A stretch of DNA of 64,000 nt from Rhizobium sp. BK376 (GTDB lineage Bacteria; Pseudomonadota; Alphaproteobacteria; Rhizobiales; Rhizobiaceae), in NCBI RefSeq assembly GCF_004341625.1, contig NZ_SLZG01000009.1:1-64000 (forward strand). The letters run 5' to 3'. The notes under the pieces are model-generated. The model was not told where the DNA came from and made no database searches. It saw only the letters and a program-made list of their open reading frames with translations. The position numbers and the translations under genes were made by a program. Positions 1 to 64,000 of this stretch are shown one piece after another (within the stretch, counting starts at the first letter, position 1; each line of letters begins with the position of its first letter).

Positions 1-159
1 AGTCTGCCCGCTGTGGCACGCTGACATCCCCTCCGACCCGACGTCGGAAAGCACGGCAATCAGCCGTCAGCTACACCACTCCAATGGACACGATCCGAAG
101 CACCCAGGTAAAAACAAAAAGGGTGGCCGCTCGGCCCAGTCATCAAGTATCTGTCATCG

Positions 160-816
160 TCAGAAATAGGCTCGGATGGGATGGCCGCGTTCACCCCAGA
201 AAACAAACCAGCGCCCCGCGGCGCGTACGATGTCGAGCTGTTCAGACAGCGGCAAGGGCGCTGCCGACTTCCTAAGACCGATGCGCGACAGGAAGCCTCC
301 GCGTACCTGCAGCGGGGTCTTTTCGGCCGCGTCCGCCGCCGTCAGAAGTGCTTTTCCGTAGTCAATTGCCGTCTCGGGAAGCTTGTGCTCCCAGGCTGCC
401 TGCAACAATTCATGATCAATCACGCTGCGGCAAGTCTCGAGGAAAGCGCCACGGAAGCTGGTTTCATCAACCCCATCATACATGCCGCCGTTTGAATAGA
501 TCGGCACGCCATCGCATTTCAAAAGCCTCAGGACGTGATATCCGTCGAACTCTTTTAGGGTCTGCGCGATTTCCTCGGCTGTGCTCGCCTGCCTCGCTTC
601 GAGGATCCATGCATCCGCGGCAGGATCACTGCCTACGCACGGAGCGCCAATGCGTTTGTAACCGGCAATGCTGATCTCGTTGAATCGAGCATTCTCTGCA
701 TCTGATAACGGGGGCGCCGGGTCCTTGCTTGTCGAAAAGGCTTTTTCAACAAGCCGCCGCCACTCCGATTCACACCCAGCCTTCGCGCAACCTTCCACAA
801 CAAGATCGAGCCCCAC
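160..816 (-). CDS. Hypothetical protein, 218 aa
   Basis: I do not recognise this protein and assign no function. It begins MGLDLVVEG and has no signal peptide or membrane segment, so it is probably cytosolic. It contains several acidic and Trp/Tyr-rich stretches (for example around GMYDGVDETSF near the middle). The frame is open and uninterrupted from the ATG at 816 to the TGA at 160-162. It stands alone: upstream is a 147-base gap holding a perfect inverted repeat (847-873), downstream is the window edge. Single-copy accessory proteins of this size are sometimes immunity-like or stress proteins, but nothing in the sequence demonstrates that. Confidence 0.6.
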   Translation of the reverse strand: MGLDLVVEGCAKAGCESEWRRLVEKAFSTSKDPAPPLSDAENARFNEISIAGYKRIGAPCVGSDPAADAWILEARQASTAEEIAQTLKEFDGYHVLRLLKCDGVPIYSNGGMYDGVDETSFRGAFLETCRSVIDHELLQAAWEHKLPETAIDYGKALLTAADAAEKTPLQVRGGFLSRIGLRKSAAPLPLSEQLDIVRAAGRWFVFWGERGHPIRAYF

Positions 817-846
817 GAACCCCTCCGCAAATTAACCGCCGCAATC

Positions 847-873
847 AGATGACTGCCTACAAGACAGTCATCT
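847..873. promoter_or_regulatory. Perfect inverted repeat, possible operator
   Basis: AGATGACTG (847-855) is mirrored exactly by CAGTCATCT (865-873) around a 9-base centre. It lies 31-57 bases upstream of the minus-strand start codon at 816, where a repressor operator could sit. A second short palindrome, GTAAA-T-TTTAC, follows close by. No T-run follows, so a terminator is less likely. The regulator is unknown. Confidence 0.35.
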
Positions 874-962
874 ATCTAATTGGTGTCAGCGATGTAAATT
901 TTACGTCGGCTGTAAGAGCGATCCACAGTTAGCGCGATTGTTTCATGGCGGCTATCTGCGCC

Positions 963-2207
963 TCAGAGCGCCTTCAGCAGCGATTGCGTCGCCCATCCGT
1001 CTGCGGGAAGGCCCAGGCGCTGCTGCTCTTTCTGGATGGCGACGCGGGTGCCGGAGCCGAGGATGCCGTCGATCTCGCCGACATCGTAGCCGCGCGCCTG
1101 CAGCTTGGTCTGCAGCGCCTTCATGTCGACATCGCTCAGACCCTGCTCGGGCGTGCCCTTGTCATAACCGGGTGCTCCGGAAAGACGCGTCGCAAAGTAG
1201 GCGGCCGATGTCGTGTAGATGAACGACTGGTTCCATGCCAGGTATGCGTTGAAGTTGGGATAGGTCAGGAAGGCAGGTCCCATGCGGCCCTGGGGCAGGA
1301 TCAGAGCGGTCTGCAGGTTGCCGAAGGACGTATTGCCGTCGCGGGGCTTCACACCGAGATTGAACCAGTCCGCCGCTGTCATCGTACCGCCAATACCCGA
1401 TTTCTCGTAGGGCAGGCTGGCGGGCAAGGTGACTTCCTGAAGCCAGGGTTGGCCGCGCTGGAAGCCGAGGCTCTGGATGAACTTGGCGGTCGTCAGGATG
1501 ACGTCAGGAGCGCTTTCCTTGAGCTTGATGTGGCCATCGCCATCACCATCTTCGCCGTAAGTGAGGATAACCTTGGGCACGAGCTGCGTCTGGCCGATTT
1601 CGCCGGCCCATGCGCCTGTGGTCGTTGCCGGATCGACATCGCCGAGCTCAACTAGCTTCGTGAGCGCGATAAGCTGCGGACGGAAGAAATCAGGCCGGCG
1701 GCAATCGTGGGAAAGCGTCACAAGCGAATTGCGGATATTGAAATTGCCCTGGACGGCGCCGAAATCGGTTTCCAGTCCCCAGAAGGCGGTGATGACGCCG
1801 GCGGGCACGCCGTAATCCTTCTCGGCCTTGGCAAAGACATCAGCATATTGCTGCATTTTCTTGCGGCCGATATCGAGCCGCGCCTGGCTGACCGCCCGCT
1901 GGGAGAATTCGAGGAAAGTCTGCTTGAAGACGCCCTGGGCGCGGTCCATGGACAGGGTCTTCTGGTCGATCTGGACGCCTGCAAAGGTGCGGTCGACGGC
2001 CTCAGGGCTTGTGCCCGCAGTAACGGCTTCCGTCTTGACGCCGGCGAGGAAGGCGGAGAGATCACCGCCGCAGGGAGCCTTGGGCGCGTTCGCATCGGCG
2101 CCCGCCGGGGCTGCCGTTGAAGATGCGTCCTGAGCGACGGCTACACCCGATAATGCCGAGGCAAGCATGATCGCGAATGCGGTGCGTCGAATGGTTAAAC
2201 GGTCCAT
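963..2207 (-). CDS. Lytic murein transglycosylase (MltB/SLT_2 family) with peptidoglycan-binding domain
   Basis: Periplasmic enzyme that cleaves the MurNAc-GlcNAc bond of peptidoglycan non-hydrolytically, leaving 1,6-anhydro ends. I chose the ATG at 2207 rather than an upstream one at 2267 because an AGGA ribosome site precedes it and the N-terminus then becomes a clean signal peptide (MDRLTIRRTAFAIM...GVAVA, cleavage near residue 25). The SLT_2 domain covers about residues 45-330, with the family motif GLETDFG placing the catalytic Glu near residue 146, and GQTQ downstream. A PG_binding_1 domain (GYDVGEIDGILG) occupies the C-terminal 65 residues. It is the first of several wall hydrolases here, followed downstream in the same orientation, after a short gap, by the region of the GH25 gene's promoter side. 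Confidence 0.9.
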   Translation of the reverse strand: MDRLTIRRTAFAIMLASALSGVAVAQDASSTAAPAGADANAPKAPCGGDLSAFLAGVKTEAVTAGTSPEAVDRTFAGVQIDQKTLSMDRAQGVFKQTFLEFSQRAVSQARLDIGRKKMQQYADVFAKAEKDYGVPAGVITAFWGLETDFGAVQGNFNIRNSLVTLSHDCRRPDFFRPQLIALTKLVELGDVDPATTTGAWAGEIGQTQLVPKVILTYGEDGDGDGHIKLKESAPDVILTTAKFIQSLGFQRGQPWLQEVTLPASLPYEKSGIGGTMTAADWFNLGVKPRDGNTSFGNLQTALILPQGRMGPAFLTYPNFNAYLAWNQSFIYTTSAAYFATRLSGAPGYDKGTPEQGLSDVDMKALQTKLQARGYDVGEIDGILGSGTRVAIQKEQQRLGLPADGWATQSLLKAL

Positions 2208-2286
2208 GGACAATCCTCTTTGCTGACGGGATGGGGTCGCTTTTCCAGAAGATTGTGACCGAAGCAAGAAGTAATTCTCGATGAAC

Positions 2287-3081
2287 TTAAGAATTTCCGC
2301 TCTTTGTCACAGCAGCCACCCAATTGTGCCAGTTTTTCTCCGAACCGGCGAAGACGTTGATGTCAGTCGGGCCCTTGATGCCGGGGATGACGCCTGTCGA
2401 CGTATATTGCCAGAAGGCCCAGCGGCGGTCGGCATAGGTGACCGTCGGATGCTTGGCGACCGAGCGAACCCAGAAATGATAATCCTGGAAATAGCCGACG
2501 AGATTGTCGCGGTGGAAGTCCACGGACGTGTAGATGATCGGCCGCATGCCGTAATAGGCCTCGAGCCTGTCCATGAAGCGCTGGAGCTGAGCGCGGACGG
2601 TCAAAGGATCGGGCCGGAATCGGCAGGTTTTCGACTCGTTGTTCCATTCGACGTCGAGTACCGGCGGCAGCGTCATTGACGCCTTCGGCACGTTGCGGAT
2701 GAACCAGTCGGCCTGTTCGTCGGCCGTGGAGCAGAAATAGTAGAAATGATAGGGCGCGCTGGGGATGCCGGCTGCGCGCGCTTCCTGCGAATATTCGAGG
2801 AAGCGCGGATCGATCATATCCTTGCCCTCGGTCGCCTTGATGAAGGCAAAGGCGACGCCTGAAGACCTTACGGTCGCCCAGTTGATATCACCCTGCCATT
2901 TGGAAATGTCGATGCCGTGGATCGGACGCTTCTCGGGATGATCGGGGCCGAAGTCCTGCGGCTTCGTATCGTGGAAGCGCGTCTTAGGCTTGATCGCTGC
3001 GGTCGGCATGAGGTCATAGGCCGATGTGCAGCTATTCAGGAGCATGACGAGCGGCAATAAGCAGAACAGAAGCCGGCGCAT
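2287..3081 (-). CDS. GH25 family lysozyme-like lipoprotein
   Basis: Probable N-acetylmuramidase of glycoside hydrolase family 25. From the ATG at 3081 the protein is 264 aa and starts with a lipoprotein signal (MRRLLFCLLPLVMLLNSC, lipid-modified Cys at about residue 18), so it should be anchored in the membrane. GH25 features are visible: GIDISKWQG near residues 56-64, a FIKATEG strand, and the acidic pair in PVLDVEWN near residues 143-145. The start at 3081 is preferred over 3120 because it begins the lipoprotein signal. It reads in the same direction as the MltB-like gene (80-base gap), so the two may be cotranscribed. Whether the substrate is self or foreign wall is not evident. Confidence 0.87.
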   Translation of the reverse strand: MRRLLFCLLPLVMLLNSCTSAYDLMPTAAIKPKTRFHDTKPQDFGPDHPEKRPIHGIDISKWQGDINWATVRSSGVAFAFIKATEGKDMIDPRFLEYSQEARAAGIPSAPYHFYYFCSTADEQADWFIRNVPKASMTLPPVLDVEWNNESKTCRFRPDPLTVRAQLQRFMDRLEAYYGMRPIIYTSVDFHRDNLVGYFQDYHFWVRSVAKHPTVTYADRRWAFWQYTSTGVIPGIKGPTDINVFAGSEKNWHNWVAAVTKSGNS

Positions 3082-3155
3082 GAATATCCCGTACTGGCGC
3101 GAGTGATCTTGCTGCCCCACGTTGGCTTCCGTGACTTTGCGAATCCCCTAGTCGA

Positions 3156-3181
3156 GAAAACGAGGCAGTAACCTCGTTTTC
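3156..3181 (-). terminator. Intrinsic terminator of the btaAB operon
   Basis: Perfect 10-bp hairpin: GAAAACGAGG, 6-base loop, CCTCGTTTTC. It lies just past the btaB stop (3220) reading on the minus strand. The T-rich 3' arm serves as the U-tract in either direction. Confidence 0.6.
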
Positions 3182-3219
3182 ACCATATCAATGTAAAAAA
3201 TCGGTTATTTTCAAGCGAA

Positions 3220-3894
3220 TTATGAGCGATTGGTAATAATAACCGCTCGCCAGGCATATCCGCCCCCGATTTCCTCGAATGTCAGCCTTGCGTTGTGCGC
3301 TTTTGCCGCCGCTCCGAGCACTGTGCGCAGGTCGGCGCGTGGCGTCACATGGAACTTGCGCAGCCAGGATTGCAGCATCGACCGGAACCAGCGCGGCAGG
3401 CGCTCCTGCTGGCCAAAATCGACGATATGGAGCTCGCCGCCGGGCGCGAGAGCCGCCAGAGCGGCGTCAACCGCGCGCTGCCATTCCGGGATCATCGAGA
3501 GCGCATAAGGGATCATGATACGGTCGAAGCCGTCGGTGCCGAAATCCTGCGCCGTGAAGGCGGTCGCATCGGCAACGCGGAAATCCGGCATCTGTTTCAT
3601 GCCGCGAAAGGTGTTCCGGGCCGAGATCAGCATCTCCTGAGAGATATCGAGCCCGTAAAGCTTGGCCGACGGAAACTGGCGATGGGCAAAGAGGAGGTTG
3701 CGGCCCGTGCCGCAGCCGACTTCGAGAAGCGAGCCGCCGAACGGAACATTCAGATTCTGAATGGTGCGGTCGCGGCCGAACAGGTAGTATTTGCGGGTCA
3801 CGTCATAGATGTGCCGCTGGTAGCGATACATGCCGTCCATAAGGCCAGCATGGTTGTCGCCATTCATCTTGGCACTTGTGTCCGCCTGGCTCAC
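3220..3894 (-). CDS. btaB: BtaB-type diacylglyceryl-homoserine N-methyltransferase
   Basis: S-adenosylmethionine-dependent methyltransferase predicted to add three methyl groups to diacylglyceryl-homoserine, giving the betaine lipid DGTS. It is a class I methyltransferase with motif I LLEVGCGTGRN at about residues 56-66 and HIVDFGQQ later. The identification rests on that fold plus its position directly after btaA. I chose the GTG at 3894, which overlaps the btaA stop codon by four bases (GTGA) and fits translational coupling. An ATG at 3867 is possible and would shorten the protein by nine residues, while the upstream ATG at 3984 runs into btaA. Length (224 aa) suits the family. In rhizobia this pathway replaces phospholipids during phosphate starvation. 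Confidence 0.85.
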   Translation of the reverse strand: MSQADTSAKMNGDNHAGLMDGMYRYQRHIYDVTRKYYLFGRDRTIQNLNVPFGGSLLEVGCGTGRNLLFAHRQFPSAKLYGLDISQEMLISARNTFRGMKQMPDFRVADATAFTAQDFGTDGFDRIMIPYALSMIPEWQRAVDAALAALAPGGELHIVDFGQQERLPRWFRSMLQSWLRKFHVTPRADLRTVLGAAAKAHNARLTFEEIGGGYAWRAVIITNRS

Positions 3895-5138
3895 GCTTTT
3901 TTCCCGTAAATATGGAAGCCGCCGTAGATCGCCGAGCGATCGCGGATGTTGAGTTCCTGAGAGCGTTCTTCGAAATAGACCCACTGATCGCGGATAGCCG
4001 GCGACAGGCGGCCTTCGATAATGCTCTTTTCAGCAGCGGTTCGGAAAATCACACGAGCGCCTTCACGTGCCGTCCGGCTGATCTCGGCCCAGACGTCGTT
4101 GAGCTGCGCATCCGTCATCCAGTCCTGTGCATCCAGAAGGATGTAGCGGTCCATGGAGGCTGCAGGCTTTGCAGCCAGCATTTCCGTGAAGTTCAGATGA
4201 TGGACGGTGACGCGTTCGGCATTGGCGCGGATCGCCGGATAGTGCTCCGGCTTCAGATAGGTCGGCAGCGGGCCTTCATGCTGGCTTGCGTAGCGACGCG
4301 CGAAGGCCTGCCAGGCGAAATAATTGTCGTTCATCGGGAAATGGCAGGCGAGCTTTTCTAGACGATATCTCAGCACAGCCGAAATCGAGTCGTCGCCGGC
4401 AAGGCTTGCGAGCTCGTCATACTGCTGCGGCGGAATGCCGAGACCGAAAAGCGAGCTCTTGCGGCCGAGCAGCCAGCGGACCATCGGGCGGTCGAAGATC
4501 GGCGCGATCTGATCGTCGAAGAACTGGCGCTGTTCGCGCATCGTGCGCGCCTGCGTCATGCCGGCAAGCTTGACGCCATGCAGGCGGGCCAGCACATGAG
4601 CGGCGCCGATGAAGCGACCGAGAAGGCCGGTCTTGTAGATGTTGCGGGTGAAGACCGTAACGCGGCGGCGGCCGTACATGTCGCGGCCGTTCCAGTAGCC
4701 CAGCGTTGCCTCATCGAGACCAGGGGCGACAAAGCGATCGAAGGCGGCCGTATTGGTCTTGACGCCAGGTGTCGCAAAGAAGCGCACCAGATCGGCATGA
4801 TCTGGCATCAGGCGAAATGCGGCAAGCTTCAGCCGGTTCAGCGCGATGTGGTGTGGATTGAGGTCCACCACGTCGATCGAAGCGGGGCCTTTCGACAGAT
4901 AAGCCAGCATGTTGCAGCCGCCGGAACCGATCGTCGCTATGCGGTGATGCGGCTGGAGCTCCATCGCTTCCATGTCGATATCCGGATCTTCCCAGATCTG
5001 CGGATAAACGAGACCAGAAAACAGCAGGCCAAACAGGCGCTCGGAGAGGCCGGCCTTGGAAAGCGCTTTGTGCTGGAGGAGGGCATCCTTCAGTTTCCGA
5101 TTCTTGCGGAAACCGGCATCGGGGGCAAATTCTGTCAT
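3891..5138 (-). CDS. btaA: BtaA, S-adenosylmethionine:diacylglycerol 3-amino-3-carboxypropyltransferase (DUF3419)
   Basis: First enzyme of DGTS betaine-lipid synthesis; it transfers the aminocarboxypropyl group of S-adenosylmethionine to diacylglycerol at the membrane. The 415-aa length and the whole pattern match the BtaA/DUF3419 family: a long N-terminal LFGLLFSGLVYPQIWEDP segment, a degenerate SAM-binding loop TIGSGGCN at residues 69-76 followed by VDLN at 91-94, FGLGIPP in the middle, and LLDAQDWM with NIRDRSAIYGGFH near the end. btaB follows with a 4-base overlap. Directly upstream, at 5132-5162, are CTGTCAT-like repeats resembling a PhoB site, consistent with phosphate control known for this pathway in Sinorhizobium. 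Confidence 0.93.
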   Translation of the reverse strand: MTEFAPDAGFRKNRKLKDALLQHKALSKAGLSERLFGLLFSGLVYPQIWEDPDIDMEAMELQPHHRIATIGSGGCNMLAYLSKGPASIDVVDLNPHHIALNRLKLAAFRLMPDHADLVRFFATPGVKTNTAAFDRFVAPGLDEATLGYWNGRDMYGRRRVTVFTRNIYKTGLLGRFIGAAHVLARLHGVKLAGMTQARTMREQRQFFDDQIAPIFDRPMVRWLLGRKSSLFGLGIPPQQYDELASLAGDDSISAVLRYRLEKLACHFPMNDNYFAWQAFARRYASQHEGPLPTYLKPEHYPAIRANAERVTVHHLNFTEMLAAKPAASMDRYILLDAQDWMTDAQLNDVWAEISRTAREGARVIFRTAAEKSIIEGRLSPAIRDQWVYFEERSQELNIRDRSAIYGGFHIYGKKA

Positions 5139-5162
5139 ATGAGTCTGTCACCGTTTTGTCAG
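5132..5162 (+). promoter_or_regulatory. Pho-box-like direct repeats
   Basis: CTGTCAC (5145-5151) and TTGTCAG (5156-5162) are spaced 11 bases apart, the PhoB half-site period; a further CTGTCAT at 5132-5138 is 13 bases away and includes the reverse complement of the btaA start codon. The match to the CTGTCAT-N4-CTGTCAT consensus is good. The site abuts btaA, and its orientation points at the serine hydrolase gene, so which promoter it serves is unclear. Confidence 0.45.
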
Positions 5163-5325
5163 GTTCAGCGCGTGTAACCCGCCAATGCTACAGTCTGATG
5201 ACGCGGCCTGTTGGTATCGGCTTATCTGATTGCGACATGGATGAGTTCGCGCGGTTTTGAACGAGTTTGCTCTTTAACATCCGTCGTTTTCCTGATTGTC
5301 TCTGGCCGTTCAGAGGAAATATGGC

Positions 5326-6705
5326 ATGCGATGGATTTCGAAGGTTGTCCGCGGAGCGGTAATTATATTGCTGCTCGTTATTGTTGGTGCGGTGGCGTGG
5401 TTGGCGTTGGCCCCTCCGGCACTCCTGCGGATAGGTGACGGTTACGCCGCCAAGATCGTCTGTTCCAATGTTTTCATCGCGGGGCGTGACGCCGCAACCG
5501 TGCTTGCGCAGGATGTCCAGGCGCCGGGCAATCCGGCGCTGAAGCTCATTCGTGTTTCCGTCGACCGGGAGGAGGGGATCGTCACCGCGCGAATCCTGGG
5601 GCTCTTCGCGCCGAATTATGCAGTTTATCGTGGGGCGCTCGGCTGCGTCAGCGTGCCGGATGGCGATATCCGCGCGGCCCATAGCCCGCCCATGTTGGAA
5701 GAGACGTCCGTTGCTGAAAGTGATGAGCCCTGGCCGGATGGCGGGCATGTTGGCGTCGATGCCGACGATCCGGTTTCCAGCCTGTTGAAGAACAAGGATC
5801 TCGCGGGGCCGGCCATGCGCGCCGTCGTCGTGGTCAAGGACGGGCGAATCGTGGGCGAAGCCTATGGGGACGGATTCAGCGCCGAAACCCCGCTGATTGG
5901 CTGGTCGATGACGAAGACGGTCAACGCCGCGATCATCGGTCGCCTGATGCTGGCCGGCCGTATGTCCTTCGACGATCAGGATCTGCTGCCTCAATGGCAT
6001 AATGATCAGCGCAACCGCATCCGGCTGAGCGATCTGCTCGGCATGGAAAGTGGTCTTGCCTTCAACGAGGACTACGGGTCGGTCACCGATGTTACCCGCA
6101 TGCTGTTTCTCTCGCCGGATATGGCGTCGCTGCCGGCCGCTGCAAAGCAGACCTCGCCACCCGGCACACATTTCAATTACTCGACCGGGACGGCCGTTCT
6201 TCTGTCGCGAATATGGATGAACCGATTCGCCAACAAGACCGCTGCCATCGCCTTTCCGCACGACGCGCTGTTTGCGCCGCTCGGCATGACCAGCGCGGTG
6301 TTGGAGACGGATGAGGACGGCACCTTCGTCGGCGGCTCCTATCTCTATGCGACGGCGCGCGACTGGGCACGCTTTGGACAGTTCCTGCTGCAGGACGGGG
6401 TCTGGCACGGCCAGCGGCTGCTGCCGGAGGGTTTCGTCGGCGCCATGCGCACGCCGACGCCCACCTCGAACGGCATCTACACACAGGTCCAGGCCTGGCT
6501 TAGCGGCCCGGGCGGATCTAACCGTCAATTCGGGTTGCCGGAAGATACGTTCTGGATGACGGGTCACGACGGGCAGACGATCGCGATCGTGCCGTCGGCC
6601 AACGTCGTCGTCGTCAGGCTGGGTCTTACGCCGGGCCATCTGGGCTACCGGCCGCAATTGCTGGTGAAGAAGGTCCTGGATGTACTAGCGCCGGTCAAAA
6701 CCTGA
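5326..6705 (+). CDS. Serine hydrolase, class C beta-lactamase / 6-aminohexanoate-dimer hydrolase family
   Basis: Penicillin-binding-protein-fold serine hydrolase of unknown substrate. From the ATG at 5326 (AGAGGAAA ribosome site) the protein is 459 aa. Residues about 11-32 form an N-terminal membrane anchor (AVIILLLVIVGAVAWLAL), so the catalytic part probably faces the periplasm. The nucleophile motif is SMTK at about 194-197 inside GWSMTKT, the second motif region FNYSTGT is near 283-289, and GHDGQ near the C-terminus replaces the KTG triad, all as in NylB-like hydrolases rather than true beta-lactamases. It is divergent from btaA. An antisense reading frame of similar length is a shadow. 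Confidence 0.85.
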   Translation: MRWISKVVRGAVIILLLVIVGAVAWLALAPPALLRIGDGYAAKIVCSNVFIAGRDAATVLAQDVQAPGNPALKLIRVSVDREEGIVTARILGLFAPNYAVYRGALGCVSVPDGDIRAAHSPPMLEETSVAESDEPWPDGGHVGVDADDPVSSLLKNKDLAGPAMRAVVVVKDGRIVGEAYGDGFSAETPLIGWSMTKTVNAAIIGRLMLAGRMSFDDQDLLPQWHNDQRNRIRLSDLLGMESGLAFNEDYGSVTDVTRMLFLSPDMASLPAAAKQTSPPGTHFNYSTGTAVLLSRIWMNRFANKTAAIAFPHDALFAPLGMTSAVLETDEDGTFVGGSYLYATARDWARFGQFLLQDGVWHGQRLLPEGFVGAMRTPTPTSNGIYTQVQAWLSGPGGSNRQFGLPEDTFWMTGHDGQTIAIVPSANVVVVRLGLTPGHLGYRPQLLVKKVLDVLAPVKT

Positions 6706-6737
6706 ACCGGCGTTCAATCCAAAAGCGGCTGAGGGGA

Positions 6738-8012
6738 TTAGTAATCGCCGTTTGCGATATCGCTCATGCCCTTGTTCTTGGCATCCATGTAGTAGCCACG
6801 AGCATATAGGGCAACGGCATTGTCAGGCTTGTTGTCCGAAACCATCCATGCGCCGCGAAGGTACTTGGCTGCATATTTGATGTTGGTTTCGGCGTCGAGG
6901 AGACCCTTTGGCGGGCCCTGGTAGCCCATCGACTTCGCGGTATTGTACTTGATCTGCATCAGGCCGAAATATCCGGCTTTGTTGTATGCCGATGGATTAT
7001 AGCGGCTCTCGCGGTGCACGACGCGATGGATCAGCGATTCCGGTACTTCGTAGAGCTTGGCGTATTTCTGAATGAGCCGACCGATGAAGTTCTTCTCGGC
7101 CGGAGAGACCACCGCGTCATCGTCATTATACGATTCGCTGAGAACCGCTGGAACGACGGTCGGCCCGGACGTGTCGAAGTTGAAATCATAATGCGGGCGG
7201 CTGTCGACATAGCCGAGCTGAGGGGCAGGAGTCGCATAGGCGACTTCGGTGACCGGAATGGTGTTGCCCTGATCAGGCCGCGGAATGGGAATGACGGACT
7301 GGATCGCCACCATTTCCGGCGTAAGCGGGATCGGCGACTGATCTTCAGCACTATTCTGCGCCGCCAGAGCCTGCATGGAGGCTGTTTCCCCCGGGCGCGC
7401 TGGATTCGGGATGGGGATAGCGACTACGGACGGGATGACCGGCTCGTCCGATGCGGCATAGGCGGCAGAAGCGGAGGGCTGGGCGCCGGGCGTGCCCGTT
7501 ACGGCTGCAATCGCCGCCTGGCCCTGGTTGGCTGACATCTGCTGCTGGGCTGTGGGCTGCTGGCCGAAGCGGTCCTGAGCGACCTGGGGCTGTCCCGGTT
7601 GCACCGGCTGGCCGGCTTGCGGTTGAAGCCTTCCGGTTTGCTGTACGGCAGTCGTTGCCTGCGGCAGGCGATCAGACTTCGACAAGACTGCGGATGAGGC
7701 CGGCTGTGCCGTGGCCACCGCCGGCTGCCCTGCGAGCGTTGCAGGCTGCGCTGCAAGTGTTGCCGGTTGGGCTGGGTTAGTGGGGGCGCCTGCGACAGCT
7801 GTACCTGTCGCAGCTGTGTTGGACACACCGGGGAGTGCGGTATTTCCGTCTACAGCCGAACCGGTAACCGGATGCGGCATGTTGGATTGTGCCGGCGAAA
7901 GTCCTGCCTGGGACGACTGCTGCTGGGTGCTTGCGCACCCGGCGAGCGCACCGCACAGGATCGCTGACATCGCGACGCTGCGCTTCAGGCTGGAAAATCC
8001 GATCGCTACCAT
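6738..8012 (-). CDS. Lytic transglycosylase lipoprotein with long Pro/Gln/Ala-rich spacer (SLT_1)
   Basis: 424-aa probable periplasmic transglycosylase. A lipoprotein signal ends at GALAGC (Cys at residue 26). Residues 27 to about 190 are low-complexity (Gln, Ala, Pro and Thr; repeats such as QPATLA), a flexible spacer that would let the enzyme reach across the periplasm. The C-terminal 120 residues carry the SLT fold, with the catalytic Glu of HRESRYNP near residue 335, GLMQI after it, and NIKYAAKYL. An internal Met at residue 15 could also start translation and would keep the lipobox. Transcription starts from the 114-base gap with the LysE gene upstream in the same orientation. Confidence 0.88.
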   Translation of the reverse strand: MVAIGFSSLKRSVAMSAILCGALAGCASTQQQSSQAGLSPAQSNMPHPVTGSAVDGNTALPGVSNTAATGTAVAGAPTNPAQPATLAAQPATLAGQPAVATAQPASSAVLSKSDRLPQATTAVQQTGRLQPQAGQPVQPGQPQVAQDRFGQQPTAQQQMSANQGQAAIAAVTGTPGAQPSASAAYAASDEPVIPSVVAIPIPNPARPGETASMQALAAQNSAEDQSPIPLTPEMVAIQSVIPIPRPDQGNTIPVTEVAYATPAPQLGYVDSRPHYDFNFDTSGPTVVPAVLSESYNDDDAVVSPAEKNFIGRLIQKYAKLYEVPESLIHRVVHRESRYNPSAYNKAGYFGLMQIKYNTAKSMGYQGPPKGLLDAETNIKYAAKYLRGAWMVSDNKPDNAVALYARGYYMDAKNKGMSDIANGDY

Positions 8013-8125
8013 TCTGTCACTTTCGAAAATCTCGCCCCCCGGCGATGCAATTCAGTCACAGGGACAATAAATTAATAAATCCCCCATTAACCTATTCGTG
8101 AACGGGCCGCAAGCAGGCAAGGCGT

Positions 8126-8761
8126 TCAGGCGGCCATTCTACGGTATCCGGCGGTGACGGCGCCGGCTGCGATCAGGAGCGTTCCGCCTGTCCGGTTGAC
8201 GGCGCGCTGCACGCTGGCCTTGCGGATAACGCCCCGCGCCATGTCCGCCACAAAGACGTAAACCAGCGAATTCAGCGCCGCCAGGGTGAGGAAAGTTGCT
8301 TCCAAAGCAATGGTTTGCGGGATGAACGGCCTGTTGAGGTCGAGGAACTGCGGCACGAAGGCAATGAAGAAGACGATGCTCTTGGGATTGAGTGCCGTTA
8401 CAATGTAAGCGTGCACCAAGATCTTGAGGGGTTTTTCCTCTGGAAGGTTGTCATTGTCGCCTATCGGCCCTGTAACAATTGGGGCCCTCCAAAGCTTAAC
8501 GCCGAGGAAAACGAGGTAGGCAGCGCCGATCATCTTAAGAATCGTAAACAGCGACGCAGAGGCGGCAAGCAGCGCGCCGAGGCCCGCCAGCGAGGCCGTC
8601 ATGGCGGTAAAATCGCCAAGCGTCACGCCGGTCACCGTCGCAAGAGCCGTCTTGCGGCCGTGACCGAGCGCGTAGGAGACCACGAGGAGAATGGTCGGGC
8701 CTGGAATGGCCAGCATGATGGCGGATGCGGCGGCGAAAGCGAGCCACGTTTCGATCGGCAT
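8126..8761 (-). CDS. LysE/RhtB family amino acid exporter
   Basis: Inner membrane protein of 211 aa with about six hydrophobic segments and the family N-terminus (FAAASAIMLAIPGPTILLVVSYALGHG, with the conserved PGP). LysE/RhtB proteins export amino acids such as lysine, threonine or homoserine lactones by proton exchange; the substrate here cannot be read from sequence. FLGVKLWRA and ALNPKSIVFFIAFVPQF are typical family blocks. It is followed by a lytic transglycosylase gene and preceded by pfp, all on the minus strand but with separate gaps, so co-regulation is not obvious. Confidence 0.88.
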   Translation of the reverse strand: MPIETWLAFAAASAIMLAIPGPTILLVVSYALGHGRKTALATVTGVTLGDFTAMTASLAGLGALLAASASLFTILKMIGAAYLVFLGVKLWRAPIVTGPIGDNDNLPEEKPLKILVHAYIVTALNPKSIVFFIAFVPQFLDLNRPFIPQTIALEATFLTLAALNSLVYVFVADMARGVIRKASVQRAVNRTGGTLLIAAGAVTAGYRRMAA

Positions 8762-8819
8762 GGAATCCTCCTAATTCCTATTCGCCGCCAGCAAAGACAT
8801 CGTCTTTATGATCCGTCAA

Positions 8820-10031
8820 TCATGCTTCCCGGTATTTTTGACCCACATGCGCCATCACATCGGCGAACCATTTGACGGATATGTCGAAATGCTTTCCGCC
8901 CTTGATGCGCGGGAATTCGATGGTGCGCAGCTTGCCGTTCTGGCCTTCGTCGTGGCCGGTAACGCCGGACACTTTATTAAGGGCGCTTTCGACTGCGAGA
9001 TCGACCATCCCCTGGATGAGTCGCAAATCTTCGCCGTTCGCCGGCGCGGAGCGGGCGAAGTAGCCCGACTTCTGCACCATCGAGCGTTCGGCGCCGATCA
9101 GGCCGGCGAACTGCTTCTGGAACCAGTTGCCGACATTGATCGTGTCGATCTTCACATGGCCGAATGCGTCGCGCTTGATGGTTTCACCGGCGGCTTCACG
9201 CTCGGAAACGATGGCGTCGAGGGCTGCACCCTCAGAGACGAAGAGGGTAACATGGCCGGTCTTTTCCATGATCGCCTTCAGGCGGTCTGCTTCCTCTTCT
9301 ATGTTGAAGGCCATTTCCGGCAGATAGATGCCGTCGATGTTCTTCAACTCGGCACTCATCATGAAGCCTTCGGCATATTCGTAGGAATTCGTCTTCTGGA
9401 TATAGGCGCGGGCAGTTGCTGCTGTCAGCCAGCCGCAATGGCGGCCCATGACTTCATGAATCACCAGCGTGCGCGGCGCCGCCGTCTGCTCGTTGCTGAC
9501 GTTGTCGAAGAAGTGAGCGCCGACTTCGGCCGCCGTCCAGGCGCCGAGCGACTGGCGGATCGGCACGACGTCGTTGTCGACCGTCTTCGGCAGGCCGACG
9601 ACGGTCAGGTCGTAGCCGTTGGCGCCGAGATAGGCGGCAAGGTCGGCCGCCGTGGTGTTGGTGTCGTCGCCGCCGATCGTGTGGAGAATGGTGATGCCGT
9701 CGGAGGCGAGGCGCTCAGCGGCGACCCTCAGCGGGTTTTCCCCTTCCTTGACCATGCCGCGCTTGACGAGGTCGGCGGCGTTGGTGAGCTTCACGCGGCT
9801 GTTGCCGATGGGCGAGCCGCCGTAGCGGTGCAGCAGATGCGCTTTCTCGCGCATGGCCGGGGTGATCTTGATGCTGTCGCCGAGCAGGACGCCCTGGTAG
9901 CCGGAGCGATAGGCGACCATTTCGATATCCGGCGCCACGTCGCTGTAGCGCTCGATAAGGCCACCGACCGCGGAAGAGAGGCAGGGCGCCAGTCCGCCAG
10001 CGGTGAGCATTGCGACTTTCTGTTTGGCCAT
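8820..10031 (-). CDS. pfp: Pyrophosphate-dependent 6-phosphofructokinase
   Basis: Cytosolic enzyme interconverting fructose 6-phosphate and fructose 1,6-bisphosphate with pyrophosphate as phosphoryl donor. The 403-aa protein shows the PFK fold, and two motifs argue for the PPi type: GGDDTN at 120-125, where the second Asp stands in place of the Gly of ATP enzymes, and PKTVDND at 148-154, where Lys replaces the Gly of PGTIDND. MGRHCGW follows in the sugar-phosphate site. The reaction is reversible, so it can serve glycolysis or gluconeogenesis; rhizobia mostly use the Entner-Doudoroff route. Monocistronic, with an AGGAGGGA ribosome site just upstream. Confidence 0.9.
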   Translation of the reverse strand: MAKQKVAMLTAGGLAPCLSSAVGGLIERYSDVAPDIEMVAYRSGYQGVLLGDSIKITPAMREKAHLLHRYGGSPIGNSRVKLTNAADLVKRGMVKEGENPLRVAAERLASDGITILHTIGGDDTNTTAADLAAYLGANGYDLTVVGLPKTVDNDVVPIRQSLGAWTAAEVGAHFFDNVSNEQTAAPRTLVIHEVMGRHCGWLTAATARAYIQKTNSYEYAEGFMMSAELKNIDGIYLPEMAFNIEEEADRLKAIMEKTGHVTLFVSEGAALDAIVSEREAAGETIKRDAFGHVKIDTINVGNWFQKQFAGLIGAERSMVQKSGYFARSAPANGEDLRLIQGMVDLAVESALNKVSGVTGHDEGQNGKLRTIEFPRIKGGKHFDISVKWFADVMAHVGQKYREA

Positions 10032-10342
10032 AGTCCCTCCTAGAGCAGCACGACTGCGTCATTTGACAGTGATGCCCGCATGGATGCGACAGGGATTGGT
10101 GGCTGTAAAGTAAAGAATTTAAGAAAGCGGCTCATCCGCTGCAAAGAAGCAGGCGAGCCTCTGAAGGCATTCCCTTGCTACCTTCTCACTCCACTGGGGA
10201 AGGGCTCTATAATATGGGCCAGCCAAGCCGCATCGTTACAAATTTGTGAAAAGTGTTTTCGGACTTGCGACCAATGGACTGCTTGCAATCGCAACCATTA
10301 TTTGGTCAAGGTGTTCTTTATTAGGAGAGCGGTCGAAGCGCC
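10032..10342. other. Divergent intergenic region, pfp / djlA-like gene
   Basis: 311 bases with no convincing gene. A perfect TATAAT hexamer at about 10208-10213 reads towards the J-domain gene and may be its -10 element, although no good -35 lies 16-18 bases before it. An AGGAG at 10323-10327 precedes the plus-strand start by about 15 bases. No RNA structure was recognised. Confidence 0.35.
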
Positions 10343-11050
10343 ATGTCTTTTTGGGAAAAATTGCTGAACGCCGTCAGCGAGACCGCCGGCAACGCATTGT
10401 CGTCGGTGGTAGAGGCTATACGCACGCTGTTCGAAGGTGATCCGGAGACCCGCCGAAAGGTGGCTTTCTCCGTCGCGATCATCGCGCTTTCGGCCAAGAT
10501 GGCGAAGGCGGACGGCGTTGTCACCGAAAAAGAGGTCCAGGCGTTCCGCGATATCTTCGAATTCCCCCCTGATCAGGCCAAGAACGTCGCCCGCCTTTAC
10601 AATCTGGCGCGCCAGGACGTTGCCGGCTACGAGGCCTATGCCGAGAAGCTTTCTTCGCTTTGCGTCACCTGCGCGAAGAATTGCCCGGTGCTCGAAGACG
10701 TGCTGGACGGGCTGTTCCACATTGCCAAGGCCGACGGCTCGATCCATGAGAAGGAACTGGCGTTCCTTGCGCATGTCGCCGAGATCTTCAAGATGAACGA
10801 GGGCCGGTTCGAGCAGATCATGGCTCGCCACGTTCATGTCGGCCGTGATCCCTATAAGGTGCTCGGCGTTTCACCGTCGGACGATTTCAAGACGATCCGG
10901 CGCCGTTATCACGGGTTGGTCTACGAACACCATCCCGACCGTCTCGTGTCGCGTGGCGTGCCGGAAGAGTTCCATGTCATCGCCAATGAGCGCATGGCGG
11001 CACTCAACGCAGCCTATGCCGAAATCGAGAAAGAACGCCGGGCCGCATGA
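10343..11050 (+). CDS. TerB/DnaJ-domain co-chaperone (DjlA-like)
   Basis: 235-aa protein with a TerB-like helical domain (about residues 35-155, including KADGVVTEKE and KADGSIHEKE, the paired acidic loops of the fold) and a C-terminal J domain (about 168-235) with the HPD tripeptide at 197-199. J domains stimulate the ATPase of DnaK-type Hsp70s. Unlike E. coli DjlA I see no N-terminal membrane segment, so it is probably cytosolic or peripherally attached through its amphipathic start. Its last four bases overlap the start of the amidase gene (ATGA), so the two genes are almost certainly co-translated. Confidence 0.87.
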   Translation: MSFWEKLLNAVSETAGNALSSVVEAIRTLFEGDPETRRKVAFSVAIIALSAKMAKADGVVTEKEVQAFRDIFEFPPDQAKNVARLYNLARQDVAGYEAYAEKLSSLCVTCAKNCPVLEDVLDGLFHIAKADGSIHEKELAFLAHVAEIFKMNEGRFEQIMARHVHVGRDPYKVLGVSPSDDFKTIRRRYHGLVYEHHPDRLVSRGVPEEFHVIANERMAALNAAYAEIEKERRAA

Positions 11051-11808
11051 CTGGCTTCAAGGCCGACTATGCCAAGGCGACGGTTCAGCCGTCGCCGAAC
11101 CACGGCGAGCGGGCGGCAGGTCGCAAGCCCGATATGATCCTTCTTCACTACACCGGCATGGGCAGCGCAGATGGTGCGCTCGATTGGCTGTGTCGCGAGG
11201 AAAGCCAGGTATCGAGCCATTACTTTGTCCACGAGGATGGCCGCGTCCTTCAGCTTGTGCCGGAAGAGCGTCGCGCATGGCACGGGGGCAAGGGGACCTG
11301 GCAGAACGAGGGCGACATCAATTCGATGTCGATCGGGATCGAGATCGCCAATGCCGGCCATCCCGGCGGGCTGCCCGATTTCCCCGCTGCGCAGATAGAT
11401 TCGGTGATCGAATTGTGTCGCGACTGCGGCGATCGTTGGGCCATCGCGCCGGAGCGGGTGCTTGGTCACTCCGATATAGCACCCATTCGCAAGGTCGATC
11501 CGGGCGAAAAGTTTCCCTGGGGAAAACTGCATGCGGCAGGTGTCGGCCACTGGGTGGAACCGGCTCCGATCACCGGCGGTCGTTTTTTCCAGAAGGGCGA
11601 CGTCGGCCAGCCGATCGAAGCCCTACAGTCCATGCTTTCGATTTATGGTTACGGGACGGAAATCAATGGCGAATTTTCCGACCGGCTTGAAGGCGAGCTG
11701 ATCGCATTCCAGCAGCATTTCCGGCAGGAACGCGTCGATGGAATCGCCGATTTTTCGACGATCGATACGCTGCATCGATTGCTGTCTGCACTGCCGCGCT
11801 TTGCTTAG
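11047..11808 (+). CDS. N-acetylmuramoyl-L-alanine amidase, AmpD-like, with peptidoglycan-binding domain
   Basis: Zinc amidase that removes the stem peptide from (anhydro)muropeptides. Amidase_2 domain in residues 20-165: zinc ligands suggested by ILLHYTG, the His of AWHGGKG, and GHSDIAP with downstream DPGEKFPW. A PG_binding_1-type domain fills residues about 180-245 (GQPIEALQSML, GEFSDRLEGELIAFQ). No signal peptide is seen, which favours a cytosolic role in muropeptide recycling as for AmpD, though the wall-binding domain is more usual in exported enzymes. The start overlaps the stop of the J-domain gene by 4 bases. Confidence 0.88.
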   Translation: MTGFKADYAKATVQPSPNHGERAAGRKPDMILLHYTGMGSADGALDWLCREESQVSSHYFVHEDGRVLQLVPEERRAWHGGKGTWQNEGDINSMSIGIEIANAGHPGGLPDFPAAQIDSVIELCRDCGDRWAIAPERVLGHSDIAPIRKVDPGEKFPWGKLHAAGVGHWVEPAPITGGRFFQKGDVGQPIEALQSMLSIYGYGTEINGEFSDRLEGELIAFQQHFRQERVDGIADFSTIDTLHRLLSALPRFA

Positions 11809-11937
11809 CGTAAGTTGCGCCTTCTCCCACAGGCGATACGGCAGCAAAAGATTGAGAAATCGCTAACGCCGTGATCCGCCACATCATTTCCCTATTATCT
11901 CCTCATTACGATGGTCTAACGACGCTCGCTTAACGGC

Positions 11938-11973
11938 GGCCACACAACCCAATTTTGTTGTCTGGGTGTGGCC
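11938..11973. repeat. Inverted repeat before the small SLT gene
   Basis: GGCCACAC (11938-11945) pairs with GTGTGGCC (11966-11973), with further partial complementarity inside (ACCCA/TGGGT). It sits in the 278-base gap between the amidase and the small SLT gene. It could terminate the djlA-amidase operon, but no T-run follows. The rest of this gap shows nothing recognisable. Confidence 0.35.
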
Positions 11974-12085
11974 GTAAATCGAATAACGGGGATCGTTGCG
12001 GCATGCCGGCTGCTCCCAAGCTGGCGTCCGAACAGGAGAAGTCGTGTGCTCTCCAGCTGTCCCACGCTCGGAGACTAAAGACTGC

Positions 12086-12643
12086 ATGAAAAAACTGATT
12101 ATTGCGGCTGCGGCATGCATTGGCATGCTGCTGACAGGGTACAATTGTGCGTTTGCAGGGCCTCGCCAGGAAAAGATCGAAACGAAATCCCTCAAGGTCG
12201 TCACCCGTAGCACGGGCTATGCTACTTCACCGGTGAATACGGCCGCTCTCAATCCCGGCGTCACGATCACGATGGACACCCCTTACTCGCAGCTGATCGG
12301 CCAATATGCCAAGCTCAACGGCGTGCCCGTCGAGCTCGCCACGGCGGTGGTTCATATCGAAAGCAACTTCAATCCCAAGAAGCGCGGCAGCGCGGGCGAA
12401 ATCGGCCTGATGCAGATCAAGCCGGCGACGGCGAAGCTAATGGGCTATCGCGGCTCCGCCAAGGGGCTCTACGATCCGGAAACCAACATCAAGTACGGCA
12501 TGCTCTACCTTGCCAAGGCGCAGCTGCTCGGCGGCGGTCCGACCTGCAACACCATCCTGAAATACAATGCTGGCCATGCGGCGACGCGCATGAATCCTGT
12601 TTCGCAGGCCTATTGCGGCAAGGTGCTGGCGCTTCTCGATTGA
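12086..12643 (+). CDS. Small lytic transglycosylase (SLT_1)
   Basis: 185-aa secreted transglycosylase. The ATG at 12086 begins a signal peptide (MKKLIIAAAACIGMLLTG...CAFA); the longer frame from 11996 has no sensible N-terminus. The SLT domain spans residues 62-180, with the catalytic Glu of HIESNFNP near residue 92, GEIGLMQIKPATAK and NIKYGMLYLAKAQ after it. There is no spacer or binding domain, so it is the minimal form of the family. It is the fifth wall-cleaving enzyme in the first 13 kb. Confidence 0.88.
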   Translation: MKKLIIAAAACIGMLLTGYNCAFAGPRQEKIETKSLKVVTRSTGYATSPVNTAALNPGVTITMDTPYSQLIGQYAKLNGVPVELATAVVHIESNFNPKKRGSAGEIGLMQIKPATAKLMGYRGSAKGLYDPETNIKYGMLYLAKAQLLGGGPTCNTILKYNAGHAATRMNPVSQAYCGKVLALLD

Positions 12644-12736
12644 GGAGTCAAAGCAAGGCGCTGCGTGGTTGCTTTAAAGTGATGAATCCGATGGTTTGCC
12701 ATGCTATCCCAATCGAAACATTGATGAGGGCGAAGC

Positions 12737-13930
12737 ATGGCAGCGGATTTCAAATACATCATCGTCGGGCGCGGCATGATGGGGGCGGCAGCGGCACGGC
12801 ATCTGGCAAAGCAGACGGATGGCGTCGCAGTCATCGGCCCGGATGAGCCGGAGGACCGCAAGAACCACACAGGTGTTTTTGCCAGCCATTACGATGAAGG
12901 CCGTATCACCCGTACGATCGATCAGGACGCTGATTGGGCAAGGCTCGCCAATCGCTCCATCGCGCGCTACGCAGAGATCGAGCGGGAAAGCGGTATCCAG
13001 TTCTACTCGGAGACCGGCTGCCTTCTGGTCGGGCCGAAGCGCGGCGGCAGCAATCCTTTCGTCGCCGACGTCGTTGACGCCTCGCAGCAGCTGCAGGCGC
13101 GGATCGACGTTCTCGACGATGGCGGGCTGAAGGCGAAGTTTCCCTATTTCGCATTCGACCAGGCAAGCGAAGGCGTCTACGAGCCCAGGAATGCCGGCCA
13201 TATCAGCCCGCGCAGGCTGGTGAAGGCGCAGTCGCTACTGGCCGAGAAGGCCGGCGCCACTGTCATCAAGGATATCGTCAAGAGCATCCGCGACGAGGAT
13301 GGACTGGTCGTGGTGACGACGGTCGAGGGAAAGACCTATCGGGCGGAGAAGGTGCTTTCGGCAGCGGGCGGATTCTCCATCACGCAGAATCTCTTGGCTG
13401 AGCCAGTTGAGATGAAGGTTCGGGGCCGCACGGTCGTCTATTTCGAGATCAGCGAAGAGGATGCGCAGGCATATGCCGGCATGCCGTCTGTCATCACGGA
13501 GGATGCCAATCCTGTCGACAGCATCTACCTGCTGCCGCCGATCCGCTATTCCGATGGCAAGCTCTATATCAAGATCGGTGGCGATCCTGATGATTTCGAG
13601 CTGGACAGCGATGAAGCGCTGCGCGCTTGGTTCCGCACCGACGGCCGTCCGCATGTGCGTGAGCATCTGACCCGGATCATTCGCGAGCTGATACCCGATC
13701 TCAAGCCGCTCTCCATATCGACCGCCTCCTGTGTGACCTCCTATTCGCGCAGCACCTATCCGATGATCGCCTATACGTCTTCGCCGCGCATTGCGGTCAT
13801 GACGGGCTGTGCGGGGACGTCGGCGAAAAGCTCCGATGAGATCGGCAGGCTCGGTGCCGAGCTGCTGTTCGAGGGTCGAATCAAGGATCAGGGCTACAAA
13901 ACGGATTTTGCAGCCTATTTCCGCGATTGA
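12737..13930 (+). CDS. FAD-dependent oxidoreductase (DAO / sarcosine oxidase-like)
   Basis: 397-aa flavoprotein. The N-terminal ADP-binding fold carries VGRGMMGAAAARHLA (GxGxxG at about residues 12-17). The order of blocks follows monomeric sarcosine oxidase / N-methyltryptophan oxidase: an FQFYSETGCLLVG strand, AGHISPRRLVKA, and RTVVYFEIS. Such enzymes oxidise secondary or tertiary amines, making an aldehyde, ammonia or amine, and peroxide. The substrate is not evident. GTSAKSSDEIGRLGAELLFEG resembles the C-terminal FAD contact region. A strong hairpin follows 3 bases after the stop. Confidence 0.8.
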   Translation: MAADFKYIIVGRGMMGAAAARHLAKQTDGVAVIGPDEPEDRKNHTGVFASHYDEGRITRTIDQDADWARLANRSIARYAEIERESGIQFYSETGCLLVGPKRGGSNPFVADVVDASQQLQARIDVLDDGGLKAKFPYFAFDQASEGVYEPRNAGHISPRRLVKAQSLLAEKAGATVIKDIVKSIRDEDGLVVVTTVEGKTYRAEKVLSAAGGFSITQNLLAEPVEMKVRGRTVVYFEISEEDAQAYAGMPSVITEDANPVDSIYLLPPIRYSDGKLYIKIGGDPDDFELDSDEALRAWFRTDGRPHVREHLTRIIRELIPDLKPLSISTASCVTSYSRSTYPMIAYTSSPRIAVMTGCAGTSAKSSDEIGRLGAELLFEGRIKDQGYKTDFAAYFRD

Positions 13931-13933
13931 TGG

Positions 13934-13954
13934 ATGCCGGCGTGAAGCCGGCAT
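13934..13954 (+). terminator. Hairpin terminator after the FAD oxidoreductase
   Basis: ATGCCGGC (13934-13941), loop GTGAA, GCCGGCAT (13947-13954), then ATTTCGG. It separates this gene from the RNase P RNA gene. Confidence 0.65.
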
Positions 13955-13996
13955 ATTTCGGTGGCAATTGCGGTTCGTCTCGGCTAATGAGCCCCT

Positions 13997-14395
13997 GCCA
14001 GTTGGCCGGGCAGCCGCGCTTCACCAATGCCGAAAGGCGGTGAGGGGAGGAAAGTCCGGGCTCCACGGAAACACGGTGCCGGATAACGTCCGGCGAGGGC
14101 GACCTCAGGGAAAGTGCCACAGAAAGCAAACCGCCCGGTCCATCGGATTGGGTAAGGGTGAAAGGGTGGGGTAAGAGCCCACCGCGTCTCTGGCAACAGC
14201 GACGGCACGGTAAACCCCACCGGGAGCAAAACCGAATAGGGATGACGTGGTGCGCGCAAGCGCTCCAGCCCGTTTCCGGGCCGGTCATCCGGGTGGGTTG
14301 CACGAGGCGGCGCGCAAGCGTCGTCCCAGATGAATGGCTGCCACGTTCCGGTTCGCACCGGAGCCATACAGAACCCGGCTTACAGGCCAACTGGC
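13997..14395 (+). ncRNA. rnpB: RNase P RNA
   Basis: Catalytic RNA that matures tRNA 5' ends. The ends pair as the P1 helix: GCCAGTTGGCC (13997-14007) with GGCCAACTGGC (14385-14395). The universal core is present: GAGGAAAGTCCGGGCTCC (P3/P4 5' strand, about 14044-14061) and ACAGAACCCGGCTTAC (P4 3' strand, about 14368-14383), with AAAGTGCCACAGAAA and GGGTAAGGGTGAAA (CR regions) between. The length and the GCGCGCAAGCG hairpins suit alphaproteobacterial type A RNA. The exact 5' and 3' ends are inferred from P1 and may extend a few bases. Confidence 0.95.
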
Positions 14396-14538
14396 GAATT
14401 ATCTCTTGCCCCCGTGGTTGTCACCAGACCTCCGGCGCAACTTCGGAAAGCCCGCTGAAATTCGCGGCCTTTCCCTTTGAATACAGGGCCTTGCGGTTCC
14501 AAAGCGAAGCTCATTTCGGAGCGATCGCCAAGCTGATC

Positions 14539-14578
14539 CTAACCTTTCGTTAAACTTAACGGCTTATGAATATTCATA
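14539..14578 (+). promoter_or_regulatory. CtrA-like site and palindrome upstream of mraZ
   Basis: CTAA-N7-TTAA at 14539-14553 matches seven of eight bases of the CtrA consensus TTAA-N7-TTAA. It overlaps CGTTAA-AC-TTAACG, and 12 bases further lies a perfect 14-base palindrome TATGAATATTCATA (14565-14578). Position, between rnpB and the MraZ operator, is where the dcw promoter should be. Binding is inference. Confidence 0.4.
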
Positions 14579-14604
14579 GCTGCGACCGCTTCGGTGTGGT
14601 CGTG

Positions 14605-14640
14605 TCCCATTGACGCCCATATGGTCCCATGGTATCCCAT
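14605..14640 (-). promoter_or_regulatory. MraZ operator: four 10-bp-spaced TGGG repeats
   Basis: TCCCAT at 14605, GCCCAT at 14615, TCCCAT at 14625 and TCCCAT at 14635 are exactly 10 bases apart; on the minus strand these read ATGGGA, ATGGGA, ATGGGC, ATGGGA. MraZ is known to bind TGGGN direct repeats separated by 5 bases near its own promoter, the same period. The array lies 164-199 bases upstream of mraZ. Confidence 0.8.
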
Positions 14641-14803
14641 AACAACACTGCACAGGGGCAATTCACTGCCCATTCATCGCAAAGCGGAAAGGGCTCCCGG
14701 GTCGGGAGTGCCGAGAGGGTATTCGCCCTTGCGGCTAGCGAAGCTGTGTCCGGTTTTGACGATGCTGAGGGGCGGATGGCTGCCCTGAAGTCATTGGGAA
14801 CGG

Positions 14804-15256
14804 GTGTTTCGCGTGATGAACCGCTTCCTGTCGAGTGCGACCAACAGGATCGATGCCAAGGGGCGGGTTTCCGTGCCTTCGGTGTTCCGTTCCGTGCTGG
14901 CCGAGCGCAATATCCAGGAGCTTTACTGCTTTCAGGATTTCGTGTTTCCGGCGATCAGCATCGGCGGCCTGGACTTGCTGGATCGGTTCGAGCGTCAGAT
15001 TGCGGCGGAGGATCCTTTTTCGCCGGAGGCAAATCAGATGTCGCTCCTCATTCATGGGGGCGGGGTCTTCATGAAGCTCGACGCCGAGGGTCGGTTGATG
15101 GTCACGGATTTTATCCGGGATTTCACCGGCATCACGAACGAGGTGACCTTCGTAGGTCGAGCGGATCATTTTCAGCTGTGGCGCCCGGAGGAATTCCAGG
15201 TGCGGCAGTCGCAGGCAAGAGAGGGGCGCAGGCCGGTGGGTGGGCGCTCGAACTGA
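14804..15256 (+). CDS. mraZ: Transcriptional regulator MraZ
   Basis: DNA-binding regulator that heads the dcw cluster; in other bacteria it represses its own operon. It carries two SpoVT/AbrB-like halves ([15 protein letters not shown] near residues 15-29 and [17 protein letters not shown] near 87-103), as expected for MraZ, and typical length (150 aa). Two starts are possible: GTG at 14804 with a GGGA ribosome site about 6 bases away, or ATG at 14816, which gives the MNRFLS start common in relatives. I list the longer form because of the ribosome site. The operator array is upstream at 14605-14640. Confidence 0.92.
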
Positions 15257-15270
15257 GGTGGGGAATCGGA

Positions 15271-16296
15271 ATGGTGGCGAATCCTGGCGGAGGTTCTACT
15301 GATGCCGGTGGCGGACCGGTTCGTCACATTCCGGTTCTTCTTTTCGAGGTGCTGCAGGCGCTGCAGCCTGCGCCCGGCAAGATCATCCTCGACGGTACCT
15401 TCGGTGCCGGCGGCTATACTTCGGCCATTCTGGCGGCAGGTGCCGATGTGATTGCGCTGGATCGTGATCCGACGGCGATCACGGCAGGCCAGGAAATGGT
15501 GGCTGCGCATGGCGGCCATCTTTCCCTCATTCATTCGCAGTTCTCCGATCTTGCAAGCCATGCACCCGAAGCCGGTCTCGACGGTGTCGTGCTCGATATC
15601 GGCGTCTCCTCGATGCAGATCGATGAGGCCGAGCGCGGATTTTCCTTCCAGAAGAACGGCCCTCTCGACATGCGCATGTCGGCATCGGGCGTATCGGCCG
15701 CTGACGTCGTCAACCGCGCCAAGGTCGCCGATCTCATTCGCATTTTTCATTTTCTCGGCGAGGAAAGCCAGGCGCCGCGCATTGCGCACGCAATCGAGAA
15801 GAAGCGCACGGAGAAGCCGTTCGAGACGACCCGCGATCTCGCAGGCCTCATCGAAATCGTCACGCCGCGCAAGATGAAGGACAAGATCCATCCGGCAACG
15901 CGCGTCTTCCAGGCGTTGCGTGTTTTTGTCAACGACGAGCTGGGAGAACTGGCGCAGGCACTCTTTGCGGCCGAGCGGTCGCTGAAGCCCGGCGGCCGGC
16001 TTGTCGTCGTCACCTTCCATTCGCTGGAGGACCGTATCGTCAAGAAGTTCTTCTCGGATCGTTCGGGGCGCGCTTCCGGCTCGCGCCATCTGCCCGTCGT
16101 TCACGAGCGTGCGGCGACCTTCGAGGCGATCGGAAAGCAGATGGTAAGCGCGAGCGAGGCGGAGGCCGAGGCCAATCCGCGCGCTCGGTCGGCCAAGCTG
16201 CGTGCCGGCCTGCGGACGCAGGCTGCGCCTGGTGCCGCCGATCTTTCGATTTTCGACCTGCCCAATCTCGCCAGTCTCGGAAAGCTCGGAGCCTAG
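15271..16296 (+). CDS. rsmH: 16S rRNA (cytosine(1402)-N4)-methyltransferase RsmH
   Basis: Methylates N4 of C1402 in the ribosomal decoding centre; formerly mraW. The 341-aa protein opens with [13 protein letters not shown] and the SAM motif [14 protein letters not shown], then [22 protein letters not shown] and GPLDMRM, and late [13 protein letters not shown], all diagnostic. I start at ATG 15271 (after GAGGTGGGG) because the frame upstream, back to 14629, overlaps mraZ and has no homologous content. It ends one base before the ftsL start. Confidence 0.95.
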
Positions 16297-16297
16297 G

Positions 16298-16816
16298 ATG
16301 CTGAGAACCTTCGACATCGTGCTCATCGGCGTCATGACGGCAGCGGCGACTGTGACCTATACGATCAAGCATCGCGCCGAGCTAAAGCTCGAGGAGGTTC
16401 ATCACCTCGAGTCCGAGATCAAGCTCGAGAAGGATACGATCGAGCTCCTGAAGGCGGACTGGGCGCTGGTGGTCCAGCCAAACCGGCTGGAGAAGCTCGT
16501 CAACATCTATAATGACGATCTGAAGCTGCAGCCGACTATTTCCACATCGCTGGCCCAGCCAAACGAATTGCCGATGCTGCGTTCGCAGCTTCCTCCGCCG
16601 CCTGTCGTGGCGGATACGAAGAATGTTGCGCCGGCTAAGCCGACTAAGGGAAGTCTCGCCGCCAAGAACGGCGATGCCACCGACGCGGAAATCCGCGCCG
16701 TGATCGCCGACGTCGCTTCGAAGCCGGCGCCGAAGCCGGTCGCCAAGGCGACGGGGCTGATCAAGCGCCCGGCAGGCAAGACGGACAATATTTCAACAGG
16801 ATCGGTGAAGCGCTGA
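16298..16816 (+). CDS. ftsL: Cell division protein FtsL
   Basis: Small bitopic divisome protein that, with FtsB and FtsQ, helps activate FtsWI septal synthesis. The ATG at 16298 gives 172 aa: a transmembrane segment at residues about 3-20 (FDIVLIGVMTAAATVTYTI), then a charged heptad-repeat coiled coil (LKLEEVHHLESEIKLEKDT, about 27-60), then a Pro/Ala/Lys-rich tail typical of rhizobial forms. The assignment relies on topology plus position between rsmH and ftsI, as FtsL is poorly conserved. Its last base is the first base of the ftsI start codon. Confidence 0.87.
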   Translation: MLRTFDIVLIGVMTAAATVTYTIKHRAELKLEEVHHLESEIKLEKDTIELLKADWALVVQPNRLEKLVNIYNDDLKLQPTISTSLAQPNELPMLRSQLPPPPVVADTKNVAPAKPTKGSLAAKNGDATDAEIRAVIADVASKPAPKPVAKATGLIKRPAGKTDNISTGSVKR

Positions 16817-18561
16817 TGGCTTTTCTCTCTCGCATTATGATCCTGAAGAGCAAGGCACATTTTTCGACCGGTGTAGATAATCGCCCAAGCGACGCATATG
16901 CGTCTGCCGTCGAGGGCTCTCGCAAGCGTAAAGCGAAACAGGCCAGGAGCCGCGTCGTCCTGCTGATCGCCAGTTTCGGCGTCATCTACTGCGTCATCGG
17001 TGGCCGTCTGGTCGAATTCGCGATGAGAGAGCCGGAGACGACATCGAGCATCCTGCCGCCTGATCGCCTGATGGCCTCGCGGCCTGACATCGTCGATCGA
17101 AACGGCGCGCTGCTGGCGACGGACATCCGCACGGTCTCCCTCTTTGCCGAACCTAACAAGATCGTCGATGCGGACGAGGCCGTCGAGAAACTGCAGACCG
17201 TCCTGCCCGACCTCGATGCCAGGGGCACCTACCGCAAGCTTTCCAACAAGTCGCATTTCCAGTGGCTGCGTCGCCAGCTGACGCCGAAGCAGCAGAGCCA
17301 GATTCTCGCGCTCGGCATTCCCGGCATCGGTTTTAGGCCGGAGAAGCGCCGCTTCTATCCGGGCGGTCCGACTGCCGCGCACATTCTCGGCTATGTCAAC
17401 ATCGACAATCGCGGCGTTGCCGGGATGGAGAGATATATCGACGACGAGGGGCTCGCCGATCTCGCCGCTGTCGGCATGACCAGCGACCAGCCGCTGGAGC
17501 CGGTCAAGCTCTCGATCGATCTGCGCGTCCAGGACATCGCTCGTGACGCCGTCGCCAATGCGGTCACCAATTTCCAGGCAAAGGGCGCCGGCGCGGTCGT
17601 GCTTGATGCCCGTACCGGCGAAGTGCTGGCCATGGCCTCGGCGCCCGATTTCGATCCGAACGATCCGACCGCCGGCGGCGAAGAGGGCTGGCTGAACCGC
17701 ATGTCGAACGGCACGTTCGAAATGGGGTCGACCTTCAAGACCTTCACGATGGCGATGGCGCTCGATTCAGGCAGGGTGACCCTGCGCGATGCCTTCGACG
17801 CCACCAACCCGATCCGCATCGGCGGCTTTACCATCCATGACTTCCATGGCCAGCATCGGGTGCTGACCGTTCCGGAAATCTTCCAGTATTCGTCGAATAT
17901 CGGCACGGCCAAGATCGCGGACTTGATGGGCATAGACGTCCACAAGGAGTTCCTGACGCGCATGGGCCTGCTAACCAAGCTGGACACGGAGCTTCCCGAG
18001 GTGAAGATGCCGAGCCAGCCGCATGTCTGGAAGAAGATCAACTCCATTACGATCTCCTTCGGCCACGGCGTCTCGACGACACCGCTGCAGACGGCGGTCG
18101 CAGGGGCCGCGCTCGTCAATGGCGGCCGGCTGATCCAGCCGACCTTCCTGCCGCGTTCGCGCGACGAGGCGGATCAGATTGCCAGGATGGTGGTGAAGAA
18201 GAGCACGAGCGACGACATTCGCTTCCTGCTGGATTTCAACGGCTCCAAGGGCTCGGGCAAGGCGGCGCGCGTTCCGGGCTTCGACGTCGGCAGCAAGACA
18301 GGGACGGCCGACAAGGTCGTCAACGGCCGCTATTCGCATACGCTGAACTTCAATACTTTCCTTGCGGCCTTCCCGATCGACGACCCGCAATATGTGGTCC
18401 TGACATTCTGCGACGAGCCGAAAACGGGCGAGCACGGCGGCACGATTTCGGCCTATACGGCAGCGCCCATTGCTCGTGATATCATTCAGCGCGCTGCTTC
18501 GATTCTCGGTGTACAGACGAAGTTCGGGGATGATAGCTCCGCCTTGCTGGTGTCTTATTGA
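16816..18561 (+). CDS. ftsI: Penicillin-binding protein 3 / septal transpeptidase FtsI
   Basis: Cross-links septal peptidoglycan together with FtsW. 581 aa: a basic cytoplasmic tail, one transmembrane segment (about 46-64), a PBP dimerisation domain, and a transpeptidase domain with the SxxK motif STFK at 305-308, SSN at 359-361 and KTG at 494-496. Overlaps ftsL by one base (TGATG). All motifs are intact. Target of beta-lactams of the aztreonam/cephalexin class in other bacteria. Confidence 0.96.
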   Translation: MAFLSRIMILKSKAHFSTGVDNRPSDAYASAVEGSRKRKAKQARSRVVLLIASFGVIYCVIGGRLVEFAMREPETTSSILPPDRLMASRPDIVDRNGALLATDIRTVSLFAEPNKIVDADEAVEKLQTVLPDLDARGTYRKLSNKSHFQWLRRQLTPKQQSQILALGIPGIGFRPEKRRFYPGGPTAAHILGYVNIDNRGVAGMERYIDDEGLADLAAVGMTSDQPLEPVKLSIDLRVQDIARDAVANAVTNFQAKGAGAVVLDARTGEVLAMASAPDFDPNDPTAGGEEGWLNRMSNGTFEMGSTFKTFTMAMALDSGRVTLRDAFDATNPIRIGGFTIHDFHGQHRVLTVPEIFQYSSNIGTAKIADLMGIDVHKEFLTRMGLLTKLDTELPEVKMPSQPHVWKKINSITISFGHGVSTTPLQTAVAGAALVNGGRLIQPTFLPRSRDEADQIARMVVKKSTSDDIRFLLDFNGSKGSGKAARVPGFDVGSKTGTADKVVNGRYSHTLNFNTFLAAFPIDDPQYVVLTFCDEPKTGEHGGTISAYTAAPIARDIIQRAASILGVQTKFGDDSSALLVSY

Positions 18562-18625
18562 GAATGAATGAATGAAACGGCCGATTCGCAGGGGGTGAAG
18601 CGGCCAGAAGAGAAAAGTACATTCG

Positions 18626-20089
18626 ATGAAACTGCGCGATCTCACCGGAGAAGGTTTTCCGGATCTCAACGGCCAAGTGGGCGGGGCACTCGGCGATCTG
18701 GACGTCAAGGGTCTGTCCGCTGACAGCCGCAAGATCACGCCCGGAATGGCCTTCGTGGCCGTTGCTGGCAGCAAGGCGGATGGCGCGAGTTTCATTGCCG
18801 ATGCAGCTTCCCGCGGCGCTGCCGTCATCTTTGCGGCCCATGCAGCAGAGGCCGGCAATGTTCCAGTTCTGACCGTTTCCGAGCCGCGCCGGCTGTTGGC
18901 CGTGGCCGCATCTCGCCTCTATGGCAAGCAACCTGAGACGATGGTCGCCGTGACCGGCACAGCCGGCAAGACTTCGGTTGCCTCCTTCACGCGCCAGATA
19001 TGGGCGCATGCGGGGCATCCCGCCGCCATGATCGGCACAACAGGTGTCATTTCCCCAAGCCGCAACGACTATGGTTCCCTCACGACGCCCGATCCGGTTT
19101 CCCTGCATCAGTTGTTGGCGGAATTGGCTGATGAAGGCGTGACCCATGCGGCGATGGAGGCTTCCAGCCACGGTCTCGACCAGTTTCGCCTCGACGGCGT
19201 GAAGCTGTCTGCCGCAGCCTTCACCAATCTCGGCCGCGACCACATGGATTATCATCCGACCGTCGAGGACTACATGGCCGCGAAGATGCGGCTGTTCGAG
19301 GCGCTGCTGCCCAAGGGCTCGCCGGCAGTCATCTTCGCCGATGACGCCTGGTCGGATAAGGCGGTCGCCGTCGCTTCGGCCACGGGGCATGATGTGCGCA
19401 CTGTCGGCCGCAGGGGTGGTTTCCTAACGCTGAAGCGCGTCGAGCATTTCCGCCACAAGCAGGTCGCCGAAGTTCACATCGGCGATGATATTTTCGAGGT
19501 CCATATTCCGCTGGCTGGTGATTTCCAGATCGCCAACGCGCTGGTCGCCGCCGGCCTCGCGATATCGACCGGCGTTCCGGCTTCGGTCGCCATGGCCGCA
19601 CTCGAAAAATTGCAGGGCGCCTCCGGCCGGCTGGAGCTGGTCGGCCATACGAAAGACGGCGCGCTTGCCTATGTCGATTACGCCCACAAGCCGGACGCGC
19701 TTGAAAACGTGCTGACCTCGGTCAGGCCCTTCACAACGGGGCGCGTCATCGTCGTCTTCGGCTGCGGCGGGGATCGTGATCGCGGGAAACGACCGATCAT
19801 GGGCGAGATCGCCTGCAGGCTGGCCGACACCGTCATCGTCACGGACGACAATCCGCGCTCGGAGGAGCCAGCGGCCATCCGCGCCGAGATCATGGCTGCT
19901 GCTGCTTGCGCCACCGAGATCGGCGACAGGGCGGCCGCGATCCGCGAGGCTGTTGGGATGCTGAAATCGGGCGATACGCTGATCGTCGCCGGCAAGGGAC
20001 ACGAGGAGGGGCAGACGATCGGAAGCGTCACCTTGCCTTTCTCCGACCATGCCGAAGTGCGCAAGGCGCTGGAGGAGCTTAAGTCGTGA
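18626..20089 (+). CDS. murE: UDP-MurNAc-L-Ala-D-Glu:meso-diaminopimelate ligase
   Basis: Cytosolic ATP-dependent ligase adding the third residue of the stem peptide. 487 aa in the usual three domains; P-loop GTAGKTS at 111-117, and DNPR at 408-411, whose Arg contacts meso-diaminopimelate and points to a DAP-type wall. Overlaps murF by four bases (GTGA). The 65-base gap from ftsI is the widest in the front half of the cluster and contains three tandem GAAT units but no evident terminator. Confidence 0.96.
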
Positions 20090-21516
20090 GCTGGTTGTGG
20101 ACATCCGAAGACATGGTCGCCGCCATGGCAGGTCGTCCCTTCGGGACACTGCCTGAGGGCATTACGGGTATTTCCATCGATAGCCGTTCGATCGCGCCGG
20201 GCGAGGCCTTCTTCGCTATCAAGGGCGATCGCGTCGACGGCCACGACTATGCCAGCATGGCGATGGCGAATGGTGCGGCACTGCTCGTGGTCAGCGAAGC
20301 GCGGCTTCCGGCCATGGGCCGGCTGACCATACCGATGATCGTCGTGGAAGACGTGCTCGATGCGCTGGCAAGACTTGGTGTTGCCGCCCGGCAGCGGACG
20401 GCCGCCAAGATCATCGCGGTCACGGGTTCCGTCGGCAAGACGACGACGAAGGAGATGCTGCGGCATGTTCTCAGCCCCTCTGGCAAGGTGCATGCGTCGG
20501 TCGCTTCCTTCAACAATCACTGGGGCGTGCCGCTGACGCTGGCGCGCATGCCGCGGGATACGGATTTCGGTGTCTTCGAAATCGGCATGAACCATCCCGG
20601 CGAGATTCGTCCGCTGGTGAAGATGGTGTTGCCGCATGTTGCGATCATTACGACGATCGCGCCGGCACATCTTGGCAATTTCAAGAGCATAAAGGAAATT
20701 GCTGCAGCAAAGGCTGAGATATTCGAGGGCCTCGTTCCCGGTGGTCATGTCATTCTCAATCGGGATAACGACCAGTTCAATTTCCTCGATCGCTCTGCCC
20801 AGGCCGTTGGTGTCGAGAACATTCATACTTTCGGCCAGCATGCCAAGGCGGATTTCCGCCTGGCTGAGTTCAACGGCTCGGAAGAGAATTCGGCGCTTTG
20901 GCTGACGCTCGGTGGCGAGACCGTCGAGATCGTGCTTGGGGCGCCCGGCCGCCACATAGCGGAAAATGCGCTTGCGGTGCTCGGCGCGGTGACGCTGGTT
21001 GGCGCCAACCTCGACGAGGCGATTGCAGCACTTGCGACGTTGAAGGCGGAAAAGGGCAGGGGCAAGCGGCACAAGCTTGCGATCGGCCACGGCCAGTTCA
21101 CGCTGATCGATGAAAGCTACAACGCCAATCCCGCATCCATGCGGGCCGCCATTGCCTTGCTTGCCGCCGCCTCCGAGGGCAGAAGCCGACGGATCGCCGT
21201 TCTCGGCGACATGCTGGAGATGGGAGAATACGCGCAGAAGGTTCATGCCGATCTTGCAGGGCCCCTGCTGACTGCCGGGATCGAGCATGTCTGGCTCGCC
21301 GGTCCCGAGATGGCAGCGCTGAGGGATTCTCTGCCTGACAGCGTGCATGTGGAATATCGCGAGAAGACAGAGGATCTCGCGGCTTTTGTACTCAATTCGG
21401 TCGCTCCTGGCGACGTTTTGATGGTGAAATCGTCGCTGGGGACGGGTTTCGGGAAGATCGTGGCGGCTTTGCTTGACAAGTTTCCCGCATTCTCCGACAC
21501 GGAGCCCTATTCGTAA
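20086..21516 (+). CDS. murF: UDP-MurNAc-tripeptide:D-alanyl-D-alanine ligase
   Basis: Adds the D-Ala-D-Ala dipeptide made by Ddl to the tripeptide, giving the UDP-MurNAc-pentapeptide. 476 aa with ATP-binding [12 protein letters not shown] (P-loop 114-120), NHPGEI and [10 protein letters not shown]. It starts with GTG at 20086, overlapping the murE stop. A 24-base gap leads to mraY. Confidence 0.95.
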
Positions 21517-21540
21517 TCGGGGCTGCAGAAAGGGCTCTTA

Positions 21541-22641
21541 ATGCTGATCTGGCTGGTCGAACTGTCGGACCATATAAAATTTTTCAACCTTTTCAGGTAC
21601 ATTACGTTCCGCACAGGGGCCGCACTGTTCACCTCGGCTGCGATCGTTTTCCTTTTCGGCCCGAGAATCATTGCTTCGCTGCGCGTTCGCCAGGGCAAGG
21701 GTCAGCCGATCCGTGCCGACGGCCCCCAGACCCACTTCAAGAAGGCCGGCACGCCGACCATGGGCGGGCTGATGATCATCGCCGGCATCGTGGGGTCCTG
21801 CCTGCTTTGGGCCGACCTTTCCAGCGTCTATGTCGTCGCGGTGCTGCTTGTGACGCTCGGTTTCGGCGCGATCGGCTTCTATGACGATTACCTCAAGGTC
21901 ACCAAGCAGAGCGACAAGGGTTTTTCGGGCCGCGCTCGCCTTGGCATCGAGTTCCTGATTGCCGCGATTGCCGTCTATTTCATGATGCGGACGGCGCTTG
22001 CGTCCGGACCGGCGGGATCGACATTCGGCTCCTCGATCGCCTTTCCCTTCTTCAAGGACTTCATGATCAATCTCGGGATGTTCTTCGTCCTGTTCGGCGC
22101 CTTTGTGATCGTGTCTGCCGGCAATGCCGTCAACCTGACGGACGGTCTGGATGGTCTTGCCATCGTGCCTGTGATGATTGCTGCGGCGTCCTTCGGCGTT
22201 ATCGCCTATCTCGCCGGTAACGTGGTTTTCGCCAACTACCTGCAGATCAATTTCGTTCCGGGCACGGGCGAACTGTCAGTGGTGCTCGGCGCTGTGATCG
22301 GGGCGGGTCTTGGTTTCCTGTGGTTCAATGCGCCGCCGGCCGCTATCTTCATGGGGGATACCGGCTCTCTCGCGCTCGGCGGCATGATCGGTACCGTGGC
22401 TGTTGCCACCAAGCATGAGATCGTCATGGCGATCATCGGCGGTCTCTTCGTGATGGAGACGCTTTCGGTCATCATCCAGGTCGGTTTCTTCAAGTTGACC
22501 AAGCGCCGCGTCTTCCTCATGGCGCCGATCCATCATCACTTCGAAAAGAAGGGTTGGACGGAAAGCCAGGTTGTCGTCCGCTTCTGGATCATTGCCGTGG
22601 TGCTTGCCATGGTCGGCCTCTCCACGCTGAAGCTGCGGTGA
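21541..22641 (+). CDS. mraY: Phospho-MurNAc-pentapeptide translocase MraY
   Basis: Integral membrane enzyme that links phospho-MurNAc-pentapeptide to undecaprenyl phosphate, making lipid I. 366 aa with about ten transmembrane helices; signature blocks [18 protein letters not shown] (catalytic Asp pair), [25 protein letters not shown] and the cytoplasmic loop HHHFEKKGW are all present. Confidence 0.97.
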
Positions 22642-22648
22642 GGCAGAG

Positions 22649-24061
22649 ATGATCCCGGTCACCACGCTCAGGGACAAGAAGGTCGCGCTCTTCGGATTGG
22701 GTGGCTCGGGTTTCGCCACGGCTCGCGCGCTGATGCTCGGCGGGGCCGACGTGACCGCCTGGGACGACAATCCCGATAGCGTGACGAAGGCGGCGGCCGA
22801 GGGCATCCATACCGCCGATCTCAGGACGATCGACTGGAGCGTTCTTTCGGTCTTCGTGCTCTCGCCCGGCGTGCCACTGACGCATCCGAAGCCGCACTGG
22901 ACCGTCGATCTGGCCCGGGCTGCCGGCGTCGATATCATCGGCGATGTCGAGCTGTTCGTTCGCGAACGTCGCGCCCATGCGCCGGATTGCCCGTTCATTG
23001 CGATTACGGGCACCAACGGCAAGTCTACGACGACGGCATTGATTGCGCATATCCTGAAGGCAAGCGGTCGTGATACGCAGCTCGGCGGCAATATCGGTAC
23101 GGCGATCCTGACGCTGGAGCCGCCCAAGGCCGAACGTTACTATGTGGTCGAGTGCTCGTCCTACCAGATCGACCTTGCCCCGACGCTCAACCCTACCGCC
23201 GGCATCCTGCTCAACCTGACGCCTGACCATCTCGACCGCCACGGCACGATGCAGCATTATGCCGACATCAAGGAACGACTGGTGGCCGGCAGCAATGTCG
23301 CGGTCGTGGGCGTTGATGACAGCTATTCGACGCTGATTGCAGATCGCGTGGAGCGGGCCGGGGTAAAAGTGATGCGTATCTCCCGCCGTCTTGTGCTGGC
23401 TGACGGGCTTTACGCGGACGGCAGCCGCATTGTTCAGGCTTCCAGCGGTGCGACATCCGATATCGCCGACCTGGAGGGTATCCAGACGCTGCGCGGCAGT
23501 CACAACGCACAGAATGCGGCAGCCGCGATTGCCGCGTGCCTTGCGGTCGGAGTTTCCGCTGACGACATCAGGGCCGGCCTAAAGTCATTTCCCGGCCTGA
23601 AGCATCGCATGCAGCCCGTTGGACGCCGCGGCGATGTCGTCTTCGTCAACGACAGCAAGGCGACCAATGCCGATGCCGCCGCACCGGCGCTTTCCAGCTA
23701 CGACCGGATCTACTGGATCGCCGGCGGCCTTCCGAAAGAGGGTGGCATCACGACGCTGTCGCCACTGTTCCCGCGGATCGTGAAGGCCTATCTGATCGGC
23801 GAGGCGGCACCTGCTTTTGCAGCAACGCTTGGTGAAGCCGTTCCTTACGAGATATCAGGCACGCTTGAGCGCGCCGTGTCGCATGCGGCAGCCGACTCAG
23901 AGAAAGACGAGAACGGCCCATCCGCCGTCATGTTGTCTCCGGCTTGCGCAAGCTTCGACCAATATAAGAACTTTGAAGTTCGCGGTGATGCATTCGTCAG
24001 TCACGTGGCCGCGCTCGATAACGTCACCATGCTGATCGGTTCAGCGACAGGAGGCAAATGA
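22649..24061 (+). CDS. murD: UDP-MurNAc-L-alanine:D-glutamate ligase
   Basis: Adds D-Glu to UDP-MurNAc-L-Ala. 470 aa; nucleotide-recognition loop FGLGGSGFA at about 15-23, P-loop GTNGKST at 121-127, [11 protein letters not shown], and [19 protein letters not shown] at the end. Spaced 7 bases from mraY and 1 base from ftsW, so clearly part of the operon. Confidence 0.96.
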
Positions 24062-24062
24062 G

Positions 24063-25217
24063 ATGGTAAGCCGCGTGGAACGTGGGGCTCTGGCCGATTG
24101 GTTCTGGACGATCGACCGATTTTTCCTGGCGATATTCATCCTCTTGATGGGCATCGGCTTCATGCTCTCTTTTGCCGGTTCGCCGGCGGTGGCGCAGCGT
24201 ATCGGCCTTGAGCCCTTCTTTTTCGTCAAGCGCCACGCGATATTCCTGGTGCCCGCCATCGGTGCGATGATCGGTCTCTCTTTCCTGACGACCCGGCAGG
24301 TACGCCGCGCTGCGGTGATCATTCTGGTCCTGTCGCTGGCGATGATGGTGTTCGCACTGTTCTTCGGTGTCGAGGTCAAGGGATCGCGGCGCTGGGTCAA
24401 CATCGCGAGCCTGTCGATCCAGCCCTCCGAGTTTATGAAGCCGGCCTTCGTTGTCGTCTGCGCCTGGCTGTTTGCAGAGCACGCCCGCCAGCCGGAAATC
24501 CCCGGTAACCTCTTCGCCATCATTCTCTATGGTATTGTTGCGGCTCTGCTGGTTGCGCAGCCCGACCTTGGTCAGACCATTCTGACGACGGCGGTCTGGG
24601 CCGGCATGTTCTTCATGGCCGGCATGCCCTGGCTATGGATCGTGGTGTTTGGCGGCATGGGTGCCGGCGGTCTCGTCAGCGCGTACTATGTCTTCCCGCA
24701 CGTGGCGCTTCGAATAAACAAGTTCCTCACGGGCGAGGGCGATACGTTCCAGGTCGATACGGCCCGTGAGGCGATCATCCGTGGTAACTGGTTCGGCGTC
24801 GGGCCGGGCGAGGGCATCGTCAAGCGCATCATCCCGGATGCGCATACCGACTTCATCTTCTCTGTCGCTGCCGAGGAATTCGGTATTATCTTCTGCATCA
24901 CCCTGGTGCTGATCTTTGCGGTGCTGGTGCTACGCGGCCTTTCGCTTGCCTATCGTGAAAGGAACGACTTCAACCGCTTTGCGGTGGCCGGCCTCGTGCT
25001 GCAGATCGGTATCCAGTCGATCATCAATGTCGGCGTGAACCTGCAGCTGTTGCCGGCAAAGGGCATGACCCTGCCGCTGATTTCCTACGGCGGCTCCTCG
25101 ATGACGGCGATCGGCGTCACGGCAGGTTTCATTCTGGCGCTCACACGGCATAGGCCGGAAAAGCGCGCGCAGGAGCGCAGCCTGTTCCGTGTAACGCACG
25201 GCCTGCCGGCGGAGTAA
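24063..25217 (+). CDS. ftsW: Septal peptidoglycan polymerase FtsW (SEDS family)
   Basis: Membrane glycosyltransferase that polymerises lipid II at the septum as partner of FtsI. 384 aa, about ten transmembrane helices; SEDS blocks GSRRWVN (RRW), QPSEFMKPAFV, QPDLGQT, and PAKGMTLPLISYGGSS. It begins two bases after murD. The spelling FtsW rather than RodA follows from its position in the cluster. Confidence 0.95.
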   Translation: MVSRVERGALADWFWTIDRFFLAIFILLMGIGFMLSFAGSPAVAQRIGLEPFFFVKRHAIFLVPAIGAMIGLSFLTTRQVRRAAVIILVLSLAMMVFALFFGVEVKGSRRWVNIASLSIQPSEFMKPAFVVVCAWLFAEHARQPEIPGNLFAIILYGIVAALLVAQPDLGQTILTTAVWAGMFFMAGMPWLWIVVFGGMGAGGLVSAYYVFPHVALRINKFLTGEGDTFQVDTAREAIIRGNWFGVGPGEGIVKRIIPDAHTDFIFSVAAEEFGIIFCITLVLIFAVLVLRGLSLAYRERNDFNRFAVAGLVLQIGIQSIINVGVNLQLLPAKGMTLPLISYGGSSMTAIGVTAGFILALTRHRPEKRAQERSLFRVTHGLPAE

Positions 25218-25221
25218 GCAC

Positions 25222-26346
25222 ATGAGCAAGGGTATCATTCTTCTCGCAGCCGGTGGCACGGGCGGTCATGTCTTCCCGGCTGAAGCGCTTGGCCACAAGT
25301 TGAAGGAACGCGGCTATTCGGTGCATCTGGTCACAGACAGCCGTGCCGAGCGCTATGCCGGCAAGTTTCCGGCGGACGAGATCCATGTCGTTCCATCGGC
25401 AACGATCGGCTCCAAGAACCCGATCAAGCTGGCGCGCTCGCTGCTGACGCTCTGGATCGGCATGCGTGCTGCGCGAAAGCTGCTGCGCAATATCCGGCCA
25501 CTATGCGTCGTCGGCTTTGGCGGCTATCCGACCATTCCACCGTTGCTTGCCGCAACGCGCATGGGTTTGCCGTCGATGATTCATGAGCAGAACGCTGTCA
25601 TGGGCCGCGCCAACAAGGCCTTAGCGCCGCGCGTTGCGGCAATCGCCGGCGGCTTTCTTCCTGAAACTGGCGGCGCCTTTCCCGAGAAGACCGTGACAAC
25701 AGGCAATCCGGTGCGCCCCGCGGTCATCGAGGCTGCCAAGCGGCCCTACGTGCCCTCCGGCCCGAATGATCCATTCAATCTGGTCGTCTTCGGCGGTAGC
25801 CAGGGTGCGCAGTATTTTTCCAAGGTCGTGCCGACCGCCGTCAGCCTGTTGGACGACGATCTGCGCAAGCGGCTTCGGATCACCCAGCAGGTCCGGCCGG
25901 AGGATATGGAAACCGTCCAGAACTGCGCCGTCCGGTTGGAAATGGGCGTCGAGATTGCGCCGTTCTTCAACGACATGGCGGAGCGAATTGGTGCTGCCCA
26001 TCTCGTCGTCTGCCGGTCGGGAGCATCCACCGTTTCGGAAATTTCGGTTATTGGACGTCCTGCCATTCTCGTGCCCTATCCCTATGCTCTGGATCATGAC
26101 CAGGCGGCGAATGCGGCGGCACTGGCAGCGACGGGCGGAGCCAAGGTCATCGTCCAGTCAGAACTTTCGGCAGAAAAACTGTCTGCAATCCTACGTGGTG
26201 CCATGACCTCGCCTGAAAAGCTCGCGAAAATGGCGGCGGCGGCCAAGCTCGCCGGCAAGCCTGACGCGGCGAGCTTGCTTGCCAACATGGTCGAGGCTAT
26301 TGCGGGCAAACGTTCAATTGCAGAATTCAAGGGGGCAGGCGCATGA
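25222..26346 (+). CDS. murG: UDP-GlcNAc:lipid I N-acetylglucosaminyltransferase MurG
   Basis: Peripheral membrane GT28 enzyme making lipid II from lipid I on the cytosolic face. 374 aa, two Rossmann halves; [12 protein letters not shown] (9-20), [28 protein letters not shown] and [10 protein letters not shown] mark the family. Overlaps murC by four bases (ATGA). Confidence 0.96.
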
Positions 26347-27758
26347 AGCTGCCGAAGGCTATCGGCCTTGTACATTTCATCGGTATCGGCGGCATCGGCA
26401 TGAGCGGCATCGCCGAGGTGCTGCACAATCTCGGCCATAGGGTCCAGGGCTCGGACCAGTCGGAAAGCGCAAACGTCCAGCGGTTGCGTGACAAGGGGAT
26501 CGAGGTCCATATCGGCCACAAGGCCGAAAACCTGGGCGATGCGGAAGTCGTTGTCGTTTCCACCGCCATCAAGAAAAGCAATCCGGAACTGATTGCCGCG
26601 CGCGAAAAGCTGCTGCCGGTCGTCCGCCGCGCCGAGATGCTGGCCGAATTGATGCGCTTCCGCAATGCGATCGCCATTGGCGGCACGCATGGCAAGACGA
26701 CGACGACCTCGCTGGTCGCAACGCTGCTTGAGGCCGGTGGGCTCGATCCGACGGTTATCAACGGCGGCATCATCAATGCTTACGGCACCAATGCGCGCAT
26801 GGGCGAAGGCGAGTGGATGGTGGTCGAGGCCGACGAATCGGACGGGACCTTCCTGAAGCTGCCGGCCGACGTTGCCGTCATCACCAATATCGATCCGGAG
26901 CATCTGGATCACTACGGCAATTTCGATGCCGTCCGCGCCGCCTTCCGGCAATTCGTCGAGAATGTGCCGTTCTATGGTTTCGGCGTCCTGTGCCTCGATC
27001 ATCCCGAGGTGCAAGCTCTCGTCGGTCGTATCGAGGATCGCAAGGTCGTCACCTACGGCGAGAACCCGCAGGCGGATGTCCGCTTCAAGAATGTACGCAT
27101 CGATGGCACGCGTTCGCTCTTCGACGTCGAAATCCGCAGGCGGCGCACGGGCAGGGTGATCGAGCTGAACGATCTCGTCATGCCGATGCCGGGGCGGCAC
27201 AATATCGCCAATGCGACGGCAGCCGTGGCGGTTGCCAATAGGCTCGGCATTTCGAACGAGAATATCGCCAAGGGCCTCGCTTCTTTCGGCGGGGTGAAGC
27301 GGCGGTTTACGCTGACGGGCGAGTGGAATGGCGTGAAGGTCTTCGACGACTACGGCCACCATCCGGTCGAGATCAAGGCTGTGCTGAAGGCGGCGCGCGA
27401 AGCCTGCGCCGGGCGCATCATCGCGGTCCATCAGCCGCATCGATATACGCGCCTGTCGAGCCTCTTCGAGGAATTTGCGGCCTGCTTCAACGATGCGGAC
27501 AGCATCTTCCTCGCGCCGGTCTACTCCGCCGGCGAAGAGCCGATCGAAGGCGCGGACTCGGAGTCGCTCGTTTCCCGCATCAAGGCAGGCGGCCATCGTG
27601 ATGCACGCTTCCTTCCGTCGCCCGATCGTCTGGCACCCATGGTTGCGGAGATTGCGCGTCCGGGTGATTTTGTGGTTTTGTTAGGGGCTGGCAGCATAAC
27701 GTATTGGGCAGCAGCGTTGCCAAAGGAACTGGAAGGCCTCTCGGGTAAGTCCGTATGA
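26343..27758 (+). CDS. murC: UDP-MurNAc:L-alanine ligase
   Basis: First of the four Mur ligases, loading L-Ala on UDP-MurNAc. 471 aa; N-terminal [13 protein letters not shown]-loop GTHGKTTT at 114-121, [10 protein letters not shown] and [12 protein letters not shown]. Its end overlaps murB by four bases (ATGA). The gene order murG-murC-murB is that of other rhizobia. Confidence 0.96.
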
Positions 27759-28729
27759 AACAAGTGAATGGGGAAAAGCTTCTCGCCTCCCTGGGCGACG
27801 GCGTAAAAAATATCAGGGGTCGACTGACACCGGACTCTCCGATGGACCGTGTGACGTGGTTCCGCGCGGGTGGCTTGGCGGAGCTGATGTTCCAGCCACA
27901 TGACGTGGACGACCTCGTCGCCTTTCTGAATATTCTGCCGGATGAGGTTCCGCTGACGGTTGTCGGCGTCGGGTCCAACATCCTGGTGCGCGATGGCGGG
28001 ATCCCCGGTGTCGTTCTCAGGCTTTCCGCCAAGGGCTTCGGTTCGGTGGAGTTGGCCGGCGAAAACCGTATCATCGCCGGCGCGATCTGCCCGGACAAGC
28101 ACGTCGCCGCCATGGCGATGGACAACGGTATCGGCGGCTTCCATTTCTACTACGGCATTCCCGGCGGCATCGGCGGTGCGGCACGGATGAATGCGGGGGC
28201 CAACGGCGTCGAGACCCGTGACCGTGTGGTCGAGGTTCATGCGGTAGACCGCAAGGGCAACAAACGGGTGCTGTCCAACGCAGAGATGGGATACACCTAC
28301 CGGCATTCGTCCGCGCCGGACGATCTGATTTTCACCCACGTCGTTTTCGAAGGATATCCCGAGGACCGTGCGAAGATCCGGGCTGAAATGGACGAGGTGC
28401 GCAGTCACCGCGAGACCGTTCAGCCGGTGCGCGAGAAGACCGGCGGTTCCACCTTCAAGAACCCTGAAGGTCATTCCGCCTGGAAGCTGATCGACGAAGC
28501 GGGCTGCCGCGGTCTGGTCATTGGCGGCGCGCAGATGTCCTCGCTTCACTGCAATTTCATGATCAACATGGGTCAGGCGACCGGCTATGATCTCGAATAT
28601 CTCGGCGAGCAAGTCCGCCGCGAGGTATTCGAAAAGTCGGGCATCAAGCTCGAGTGGGAGATCAAGCGGCTTGGCCTGTTCATGCCCGGTCGCGAGGTCC
28701 GCCCGTTCCAGGGCGTGACGAGCGAATAA
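27755..28729 (+). CDS. murB: UDP-N-acetylenolpyruvoylglucosamine reductase
   Basis: FAD- and NADPH-dependent reductase forming UDP-MurNAc. 324 aa, type II-like: [26 protein letters not shown], the FAD loop [26 protein letters not shown] (with the catalytic Ser region) and [19 protein letters not shown]. It is the last gene of the first dcw block; a strong hairpin follows 22 bases after the stop. Confidence 0.95.
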
Positions 28730-28751
28730 CGCTTTCAATACTGCCTAAAAG

Positions 28752-28785
28752 GAAAGGCCGCGGCGATCACTCGCCGCGGCCTTTC
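28752..28785. terminator. Bidirectional terminator between murB and the MFS gene
   Basis: Perfect 15-bp stem: GAAAGGCCGCGGCGA, loop TCAC, TCGCCGCGGCCTTTC. CTTTCTGCATTC follows on the plus strand and CCTTTTAGG on the minus strand. It ends both convergent units. Confidence 0.85.
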
Positions 28786-28822
28786 TGCATTCAGATCGGG
28801 AGGCTTGCGCCACCCGAGAAGC

Positions 28823-30133
28823 TTAGACTTCCTCGTTGCCCGACAGCAGGATGCCGATCAGCGAGAGGACGGCGGCGCCGGCCAGATAGTAGCCGACATA
28901 GCTCAGGCTGTAGTTGGTCGCGAGCCAGGTGGCGATGTAAGGCGCCAGCGACGCACCGACGATGCCGCCGAGGTTGAAGGTCATCGAAGCGCCGGTATAG
29001 CGTACCGCGGTCGGGAAGGGGGCTGCAAGCGCTGCGCCGATCGGACCGTAGGTGAAGCCCATCAGGGCGAGACCGATGATCGAGCAGGCAAAGGCGCCGC
29101 CGAGGCCAGCCGTCAGCAACGGTGCGTAGAACAGGCCGAAGATAAAAATGCCGATCGTCGTCAGGATCAGGATCAGGCGGCGCGAGTAGAGGTCGGAAAG
29201 CCAGCCCGAGAGCGGGATGGTCAGGCCGAAGAAGACGACGCCAACGAGCTGGACCACCAGGAACTGCTGCTGCGAGTAGCCAAGGCCCTTCGGGCTCGTA
29301 CCCCAGCTCAACGTGAAGGCGGTCATCAGATAGAAGAGCACGAAGGTGGCGACAGCGATGATCGTGCCGAGGATGAGGCTGCGCAGATAAGTCGAGAAGA
29401 TGACGGCGACCGGAACGGAAACGCGCTCTGCCTTCTCGATTGCCCGCTGGAATTCCGGAGTTTCAGTGATCTTCAGGCGGACGTACAGGCCGATCGCGAC
29501 AAGCGCGATGCTGATGATGAACGGAATGCGCCAGCCATAGTTGTTGAAATCCTCGACAGTCATGCTCGTGCGCAGGATCAGGTACAGGCCGGCGGAAAGG
29601 ATGAAGCCGATCGGCGCACCAAGCTGCGGGAACATCGCGTACCAGCTGCGCTTGCCTTCCGGAGCGTTTTCGGTCGCGAGCAGGACGGCACCGCCCCATT
29701 CGCCACCGAGGCCGAGGCCCTGGCCGAGACGGCAGGCAGCCAGCAACAGCGGCGCTGCAATGCCGATTGAGGCATAGCCCGGCAAAAGGCCGATGACGAC
29801 GGTCGAAAGGCCCATGGTCATGAGCGCTGCAACCAGCGTCGCCTTGCGGCCGATCCGGTCGCCGAAATGGCCAAAAATCATGGCGCCGAGGGGACGGGCG
29901 AAGAAGGCGATCGAGAAGGTGGCGAAGGACTGCAGCGTTGCAGAGGTCGGATCGCTCGAGGGGAAGAACAGCGCCGGGAAGACAAGCACGGCCGCCGTCG
30001 CGTAAGCATAGAAGTCAAAAAATTCAATCGTTGTGCCGATCAAACTCGCGATCAGAACACGCGCCGGAGAATTCAAGACGACGTTGTTCGAAGACGAGGG
30101 GCTCGGCGACAAGGGTGTTATCGCATCAGTCAT
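28823..30133 (-). CDS. MFS transporter, metabolite:H+ symporter type
   Basis: 436-aa inner membrane protein with 12 predicted helices, of the MHS branch of the major facilitator superfamily (relatives: ProP, ShiA, KgtP). Characteristic blocks: ASLIGTTIEFFDFYAYATAA at the start, FGHFGDRIGRK in the loop 2-3 region, GLGLGGEWGGA, and RLKITETPEF between helices 6 and 7. The substrate cannot be told from sequence. It is inserted in reverse orientation between murB and ddl, so this transporter and the aquaporin split the dcw cluster. Confidence 0.9.
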   Translation of the reverse strand: MTDAITPLSPSPSSSNNVVLNSPARVLIASLIGTTIEFFDFYAYATAAVLVFPALFFPSSDPTSATLQSFATFSIAFFARPLGAMIFGHFGDRIGRKATLVAALMTMGLSTVVIGLLPGYASIGIAAPLLLAACRLGQGLGLGGEWGGAVLLATENAPEGKRSWYAMFPQLGAPIGFILSAGLYLILRTSMTVEDFNNYGWRIPFIISIALVAIGLYVRLKITETPEFQRAIEKAERVSVPVAVIFSTYLRSLILGTIIAVATFVLFYLMTAFTLSWGTSPKGLGYSQQQFLVVQLVGVVFFGLTIPLSGWLSDLYSRRLILILTTIGIFIFGLFYAPLLTAGLGGAFACSIIGLALMGFTYGPIGAALAAPFPTAVRYTGASMTFNLGGIVGASLAPYIATWLATNYSLSYVGYYLAGAAVLSLIGILLSGNEEV

Positions 30134-30311
30134 TATACTACCAATCCCGGATATTTCGTTTCCTTAACGGGCATTAACGCAATTTTCGGTCGGGGCAAAC
30201 GTCAAAAGCGCAACAATGCTACGAAAATTGATGTAGCGTCGCAGCAAAGCGGCATCGGAGATCGGTAAGGTGCGGATGGTTGCTTTTCCGTGCGACACAG
30301 GCGAACTCCTC

Positions 30312-30325
30312 TCAAGTTCACTTGA
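30312..30325. promoter_or_regulatory. Inverted repeat in the MFS/aquaporin divergent promoter region
   Basis: TCAAGT-TC-ACTTGA is a perfect 6-bp inverted repeat 65 bases before the aquaporin start. It may be an operator. The 256-base divergent gap shows no other clear element. Confidence 0.3.
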
Positions 30326-30389
30326 CGAGAATCGCCTTTGAGTTGAAATTCCTCGGCATTTCGGAATTGAACCCCAACGGGAGGGTAGT

Positions 30390-31298
30390 ATGCAGCGGAA
30401 ACTCATTGCTGAATTTCTAGGAACGTTCTGGCTTGTCTTCGGTGGCTGCGGTGCCGCGATTTTCGCAGCCGCATTCCCAACTCTCGGGATCGGCTTTTTG
30501 GGTGTGGCGCTGGCTTTCGGTCTGACCGTTCTGACCATGGCCTTTGCTGTCGGCGGTATCTCGGGCGGACATTTCAATCCTGCCGTCACTGTCGGCGTTG
30601 CGGTTGCGGGCAAGTTTCCCGCCTCGAATGTCATTCCCTATATCATCGTGCAGGTCATCGGCGCGATCGTTGCGGCCGCAGTCCTCTATCTGATCGCCAG
30701 CGGCAAGGCCGACTTCCAGCTCGGTGGATTTGCTGCAAACGGCTATGGCGAGCATTCGCCGGGCGGCTACGGCATGGTATCGGCGCTGGTGGCGGAAATC
30801 GTGCTGACGATGTTCTTCCTGATCGTCATCCTGGGTTCCACGAGCGGACGCGTGCCGGCAGGCTTTGCCCCTATCGCCATCGGATTGGCGCTGACCCTCA
30901 TTCATCTTATCAGCATTCCGATTACCAATACGTCCGTCAATCCTGCCCGGTCGACAGGTCAGGCGCTGTTCGTCGGCGGCTGGGCGCTGCAGCAGCTGTG
31001 GCTGTTCTGGCTGGCGCCGCTGGTCGGCGGTGCGCTGGGCGGAATCGTCTGGAAGCTTCTGGACGAAGACGGCTCATCCGTTAACGCTCTTTGCCACATT
31101 TTCCTAAAGGCCCGCGGCGATGCCCGAGGGCCTTTTTGCTTTCGTAAACCTGTGGAAAATGCTTGCCTAAGTCTCAACTCTCTGATTCTAAGGGAGGAAT
31201 TCCCCCGCCTGTTTGATTCCATGACGGATGTTCGGCTTGGGGACATCATCTGCAGGTTAACCAAAGTAAACACTTCATTAACCATAATGCAGTTCTAA
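30390..31298 (+). CDS. aqpZ: Aquaporin Z-like water channel with anomalous C-terminal extension
   Basis: Inner membrane water channel of the MIP family. The first 228 residues are a full-length AqpZ: six helices, two half-helices with NPA at 63-65 and NPA at 184-186 (VNPARS). The expected end is near WKLLDEDG (residue 228), as bacterial AqpZ is about 230 aa. Here codon 229 is TCA (31074-31076), one base from TGA, and the frame continues 74 codons to 31298 through a strong terminator hairpin (31106-31135). The extension ([15 protein letters not shown]...) looks like translated non-coding DNA. Either a stop was lost, a sequencing error exists, or this is a genuine nonstop gene. Ribosome site GGGAGGG. 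Confidence 0.85.
31106..31135 (+). terminator. Intrinsic terminator lying inside the extended aquaporin frame
   Basis: AAAGGCCC (31106-31113) pairs with GGGCCTTT (31128-31135), with extra pairing in the loop, then TTGCTTTCG. It is 30 bases past the position where the aquaporin stop would be expected. Confidence 0.8.
31257..31285 (+). promoter_or_regulatory. CtrA-type half-sites before ddl-ftsQAZ
   Basis: TTAACC at 31257-31262 and TTAACCAT at 31278-31285, on the same strand 21 bases apart, sit 98-126 bases before ddl. TTAACCAT is the 8-mer of CtrA/SciP-type cell-cycle sites in Caulobacter. Its role here is inference. Confidence 0.4.
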
Positions 31299-31381
31299 TA
31301 AGCGTATTGCAGCACAGTGAGATTCTCCGGAGCGGAGGGTGAAGGCGCTGCGTAGCTTGAGTGTGGTTATTGGGGGTATTT

Positions 31382-32308
31382 ATGGGCGACAAGCATGTTG
31401 CTGTCCTTATGGGCGGATTTTCCTCGGAGAGGCCCGTCAGCCTGTCCTCGGGGACAGCGTGCGCAGAAGCGCTCGAAGGCGAGGGCTTCAAAGTTACGCG
31501 TCTGGATGTCGATCGCGATATCTCGGCTCGGCTGGCGGATCTGAAGCCTGATGTCGTTTTCAACGCCTTGCACGGCCCGTTCGGCGAGGATGGCACCATC
31601 CAAGGCATCCTCGAATATCTCGGCATTCCCTACACCCATTCCGGCATCCTTGCGTCCGCGCTTGCGATGGACAAGTCCCGCGCCAAAACCGTGGCTGCGG
31701 CGTCAGGCATCCCCGTTGCAGAATCGCTGGTGACAAGCCGATTTGCGATCAAGAACGTGCATCCCCTCAAGCCGCCATATGTCGTGAAGCCCGTAAAGGA
31801 AGGTTCCAGCTTCGGTGTCGTCATCGTGCAGGAGGATCAGTCTCACCCTCCGCAGGTGATCTCTTCTCCCGAATGGCGCTACGGCGATGAAGTGCTTGTG
31901 GAGCGCTACGTTCACGGTCGCGAACTGACCTGCGGCGTCATGGGCGATACTGTGCTTGGCGTAACGGAGATCGTGCCGCTGGGGCACAGCTTCTACGACT
32001 ACGACGCCAAGTATGTGAAGGGTGGATCAAAACACGTCATCCCTGCAGAAATTTCACCGATTATTTACCAAAAAGTACAAGAATTGGCGTTAAGGGCGCA
32101 TCAAGCAATCGGCTGCCGCGGCGTCAGTCGGTCTGACTTCCGTTTTGACGATCGCTTTTCCGACGAGGGTGAACTTATCTGGCTGGAGATCAATACTCAG
32201 CCCGGCATGACTCCCACCTCGCTGGTGCCTGAAATGGCCGCTCATGCCGGCTACTCGTTTGGCGAATTTCTCCGTTGGATGGTGGGGGACGCTTCTTGTT
32301 TGCGCTGA
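31382..32308 (+). CDS. ddl: D-alanine:D-alanine ligase
   Basis: ATP-grasp ligase making D-Ala-D-Ala for MurF. From the ATG at 31382 (GGGGG 5 bases upstream) the protein is 308 aa; a GTG at 31361 would add seven unlikely residues. Motifs: [12 protein letters not shown] near residue 62-73, ATP loop EGSSFGVV, and [10 protein letters not shown], where the Asn binds Mg2+. Its 3' end overlaps ftsQ by 13 bases. Confidence 0.95.
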
Positions 32309-33228
32309 CGGTCAAGGGGATGAGGCGATCCCGCCATCGGGTCGTAGCCTCCATGGATGAGGCGGAAGACCTCTTCGTGTTGCCGCGCCCTCTGCGCCGC
32401 ACGGTTCGCTTCCTCGTGAGCCTCGGCTCCGGGCGCATCAACATTCCCGCGCACACGGGTACCGTTTCTGCTCTCGCATTCCTGGCGGCAACAGGCCTCT
32501 ACGGCATGTCGCTCGGCGGTCATGCCCAGACCGTTGCGCAGGCGACGACGACCGCTGCCGGTTTTGCCATCGAAGACGTGAAAGTTTCCGGCAACGCGCA
32601 GACGTCGGAGATCGAAATCCTGCAGTTGCTCGGCCTTGACGGCACGACTTCGCTTGTTGCGCTCGACGTGGATGCCGCCCGGCAGAAGATTGCCAGCCTT
32701 CCCTGGGTGGAGAGCGTCGATGTTCGCAAGGTCTATCCGAAGACCATTGAGGTAAAACTTGTCGAGAAGACCGCTTACGGCATCTGGCAGCACGGCTCTG
32801 AGCTGTCGCTGATCGAAAAGAACGGCACCGTGATCGCGCCCCTGCGTGACAACAAGTTTGCCTCGCTGCCTCTCTTTGTCGGGCGCGATGCGGAAACGGC
32901 TGCGGCTTCGATCGAGGGTGAATTCGGCGACTGGCCTGACATTCGCAGCCACGTGAAGGCATTCGTGCGTGTCGCCGGGCGCCGCTGGGATCTCTATCTC
33001 GACAATGGCATCGTCATAAAGCTGCCGGAAGAAGGCGTTCCGCGCGCGCTGGCGCTGCTGACGAAGATGAACAAGGAAGACAATCTGTTGCAACGCGATA
33101 TCGCGGCAGTCGATTTTCGTCTGGAAGACCGTACGGCCATTCAGCTGACCCCGGATGCGGCAGTTCGCCGTCAGGCTGCTGTCGACGCCAGAAACAAGGC
33201 TTTGAAGAAGGCGGGGCAGGATACATGA
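32296..33228 (+). CDS. ftsQ: Cell division protein FtsQ
   Basis: Divisome scaffold that links FtsA/Z-side proteins with FtsL/FtsB and FtsWI. I chose the TTG at 32296, giving 310 aa beginning [11 protein letters not shown], because GGGGGA precedes it by about 6 bases and this matches the MFAL start common in rhizobia; an upstream ATG at 32275 would add seven residues inside ddl. One transmembrane segment is at about residues 60-78, followed by the POTRA domain ([20 protein letters not shown]...) and the beta domain. The stop overlaps ftsA by four bases. Confidence 0.92.
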
Positions 33229-34556
33229 GCTTATTTGGTTCGTCCCATTTCGGTCTGCCGCGCCTGAAGCCGCTTTCATCGAAGCGGTCGCATATCGTCT
33301 CCGTGCTCGACATCGGCTCGACCAAGGTCGTGTGCATGATTGGCCGCCTGACACCCCGCGAGGAAAGCCAGGTTCTGCCGAATCGTACGCACAATATCGA
33401 GATCATCGGGATCGGCCATCAGCGGTCGCGCGGCATCAAGACCGGCGTAATCACCGACCTGGATGCGCTCGAAGGCGTTATCCGTCTTGCCGTCGATGCG
33501 GCCGAGCGAATGGCAGGGCTGACCGTCGAAAGCCTGATCGTCAACGTTTCGGCCGGCCGGCTGGGCAGCGACATCTATACCGCGACGATCGATCTCGGCG
33601 GCCAGGAAGTCGAAGGCAACGATCTGAAAAAGGTGCTTGCCGCAGCCTGTCAGCAATCGCTTCGCCAGGACCGTGCGATCCTGCATTCGCTTGCGACCGG
33701 CTATTCGCTCGACGGCGAGCGCGGTATTCGCGATCCGCTGGCGATGTTCGGCGATGCCCTCGGTGTCGACATGCATGTCGTGACCGCCGAGCGCGCAGCG
33801 CTCCGCAACATCGAGCTCAGCGTCAACCGTGCGCATCTGTCGGTCGAGGGCATGGTGGCGACGCCCTATGCCAGCGGACTTGCCGCTCTCGTCGACGATG
33901 AGGTCGAGCTTGGCTGCGCTGCAATCGATATGGGTGGCGGCACGACGACGATCTCCGTCTTTGCTGAGGGCAAGCTGGTGCACACGGATGCAGTGAGCAT
34001 TGGCGGCCATCACATCACGACGGACCTTGCTCGCGGCCTTTCCACCCGCATCGAGGATGCGGAGCGGCTGAAGGTCGTGCATGCTTCGGCTCTGCCGAAT
34101 TCATCTGATGAACGCGAGCTGATCTCGATCCCGCCGATCGGCGAGGACGATCGCGATCAGCCGACACAAGTTCCGCGCGGTTTGGTATCGCGCATCGTGC
34201 GGGCCCGTATCGAAGAGACGCTGGAGCTGATCCGCGACCGTATCCAGCGTTCGGGCTTCAGCCCGATCGTCGGCAAGCGCGTCGTCTTGACCGGCGGCGG
34301 CAGCCAGCTCACCGGCCTGCCGGAAGTGGCCCGTCAGATCCTGGCGCGCAACGTCCGCATCGGCCGCCCGATGGGTGTGTCCGGCCTGCCGACAGCGGCC
34401 AAGGGCCCGGCCTTTTCGACGGCCGTCGGGCTGATGATCTATCCGCAGGTCGCGGAGATGGAGACACATGCGTCGGGAAGCGGACTGCTTTCCTCGCTTG
34501 GGGGCAACAACAGCCGGATCGCCCGCGTCGGGCAATGGCTGAAAGAGAGTTTTTGA
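33225..34556 (+). CDS. ftsA: Cell division protein FtsA
   Basis: Actin-fold ATPase that tethers FtsZ to the membrane. 443 aa: phosphate 1 loop SVLDIGSTKVVCMI (residues about 26-40), 1C subdomain, GCAAIDMGGGTTTISVF, VVLTGGGSQLTGL, and a C-terminal amphipathic helix (ARVGQWLKESF) that should insert in the membrane. ATG overlaps the ftsQ stop. Confidence 0.96.
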   Translation: MSLFGSSHFGLPRLKPLSSKRSHIVSVLDIGSTKVVCMIGRLTPREESQVLPNRTHNIEIIGIGHQRSRGIKTGVITDLDALEGVIRLAVDAAERMAGLTVESLIVNVSAGRLGSDIYTATIDLGGQEVEGNDLKKVLAAACQQSLRQDRAILHSLATGYSLDGERGIRDPLAMFGDALGVDMHVVTAERAALRNIELSVNRAHLSVEGMVATPYASGLAALVDDEVELGCAAIDMGGGTTTISVFAEGKLVHTDAVSIGGHHITTDLARGLSTRIEDAERLKVVHASALPNSSDERELISIPPIGEDDRDQPTQVPRGLVSRIVRARIEETLELIRDRIQRSGFSPIVGKRVVLTGGGSQLTGLPEVARQILARNVRIGRPMGVSGLPTAAKGPAFSTAVGLMIYPQVAEMETHASGSGLLSSLGGNNSRIARVGQWLKESF

Positions 34557-34660
34557 GTAAGTGGCACCGGAGCGTACGAGGCGCTTCCAGGTGTTCGAAC
34601 AGGAACATTGAGTGATTGGCCGGCGTGGCGATGCGGCCATAAAGAGAAGGAATAGGTACC

Positions 34661-36403
34661 ATGACTATTAAGCTGCAGAAGCCAGATATTACCGAGCTGA
34701 AGCCGCGCATCACCGTGTTCGGTGTCGGCGGTGGTGGCGGCAATGCCGTCAACAACATGATCACGGCCGGTCTCCAAGGTGTCGATTTCGTCGTCGCCAA
34801 CACGGATGCGCAGGCTCTGACGATGACGAAGGCAGAGCGGATCATCCAGCTCGGCGCAAACGTCACCGAAGGTCTCGGTGCCGGTTCGCAGCCGGAAGTC
34901 GGTCGTGCCGCCGCAGAAGAATGCATCGACGAAATCGTCGATCATCTGAACGGCACGCATATGTGCTTCGTCACCGCCGGCATGGGCGGCGGCACCGGTA
35001 CTGGTGCTGCTCCCGTCGTCGCACAGGCCGCCCGCAACAAGGGCATCCTGACGGTCGGCGTCGTCACCAAGCCGTTCCACTTCGAAGGCGGTCGCCGCAT
35101 GCGCCTTGCCGAAGCGGGCATCCAGGAACTGCAGAAGTCGGTCGACACGCTGATCGTCATCCCGAACCAGAACCTCTTCCGTATCGCCAATGACAAGACG
35201 ACGTTCGCCGACGCCTTCGCCATGGCCGACCAGGTTCTCTATTCGGGTGTCGCCTGCATCACCGACCTGATGGTCAAGGAAGGCCTCATCAACCTCGACT
35301 TCGCCGACGTTCGCTCCGTCATGCGCGAAATGGGCCGTGCGATGATGGGTACCGGCGAGGCTTCCGGTTCGGGCCGTGCGATGCAGGCTGCTGAAGCCGC
35401 GATCGCCAACCCGCTGCTCGACGAAACCTCGATGAAGGGCGCCCAGGGTCTGCTGATCTCCATCACCGGCGGTCGCGACCTTACCCTCTTCGAAGTCGAC
35501 GAAGCAGCGACCCGCATCCGTGAAGAAGTCGATCCTGATGCCAACATCATTCTCGGCGCCACCTTCGACGAATCGCTGGAAGGCATCATCCGCGTTTCTG
35601 TCGTCGCAACCGGCATCGACCGGGCGGTGAACGCGGTTCCCGACCGGGAATTCCGTCCGGCTGCAAAGCCGGTTGTCCGTCCCGCCGCGGCTGTTGCTCC
35701 GGCAGCGGCCGCAGTCCAGCCTGCTTACGTAGCGCAGGCACCGAAGGCCGCCGATCCGATCGCCCAGACCATCCGCATGGCGGAAGTCGAAATGGAACGC
35801 GAGTTGGATGTTGCTCTTTCGCGCCAGGCAGCTCCGGTTCAGCAGCCGATCATGCAGCAGCCGCAGATCCAGGAAGAAACCTTCCGTCCGCAGAGCCGCA
35901 TCTTCGCGGCAGCACCGGAAGCTCCGGTCGTCCGTCAGGCTCCGGTCGCTCCGCAGCCTGCTCCGGTCATGCAGCAGCCGGTAGCGGTCCACCAGCCGGC
36001 TCCGATGCAGCAGCCCATTCGCCAGGAGCCGATCATTCGTCAGGCGCCTGAACAGGTCCGCATGCCGAAGGTCGAGGACTTCCCGCCGGTCGTCAAGGCC
36101 GAGATGGATCACCGTTCGCAGCCGGCAGCCAGCCATGCTGCGGAAGAGCGTGGCCCGATGGGCCTTCTGAAGCGTATCACCAATTCGCTCGGACGCCGTG
36201 AAGAGGAAAACGTCTCTGCCGACATGACGGCAGCACCGGCCGCCGCCTCGCAGCAGCGTCGCCCGCTGTCGCCGGAAGCAAGCCTGTACGCACCGCGCCG
36301 TGGTCAGCTTGACGACCAGGGCCGCGCAGTACCGCAGGCACGCATGACGAATGAAGATGACCAGCTCGAGATCCCGGCGTTCCTGCGCCGTCAGTCGAAC
36401 TGA
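34661..36403 (+). CDS. ftsZ: Cell division protein FtsZ (long form)
   Basis: Tubulin-like GTPase that forms the Z ring. 580 aa: GTPase core in residues 1-330 with GGGTGTG at 109-115 inside [12 protein letters not shown] and NADQVLYSG-equivalent blocks ([16 protein letters not shown]). Residues about 330-560 are a Pro/Gln/Ala-rich linker (repeats of APVMQQPV-type), and the last residues [10 protein letters not shown] form the conserved C-terminal peptide binding FtsA. Such long forms are typical of Rhizobiales. The 104-base gap before it, containing GTTCGAAC, probably carries a promoter. Confidence 0.97.
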
Positions 36404-36420
36404 TCGGAACTTGCGGAAAT

Positions 36421-36453
36421 GCCATATCCGGCGCTCACGGCCCCGGATATGGC
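36421..36453 (+). terminator. Terminator after ftsZ
   Basis: GCCATATCCGG (36421-36431) and CCGGATATGGC (36443-36453) form an 11-bp stem, followed by TCTTT. It separates ftsZ from lpxC. Confidence 0.75.
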
Positions 36454-36691
36454 TCTTTCAATTTCAGCCTTTAATTCTGTGATTACCTAGCAAATTCAGT
36501 CACCTGATTCCGTTACAAAGCGAAAGAAACAGTGATTTGGAATGCCGAGTTCCCGCGAGTATGTAGATACTCAGCGCAGTGGAATCGCATTCATTCAAAG
36601 TTTGCTTCCGTTGCAAGGTAAGAAGCCGGAACAGCTCGGGGAGCGCCAATGGCGTGCTGGGTCGGTACAGGACGATAAAGGCAGAATTTGA

Positions 36692-37645
36692 ATGGCAATT
36701 AGATTGCTCGGTTTTCAGACGACGATTGCAAGCCCCGTTACGCTCTCGGGCACTGGTGTCCATTCGGGCTACAATGTATCGATTACCTTCCTCCCGGCCG
36801 AAGCCGATACCGGCGTCGTTTTCCAGCGTATCCACGATAATGGTGATGTAACGGAGCTGCGTGCGGTTTCTTCGCAGGTCGGCAATACCGATCTTTGCAC
36901 GGTACTCGGCTTCTCCCAGGCTCGCTCCATCGCGACTGTCGAGCATGTCATGGCCGCCGTTTATGCCATCGGCCTCGACAATGTCGTCATCGAAGTGCAG
37001 GGCGCCGAGATGCCGATCATGGATGGCAGCTCCCATCCCTTCATCGAAGCCTTCGAGCAGACCGGACTTGTGTCGCTTGGCGTCAAGCGTCGCTATATCC
37101 GCATCGTCAAGCCGGTCCGTATCGAGGCTGGCGGTTCATGGTGTGAATTCCGTCCCCATGACGGCACGCGCTTCGAAGTCGAAATCGACTTTACGTCGCC
37201 GGTTATCGGTCGCCAGAAGTGGGAAGGCGAGCTGACCGCCGAGAGCTTCAAGAAGGAGCTTTCGCGGGCTCGTACGTTTGGCTTCATGCGTGATGTCGAG
37301 CGCCTGTGGGCATCCGGCCATGCGCTCGGTTCGTCGCTCGAGAACTCCGTCGTCATTTCCGATGACGATACCGTCATCAATGTCGAAGGCCTGCGCTACG
37401 CCAAGGACGAGTTCGTGCGTCACAAGACGCTGGATGCCGTTGGCGACCTGGCTCTTGCCGGCTGCCAGTTCATCGGCTGCTATCGCTCCTATCGTGGCGG
37501 TCACAAGATGAACGCCAATGCGCTGAAGGCTTTGCTCAGCGATCCGACCGCTTACGAAATCGTCGAGACTTCTGCGCCGCGCCGCACCGGCGCGCGGAGC
37601 TTCGTTACGGTGAATGCTCCGGAATTTGCTCCCTGGTCGGCATGA
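36692..37645 (+). CDS. lpxC: UDP-3-O-acyl-N-acetylglucosamine deacetylase LpxC
   Basis: Zinc deacetylase catalysing the committed step of lipid A synthesis. 317 aa; GVHSGYNVSITFLPA at the start, EHVMAAVYAIGLDN with the first zinc His, EMPIMDGSSHPF, and RHKTLDAVGDLALAG with the second His and the Asp ligand. The position after ftsZ is conserved in proteobacteria. A 238-base gap after the ftsZ terminator suggests its own promoter. A strong terminator follows. Confidence 0.96.
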   Translation: MAIRLLGFQTTIASPVTLSGTGVHSGYNVSITFLPAEADTGVVFQRIHDNGDVTELRAVSSQVGNTDLCTVLGFSQARSIATVEHVMAAVYAIGLDNVVIEVQGAEMPIMDGSSHPFIEAFEQTGLVSLGVKRRYIRIVKPVRIEAGGSWCEFRPHDGTRFEVEIDFTSPVIGRQKWEGELTAESFKKELSRARTFGFMRDVERLWASGHALGSSLENSVVISDDDTVINVEGLRYAKDEFVRHKTLDAVGDLALAGCQFIGCYRSYRGGHKMNANALKALLSDPTAYEIVETSAPRRTGARSFVTVNAPEFAPWSA

Positions 37646-37672
37646 CCTCCAGAATTTAAGGACCAGGGTCCT

Positions 37673-37694
37673 GCCGCCCCCGAAAGGGGGCGGC
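37673..37694 (+). terminator. Terminator after lpxC
   Basis: GCCGCCCCC, GAAA tetraloop, GGGGGCGGC, then TTCTTTCTTT. A textbook intrinsic terminator; it makes bamD-recN a separate unit. Confidence 0.93.
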
Positions 37695-37889
37695 TTCTTT
37701 CTTTATGGGCTGAGAATCACTATTGCAGTCATTTGCTCAAGATTGAGCGCTCCAGACGAAATCTCCTGTCAATACAGAGGCTAAAGCTGGGAAACTTTCG
37801 GGTACTGCCACAAAAATGCGTTAATGCATCATCATTGCGTTGCCCTAGTGATGCTTTTGTGGCTAGAAACGCCAGCGAGAAGCGGCCGC

Positions 37890-37897
37890 TTAACCAT
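37890..37897 (+). promoter_or_regulatory. TTAACCAT motif upstream of bamD
   Basis: Exact TTAACCAT, the same 8-mer found before ddl, 47 bases before the bamD start. Candidate CtrA-type half-site. Confidence 0.33.
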
Positions 37898-37943
37898 GGC
37901 GGCGATTGGGATTTGTCCGATGGGTTTTGCAGGATCTGATAGC

Positions 37944-38789
37944 ATGAAGATTACAGCACGGGCGCTGCTCGTAACGCTTCTCTTGGCGAGCACGGGCATA
38001 GCTGTTTCCAGCTGCCAGGCGGACAGGGATATCGATATTACGAAGCTCGGCGTCGAAACCGATCCGCCGGAAACGCTTTACAATCAAGGCCTGGCCAATA
38101 TCAAGGCCGGCAACATGACCGAAGCCGGCAAGAAGTTCGACGCGATCAACCAGCAGGAGCCGTTCTCCGAGTGGGCGCGCAAAGCCTTGGTCATGAGCAC
38201 TTTCGTGAAGTTCCGCCAGGGCCGCTACGATGACGCTGTAACTACCGGCAATACCTACCTGAAGCAATATCCGCAGTCCGAAGATGCCGCCTATGTGCAG
38301 TATCTGGTCGGCAATTCCTACTCCAAGCAGATTGTCGACGTAACGCAGGATCAGCGCGCTGCCCAGCAGACGATCGAAGCGATGCAGAAGGTCGTCACGA
38401 ACTATCCGACATCGGAATATGTCAACGACGCCCAGGCCAAGATCCGTTTTGCCAAGGACCAGCTGGCTGGCAAAGAGATGCAGGTCGGTCGCTACTATCT
38501 CGAGCGCAAGGATTATCTTGCCGCGATTTCACGCTTCCGCATCGTCGTCGAGCAGTATCCGACGACGAACCAGATCGAAGAAGCGCTGGCGCGACTCGTC
38601 GAAGCCTATTATGCCATGGGCATCGTTCAGGAAGCCCAGACGGCAGCTGCCGTTCTCGGGCACAATTACCCTGATAGCAAATGGTACGATGACTCCTATA
38701 AACTCCTGAAGAGCGGCGGCGCCGAGCCACGTGAGAATTCTGGTTCCTGGATCTCGCGCGCCGGCAAGAAGCTGCTTCTTGGCACGTGA
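37944..38789 (+). CDS. bamD: Outer membrane assembly lipoprotein BamD
   Basis: Essential lipoprotein of the BAM complex that inserts beta-barrel proteins. I start at ATG 37944 (AGGA upstream), giving 281 aa with a lipoprotein signal MKITARALLVTLLL...VSSC (Cys at residue 24). Five TPR-like repeats follow, beginning ETLYNQGLANIKAGNMTEAGKKF and including KYYLERKDYLAA-type blocks (VGRYYLERKDYLAAISRF). Longer frames starting at 37824 lack a sensible N-terminus. recN follows after 13 bases. Confidence 0.93.
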   Translation: MKITARALLVTLLLASTGIAVSSCQADRDIDITKLGVETDPPETLYNQGLANIKAGNMTEAGKKFDAINQQEPFSEWARKALVMSTFVKFRQGRYDDAVTTGNTYLKQYPQSEDAAYVQYLVGNSYSKQIVDVTQDQRAAQQTIEAMQKVVTNYPTSEYVNDAQAKIRFAKDQLAGKEMQVGRYYLERKDYLAAISRFRIVVEQYPTTNQIEEALARLVEAYYAMGIVQEAQTAAAVLGHNYPDSKWYDDSYKLLKSGGAEPRENSGSWISRAGKKLLLGT

Positions 38790-38802
38790 GATCTAAGCGC
38801 AG

Positions 38803-40476
38803 ATGCTGATCCAGCTTTCGATCCGCGATATCGTTCTGATCGAGCGGCTGGATCTTGCCTTCGAGACTGGGCTCTCCGTCCTGACGGGCGAGACGGGCGC
38901 CGGCAAATCCATCCTGCTTGACAGCCTGTCGCTGGCGCTCGGTGGGCGCGGAGACGGCGGTCTCGTGCGCCACGGCGAAGACAAGGGGCAGGTGACTGCC
39001 GTCTTTGATGTCGGCGCGGACCATGCGGCCCGCAAGCTGTTGCGCGATAACGGCATAGACGACGATGGCGATCTGATTTTTCGCCGCAGCCAATCTGCAG
39101 ATGGCCGCACCAAGGCCTATGTCAACGACCAGCCGCTGAGTGTTCAGCTCATGCGGCAGGCCGGCCAGTTGCTGGTCGAAATCCATGGTCAGCATGACGA
39201 CCGCGCACTCGTCGACACCAATGCCCACCGCATGTTGCTCGACGCCTTTGCCGGCCTTGGCGAGGATGTTCAGAACGTTTCGCGGCTCTACAAAATCTGG
39301 CGCGACACCGAGCGGACGCTGAAAAAGCATCGCGAGAAGGTCGAGAACGCCGCACGCGAGGCGGACTATCTTCGTGCCTCCGTCGAAGAATTGGAGGCGC
39401 TGTCGCCGCACGACGGCGAAGAGGAGCAGCTTGCCGAGCGCCGCTCGCGCATGATGAAGGCAGAGCGGATCGCCGGCGACATTTCCGAGGCATCCGAATT
39501 CCTGAACGGCAATGCCTCTCCGGTGCCCCATATCGCCTCGCTGGTGCGCAGGCTGGAGCGCAAGAGCCACGAGGCGCCTGGGCTGCTCGAAGAGACTGTA
39601 GCGCTGCTGGACGCGGCGCTGGACCAGCTTTCCAACGCGCAGATGGAAGTCGAGGCGGCGCTGCGCAAGACCGAATACGATCCCAAGGAGTTGGAGCGTG
39701 TCGAGGAGCGGCTGTTTTCCCTTCGTGGTGCGTCCCGCAAATATTCCGTGCCTGTCACCGGTCTGCCGGCGCTCGCCGAACGGATGATCGCCGATCTCGC
39801 CGACGTCGATGCCGGCGAGGAACGGCTGACCAAGCTCGAAGCGGAGCTCGCTGTCGCCAGATCCGATTTCGATGAGGCGGCGCGGTCGCTCTCCGACAAG
39901 CGCCATCATGCCGGCGAGGCGCTTGCCGCCGCCGTTATGAGCGAACTGCCGGCATTGAGGCTGGAGCGGGCGCGCTTCATGGTCGAGATCTCGAGCGATC
40001 CGCAAGAGGCTGTCGCCGAGGGGATCGACGTTGTGGAATTCCATGTTCAGACCAATCCGGGGACCCGGCCGGGACCCATCATGAAAGTGGCATCGGGTGG
40101 TGAGCTCTCGCGATTCCTGCTGGCGCTCAAGGTGGCGCTCGCCGATCGCGGCTCGGCACCGACGCTCGTTTTCGACGAAATCGATACCGGTGTCGGCGGT
40201 GCCGTGGCCGACGCCATCGGCCAGCGGTTGAAGCGCCTTTCGGAGCGCGTGCAGGTTCTGTCCGTCACGCATGCGCCGCAGGTTGCGGCCCGCGCGGAAA
40301 CGCATCTGTTGATCTCCAAGGGACCGGCGGCCGAGGGCTCCGAAAAGATCTCGACCCGCGTCGCCACAATGGAGCCCAGGGATCGCACCGAGGAAATCGC
40401 CCGTATGCTTGCCGGCGCTTCGGTCACCGAAGAGGCGAGAGCGGCTGCCAAGCGGCTGCTGGCCGGGAACGGCTGA
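38803..40476 (+). CDS. recN: DNA repair protein RecN
   Basis: SMC-like ATPase acting in double-strand break repair. 557 aa: Walker A GETGAGKS at 29-36 in an N-terminal half with the IHGQHDDR signature, a central coiled coil (about 160-350), and a C-terminal half with ASGGELSRFLLALK (ABC signature) and LVFDEIDTGVGG (Walker B). No clear alphaproteobacterial LexA box (GTTC-N7-GTTC) is visible upstream. It is cotranscribed with bamD by spacing. Confidence 0.95.
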   Translation: MLIQLSIRDIVLIERLDLAFETGLSVLTGETGAGKSILLDSLSLALGGRGDGGLVRHGEDKGQVTAVFDVGADHAARKLLRDNGIDDDGDLIFRRSQSADGRTKAYVNDQPLSVQLMRQAGQLLVEIHGQHDDRALVDTNAHRMLLDAFAGLGEDVQNVSRLYKIWRDTERTLKKHREKVENAAREADYLRASVEELEALSPHDGEEEQLAERRSRMMKAERIAGDISEASEFLNGNASPVPHIASLVRRLERKSHEAPGLLEETVALLDAALDQLSNAQMEVEAALRKTEYDPKELERVEERLFSLRGASRKYSVPVTGLPALAERMIADLADVDAGEERLTKLEAELAVARSDFDEAARSLSDKRHHAGEALAAAVMSELPALRLERARFMVEISSDPQEAVAEGIDVVEFHVQTNPGTRPGPIMKVASGGELSRFLLALKVALADRGSAPTLVFDEIDTGVGGAVADAIGQRLKRLSERVQVLSVTHAPQVAARAETHLLISKGPAAEGSEKISTRVATMEPRDRTEEIARMLAGASVTEEARAAAKRLLAGNG

Positions 40477-40478
40477 AC

Positions 40479-40994
40479 TTATTTCCCAACGACGGGATGG
40501 GGGTGTCTATACACCAGGTCCGCCGGATCAGGACGCGGTGCCTGCGCATCGAGTTCGCCACCCAGTCGCTCCGCGAGCTTGCGGGAACGGATATTCCCGG
40601 GCGCGATGTAGCTGACGATGGTTTGCAGCCCACGCACATTGAACGCCCAGTCGCGTAGCGCGCTTGCTGCTTCGTAGCCGTAGCCTTTTCCTTCCGCGTG
40701 TGCGTAGACGAACCAGCCGAGTTCATGTTCGGGAAAGAGCGGTCCCGAATTGATGCCGACCTGCCCGAGGCAGCGCCCGGTATCGAGCTCCTGAAGCATC
40801 AGGGCGCCTTGGCCCGTTAACGTCCACAGAGCCGCGTCGTGGCAGAACATTCCCCAAGCGGCTGTGGTCGCATGCGGGCCGCCCATATAGATTGCCCGCG
40901 GCGAGGACATGAGCTCGGCATATTCGGGCCAGTCATCCATCGTTAGCGGACGCAGAATGAGCCTCTCTGTTTCGATCGTCGGAACCTCGGTCAT
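40479..40994 (-). CDS. GNAT family N-acetyltransferase
   Basis: 171-aa acetyltransferase of the RimJ/RimL-like type: ETERLILRPLTMDDWPEYAEL at the start, GQVGINSGPLFPEHELGWFVY, and EGKGYGYEAASALRDWAF (acetyl-CoA loop), then RSRKLAERLGG. I chose the ATG at 40994, preceded by GGGGAGAGAG, over the far upstream one at 41171 that overlaps ligA. Its substrate is unknown. It converges on recN with two bases between the stops. Confidence 0.85.
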   Translation of the reverse strand: MTEVPTIETERLILRPLTMDDWPEYAELMSSPRAIYMGGPHATTAAWGMFCHDAALWTLTGQGALMLQELDTGRCLGQVGINSGPLFPEHELGWFVYAHAEGKGYGYEAASALRDWAFNVRGLQTIVSYIAPGNIRSRKLAERLGGELDAQAPRPDPADLVYRHPHPVVGK

Positions 40995-41101
40995 CTGCTC
41001 TCTCCCCTGTCCGCAGGCAATAATCTCCCATGCCGGAAATACGGTGTCTCTTTTAATCCGGAAATTTTGCTCTAAAAAACAAACCAGATTCTCCGGAGTG
41101 A

Positions 41102-43258
<2,157 letters not shown>

Positions 43259-43267
43259 GACAATTTC

Positions 43268-44212
43268 ATGGATAGGCTGACGCTTGCACGGGCGCAGGGA
43301 TGTCTCGCTGGCCAATTGGCCGGTGATGCGCTGGGCAGTCTCGTTGAATTCCGCTCTGCTGACAGCATTCGGCGAGAATATCCTGAAGGTGTGCGCCTGC
43401 TGGCGGATGGCGGGACATGGAATACCATCGCCGGACAGCCGACCGACGATTCGGAAATGGCGCTGATGCTCGCAAGGTCGTTGGTAAAACATCGCGACTA
43501 CGCAAGCTACGAGGTCTGGGATGCATATCGATCCTGGATTGGATCCGATCCCTTTGATTGCGGTTCGACCGTGGCTGCCGGTCTGAATGGTTTTCCCAAC
43601 CCGGAAAGCCAGGCAAATGGTGCCTTGATGCGGATCAGCCCGCTTGGCATCTTCGGTTCCTCCCGTCCGGATGAAATCCTGGAGGAATGGGCGAAATGGG
43701 ATGCGCGCATGACCCATCCACATCCCATCTGCGTGGAAGCCAATGTCCTTTTCGCGCAGGCGATTGCTTTGGCCGTGCGCAATGGAATGTCAGGCCCAGA
43801 TCTGTATGAGGAGATCCTTCGAAGGGCGATCCTGCGACAAGTGCCGGCGCCCTTGCTTGCTGCGACAGGGGCGAGTCGCCAAAGTCCGCCCGATGATTTC
43901 CTGACACAACAAGGATGGGTATTGATCGCGTGGCAGAATGCGCTCTGGCACCTGCTGCATACGGAGAGCCTTGAAGAGGCGGTTGTAGCAACGGTTATGT
44001 CGGGCGGCGATACCGATACCAATGCCGCGATCTGCGGAGCTTTGCTCGGCAGTGTTTATGGCATCGATGCCTTGCCTCAGCAGTGGGTTGATAGACTGAG
44101 CCAGTGCCGGCCAGAGCGGGGAAGGTTGGGCGTTCACAGGCCACGGCCCGAATGTTTCTGGCCACACGATTTCATGTCGCTGGCTGAAGGGCTGTTGGCT
44201 GTCACGGCCTGA
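43268..44212 (+). CDS. ADP-ribosylglycohydrolase (DraG-like) family protein
   Basis: 314-aa macro-fold-unrelated, all-alpha ADP-ribosylglycohydrolase. Metal-binding motifs are TDDSE at 59-63 and GGDTDTN at 246-252, with GDALGS near the N-terminus; these hold the two Mg ions in DraG and ARH proteins. Such enzymes remove ADP-ribose from proteins or small molecules. It starts nine bases after ligA and its ribosome site lies in the ligA 3' end, so the two NAD-linked genes are probably co-translated. The target is unknown; DraG itself acts on nitrogenase, but nothing here ties it to that. Confidence 0.85.
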   Translation: MDRLTLARAQGCLAGQLAGDALGSLVEFRSADSIRREYPEGVRLLADGGTWNTIAGQPTDDSEMALMLARSLVKHRDYASYEVWDAYRSWIGSDPFDCGSTVAAGLNGFPNPESQANGALMRISPLGIFGSSRPDEILEEWAKWDARMTHPHPICVEANVLFAQAIALAVRNGMSGPDLYEEILRRAILRQVPAPLLAATGASRQSPPDDFLTQQGWVLIAWQNALWHLLHTESLEEAVVATVMSGGDTDTNAAICGALLGSVYGIDALPQQWVDRLSQCRPERGRLGVHRPRPECFWPHDFMSLAEGLLAVTA

Positions 44213-44281
44213 GCGCTTTCTTGCAAAGCACTGGTCCACTCTTATCTAGAGTTCGGGATCATCCAGGGAGATTTCAGGCCC

Positions 44282-44770
44282 ATGCAGCGTTTTCAGAGCC
44301 TTGCCGTTGCTTCTCTTCTCACTCTCATTGCCGGAACCGCCTCGGCCGACGTGGTCGGCAAGGTCGGTGTGGATTGGACGGGCAACGACATCATCGTCGA
44401 TGCCGTGGCTGATCCGGAAGTATCCGGGGTTACCTGCCACGTCACCTATTTCGATCGCAGCGTTATCGACAGGCTGAAGAACGGCAACTGGTTCGAGGAT
44501 CCTTCGAACAATTCGATTGCGTGCCGCCAGACCGGACCGATTTCCATCGGCGACATCAGCCTGTCGCAGAGCGGAGAAGAGGTGTTCCGTGCCGGCATGT
44601 CGCTGATCTGGAAAAAGCTCGTGGTCAACCGGATCTATGACAAGAAGAACGATACGCTGATCTATCTGGCGCATTCGCGCGAACTGACGGATGGTTCGGC
44701 GAAAATGTCGATCTCCACCATTCCGCTCTTCGGCCAGAACGTCAGCTGGAAAAACGGAAAACCGAACTAA
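44282..44770 (+). CDS. creA: CreA family secreted protein
   Basis: 162-aa periplasmic protein with a signal peptide (MQRFQSLAVASLLTLIAGTASA, about 22 residues) and CreA family blocks: VGKVGVDWTGNDIIVDA, DPEVSGVTCHVTYFD with paired Cys, and VFRAGMSLIWKKLVV. Its molecular role is unknown across bacteria. Two conserved Cys (in GVTCHV and SIACRQ) may form a disulfide. Confidence 0.88.
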   Translation: MQRFQSLAVASLLTLIAGTASADVVGKVGVDWTGNDIIVDAVADPEVSGVTCHVTYFDRSVIDRLKNGNWFEDPSNNSIACRQTGPISIGDISLSQSGEEVFRAGMSLIWKKLVVNRIYDKKNDTLIYLAHSRELTDGSAKMSISTIPLFGQNVSWKNGKPN

Positions 44771-44815
44771 CGTCGGCCTCGTCCGTGACAAGAAGATGAT
44801 ACCAAAAAAGGTCAG

Positions 44816-44890
44816 ATGGTTTGGCTGTTAAAATGGTTTTTGTCGCCGCGCTGGGCTTTTGATCGTTACGGTTTTGATGCAGGTTGCTAA
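44816..44890 (+). CDS. Candidate 24-aa hydrophobic peptide
   Basis: A very short frame starting MVWLLKWFLSPRWAF and ending in a Cys. AAAAAAGG stands 4-6 bases before its ATG, a credible ribosome site. Three Trp, several Leu/Phe and few charges suggest a membrane-associated micropeptide, or a leader peptide (but no trp genes follow). It lies between creA and a strong plus-strand terminator at 45002. Coding status is uncertain. Confidence 0.25.
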   Translation: MVWLLKWFLSPRWAFDRYGFDAGC

Positions 44891-45035
44891 CTGAACGTGG
44901 AGGTGGAGTCGGACCAAGCCGACCTTGCTTTCAGCTGTTCATGCTACGCCCCAGCAGGCATTTGGACACCACCCCGTCCCTTTGCTTGTTGTCTAATACA
45001 CAACGCCCTGGAGTTTTCAGCTCCAGGGCGTTTTT
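44891..45035 (+). ncRNA. Candidate small RNA or 3' UTR ending in a strong terminator
   Basis: No known gene on the plus strand uses the terminator at 45002-45035, since cheW reads the other way. Upstream of it are a GTCGG/CCGAC hairpin and a GCT/AGC-flanked loop, so an sRNA or the 3' UTR of the 24-codon frame is plausible. No family recognised. Confidence 0.3.
45002..45035 (+). terminator. Strong plus-strand intrinsic terminator
   Basis: AACGCCCTGGAG, loop TTTTCAG, CTCCAGGGCGTT, then TTTC. The 12-bp stem with T-run favours the plus strand; the minus side has only GTTGTGTATT. Confidence 0.85.
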
Positions 45036-45058
45036 CATTCGTAACGATAAGATTGCTA

Positions 45059-45523
45059 TCAGGCGGCCTGGGCCAGCTCGTCGGCAATGACGGTGTCGAG
45101 GTTGAGGAAGCAGACCATGGTCTTTTCAAGCGCGACGATGCCGCGGCAGAAGGCGCGCTGTGCTTCGGGAATGATTTCCGGCGCCGGCTGCAGGTCTTCG
45201 CTCTTGATGGTCATCATGTCGGAAACCTGCTCGACCAGCAGGCCGACGAGCTTGCCGGCGATGTCCGTTACGATGATGGCGGAGCGCTCGGACGGCTCGG
45301 TCATTTTCATGCCGAGGCGGCAGGCCATGTCGATAACAGGGATCACGGCGCCACGCAGGTTGATGAGGCCCAGCACGTAGGGCGGGGTATGCGGCATCGG
45401 CGTCACGGGCGCCCAGCCGCGGATTTCACGGATGGCCATGATGTCGATGCAGAATTCCTGATCGCCAAGATGGAACGACACGATTTCGAGATAGGCGCCC
45501 GACTGTTTGATGGCATTGGTCAT
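45059..45523 (-). CDS. cheW: Chemotaxis coupling protein CheW
   Basis: 154-aa adaptor that couples chemoreceptors to the CheA kinase. The CheW fold is evident: EIVSFHLGDQEFCIDIMAIREI at the start, GLINLRGAVIPVIDM in the centre and VGLLVEQVSDM towards the end. It follows the MCP gene by 2 bases on the minus strand, so receptor and adaptor form a pair; no CheA, CheR or CheB is in the window, implying they sit elsewhere. Confidence 0.93.
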   Translation of the reverse strand: MTNAIKQSGAYLEIVSFHLGDQEFCIDIMAIREIRGWAPVTPMPHTPPYVLGLINLRGAVIPVIDMACRLGMKMTEPSERSAIIVTDIAGKLVGLLVEQVSDMMTIKSEDLQPAPEIIPEAQRAFCRGIVALEKTMVCFLNLDTVIADELAQAA

Positions 45524-45525
45524 GA

Positions 45526-47487
45526 TCAGAACTCTTCCCAGTTGCCGCCGGCCGCCGAGGCCACTGCCTTCGGGGCGACGCTGTTGTTGAATGCTCCCGC
45601 AACTTTGCTCATCAAGCTCCGTGCGGGGGAGGGTTTTGGTTGCGAAGCAGCGTTGGCTGCCTGCGGTGTCTTGCGGGCGTTCATGCCCTCCTGAATTCGG
45701 AACTGGCTCACCAGCTGAGTCAGATTTTCAGCATCCGTTGCTAGCGCGTGGCTGGAAGCGTTGGTCTCTTCCACCATGGCCGCATTCTTCTGCGTCACCT
45801 GGTCCATCTGGCTTATGGCAGAGTTGATCTCGCCAAGGCCTGTAGATTGTTCGCGCGCCGAGGTTACGATCGACTTAACGTGCTCGTTTATCTTCAGCAC
45901 ATCTTCGCCAATTTCTCGCAAAGCGTTGCCTGTTGCCGTTACCAGCTCGCCGCCGGTCTGCACTTCATGGCTGGATTTGCCGATAAGAGCCTTGATGTCC
46001 TTCGCAGCACCGGCTGCGCGGCCGGCCAATTCCCGCACTTCCTGGGCGACGACCGCGAATCCCTTGCCGGCCTCGCCGGCGCGGGCGGCTTCGACACCTG
46101 CATTCAGCGCCAGGAGATTCGTCTGGAAGGCGATCTCGTCGATGACGTTGATGATCATTCCGATCTCGCGTGAGGCGGCCTCAATCCGCTCCATGGCAGC
46201 CATTGCTTCGCCGACGACGCGATCCGATTTCTCGGTGTTCTGGCGCGTGTGCTCGACCATGTGGCCCGCTTCCTCGGCCCGTTGAGCCGCGCTGCGGACG
46301 GTGGCAGTGATCTGGTCGAGCGCGGCCGACGTCTGCTCGAGGGAGGCGGCCTGCTGCTCCGTTCTCTTCGAGAGATCGTCGGCGGCAGCGCGCATCTGGC
46401 GGCTGTTGGCTTCGATCGAGCCGGTGTTGGCGGCAATATCCAGCATCGCGCGCTGCAGCCGCTGGGACGTCTGATTGAAATCGGCCCGCAGTCGTTCGAG
46501 ATCCTGACGGAAGGGCTGGTCGAGCGTCGCCGTGAGGTCGCCTTCGGCGAGACGGTTCAGGCCATGGGCGAGTTGGTCGACGGCCGAGGAGACCGCCTTT
46601 TCGTCCGCCATGCGGACGGCGTCCCGCTGCTGCCGTTCCTCGTCGCTGCGCAGGCGATCCTCGTTACTGCGGGTCTCCAGGGATTGCTTTTCGATGGCGG
46701 CATGGCGGAAAAGCTCGGCAGCGCGCGCCATGTCGCCGATCTCGTCGCCGCGGGCAGTGCCGTCGACTTCGGTTCTGAAATCGCCCGCAACGATCCGCTG
46801 CATGCTGAGGCGCACGGCATTGATGCCGCGGCGGATCGAACCGCCATGAATGTATTGCAGAACGCAGATGATCACCAAGGCCACGAGACCAGCGAAGATC
46901 TGGTAGTAGAGAGAATTGGTAGCGATCGCATCGGCCACGTTCACCCGCGATTCGGCAAGATTGCTGCCGTCGGTCCCCAGCTTTTCGAACAGCGATGTGA
47001 GCTTGTCACCTTCACCGTCGATCATATCGTCGATCTTGGCGAAATCGTCATCGCTGCCCTTATTTTCCACGAGGCTCTTCAGGTCGCCAAGCGTGGATTT
47101 CCGTATGGCTGCAACGTCGGCGTCGTAGGTCGTGACAAGATTGCCGTCGTTTAGCTCGGTGGCCAGATGGCGCATCGAATCGACGTTTTTCGTCAGCACG
47201 TCGAGCGATTTGCGCATGATGCCGAGGCGTTCCGGATCGACCTTGCCGTCGGCGCGATCGACGATCGTGTCCATGGCGGCAAGGGAGAGGTCGACGGCCG
47301 CAAGACGCATGGCGGTGACGTCATCGACGCTGTCCTGAGTGTGATTGGCAACGCGCAGTGCGGCGTCCACCTCGGCGTTTTCGTACCAACCGACAGCGAC
47401 CATCGCTGCGATGCCGACAAATGCGGCGGCCCCCAGGGTCCAGAGCCGGTGGCTCACCGAGAAGCTTCTTCTTACCTGCGCTGACAT
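45526..47487 (-). CDS. Methyl-accepting chemotaxis protein with C-terminal NWEEF
   Basis: Transmembrane chemoreceptor. From the ATG at 47487 it is 653 aa: TM1 at about 17-34, a periplasmic four-helix-like sensor of about 160 residues, TM2 at about 196-215, HAMP, a second HAMP-like region, then the signalling domain with the hairpin tip EIAFQTNLLALNAGVEAARAGE. The last residues NWEEF resemble the CheR/CheB-docking pentapeptide NWETF of high-abundance receptors. Ligand unknown. Ribosome site AAGGG about 9-14 bases before the start; an ATG at 47526 is an alternative. Confidence 0.9.
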   Translation of the reverse strand: MSAQVRRSFSVSHRLWTLGAAAFVGIAAMVAVGWYENAEVDAALRVANHTQDSVDDVTAMRLAAVDLSLAAMDTIVDRADGKVDPERLGIMRKSLDVLTKNVDSMRHLATELNDGNLVTTYDADVAAIRKSTLGDLKSLVENKGSDDDFAKIDDMIDGEGDKLTSLFEKLGTDGSNLAESRVNVADAIATNSLYYQIFAGLVALVIICVLQYIHGGSIRRGINAVRLSMQRIVAGDFRTEVDGTARGDEIGDMARAAELFRHAAIEKQSLETRSNEDRLRSDEERQQRDAVRMADEKAVSSAVDQLAHGLNRLAEGDLTATLDQPFRQDLERLRADFNQTSQRLQRAMLDIAANTGSIEANSRQMRAAADDLSKRTEQQAASLEQTSAALDQITATVRSAAQRAEEAGHMVEHTRQNTEKSDRVVGEAMAAMERIEAASREIGMIINVIDEIAFQTNLLALNAGVEAARAGEAGKGFAVVAQEVRELAGRAAGAAKDIKALIGKSSHEVQTGGELVTATGNALREIGEDVLKINEHVKSIVTSAREQSTGLGEINSAISQMDQVTQKNAAMVEETNASSHALATDAENLTQLVSQFRIQEGMNARKTPQAANAASQPKPSPARSLMSKVAGAFNNSVAPKAVASAAGGNWEEF

Positions 47488-47802
47488 GAAATCTACCCTT
47501 TCCGCGTCTTCGTGCCTTTCGCTCATGCCTATGCGGAAAAGCCGAATATTCATTCGGGTGACATCATGTCTGGCTGGCGTCCGCGCCATTAAGTCATGCT
47601 AAAATTAGCAATGACAATTTAAACTTTTGCTAACGCTATTTCCGGGTCAGAGCAGCATGCCGTTGTCTGTCCCAGGGACATATGATCGCGGGCTCGCGGG
47701 AAACGGCTTGTTGAATTGCGCGGAAGACGTTGCCGCGCTATCACGCGCCTTCCCGCACGCACGTATGATTGCGGTGGTCGATCGGATTGAGGAAACGAGC
47801 GC
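47488..47802. other. Divergent intergenic region, MCP / sco
   Basis: About 315 bases without a supported gene. An AT-rich segment near 47600-47640 (CATGCTAAAATTAGCAATGACAATTTAAAC) is the likely promoter zone. No structured RNA seen. Confidence 0.3.
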
Positions 47803-48408
47803 ATGAACAAAGCACGCATTGCCGTCTGGGTGGCCGTCTTCATCCTCGCAGGCATTTTGGGCGCGTGGACGTTTCACATCACCAATACGCCGCAAGCGCT
47901 TGTTGCGGATGGCCCTTATGGCGTGCCTTTCAGCCTCGTGTCGCAGAAGGGGCAACCGATCACCGAGCAAGCCTTCCGCGGCAAGCCGGCAGCGCTGTTT
48001 TTCGGCTATACCCATTGCCCCGACGTCTGCCCGACCACGCTTTTCGAACTGAACGGCTGGATGCAGAAGGCCGACCCTGACGGTAACAAGCTCAACGCCT
48101 ATTTCATCACCATCGATCCGGCTCGCGATACGCCCGAGATCATGGACCAGTACGTGTCCAACGTTTCGCAGCGAATCACCGGCATTTCCGGCCCGCCGGA
48201 CAAGGTCGAGGAGATGGCGAAGGGCTTCCGGGTCTATTTCAAGAAAGTGCCGACGGATGAGAAGGATCCGAACGGCGACTATACGATGGATCACACCGCT
48301 TCGGTCTTCCTGCTTGATTCCTCCGGCCGCTTCGCAGGCACGATCGCCTACCAGGAAGACCCTGACATAGCCGTCAAGAAGCTCGAGAATTTGATCAAGC
48401 GCGGATAG
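47803..48408 (+). CDS. SCO1/SenC family copper chaperone
   Basis: Membrane-anchored periplasmic protein that delivers copper to the CuA site of cytochrome c oxidase. 201 aa: N-terminal anchor (about 7-26), thioredoxin fold, CPDVC with Cys 72 and Cys 76 in FFGYTHCPDVCPTT, and the third copper ligand His 164 in MDHTASVF. All three ligands are intact. It is not next to oxidase genes here. Confidence 0.93.
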   Translation: MNKARIAVWVAVFILAGILGAWTFHITNTPQALVADGPYGVPFSLVSQKGQPITEQAFRGKPAALFFGYTHCPDVCPTTLFELNGWMQKADPDGNKLNAYFITIDPARDTPEIMDQYVSNVSQRITGISGPPDKVEEMAKGFRVYFKKVPTDEKDPNGDYTMDHTASVFLLDSSGRFAGTIAYQEDPDIAVKKLENLIKRG

Positions 48409-48483
48409 GCTGATAACGATGCCGCCCTGCAAGGTCGCGCTTCGCGCGGCCGTCGATCGATTTGCCTATGAAAGAACGAAGCG

Positions 48484-49362
48484 TTGAGTGAAATCCGCCT
48501 TTATGTGACGACCACCGAAAAGAAGGCCGAGGAGATATTGGATCTCCTGACGCCCGTTTTCGAGGATGAAGATTTCCCCATCGCGACGACCGAAGTCGAC
48601 GAGAAAAAGGATATCTGGGAAGCCTCGGTCTATCTGATGGCTGACGAGGAAGACGAGATTCGCGCCCGGTTCGCCGAGGTTCTGAAAGACGGCTTTTCCG
48701 ATCTCTTCATCGAAAAGGAAGTCATTCCGGATATCGACTGGATCGCAAAGTCGCTCGAAGGCCTGAAGCCCGTACGGGCAGGGCGGTTCCTCGTCCACGG
48801 CTCGCATGATCGCGGCAAAGTGCGCTCCAGCGATATCGCCATCGAGATCGATGCCGGCCAGGCTTTCGGCACCGGCCATCACGGGACGACGGCGGGCTGC
48901 CTGGAAACGATCGAGAATGTGCTGAAGAGCCGGCAGGTGCGCAACGCACTCGATCTCGGCACCGGCAGCGGCGTATTGGCGATCGGCGTGCGTAAGCTTA
49001 AGGATATTCCGGTCCTTGCGACCGACATCGACCCCGTGGCCGTCCGCGTGGCCCGGGAGAACGTTCGACGCAACGGCATTGCATCGGGCATCACGATGGA
49101 AACGGCGCCGGGCTTTCACTCGACCTCCTTCTCCCGGCACGGCCCCTTCGACCTGATCATCGCCAATATCCTTGCACGACCGCTGATCAAGATGGCGCCG
49201 CAGCTCGTCGCGCATCTGGCGCCGAGCGGCTCGGTCATTCTGTCGGGCATCCTCGCCAGCCAGCGCTGGAAGGTGCTGTCGGCCTACAATGGCGCGAAGC
49301 TGCGGCATGTCCGCACGATCTGGCGCAACGGCTGGGTGACGATCCATCTCGATCGTCCCTGA
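48484..49362 (+). CDS. prmA: Ribosomal protein L11 methyltransferase PrmA
   Basis: Trimethylates L11. 292 aa; SAM motif ALDLGTGSGVLAIG, NPPY-like region replaced by IANILARPLIKMAPQL as in PrmA, and FGTGHHGTT upstream of motif I, which is diagnostic. It starts with TTG at 48484 (no ATG in frame nearby), giving the MSEIRLYVTTTE start. The ribosome site is weak, GAACGAAG. Confidence 0.92.
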   Translation: MSEIRLYVTTTEKKAEEILDLLTPVFEDEDFPIATTEVDEKKDIWEASVYLMADEEDEIRARFAEVLKDGFSDLFIEKEVIPDIDWIAKSLEGLKPVRAGRFLVHGSHDRGKVRSSDIAIEIDAGQAFGTGHHGTTAGCLETIENVLKSRQVRNALDLGTGSGVLAIGVRKLKDIPVLATDIDPVAVRVARENVRRNGIASGITMETAPGFHSTSFSRHGPFDLIIANILARPLIKMAPQLVAHLAPSGSVILSGILASQRWKVLSAYNGAKLRHVRTIWRNGWVTIHLDRP

Positions 49363-49401
49363 GACGCTGATTTTCACTTACCTGAATGCAGAAGCCCCAA
49401 A

Positions 49402-49545
49402 ATGCAAAAGGCGGTGCCATTGGCACCGCCTTGCAGATCAGTCTTTGCTGATCTAACCCGCGAGCTAGGAGGAGGAGCGCTCAAGCGGGTTCTAGCGTTC
49501 AGATCGTTGGGCCGGCGAGGGAGGAGGAGAGCCAGACCTTCGACT
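49402..49545 (-). ncRNA. Cuckoo (alpha-r14 / CcsR-type) small RNA
   Basis: On the minus strand this 3' UTR/sRNA carries CCTCCTCCC (49527-49519), the exact motif of cuckoo RNAs, and a second run CTCCTCCTCC in the loop of a hairpin whose stem is AACCCGC (49491-49485, minus) with GCGGGTT (49461-49455), extended by GAGC/GCTC. Next come a 7-bp hairpin AGATCAG/CTGATCT (49454-49435) and a terminator: 10-bp arms at 49410-49430 followed on the minus strand by TTTTGCATTTT. The anti-Shine-Dalgarno runs, three hairpins and a length of about 140 bases match the family. It begins right after the DUF1127-like stop, as in Rhodobacter CcsR loci. Exact 5' end not known. Confidence 0.8.
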
Positions 49546-49548
49546 TTA

Positions 49549-49716
49549 TTAGAACGCGTAGCTGTTTACGCCCTTGTGGCGAATATCACCGCGGCTTACG
49601 CCGATCATTCTCGACGTTTCAGCTTCGAGATGACGAAGCGCGCCGATTACATGGCGCACAGTCCGGCGTTCGCCAGCCTGCGCAGGGCTGCTATATGCGA
49701 ACCGAGAGTTGGCCAT
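49549..49716 (-). CDS. DUF1127-like small basic protein
   Basis: An uninterrupted minus-strand frame of 55 codons from the ATG at 49716, with AGGA about 7 bases before it (a nearer ATG at 49722 would add two residues). The product begins MANSRFAYSSPAQAGERRTV, is rich in Arg and His, and its core, VIGALRHLEAETSRM then IGVSRGDIRHKG, resembles the DUF1127 helix (LxxLsdreLxdIGLsRsDI). DUF1127 proteins are short, basic and often RNA-linked; CcaF1 of Rhodobacter binds RNA and affects maturation of the CcsR sRNAs encoded just after it. The identical arrangement here supports coding status. A GGGCT/AGCCC hairpin lies just upstream of the ribosome site and could regulate translation. Confidence 0.7.
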   Translation of the reverse strand: MANSRFAYSSPAQAGERRTVRHVIGALRHLEAETSRMIGVSRGDIRHKGVNSYAF

Positions 49717-49722
49717 TTTCAT

Positions 49723-49993
49723 TTCCTTTCGAGCGGGCTTTGTTCAGCCCCGTTTGATGTGCTCGATATAGTCATTCTTTTTGCAGTGCGGCAGAGGGTC
49801 TGCATCATGGGAGGCATGCGGCAGACGCATAGTGGATTTCACCATTGCGTCATAATTGACGAGCGATGCACACGAAATAGGCGTTTTCGTTAATGCGGAT
49901 TTTCTCCGATCTTCTCTCCCGCTGGCGTCAAATTCGGATAACATGGGCGGGCAGCTTGCTGCGCAAATTCCAGTTCAGCCATTCGGATAAGCC
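49723..49993. other. Divergent upstream region, DUF1127-sRNA unit / pepP
   Basis: 271 bases. It must hold both promoters. A minus-strand frame ending at 49744 (last residues NDYIEHIKRG) might be a further small leader ORF of about 33 codons but has no convincing ribosome site. An RpoH-type promoter would be expected by analogy with CcsR loci; I could not identify one with confidence. Confidence 0.3.
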
Positions 49994-51832
49994 ATGTTCC
50001 AGTCTTTTGACGTCACTTCCACCCCGCAATTCGGCCCTGAACGCGTCGCCGGCCTCAGGGCCGCTTTTGCTGCGCTCGGCATAGATGCCTTTCTGGTGCC
50101 TCGCGCTGATGAATTTCAGGGCGAATATGTGCCGGCCTGTTCGGAGCGTCTTGCCTGGCTCACAGGCTTCACAGGGTCGGCCGGTGTTGCTTTGGTGACA
50201 CAGTCGCAGGCTGTGGTTTTTGTCGATGGACGGTACACGACGCAGCTCGTCGAGCAAGTCGACCAGACGGTGTTCACCGGCGGCGATCTCGTCAACGAAC
50301 CTCCGCATGTGTGGCTCACCAACCATGCGCCGACGGAACTGAAGCTCGGCATCGATCCGTGGCTGCATACGGGCGCCGAAGTGCGCCGCCTTGAAAAAGC
50401 GCTGGGCGAGATCGGTGGCTCGCTGGTATTCCTTCCGCACAACCCTCTCGACCGGCTTTGGAAGGATCGGCCGGCCGAGCCGTTGGGCGACGTCATCATC
50501 CAGAACGTGGCGCAGGCAGGCATCCTTGCCACCGACAAGCTGACCGTCATCGCGCAGCAGTTGGAGAAGAAGAACCTCGCGGCCGTATTGGTCACGGATC
50601 CATCTTCGGTTGCCTGGATCTTCAACATTCGCGGCAATGACGTGCCGCATACGCCGCATCCGCTGGCACGGGCGATCGTCTATGCGACAGGCAAGGCCGA
50701 TCTCTTCCTCGACAAGCGCAAGACGCGGATCGAGGCCGAGGCCTATCTCGGGCAGATTTGCGCCCAGCTTGAGCCTTCCGAGCTTTCCGCGCGGCTGTCG
50801 GCGATCTCTGCCGGGGGCGGGCGCATTCTCGTCGATCCCGATCTCTGCGCCTATGCGGTTACCGACCTGATCCGTCGCGAGGGCGGCGAGGTCGTCGAAG
50901 GAACGGATCCGGCCAAGCTGCCGCGTGCACGCAAGAACGCCGCAGAACTTAACGGCTCGGCTGCGGCGCATTTGCAGGACGGCGCGGCCATGGTCGAATT
51001 CCTCTATTGGCTCGAGACCAGCAAGCCGGGCACGGTGAGCGAGATCGCTGCCGCCCAGAAGCTGGAGGCAGTCCGCGCCAAGGTCGGCAGGGACATGCAG
51101 AACCCGCTCAAGGACATCTCCTTCGACACGATTTCAGGTGCCGGAGATCATGGTGCCATCATCCACTACCGCGTCACGACCGCGACGGACCGGCCGCTCA
51201 ATCCGGGCGAGCTCTATCTGGTCGATTCCGGTGCGCAATATATCAACGGCACGACCGACATCACCCGCACGGTCGGGATCGGCAGTTCGGTACCGGAAGA
51301 GCAGCGGCAGTTCTTCACGCTGGTGTTGAAGGGCATGATCGCTATCAGCACCGCGCGCTTCCCGAAGGGCACGCGGGGTTGCGATCTTGATCCGCTGGCG
51401 CGCATCGCGCTCTGGAAATCCGGTGCCGACTATGCCCATGGCACTGGCCACGGCGTCGGGTCCTATCTCTCGGTGCATGAGGGGCCGCAGCGTATTTCGC
51501 GGTTGTCGACGCAGGAACTGCTGCCCGGCATGATCCTCTCCAACGAGCCCGGCTACTACCGTCCCGGCAGCTTCGGCATCCGTATCGAGAACCTGATCTA
51601 TGTTCGCGACGCCGAGGAGATCGAAGGCGGCGACATGGCCATGCTCGGCTTCGAGACGCTGACCTATTGCCCGATCGACCGCAGCCTCGTCATTCCGGAA
51701 CTGCTGACGCATGAGGAGCTGCATTGGCTCAATGATTACCATGCCCGCACCCGCGAAGCGCTTATGCCATTGATCCATGATCATGACATCCGCGCGTGGC
51801 TTGAGAATGCCACCCTGCCGCTCAGTTTCTGA
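49994..51832 (+). CDS. pepP: Xaa-Pro aminopeptidase (aminopeptidase P, M24B)
   Basis: Cytosolic metallopeptidase releasing N-terminal residues next to proline. 612 aa, the long three-domain form: two creatinase-like N-terminal domains and a C-terminal pita-bread domain. Metal ligands are visible in LVDSGAQYINGTTDITRT (two Asp), HGTGHGVGSYLSVHE (His), NEPGYY (Glu) and a final IRIENL (Glu). Ribosome site weak. A hairpin overlaps its stop codon. Confidence 0.94.
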   Translation: MFQSFDVTSTPQFGPERVAGLRAAFAALGIDAFLVPRADEFQGEYVPACSERLAWLTGFTGSAGVALVTQSQAVVFVDGRYTTQLVEQVDQTVFTGGDLVNEPPHVWLTNHAPTELKLGIDPWLHTGAEVRRLEKALGEIGGSLVFLPHNPLDRLWKDRPAEPLGDVIIQNVAQAGILATDKLTVIAQQLEKKNLAAVLVTDPSSVAWIFNIRGNDVPHTPHPLARAIVYATGKADLFLDKRKTRIEAEAYLGQICAQLEPSELSARLSAISAGGGRILVDPDLCAYAVTDLIRREGGEVVEGTDPAKLPRARKNAAELNGSAAAHLQDGAAMVEFLYWLETSKPGTVSEIAAAQKLEAVRAKVGRDMQNPLKDISFDTISGAGDHGAIIHYRVTTATDRPLNPGELYLVDSGAQYINGTTDITRTVGIGSSVPEEQRQFFTLVLKGMIAISTARFPKGTRGCDLDPLARIALWKSGADYAHGTGHGVGSYLSVHEGPQRISRLSTQELLPGMILSNEPGYYRPGSFGIRIENLIYVRDAEEIEGGDMAMLGFETLTYCPIDRSLVIPELLTHEELHWLNDYHARTREALMPLIHDHDIRAWLENATLPLSF

Positions 51833-51838
51833 GCGGCA
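51816..51838. terminator. Hairpin across the pepP stop codon
   Basis: TGCCGCTCAG, loop TTT, CTGAGCGGCA; 10-bp perfect stem. The TGA stop (51830-51832) is inside the 3' arm. It lies between convergent pepP and azlD. No T-run, so terminator strength is doubtful. Confidence 0.45.
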
Positions 51839-51842
51839 AATC

Positions 51843-52151
51843 TTAACCGGCCAGATATCGCCACGCCATGACGACGATCCATCCGGCGATCAGCATCGGC
51901 GTGGAGGAGAAGCGCAGCCCGACCAATAGGGCGACGAGCAGCGAGACCTTGACATCCCAGCCGCCGATGAAAAAGGCCGGCGCCACAAGCGTGGTCAGCA
52001 CGGCGGCGGGAACGGCGTTCAGGGCCGCTTCGATGCGCGGCGGAATGCGGGTCATGCGGGTGATGAGGATAAAGCCGCCGATGCGGGTCAGGTAGGTGAC
52101 CACGGCGGCGGCGAAAATCAGCAGGACCATGTGCGGATCGAATTGCGTCAT
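51843..52151 (-). CDS. azlD: AzlD family branched-chain amino acid transporter, small subunit
   Basis: 102-aa hydrophobic protein with about three to four helices; RIGGFILITRMTRIPPRIEAALNAVPAAVLT is the AzlD signature. Works with AzlC as a two-protein exporter of branched-chain amino acids (E. coli YgaZH relatives). Starts two bases after the azlC stop. Confidence 0.9.
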   Translation of the reverse strand: MTQFDPHMVLLIFAAAVVTYLTRIGGFILITRMTRIPPRIEAALNAVPAAVLTTLVAPAFFIGGWDVKVSLLVALLVGLRFSSTPMLIAGWIVVMAWRYLAG

Positions 52152-52153
52152 CG

Positions 52154-52876
52154 TCAGACCTCGTGGTTTTCGTGAACGAGATCGGGCTTGCGGTTGGCCT
52201 TCACGGGCGGCAGCAGCGCCGCGAGCAGGACGCCGGCCAGTGCGCCGAGGCTGACATGCCAGGGCGAGCCGACATAGCGAAAGGCAATGGCGGAGCCGAT
52301 GGCGCTGGCTGCGACGACCGGCAAAAAATTGTCTCTGCTGCGGAAGCCGATGACGATGCCGAGAAAATAGATCGGCAAAAGGATGTCCAGGCCGATCGAT
52401 CTCGGATCACCGATCAGGCTGCCAAGCAATCCGCCGATGAGGCTTGCGATCACCCAGGGTACATAGATCACGAGGGCAAAGCCGAGATACCAGATGAAGG
52501 TGACGCGCTTGCCTTCCTCGCCGCGCTTGACGGCTGCCGCAAATTGCGGGTCGACCAGCAGGAAGAAGGTGAAGAATTTTTCGACGGGCGAGAAATGCCG
52601 GATGTAGCGAGCGATCGCAGCGGAATAGAGCACATGGCGAAAGTTCACCGCCAGGATCGAGAGTACGATCAGCCAAGCCTGGACATTGTGGCCGAACAAA
52701 TCAAGGCCGACCATCTGGCTTGCGCCGGCATAGACCGTGCCGCTCATCAGCGTGAGTTCGCCGAGCGACATGCCCTGATCACGGGCCAAAGCACCGAAGA
52801 GCGCACCGAACGGCGCTGACGCAAGCCCGACCGGAATGCCGTCGCGCAGGCCGTCGATAAAGTCTGTCCTCTTCAT
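52154..52876 (-). CDS. azlC: AzlC family branched-chain amino acid exporter
   Basis: 240-aa membrane protein from the ATG at 52876 (GGAAG ribosome site). AzlC signatures: FIDGLRDGIPVGLASAPFGALFGALARDQG, MSGTVYAGASQMVGLDL and the NFRHVLYSAAI block. An upstream ATG at 52936 is less likely, as it adds a charged, non-homologous tail. Forms an operon with azlD. Confidence 0.9.
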   Translation of the reverse strand: MKRTDFIDGLRDGIPVGLASAPFGALFGALARDQGMSLGELTLMSGTVYAGASQMVGLDLFGHNVQAWLIVLSILAVNFRHVLYSAAIARYIRHFSPVEKFFTFFLLVDPQFAAAVKRGEEGKRVTFIWYLGFALVIYVPWVIASLIGGLLGSLIGDPRSIGLDILLPIYFLGIVIGFRSRDNFLPVVAASAIGSAIAFRYVGSPWHVSLGALAGVLLAALLPPVKANRKPDLVHENHEV

Positions 52877-53013
52877 ATGTGGCTTCCATCCCCGCCGAAC
52901 GTGAGGCTGTGTAAGGTGCGCACTCTCCGATGGCAATTGAATTTCATGAATTGTCCTATTGATTTCGCTGAACGATTCCTGAAGTTTTCTGGGGGCGTGG
53001 AGGGGAGGAACCT

Positions 53014-53268
53014 ATGAAGAAGATCGAGTTTTCCAGGGAAGACAAGGCCGAGATCGTTTCTAAAATCCAACGATATTTCGGCGACGAACTCGATCAGAAA
53101 ATCGGTATCCTGCCGGCCGAATTCCTGCTGGATTTCTTCGCGACGACGATCGGCGCGCATTACTACAATCAGGGCCTTCGCGATGCGCAGGCGGCCTTCC
53201 TGAAGAAGATGGAGGATGCCAGCGAGGCCATCTATCTGCTGGAGCGACTGCCCGACGACAAGGGCTGA
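53014..53268 (+). CDS. DUF2164 domain protein
   Basis: 84 aa, entire length matching the DUF2164 pattern: IEFSREDKAEIVSKIQRYF, then LDFFATTIGAHYYNQGLRDA. Soluble, helical, acidic; function unknown in all organisms. Preceded by GGAGGGGAGGAA, a very strong ribosome site. Not obviously linked to its neighbours. Confidence 0.85.
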   Translation: MKKIEFSREDKAEIVSKIQRYFGDELDQKIGILPAEFLLDFFATTIGAHYYNQGLRDAQAAFLKKMEDASEAIYLLERLPDDKG

Positions 53269-53364
53269 ATTCGGCACGCGTCCTTCGCCGGCAGCCGTGC
53301 CAAATCGGCCGTCAAACGGCATTTGTGCATCCGATTTAGCATTTTCCTCAGCTTTTTGCGCATA

Positions 53365-54771
53365 ATGGCGGCCATGGCAAAGATCGTGGCATTGACGGCA
53401 TATTTCTATCAGGCAGCGGTGGCCTTCGGGCTGCTGATCGCCGTCGCGCATCTGCTGTCGCCGTCCGATTATGCCGGCTATTCCCTGTTCATCTCCATCA
53501 GCCAGTTTGCGGCCATCTTCTGTTTCGAGTGGATCCGCTTTGCTTGCAGCCGTTTCTATCCCGGCCAGAGGGAAGGCAGCGAGGCTTCGGAGCGCAAGGC
53601 GCTGACGGTCGAATTTTTCGCCTGTGCCGTTCTCTGCATCCTGGCTGGTGTCGCTTCTATCCTCTTCGGCGTGCCGCCGGAAGTCGCCTTGCTCGGCGGT
53701 CTCGTGGCCGTTCTCCAGGGTGCGAGCGATCTGCATCTCACGATGCTGCGCTTTCGCCAGCAGTTCCGCGCCTTTTCCCGGCTGCAGGGTTCGCGCGCGA
53801 CGATCCTCGCGGCAGGCACGCTTGTCGGCGCTGCGGTCTCGCCGACATTCACCTTCACGGTTGCCGGTCTGCTCGCGGGCTATGTCGGCTACAGCCTGCT
53901 TGCCTTTCTCCTGACGCGCGGCGTGCTGCAGGAAAGCGCGTCTTTTGACAAAGCACTGGTGCGCAAGCATTTCGTCTACGGCAGTGTTGCCGCGGGCGCC
54001 TCCGTCGTCGGCATATTGGCGCCGCTCGGGCTCAAGTCGATCCTGACTGCAAGTCTCGGCGCAGAGGGGGCGGCCGGCGCGCTGCTGGCGCTCGATCTGC
54101 TGCAGCGGCCATTCATCCTTATCGTGTCGGCGCTCCAGGCGATCCAGTATCCCGATGTGGTTGCCCATTACGACCGAGACGGCGAGACGCCGGCCCTGCG
54201 GCACCGTCTCGGCGAATATTATTCGCTCCTGACCGGCTTCACGCTGATGACCGCTGCCGGCATTTTTGCGCTGCTGCAGCCGGTCGGATATTTCGTCGTT
54301 TCCGCCGGCCTGCGGGATGGGTTTCTCGCGGCTGCTCCCTTCGTCACTGGCCTTGCCGTCTTTAGGGCAATCACGCTCAATATGCTGCCGACGCCGGCGC
54401 ATCTGCGACACCGTCTGCTGTCGATCTTCCTGTTGTCGGTGGCCGACTGCCTGCTGCTGAACGGCGGCACGCTTGCTGCCGGGCACCTGATCTCCGCCAG
54501 CAGCGGCGCGTTGATGGCGGGCGGCATGGTCGGGGCGTTCATCGCAATGCTGATCGGCATCCGCGTGCTCCTGTCGCTGCCCTTCGATTTCATCTGGCAG
54601 CCCGTCGTGCTCTCTGCGGCCGGGCTTGCCGTTCCTGTTCTGGCGACCGCAGGCTTCGACTACAGTCTCTGGATTTCCGTCGGGGCGGGCATTGTCGGGG
54701 GCGCGGTCTTCTGCATGCTGGGGCTGCATAGCTATTTTACCCGCATGTTCCGTCTGCAGGCAGCATCATAG
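53365..54771 (+). CDS. Polysaccharide biosynthesis / oligosaccharide flippase family protein
   Basis: 468-aa membrane protein with about 12 to 14 helices and an N-terminal helix-rich RfbX/MATE-like arrangement (LTAYFYQAAVAFGLLIAVAHLLSPSDYAGYSLF). Such proteins (Wzx-like) move lipid-linked sugars across the inner membrane. The start is uncertain: ATG at 53365 or 53374, both without a good ribosome site; a small hairpin GCCGT/ACGGC lies at 53308-53320. The glycosyltransferase gene nearby converges on it, hinting at a surface polysaccharide role. Confidence 0.78.
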   Translation: MAAMAKIVALTAYFYQAAVAFGLLIAVAHLLSPSDYAGYSLFISISQFAAIFCFEWIRFACSRFYPGQREGSEASERKALTVEFFACAVLCILAGVASILFGVPPEVALLGGLVAVLQGASDLHLTMLRFRQQFRAFSRLQGSRATILAAGTLVGAAVSPTFTFTVAGLLAGYVGYSLLAFLLTRGVLQESASFDKALVRKHFVYGSVAAGASVVGILAPLGLKSILTASLGAEGAAGALLALDLLQRPFILIVSALQAIQYPDVVAHYDRDGETPALRHRLGEYYSLLTGFTLMTAAGIFALLQPVGYFVVSAGLRDGFLAAAPFVTGLAVFRAITLNMLPTPAHLRHRLLSIFLLSVADCLLLNGGTLAAGHLISASSGALMAGGMVGAFIAMLIGIRVLLSLPFDFIWQPVVLSAAGLAVPVLATAGFDYSLWISVGAGIVGGAVFCMLGLHSYFTRMFRLQAAS

Positions 54772-54800
54772 ATCGATCCGAAGCGGCGGGGATGTGAGCG

Positions 54801-55892
54801 CTAGAGTTTTTCGAGCAGCGTAAGCACCCGGTCAGCACTGGCATCCCAGGAGAAGCGGGCGACATTTCGCCGGCCTTCTGCACGCAGTTCATCCCGCAGG
54901 TCCTGATCGGCAGTGATTCGCTTCATCGCGCTGACCAGCTCATGTTCCTTCACCGGATCGAAATAGAGTGCTGCTTTACCGGAAGCCTCGCGAATAGACG
55001 GGATGTCGGCAGCAAGCACCGGGCAGGCCTGTGTCATGGCTTCTAGCGGCGGAATGCCGAACCCTTCGTAGAGGCTCGGGAAGATGAAGGCCGTGGCATG
55101 GCGCTCCAATGCGGCGATTTCCGCATCGGTCAGGCGACCGGCATAGATGATCTTTCCCGTCGAGGCTGTACCCTTGGCCCGGAAAACTGTTGGCGCGGTG
55201 CCGCCAACCACCACCAGCTTTTGCCCTGTTTGACCCAAGGCCTCGAAGGCGCGGATGGCAAAATCGAGATTTTTGTTCGGTTTCATCGTACCGACGAGCA
55301 GGAAGAATCCGCCTGTTTCCAAACCCAGCCGTCCGATGATGCTTTCGTCCGGGACGATGGTCGCGAAATGATCAACCGCGTTGTAGATGACGTCGATACC
55401 TGACGCCGGTACACGGAAAACTGATGCCAGTTCCCGGCGGGAGAACTCCGAGACCGTACCGATCTTGGCGGTCCGGGTCAGGGCAAAGCCGAGTGCGCCA
55501 TGCAGAAGCCGATAGCTGCGCCTGAAGGACTGCGGATGGCGGAAAATGGTGACGTCGTGGATGACCACCAGCTGGCGGCGTCCGAACAACGGGCCGCTGC
55601 CGCCGAACCCGATGAGGCGGCCGCCGCGCGAACGCCGGTAGAGCGCCGTCTGCTCCCATAGATGACCGGGGCCGGAGCCGAAGGAATCCACTGTTATCGC
55701 CTTGAGATCGATATCGGCAGGCGCGTCGCCTGGGACCGCGAGACGCCAGCTTGCGCCCTTCAATGCATCAGGAACTGTCCCGGCTGCGATCTTCCGGTCA
55801 AGCGCTAGCGTCAGTTCCCGGGCAAAGCGCTGCACGCCGGAGAGCGGCTGTCCCAGAAAGCGGCCGTTGATCGTGATCGTCTGCAAGCGCAA
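54801..55892 (-). CDS. Glycosyltransferase family 4-like
   Basis: 363-aa GT-B fold glycosyltransferase: N-terminal GRFLGQPLSGVQRFARELT acceptor-side loop, then the C-terminal nucleotide-sugar domain with LVGTMKPNKNLDFAIRAF, GRLTDAEIAALERHATAFIFPSLYEGFGIPPLEAM (the E-x7-E motif) and VLAADIPSIREASG. Probably mannosyl or similar transfer for surface polysaccharide; donor and acceptor not determinable. Adjacent to a flippase gene in convergent orientation. Confidence 0.88.
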   Translation of the reverse strand: MRLQTITINGRFLGQPLSGVQRFARELTLALDRKIAAGTVPDALKGASWRLAVPGDAPADIDLKAITVDSFGSGPGHLWEQTALYRRSRGGRLIGFGGSGPLFGRRQLVVIHDVTIFRHPQSFRRSYRLLHGALGFALTRTAKIGTVSEFSRRELASVFRVPASGIDVIYNAVDHFATIVPDESIIGRLGLETGGFFLLVGTMKPNKNLDFAIRAFEALGQTGQKLVVVGGTAPTVFRAKGTASTGKIIYAGRLTDAEIAALERHATAFIFPSLYEGFGIPPLEAMTQACPVLAADIPSIREASGKAALYFDPVKEHELVSAMKRITADQDLRDELRAEGRRNVARFSWDASADRVLTLLEKL

Positions 55893-55952
55893 AGCCCCGT
55901 ATCATTTTTCGGGGCAGCTTCCGCTATTTTCGTGAATTAAGGCTTAGCAACG

Positions 55953-56582
55953 CTACCATCCAGCCAAGATTGCTCTACTGGAGGTTATATCGATGCCGCG
56001 AGACACCATTTCTTCCATGGCGGCCGTGACGCCGACGGGATCGATGCCGCGGCTGGCGTCCTCGATGAAGCGCACCTTGACGCCGGGCAGCATATCGACC
56101 GCATCGAGAGCGGAGAACTTCACGCAATAATCGGTCGCAAGGCCGCAGATGTCGAGCTCGGTGACGCCTTGCGAACGAAGGTAGTCTGCAAGGCCGGTAT
56201 GGGCCTCCTGATCGTTGTCGCGGAAGGCGGAGTAGCTGTCGATGTGCTGCTTTTGGCCCTTTTGCTGGATGAGGTGGATGCCGTCGATATTGAGGTCCGG
56301 ATGCAGTTCCGCATCGTCGGTTCCCTGGACGCAGTGGTCGGGCCATAGCATTTGCGGCTTGCCCGAAAGCACGCCCATATCGAAGGGGTTCTTGTCGGCA
56401 TGGGTGGAGGCGAAGCTGCCGTGATCCTCCGGATGCCAGTCCTGCGAGGCGACGACGAGGGCGTATTTGCCGCTATCGATCAGTGCGTTGGCGACCGGCA
56501 CTACCTGATCGCCCTCGGGCACGGCGAGGTTACCGCCGGGGCAGAAGCCGTTCTGGATGTCGATGAGCAGCAGGGCTTTCAT
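55953..56582 (-). CDS. pncA: Nicotinamidase PncA
   Basis: Hydrolyses nicotinamide to nicotinate in NAD salvage. 209 aa; catalytic Asp 8 in LLIDIQNGF, metal-binding SQDWHPEDH with SFASTH, the WPDHCVQGT block, and the nucleophile Cys in GLATDYCVK. All active-site residues are present. Also processes pyrazinamide in other bacteria. Monocistronic by spacing. Confidence 0.94.
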   Translation of the reverse strand: MKALLLIDIQNGFCPGGNLAVPEGDQVVPVANALIDSGKYALVVASQDWHPEDHGSFASTHADKNPFDMGVLSGKPQMLWPDHCVQGTDDAELHPDLNIDGIHLIQQKGQKQHIDSYSAFRDNDQEAHTGLADYLRSQGVTELDICGLATDYCVKFSALDAVDMLPGVKVRFIEDASRGIDPVGVTAAMEEMVSRGIDITSSRAILAGW

Positions 56583-56682
56583 GGATGACGTCCTTCCTTA
56601 CCTTCATTGCGTTGGCACGATGCCAAGGGCAGGGGCAGGGATCAAGTGCTGTTCTCACTCAAACAGGCGTCGTCCTGAAGCA

Positions 56683-56710
56683 GAGCCCCGCCGTGGGAAC
56701 GGCGGGGCTC
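56683..56710 (-). terminator. GC-rich hairpin after the sugar symporter gene
   Basis: GAGCCCCGCCGT, GGGA loop, ACGGCGGGGCTC, a perfect 12-bp stem 23 bases after the minus-strand stop at 56733. T-run is poor (TGCTTC). Confidence 0.6.
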
Positions 56711-56732
56711 GGTATGACCGGCTTGCCGGGTC

Positions 56733-58022
56733 TCAATTGGCCGGCTTGTGGCCCTTGAGACCGTAATAGGCGATGTAGATGTAGCAGATGACGGGCATCA
56801 GGAAGGCGAGGTGGATGCCGATCGTGTCGGCGAGGAAGCCCTGAATGACGGGCAGGACCGCGCCGCCAACGATGCCGAGAACCAGAATGCCCGACCCCTG
56901 GCTGGTGTAGCGGCCAAGGCCATGTACACCCAGCGAGAAGATCGTCGGGAACATGATCGAGTTGAACAGGCCGACAGCCAGCACCGACCACATGGCGACA
57001 TGGCCGGTCGAAAGCACGGTGATGAGAAGCAGAATGATCGCGATGGCAGCATTGAAGGCGAGCGCCTTGCCGTCATCAACAAAGCGCATCAGGAAAGCGC
57101 CGACGAAACGGCCGATCATGGCGCCGCCCCAGAAATAGGAGACATAGTGGGCCGCATCGGCCTCCGACAGGCCGCCGATGTCGGGCTGGCTCAGGAAGTT
57201 GACGAGGAACGAGCCGACGCTGACTTCGGCGCCGACATAAAGGAATATCCCGATCGTGCCGAGCACGAGGTGCCTGAATTGCCATGCCGAGCCGGTGTCG
57301 CGCATCGGCTTGATCTCGTCTTCGTTTTCGACTTCCGGCAGCTTCAGGATGGCGAAGATGATGGTCAGGACGAGGAACGCGGCGGCAAGCAACAGGTAGG
57401 GGAACTTGACGGCGGCGGCTTCGCTGGCGTGCATCGCATCCAGCTGTTCGGGTGTCGCGTTGGTGGCGGCAACGGTGGCCGCGCCGAGGATGAGCATGGC
57501 GCCGAAAATCGGTGCGATGGTGGTGCCGAGCGAGTTGAAGGCCTGGGTCAGGTTCAGGCGGGATGCGGCCGTATCAGGCGCGCCGAGCACTGTCACATAG
57601 GGATTGGCGGCCACCTGCAGGATGGTAACGCCGGTGGCAAGCACGAAGAGCGCGCCGAGGAAGAGGGCGTAGACGCGGTAGCTGGCAGCCGGAATGAAGA
57701 GCACGCAACCGACGGCGCAAATTGCCAGGCCGACGACGATGCCCCATTTATAGCTGATGCGCTTGACGAGCGCGCCGGCCGGCAGGGAAATGATGAAATA
57801 GGCGCCGAAGAAGCAGAGCTGGATCAGCATCGACTGCGCGTAGTTCAGCTGGAAGACATTCTTGAGGTGCGGCACCAGAATGTCGTTCAGGCAGGTGATG
57901 AAGCCCCACATGAAAAAGAGCGAGGTCAGCGCGATGAGCGCGAATTGGTAGTTGCTCTGGCCTTGTTGCGCGGATGTGCCGGCGCGGGCGGTGGCAGAGC
58001 TGCTTGTTGTTATTCCAGCCAC
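56733..58022 (-). CDS. Sugar:H+ symporter, FucP/GluP type (MFS)
   Basis: Twelve-helix MFS transporter. I chose the GTG at 58022, giving 429 aa, because GAGGA stands 9 bases before it; the ATG at 58199 adds an unrelated 59-residue N-terminus. The FHS signature is clear: [28 protein letters not shown], then [27 protein letters not shown], and [12 protein letters not shown]. Relatives carry L-fucose, glucose or galactose; the true substrate is not determined here. Confidence 0.87.
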
Positions 58023-58300
58023 TTTCTTGATCCTCAAAATATTGGTCCTGCCAGCGGTAAACCCCTCCGCTCCTGCGGGACAGCAGGCTGGCAGCGGCTT
58101 GGCGGGAAAACGCGGAAAGCGCGAAATGCTGAAAGCCGCTGGATGGATATATGCCATTGGCCGATTATTGGTAGCGTCTAAGCAGCGTTTATTCCGCAAT
58201 GCAGCAATGAATAAATGACCTGTCTTCTTCCGCAGTTATGCGATTTGCGCATTTCTAAATGGACTCCGCCCTTGGTGATCTCGATTGTCAAAGTTCGGAC

Positions 58301-58355
58301 GGGCGCTGAAAGCTGCCTCGTAGTGAAATATAATAGGTGACACCTTTCAGCGCCC
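58301..58355. repeat. Inverted repeat, 12-bp arms, 31-bp spacer
   Basis: GGGCGCTGAAAG (58301-58312) and CTTTCAGCGCCC (58344-58355) are perfect complements; flanking bases extend the similarity. A 55-base structured unit in a gene-poor gap. May be an intergenic repeat of REP/RIME type or the end of a mobile fragment; other copies would be needed to decide. Confidence 0.45.
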
Positions 58356-58540
58356 CGTTCGGCGGTTTATGCCCGCAACTCCGGTCCCTCTGCGACTTCC
58401 GGTGAACCCGAGTGCCAATTCGGACGGAAACCATGTGTGCCGCACAGGCACGCCCGGAGCGAAACCCGAAGAGTTTCCCCTTCGCCGTCTCGGGAGGGAG
58501 ACCATTTTCTGCGGACCCGGAGCATGAGGCTTTGCGTCTT

Positions 58541-58631
58541 CCCCTCACGACCCGCGCCGGTCCCGCCTCACTGCCACGCCTGGCAGCGTATCCGAGGGCG
58601 GAACGGGAGGATTGTAGGCGCGGGTGAGGGG
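58541..58631. repeat. Nested inverted repeats
   Basis: CCCCTCACGACCCGCGCC (58541-58558) is imperfectly mirrored by GGCGCGGGTGAGGGG (58617-58631). Inside is a smaller hairpin CTGCCA-CGCC-TGGCAG at 58571-58586. Nested palindromes of this kind are common in rhizobial intergenic mosaic elements. Confidence 0.4.
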
Positions 58632-59082
58632 ACGGGGAAAACGTGCGGTGGCATCTTGTGTAACTTGCTGTTTTCGCTGCGCTTGTGCGAACGTTTTGTC
58701 ATCATGGTTCGCTCACACTACCCCTTCCGCCATTCTGGTGGTCCGGTTAAATCTGGAATTCGGTAGCACATGCCACCAACGGTGACGTTTATGGCAGCTT
58801 TGCGCCAAAAGCCGCCATGGCCCGTCGCCACAGCAACACGACGGCCCTCGACCAGAATCTTGTGGGGCTGACGCTGAAATCGATTACGTCGACGAGCCCT
58901 GCAATCGCTGGCGTTTCGCATTGCGACCGGGACGGGGTTAATCCGATCTTACTGGCCGAACCGCTCGACCATTGTGCTATACTCGCATGTTGGGCCTCAA
59001 TGGTCAGACGTCGCCTACCGCAAGTGAATGAACCGTATGGAATGAAAGGAAATTCGATCATCACTTAGTTGGAGAAACCGTC
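58632..59082. other. Gene-poor stretch before the arylsulfatase
   Basis: About 450 bases. Short frames occur on both strands (up to about 90 codons) but none has a ribosome site or a recognisable product. The promoter of the sulfatase should lie near 58960-59060; TGTGCTATACTCGC at about 58973-58986 includes a TATACT -10-like hexamer. Confidence 0.35.
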
Positions 59083-61509
59083 ATGAAACCTATGAGATTG
59101 ATTTCATTGGCCTCGACCGCCGCGGCTTTGGCCTTGTCGGTCGGCGCGGCATACGCTCAGCAGGTCACCGGCACGCAGGGCTCGCCCGATGCAACGACGA
59201 CGATTGATGGGAGATACTTGCCCCCACAACCAACACCGTTCGGCGGCGAAATCAACCTTCAGGCCAGTCAGTCGAAACCGTATTGGCCGCCCCAAGTGGT
59301 GCCGCCCAAGGGTGCTCCTAACATCCTCCTCATCATGACCGATGATCAGGGCTACGGCGTTTCAGGCACGTTCGGCGGCGTAATCCCGACGCCGACAATG
59401 GATCGAATAGCGCAAATGGGGCTGCGTTATACTCAGTTCCATTCGACTGCACTTTGCTCACCGACGCGGGCCGCGTTGATCACCGGACGGAACCACCACT
59501 CGGTCGGCTTCGGCATCATTTCCGAGCAATCCACCGGCTATCCCGGCTACGACAGCGTCATGGGCGTCGACAATGCCACCATCGGCACGATCCTGAAGCA
59601 AAGTGGCTACGCGACATCCTGGTTCGGCAAGAACCACAACACCCCGAGCTACCAGTACAGTGCGGCCGGGCCATTCGACCAATGGCCTGTCGGCATGGGG
59701 TTCGATTATTTTTACGGCTTCATGGGCGGCGAGACCGACCAATGGACGCCCTACCTCTATCAGAACATGACGCAGATTTTCCCCTGGGTCGGGAAGCCAG
59801 ACTACAACCTGACCACCGATCTGGCGGACGAAGCGATCCGCCATTTGCGGCAGCTCAACTCAGCCGCGCCCGACAAGCCGTTCTTCCTCTACTATGTCCC
59901 AGGTGGCACCCATTCTCCGCACCAGCCAACCAAGGAGTGGATCGACAAGTTCAAGGGTAAGTTCGACATGGGTTGGAACGCCCTGCGCGACCAGATCTTC
60001 GCCAACCAGAAGCGGCTTGGCGTGATCCCCGCGAACACCGAACTGACGCCCTGGCCGGATGATCTGAAAAAATGGGACACGTTAACTGCCGACGAAAAGC
60101 GACTGTTCGCGCATCAGGCGGAAGTGTTCGGCGCTTATGCCGCCTACACCGACCATGAGATTGGCCGGGTAATCCAGGAGGTCGAGGACGAGGGGAAGCT
60201 CGACAACACTCTGATCATCTATATCAGCGGCGACAACGGCACCAGCGCGGAAGGCACCACTGTCGGCACGCCAAACCAAATGACCGCCTACAACGGCATT
60301 CTCGATCTTCCGATCGCGGATCAGTTGAAGGCCTATGATGCCTGGGGACTCCCTCCAACCTATCCACATATGTCCGTCGCTTGGTCATGGGCGTTTGACA
60401 CACCGTTCAAATGGACCAAGCAAGTGGCGTCGCATTTCGGCGGCACCCGACAGGGTATGGTGATCGCATGGCCCGGCCATATCAACGATGCGGGCGGGAT
60501 CCGCACGCAGTTTCACCACATGATCGACATCGTGCCGACCATCCTGGAGGTGACCGGCATCCCAGCGCCTCTGGTTGTTAACGGCATTGCGCAAAAGCCG
60601 ATCGAGGGGGTGAGCATGGCCTACACCTTCGACAAGGCCAACGCCAACGCTCCCTCGAAACGCACCACGCAATATTTCGAGATGTTCGCGAACCGCGCGA
60701 TCTATCACGATGGTTGGATCGCGGCGACGACACCGCCGGCCCCACCCTGGCTCCTCGGCACCGCCAAGCTCCCCGAGGATGTCATCAACGGCTATAAATG
60801 GGAGCTCTACAACCTCACCGACGACTATTCGGAGAACAACGACCTCGCGGCCAAAATGCCCGACAAGCTGCGCGAACTGCAGCAGCTTTTCCTGGTGGAG
60901 GCGGAGAAGTACAATGTATTTCCTCTCGACAATTCCGTCCTGCCACGCATCATAGCGCCGCGGCCGAGCGCGACTGCAGGGCGAAGCCTCTTCACCTACC
61001 AGGGCGAGGTGTCCGGCATACCGGTTAGTGACGCACCAAGTATCCTGGACAAGTCTTACACCATAACCGCCGAAGTAGATGTTCCCCAAAGCGGAGCAGA
61101 GGGAATGATCGCGACCTTGGGTGGCCGCTTCGGTGGCTATGGCCTTTATCTGCTCAAGGGCAAGCCGGTGTTCCTCTACAACCTCGTTGACCTTGAACGC
61201 TTTCGCTGGGAAGGGCAGGACGCTCTGGCACCGGGCAAGCACACTATCGTTTTCGACTTCACTTACGATGGCCCCGGCTTCGGAAAGGGGGGCACCGGCG
61301 TGCTAAAGGTGGACGGCAAGGAAGTCGCCAACCAGAAAGTCCCGCACACCGTGCCCTTCATCATGTCAATCGATGAAACCTTCGACGTGGGTGTCGATAC
61401 CAGAACTCCCGTCGATGACGGTGACTACAGCGTGCCTTTCCCGTTCACCGGAAAGCTCGACCAGGTTGCCTTCAAGCTAGGCCCGACACAGCTAGGAGCA
61501 AATGAATAA
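59083..61509 (+). CDS. Secreted arylsulfatase
   Basis: 808-aa sulfatase with a signal peptide (MKPMRLISLASTAAALALSVGAAYA, cleavage near residue 25), so it is exported. Metal-binding TDDQG at 86-90 and the sulfatase signature CSPTR with Cys 125, which must be oxidised to formylglycine, then ALITGR. Calcium/sulfate ligands appear in SGDNGTSAEG. Residues about 640-800 form an added beta-rich C-terminal region. Releases sulfate from aryl or other sulfate esters. No formylglycine-generating enzyme gene is in the window. Ribosome site TTGGAG. Preceded by a repeat-rich gap, so recent acquisition is possible. Confidence 0.92.
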   Translation: MKPMRLISLASTAAALALSVGAAYAQQVTGTQGSPDATTTIDGRYLPPQPTPFGGEINLQASQSKPYWPPQVVPPKGAPNILLIMTDDQGYGVSGTFGGVIPTPTMDRIAQMGLRYTQFHSTALCSPTRAALITGRNHHSVGFGIISEQSTGYPGYDSVMGVDNATIGTILKQSGYATSWFGKNHNTPSYQYSAAGPFDQWPVGMGFDYFYGFMGGETDQWTPYLYQNMTQIFPWVGKPDYNLTTDLADEAIRHLRQLNSAAPDKPFFLYYVPGGTHSPHQPTKEWIDKFKGKFDMGWNALRDQIFANQKRLGVIPANTELTPWPDDLKKWDTLTADEKRLFAHQAEVFGAYAAYTDHEIGRVIQEVEDEGKLDNTLIIYISGDNGTSAEGTTVGTPNQMTAYNGILDLPIADQLKAYDAWGLPPTYPHMSVAWSWAFDTPFKWTKQVASHFGGTRQGMVIAWPGHINDAGGIRTQFHHMIDIVPTILEVTGIPAPLVVNGIAQKPIEGVSMAYTFDKANANAPSKRTTQYFEMFANRAIYHDGWIAATTPPAPPWLLGTAKLPEDVINGYKWELYNLTDDYSENNDLAAKMPDKLRELQQLFLVEAEKYNVFPLDNSVLPRIIAPRPSATAGRSLFTYQGEVSGIPVSDAPSILDKSYTITAEVDVPQSGAEGMIATLGGRFGGYGLYLLKGKPVFLYNLVDLERFRWEGQDALAPGKHTIVFDFTYDGPGFGKGGTGVLKVDGKEVANQKVPHTVPFIMSIDETFDVGVDTRTPVDDGDYSVPFPFTGKLDQVAFKLGPTQLGANE

Positions 61510-61666
61510 GCAATTGCCCGTGGTAAGCTCGCCAAAGCGAACAACTACGCACTATAGGCATAAGGCTCCATCAGGTTCCTCCGGCTACATGCTGTCCAAC
61601 GTCCGCTATGGGCCGAAAGTAGTCATTGGTTGCATTTGCTGCATAACACCAGTTACCCCCGGGTGC

Positions 61667-61689
61667 AGGGTGCGCTATCTGCGCACCCT
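61667..61689. terminator. Hairpin between arylsulfatase and aldo/keto reductase
   Basis: AGGGTGCGC, loop TATCT, GCGCACCCT: a perfect 9-bp stem between two convergent genes. T-run weak. The rest of this 228-base gap holds no supported gene. Confidence 0.5.
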
Positions 61690-61737
61690 TGGTGTGACCG
61701 ATCAGCCTGCTGCAAGCGGGCGCGACGCGGTCGATGC

Positions 61738-62619
61738 TCATCGGGCATGGTCGAGCTTTGCCACCGAATCCAGTTCCCTGATGACGTCGTCCGACAGCTT
61801 GAGATCGGCTACGGCAAGGTTTTCCCTGAGGTGCCCGACAGAGGAAGTGCCGGGGATCAGGAGAATATTGGGCGCGCGATGCAGCAGCCAGGCCAGCGCC
61901 ACCTGCATGGGGGTAGCGCCAAGGCGCGTCGCGACATCCGACAGGGTCGATGACTGCAGCGGGCTGAAGCCGCCGAGCGGGAAGAAGGGCACGTAGGCGA
62001 TGCCGTCACGGGCGAGGGCGTCGATCAGGGCATCGTCGCTGCGATGCGCCAGATTATACTGGTTCTGCACGCAGACGATCTCGGTGATCTTTCGTCCTTC
62101 CGCGATCTGGGCAGCCGTAACGTTGCTCAGCCCGACACGACGGACGAGGCCTTTTTGCTGGAGTTCGGCAAGGACGGTCAGCGGCGCTTCGATCGAGCCT
62201 TCCGCAGGACCATGAGTGTCGAACATGATCCTGAGGTTGACGACATCGAGTGCGTCCAGCCCGAGATTGCGCAGGTTGTCGTGCACCGCCTTCGCCAGTT
62301 CCTCCGGTGCGAAGGCCGGGAGCCATGCTCCCTTGTCGTCGCGCCTGGCGCCGATCTTGGTGACGATGACGAGGTCGTCGGCATAGGGGTGAAGGGCTTC
62401 GCGGATCAATTGATTGGTGACATGCGGGCCATAGAAGTCCGAGGTGTCGATGTGATCGACGCCTGACGCCACGGCTTCGCGCAGCACGGCAAGCGCTGCG
62501 TCATGATCTCTGGGCGGGCCGAATACGCCGGGGCCTGCGAGCTGCATGGCGCCGTAGCCGAGCCGCTTTACTGGTCGGTCGCCGAGGGTGAACGTGCCTG
62601 ACTGATCGATGCTGGTCAT
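61738..62619 (-). CDS. Aldo/keto reductase
   Basis: 293-aa NADPH-dependent oxidoreductase with the (beta/alpha)8 pattern: RLGYGAMQLAGPGVFGPPRD at the start, DTSDFYGP (active-site Asp and Tyr), LVIVTKIGARR (Lys), and late NILLIPGTSSVGHLRENLAV for cofactor binding. Substrate unknown. Divergent-tandem with the GlxA-type regulator gene upstream on the same strand (123-base gap), which may control it. Confidence 0.92.
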   Translation of the reverse strand: MTSIDQSGTFTLGDRPVKRLGYGAMQLAGPGVFGPPRDHDAALAVLREAVASGVDHIDTSDFYGPHVTNQLIREALHPYADDLVIVTKIGARRDDKGAWLPAFAPEELAKAVHDNLRNLGLDALDVVNLRIMFDTHGPAEGSIEAPLTVLAELQQKGLVRRVGLSNVTAAQIAEGRKITEIVCVQNQYNLAHRSDDALIDALARDGIAYVPFFPLGGFSPLQSSTLSDVATRLGATPMQVALAWLLHRAPNILLIPGTSSVGHLRENLAVADLKLSDDVIRELDSVAKLDHAR

Positions 62620-62741
62620 GTCCTATCTCCTTTTCAAGATGAGACAGAAATAGACGATATGGCCTTGCACGATAACCGGGTGCAATCGGTACGGTCTGTG
62701 CGGAATGGCGAACAATGGTCGCCGATCCCGACTGGTGGGGG

Positions 62742-63707
62742 TCACCGCAGGTCGGCGCGAAGGTCGCGGACTCCCCGTCCCAGGCGCTGGCGCAGGAGTG
62801 TGCGCAGCGTTGCTCCGTCGACATAGCCGACCTCCGCCGCAATGGCGTCGATATCGAGGCCGCTGCCGTGCAGAAGGGATTGCGCCCGCTCGACGCGGAG
62901 GTCCTGAAAATAATCGAGCGGGGACTTGCCGAGCACTGCCTGGCAACGGCGTTGCAAAGAGCGTGCGCTCGTTGCCAGCGCGCCGGCGGCTTCCTGCAGA
63001 GAGAATCCGCCCTTGAGATGCTCGCGCGCCCAGCGTTCGAAACGCAGGACGAGGGGATCCGCCTGAGCCAGATGATTGGGGATGATGTAGGAGGCCTGCG
63101 AGGACCTGATGTCGGCGAGCAGGTAGCGCGAGACGACGGCCGCCAACTCAGGACTGGCCTTGCGGATCAGCCAAAGGGCGAGATCGAGATGCCCCATCGC
63201 AGCACCTGCCGTGACGCCGATATCGGTCGGGATGAGCATCCGGGACTCGTCGAGGCGAACATTCGGGTAGCGTTGCCGGAAGAGCGGGGCGAGCCACCAG
63301 GTCGTCGTCGCCTCCCTGCCGTCGAGCAGCCCGGCCTCGGCCAGATAGAAGGTCCCTATGCAGGAGGCGGCGATCTGCGCGCCCTCGGCATGCCAGTTCA
63401 GCAGGTGCTTCTTCGCCTGTTTCATATCCGCTCGCTCCAGGGCGGGGATAAGTTGCTCCGGTGTTCCCGTCGCCAGCGCCGGAATGATCACCCAATCCGG
63501 CTTCAGCTCATCAGTCACGGACTTCACGGGTATCGTGAATCCAAGGCCCGAGCGGACTTTCCGGCGGACGCCGACGAGCGTCATGTCGAAATGGGGCGTG
63601 CCTCCCATCATTCGGGATGAAAATTTGTTGGCGAGCGCGAAGGCGTCGAGCGTCACGGTCAGTCCGGTATCGAAGACGTCGTCCAAAGCAAGCACGGAAA
63701 TCCGCAT
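62742..63707 (-). CDS. GlxA family AraC-type transcriptional regulator
   Basis: 321 aa: N-terminal DJ-1/PfpI-like domain (about 1-180, with AASCIGTFYLAEAGLLDGREATTTWW around the nucleophile-elbow position) and a C-terminal AraC HTH pair (about 225-321, LKGGFSLQEAAGALATSARSLQRRC and DIDAIAAEVGYVDGATL). GlxA-type regulators control amine or aldehyde related genes; here the aldo/keto reductase downstream or the plus-strand gene at 63824 could be targets. Confidence 0.9.
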   Translation of the reverse strand: MRISVLALDDVFDTGLTVTLDAFALANKFSSRMMGGTPHFDMTLVGVRRKVRSGLGFTIPVKSVTDELKPDWVIIPALATGTPEQLIPALERADMKQAKKHLLNWHAEGAQIAASCIGTFYLAEAGLLDGREATTTWWLAPLFRQRYPNVRLDESRMLIPTDIGVTAGAAMGHLDLALWLIRKASPELAAVVSRYLLADIRSSQASYIIPNHLAQADPLVLRFERWAREHLKGGFSLQEAAGALATSARSLQRRCQAVLGKSPLDYFQDLRVERAQSLLHGSGLDIDAIAAEVGYVDGATLRTLLRQRLGRGVRDLRADLR

Positions 63708-63823
63708 GGCGTAAATGACCTCAAAGTTGGCATTTACGACAATATCGGCTTTGCGGCGCTGCGGCTAGGTTCCCCCTCGCCAATATCTCACAGGCACAAT
63801 TTCACAGACACAGGAGAACACCC

Positions 63824-64000
63824 ATGAAGGTATTCGCTATCGGCGCCATCACCACTCCGCCCACGCCCGAGCAACAGCAGCAGGTCATGCCGAAAGAGGT
63901 TCCGCACACGCTTCAGCTCTACCTCGACGGCAAGATCGAACAGTTCTGGTTCCGCCAGGATCGGCTTGGCGTGGTCTTTCTCATGAACGTCGATTCGGTC
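63824..64000 (+). CDS. Hypothetical protein, muconolactone isomerase-like fold (partial)
   Basis: The frame starts at ATG 63824 after an AGGAGAA ribosome site and leaves the window after 59 codons. The visible part (MKVFAIGAITTPPTP, then VPHTLQLYLDGKIEQFWF, then GVVFLMN) resembles small dimeric alpha/beta-barrel proteins that are related to muconolactone isomerases and sometimes mis-annotated as superoxide dismutase. Function is not known. It is divergent from the GlxA-type regulator. Confidence 0.55.
   Translation, partial: MKVFAIGAITTPPTPEQQQQVMPKEVPHTLQLYLDGKIEQFWFRQDRLGVVFLMNVDSV

Follow-up and report, generated by a model that had tools for sequence, protein, structure and literature searches.

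The window, the whole 64,000-nucleotide stretch of Rhizobium sp. BK376 DNA that was analysed, contained a short minus-strand unit between prmA and the aminopeptidase P gene (pepP), made up of an activator box, a -10 element, a leader, a 55-codon open reading frame (ORF), two hairpins with anti-Shine-Dalgarno (aSD) motifs, a third hairpin and a terminator (Table 1). An earlier note on this DNA had described a 55-codon frame with a ribosome site, an aSD motif within 25 bases of the frame, a second one in a hairpin loop, two more hairpins and a T-run. All these elements were present: GAAAGGAA lay upstream of ATG 49716, the first motif was read as CTCCTCCTCCC (49529-49519), with its CCTCCTCCC starting after 21 bases, and the second as CTCCTCCTCC (49477-49468). 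Spacing to GAAAGGAA would favour the start at ATG 49716 over that at ATG 49722. The tiny DUF1127-like gene and the cuckoo-type aSD RNA behind it likely form one transcription unit.

Table 1. Position of the features of the minus-strand unit and of its flanking genes in the window.
Feature	Position	Strand	Basis or remark
prmA	48484-49362	+	flanks the unit; name assigned from the protein
Aminopeptidase P gene (pepP)	49994-51832	+	flanks the unit on the other side; name assigned from the protein
LsrB/VtlR-type activator box	49829-49806	-	core TGCG-N6-GCAT at 49829-49816, then GCCTCCCATG
-10 element CTATAT	49771-49766	-	conserved in the genus upstream alignment
Predicted transcription start	~49759	-	inferred from the -10 element
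5' leader hairpin GGGCT/AGCCC	49750-49735	-	upstream of the ribosome site
Ribosome site GAAAGGAA	49730-49723	-	sequence
55-codon ORF	49716-49549	-	ATG 49716, TAA 49551-49549; 57 aa if the start is 49722
Hairpin 1, loop with aSD CUCCUCCUCCC (49529-49519)	49544-49503	-	fold
Hairpin 2 (ACCCGC..GAGC / GCUCGCGGGU), loop with aSD CUCCUCCUCC (49477-49468)	49491-49455	-	fold and RNAalifold
Hairpin 3 (GAUCAG/CUGAUC), without aSD	49454-49435	-	covariation
Intrinsic terminator AAGGCGGTGCC/GGCACCGCCTTTT	49432-49406	-	covariation and fold
Whole 3'-UTR aSD RNA element (model R1)	49544-49405	-	R1, 126 bits

The ORF was matched by protein search (E ≤ 0.01) in 38 of 61 genomes: it was found in all 37 genomes of its own genus, the window genome counted in, and in one of 24 genomes from other families of the order, where the match is doubtful (E 1.3e-4, inside a 682-codon frame). 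Among 18 ORFs of the same length (153 pairs), differences numbered 2276 at third codon positions versus 842 and 900 at the other two, and the changed codons were 1361 synonymous and 1627 not. The ORF appears to be under constraint, though not a strong one. A shorter protein subtype (46-48 aa) was present in nine of 30 genus loci (L005-L009, L016, L017, L029 and L030), and TACGCGTTC, the end of the longer form, persisted past the stop in seven of these nine.

The window protein gave no Pfam match at E ≤ 10, PF06568 included, and at the same limit PF06568 was found neither in 17 genus proteins nor in 10 homologues from other genera; the locus was likewise absent from the 19 PF06568 matches (E ≤ 10) of its own genome. 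NCBIfam recognised neither the window protein nor the tested homologues. Matches to a first profile of the protein (A1) were obtained in 37 of 297 family genomes at E ≤ 0.001, and to a second one (A2) in 179 of 297 family genomes and 75 of 109 genera at E ≤ 1e-4, counted regardless of genomic place. The family consensus is MxxxFFRxAFxRxVxARERQVxRYVNGALLxLDDExLKxxGxSRxELRRxGxxSYxF, and the alignment of the window protein with it has no internal gaps.

Profile-to-profile comparison of the genus proteins with the wider homologue family gave 97.6% over 57/57 columns. The homologue family in turn matched a profile of eight DUF1127-type proteins, six from the window's genome and two encoded beside CcsR-type RNAs elsewhere, at 93% (score 36.2, against 18.7 for the best of 150 column shuffles), and the match covers the C-terminal L..LdD..L..iG.sR..i helix. 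The genus proteins alone matched the DUF1127 profile weakly (9%, score 18.6, the best of 150 shuffles reaching 16.0). In the first shuffle control four gap-rich shuffles scored 130-139, above the real scores, which is unexplained; when the control was repeated with a trimmed DUF1127 alignment, none of 450 shuffles exceeded 18.7. The small protein is thus best described, from these profiles, as a remote DUF1127 relative outside the Pfam family. The resemblance seen at the end of the frame holds as a remote one, profile to profile through the homologues, but not as a Pfam match. Viral contigs searched with the protein of the homologue L066 contained no relative.

The motif CTCCTCCTCC occurred twice in the window, both times at the locus (expected 0.15; one of 100 shuffles reached two), while the shorter CCTCCTCC is not rare there (four seen versus 2.2 expected). 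Two spaced aSD motifs were present in all 30 genus loci read, which had been fetched from the 38 matching ORF loci. CTCCTCC was found no farther than 110 nt from the ORF stop in 36 of the best 80 of 109 ORF loci; of 6444 control windows taken from these loci, 65 contained it. Chance CU-rich repeats were ruled out by the rarity of CTCCTCCTCC and by this enrichment next to ORF stops. The cuckoo motif CCUCCUCCC was exact in hairpin 1, hairpin 2 contained CCUCCUCCU (not the exact 9-mer), and neither hairpin 3 nor the terminator loop carried it.

The folding energy of the RNA stretch, -60.8 kcal/mol, was better than that of every one of 200 shuffles (z -4.65). RNAalifold was applied to 41 of 69 distinct sequences, near-copies and cut sequences being avoided; the consensus comprised hairpin 2, hairpin 3 and the terminator, and for 15 of its 24 pairs one or more of the 41 sequences had both partners changed. 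Hairpin 1 was absent from this consensus. When 66 full-length sequences were folded singly, the first aSD lay in a hairpin loop in 60 and the second in 58, compared with 24 and 27, respectively, of 330 shuffled-flank controls. Most of the 41 aligned sequences retain hairpin 2, CCGCTYGAGC/GCTCGCGG; in two sequences of Ciceribacter type, compensating bases replace it. The covariance model built from this alignment (R1) found a single copy in the window's genome, at 126 bits, the window sequence being among the 41 that built it; the next scores were 26.9 (the terminator on the opposite strand) and 19.0 (the next full-length match). R1 matches were present in 65 of 297 family genomes and 24 of 109 genera, with the window and a few loci in the model by construction.

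At the locus the ar14 model (RF02344) scored 22.8 bits (E 0.036 in 551 bases) against a gathering threshold of 58.8, and CcsR1 (RF02791, threshold 65.3) had no match at E ≤ 10; the relative L066 scored 22.3 bits with CcsR1. Five true ar14 copies, at 99-117 bits, are located elsewhere in the window's genome. No Rfam family matched any of ten RNA loci from other genera at E ≤ 0.1. With scores below threshold or absent, an assignment of the RNA to ar14 or CcsR, as these are delimited in Rfam, was rejected. The data point to a conserved, covarying, cuckoo-like RNA family of its own. In the relative L066 (RNA at 1358-1495, minus strand) the terminator loop also carries an aSD motif, giving three as in ar14, and L066 is a possible link between the two families. 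Since the RNA reaches no Rfam threshold and the protein none of Pfam or NCBIfam, library annotation would miss both parts. The only gathering-level Rfam match of the window was a bacterial RNase P RNA (RF00010, 316 bits) at 13998-14398 on the plus strand.

The cuckoo-type sRNA that had been proposed behind the gene is retained as a covarying RNA with aSD hairpins, though neither as ar14 nor as CcsR. Taken literally, the two results that the earlier note had named as speaking against it, a sub-threshold covariance score and no DUF1127 hit, were both obtained; the comparison of many genomes rescues both parts, because the homologues match DUF1127 profile to profile and the RNA family is conserved and covarying. 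A stem of at least 5 bp was found in 33 of 38 leaders versus 316 of 760 shuffles. The GGGCT/AGCCC hairpin noted at the ribosome site was present, but the translational control suggested for it was unsupported, because RNAalifold on the leaders gave no consensus pair at that hairpin.

In the upstream alignment a block TGC[AG]-N6-GCATGGCTCCCATGA was conserved, with its core 57-58 nt before the -10 element in 29 of 30 genus loci. The window box, TGCGTCTGCCGCAT, has the generic LysR T-N11-A form and is placed 58 nt before CTATAT, with a sigma-70-type core and in an NfeR1-like position. Counted from the predicted start, its core would span -70 to -57; for NfeR1, an LsrB site tested by EMSA, TGCA-N6-GCAT, is reported at -72 to -57 (PMC10746234). 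The window box has one mismatch each to TGCA-N6-GCAT (LsrB) and to GCAT-N3-TG-N3-T (VtlR), and exact TGCA-N6-GCAT was present in 27 of 29 genus boxes. For 65 of the best 80 of 109 ORF loci, the 250 nt preceding the ORF contained a looser box. The -35 element read by eye, CTGCCG, is weak, and a Rhodobacter-style heat-stress promoter was not found by eye at the locus.

The 24-base box pattern had four matches in the 7.68-Mb genome and the reversed pattern none. The four sites were the window locus, one of the five ar14 genes, the first gene of the ar15/AbcR pair, where the box starts 71 nt before the first ar15 (RF02345), and the inside of a 491-codon open frame; the other four ar14 copies were without a match. 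Only the AbcR match is independent, because the pattern was drawn up with the matching ar14 promoter already known. The neighbourhood of the AbcR pair (reductase gene, LysR gene with PF00126 and PF03466, ar15, ar15, ArsR-like gene) agrees with the order trxB-vtlR-abcR1-abcR2-arsR given in PMC7486931. LsrB is described as redox-responsive and as an activator of AbcR1 (PMC8844928) and of NfeR1 (PMC10746234). Because the promoter has an LsrB/VtlR-type box whose pattern is shared with an ar14 gene and the AbcR pair, the locus is likely switched on by LsrB and not by a heat-shock sigma factor.

Flanking prmA and pepP were found at 77 ORF loci of the best 80 of 109. Of the RNA loci in other genomes, the 29 with the highest scores were taken, four of them from the same genus, and 27 had both flanking genes. 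Three states occur at this position in relatives: ORF only, ORF with RNA, and RNA only. Within the same best 80 of 109 ORF loci, the RNA was present at E < 1e-8 in 42, 19 of which are in the model, and an RNA match was absent in 38, including Hoeflea, Chelativorans, Aquibium and Stappia. The 29 top-scoring RNA loci comprised 10 with the ORF (L209 weakly) and 19 without it even at E ≤ 10. In the RNA-only loci the box was located 116-180 nt before the RNA in the 18 of 19 readable by script; in loci with both parts it was 281-299 nt before the RNA in nine of 10, the tenth having been misread by the script and the offsets taken by hand. One genome with the RNA (G162) had a protein profile match on another contig, and in RNA-only genomes the protein may have been relocated elsewhere.

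A PrmA tree was calculated with 128 of 137 selected rows, after removal of two duplicates and of seven loci that contained too little of PrmA. The three states clustered on it, with 8 changes in all (ORF 4, RNA 4) versus a shuffled mean of 53.4. This tree was built quickly from a single gene and has long branches. Support is weak for 46 of the 115 inner branches, and those with good support require no more than one change for the RNA-only group; gain and loss cannot be told apart by the counts alone. If Stappia is placed outside, the states are most simply explained by an old ORF, a single gain of the RNA, up to four losses of the ORF and a few losses of the RNA. It appears that the RNA persisted after its gene was lost, and this may have happened several times. 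On balance, a slight preference is given to the view that an LsrB-driven small gene gained a 3'-UTR aSD RNA and that its coding part was lost in at least one lineage while box, RNA and terminator stayed, which would have left a stand-alone sRNA gene at the same spot. The RNA would then be seen at each step towards independence, and the LsrB circuit would have three aSD arms, AbcR1, NfeR1 and this one.

The interpretation that we favour, with reasonable though far from full confidence, is a single LsrB-activated unit that serves both as mRNA for the DUF1127-like protein and as source of a 3' aSD RNA blocking translation of its targets. The LysR-type regulator LsrB (VtlR) would bind the box and activate a sigma-70-type promoter, yielding a predicted mRNA of about 350 nt whose 5' part encodes the 55-aa protein and whose 3' part is the structured aSD RNA with its terminator. 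By analogy with CcsR1-4 (PMC8625941), the RNA part is probably freed by cleavage after the stop codon, and the full mRNA could also be active uncut. The two CU-rich loops would pair with the Shine-Dalgarno sequences of putative target mRNAs and block their translation, as reported for AbcR1 and NfeR1, beside which the RNA may work within the LsrB circuit. It is argued to act in trans and to need no protein in cis, because it stands alone elsewhere.

The CcaF1-CcsR model in full, with an RNA-binding small protein that acts together with RNase E to mature the RNA from its own 3' UTR, is considered unlikely here but of some weight. Such maturation is published for Rhodobacter sphaeroides (PMC10253847, PMC8625941), and the profile-to-profile link of the protein family to DUF1127 fits it. 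The order and spacing are also those of L191 (G376:C1:245431-245837), where four tandem CcsR-type RNAs (44-52 bits versus the Rfam threshold of 65.3) follow a 72-aa ORF, of DUF1127 type by eye, that ends 18 nt before the first aSD. Against this model, the RNA dispenses with a protein in cis at the 19 RNA-only loci (at least one of these genomes, G162, having a match elsewhere), and the weak match of the genus proteins alone to DUF1127 counts the same way.

The single LsrB-activated unit would read differently if its box were bound by another LysR-type regulator, or if the promoter needed a stress sigma factor like that of ccaF1, which we regard as improbable. The weak -35 element leaves some room for this, and T-N11-A boxes are generic for LysR regulators. 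On the other hand, motif and position equal those of the NfeR1 site tested with LsrB (PMC10746234), and the AbcR box match adjoins a LysR gene whose neighbours are arranged as published for vtlR. More improbable is that the protein is the product and the aSD hairpins a cis element, acting in stability, in termination or in autoregulation, an aSD motif pairing with the AAGGA site of its own gene: the protein profile is wider than the RNA (179 versus 65 of 297 family genomes, the former counted regardless of synteny) and the 38 ORF loci without an RNA match fit a protein-only product, but the persistence of RNA and terminator in 19 loci without the ORF, with the box in the 18 readable ones, is unexpected for a cis element of that ORF. 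Least probable of all is that a small gene acquired a degenerate copy of ar14 (NfeR1) behind it, since, although the loop motif is common to ar14 and the ar14 model gives 22.8 bits in the window, 24.3 in L076 and 39.3 in L066 (with an aSD in its terminator loop), hairpin 2 was not seen in the five ar14 copies and R1 scored 17-20 bits on three of them and 9.9 on a fourth, with no match at the ar14 position of L032, against 126 in the window.

With the dual mRNA and aSD RNA unit as the preferred reading, the locus can be placed among described systems. CcaF1-CcsR1-4 of R. sphaeroides, or CIN1, shares with it a short DUF1127-type gene, close aSD hairpin RNAs and an end terminator, but is reported with four RNAs and an RpoHI/RpoHII promoter (PMC10253847, PMC8625941), whereas the window locus has one RNA with two aSD hairpins and an LsrB-type box, a protein outside Pfam and relatives with the RNA only. 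ar14/NfeR1 is similarly cuckoo-like, with aSD motifs in hairpin loops and LsrB activation of NfeR1, but is described as a stand-alone RNA with three aSD hairpins (PMC10746234), and within the window's genome the ar14 and R1 models score unconvincingly on each other's members. AbcR1/AbcR2 (ar15) likewise carry aSD motifs, with AbcR1 under LsrB/VtlR (PMC8844928), but have no coding gene in front and belong to another Rfam family.

Small genes under a similar box are the VtlR-activated atu1667, BAB1_0914 and BAB2_0512 (PMC7486931, PMC12595884). Those of Brucella are called DUF1127, VtlR and DUF1127 being joined in PMC12595884, and the Agrobacterium authors left open whether atu1667 acts as protein or RNA. 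No locus named atu1667, BAB1_0914 or BAB2_0512 was among the best 80 of 109 ORF loci. The present locus makes testable whether LsrB/VtlR-activated small genes such as atu1667 are protein and RNA genes at once. Additionally, the origin of bacterial sRNA genes is an open question, and one promoter and neighbourhood showing gene only, gene with RNA and RNA only in related species makes gain and loss datable and testable.

The DUF1127-cuckoo association itself has been published before (CIN1, CcaF1-CcsR): DUF1127 genes beside CcsR-like RNAs are named CIN1 in PMC10253847, and RNAs with varying numbers of aSD hairpins were grouped in 2011 (PMC3927594). In the accessible text of the papers retrieved by literature search, none joined LsrB/VtlR, DUF1127 and an aSD 3'-UTR RNA; as far as these papers show, the LsrB-type box at such a locus, the protein family missed by Pfam, the separate RNA family and the RNA-only state are new, and the RNA-only form may already be named in published sRNA lists. 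Another loose DUF1127-cuckoo neighbourhood is that of the ar14 gene L032 (G000:C1:38607-39841) of the same genome, which has two DUF1127 genes above the Pfam cut-off within about 1 kb downstream.
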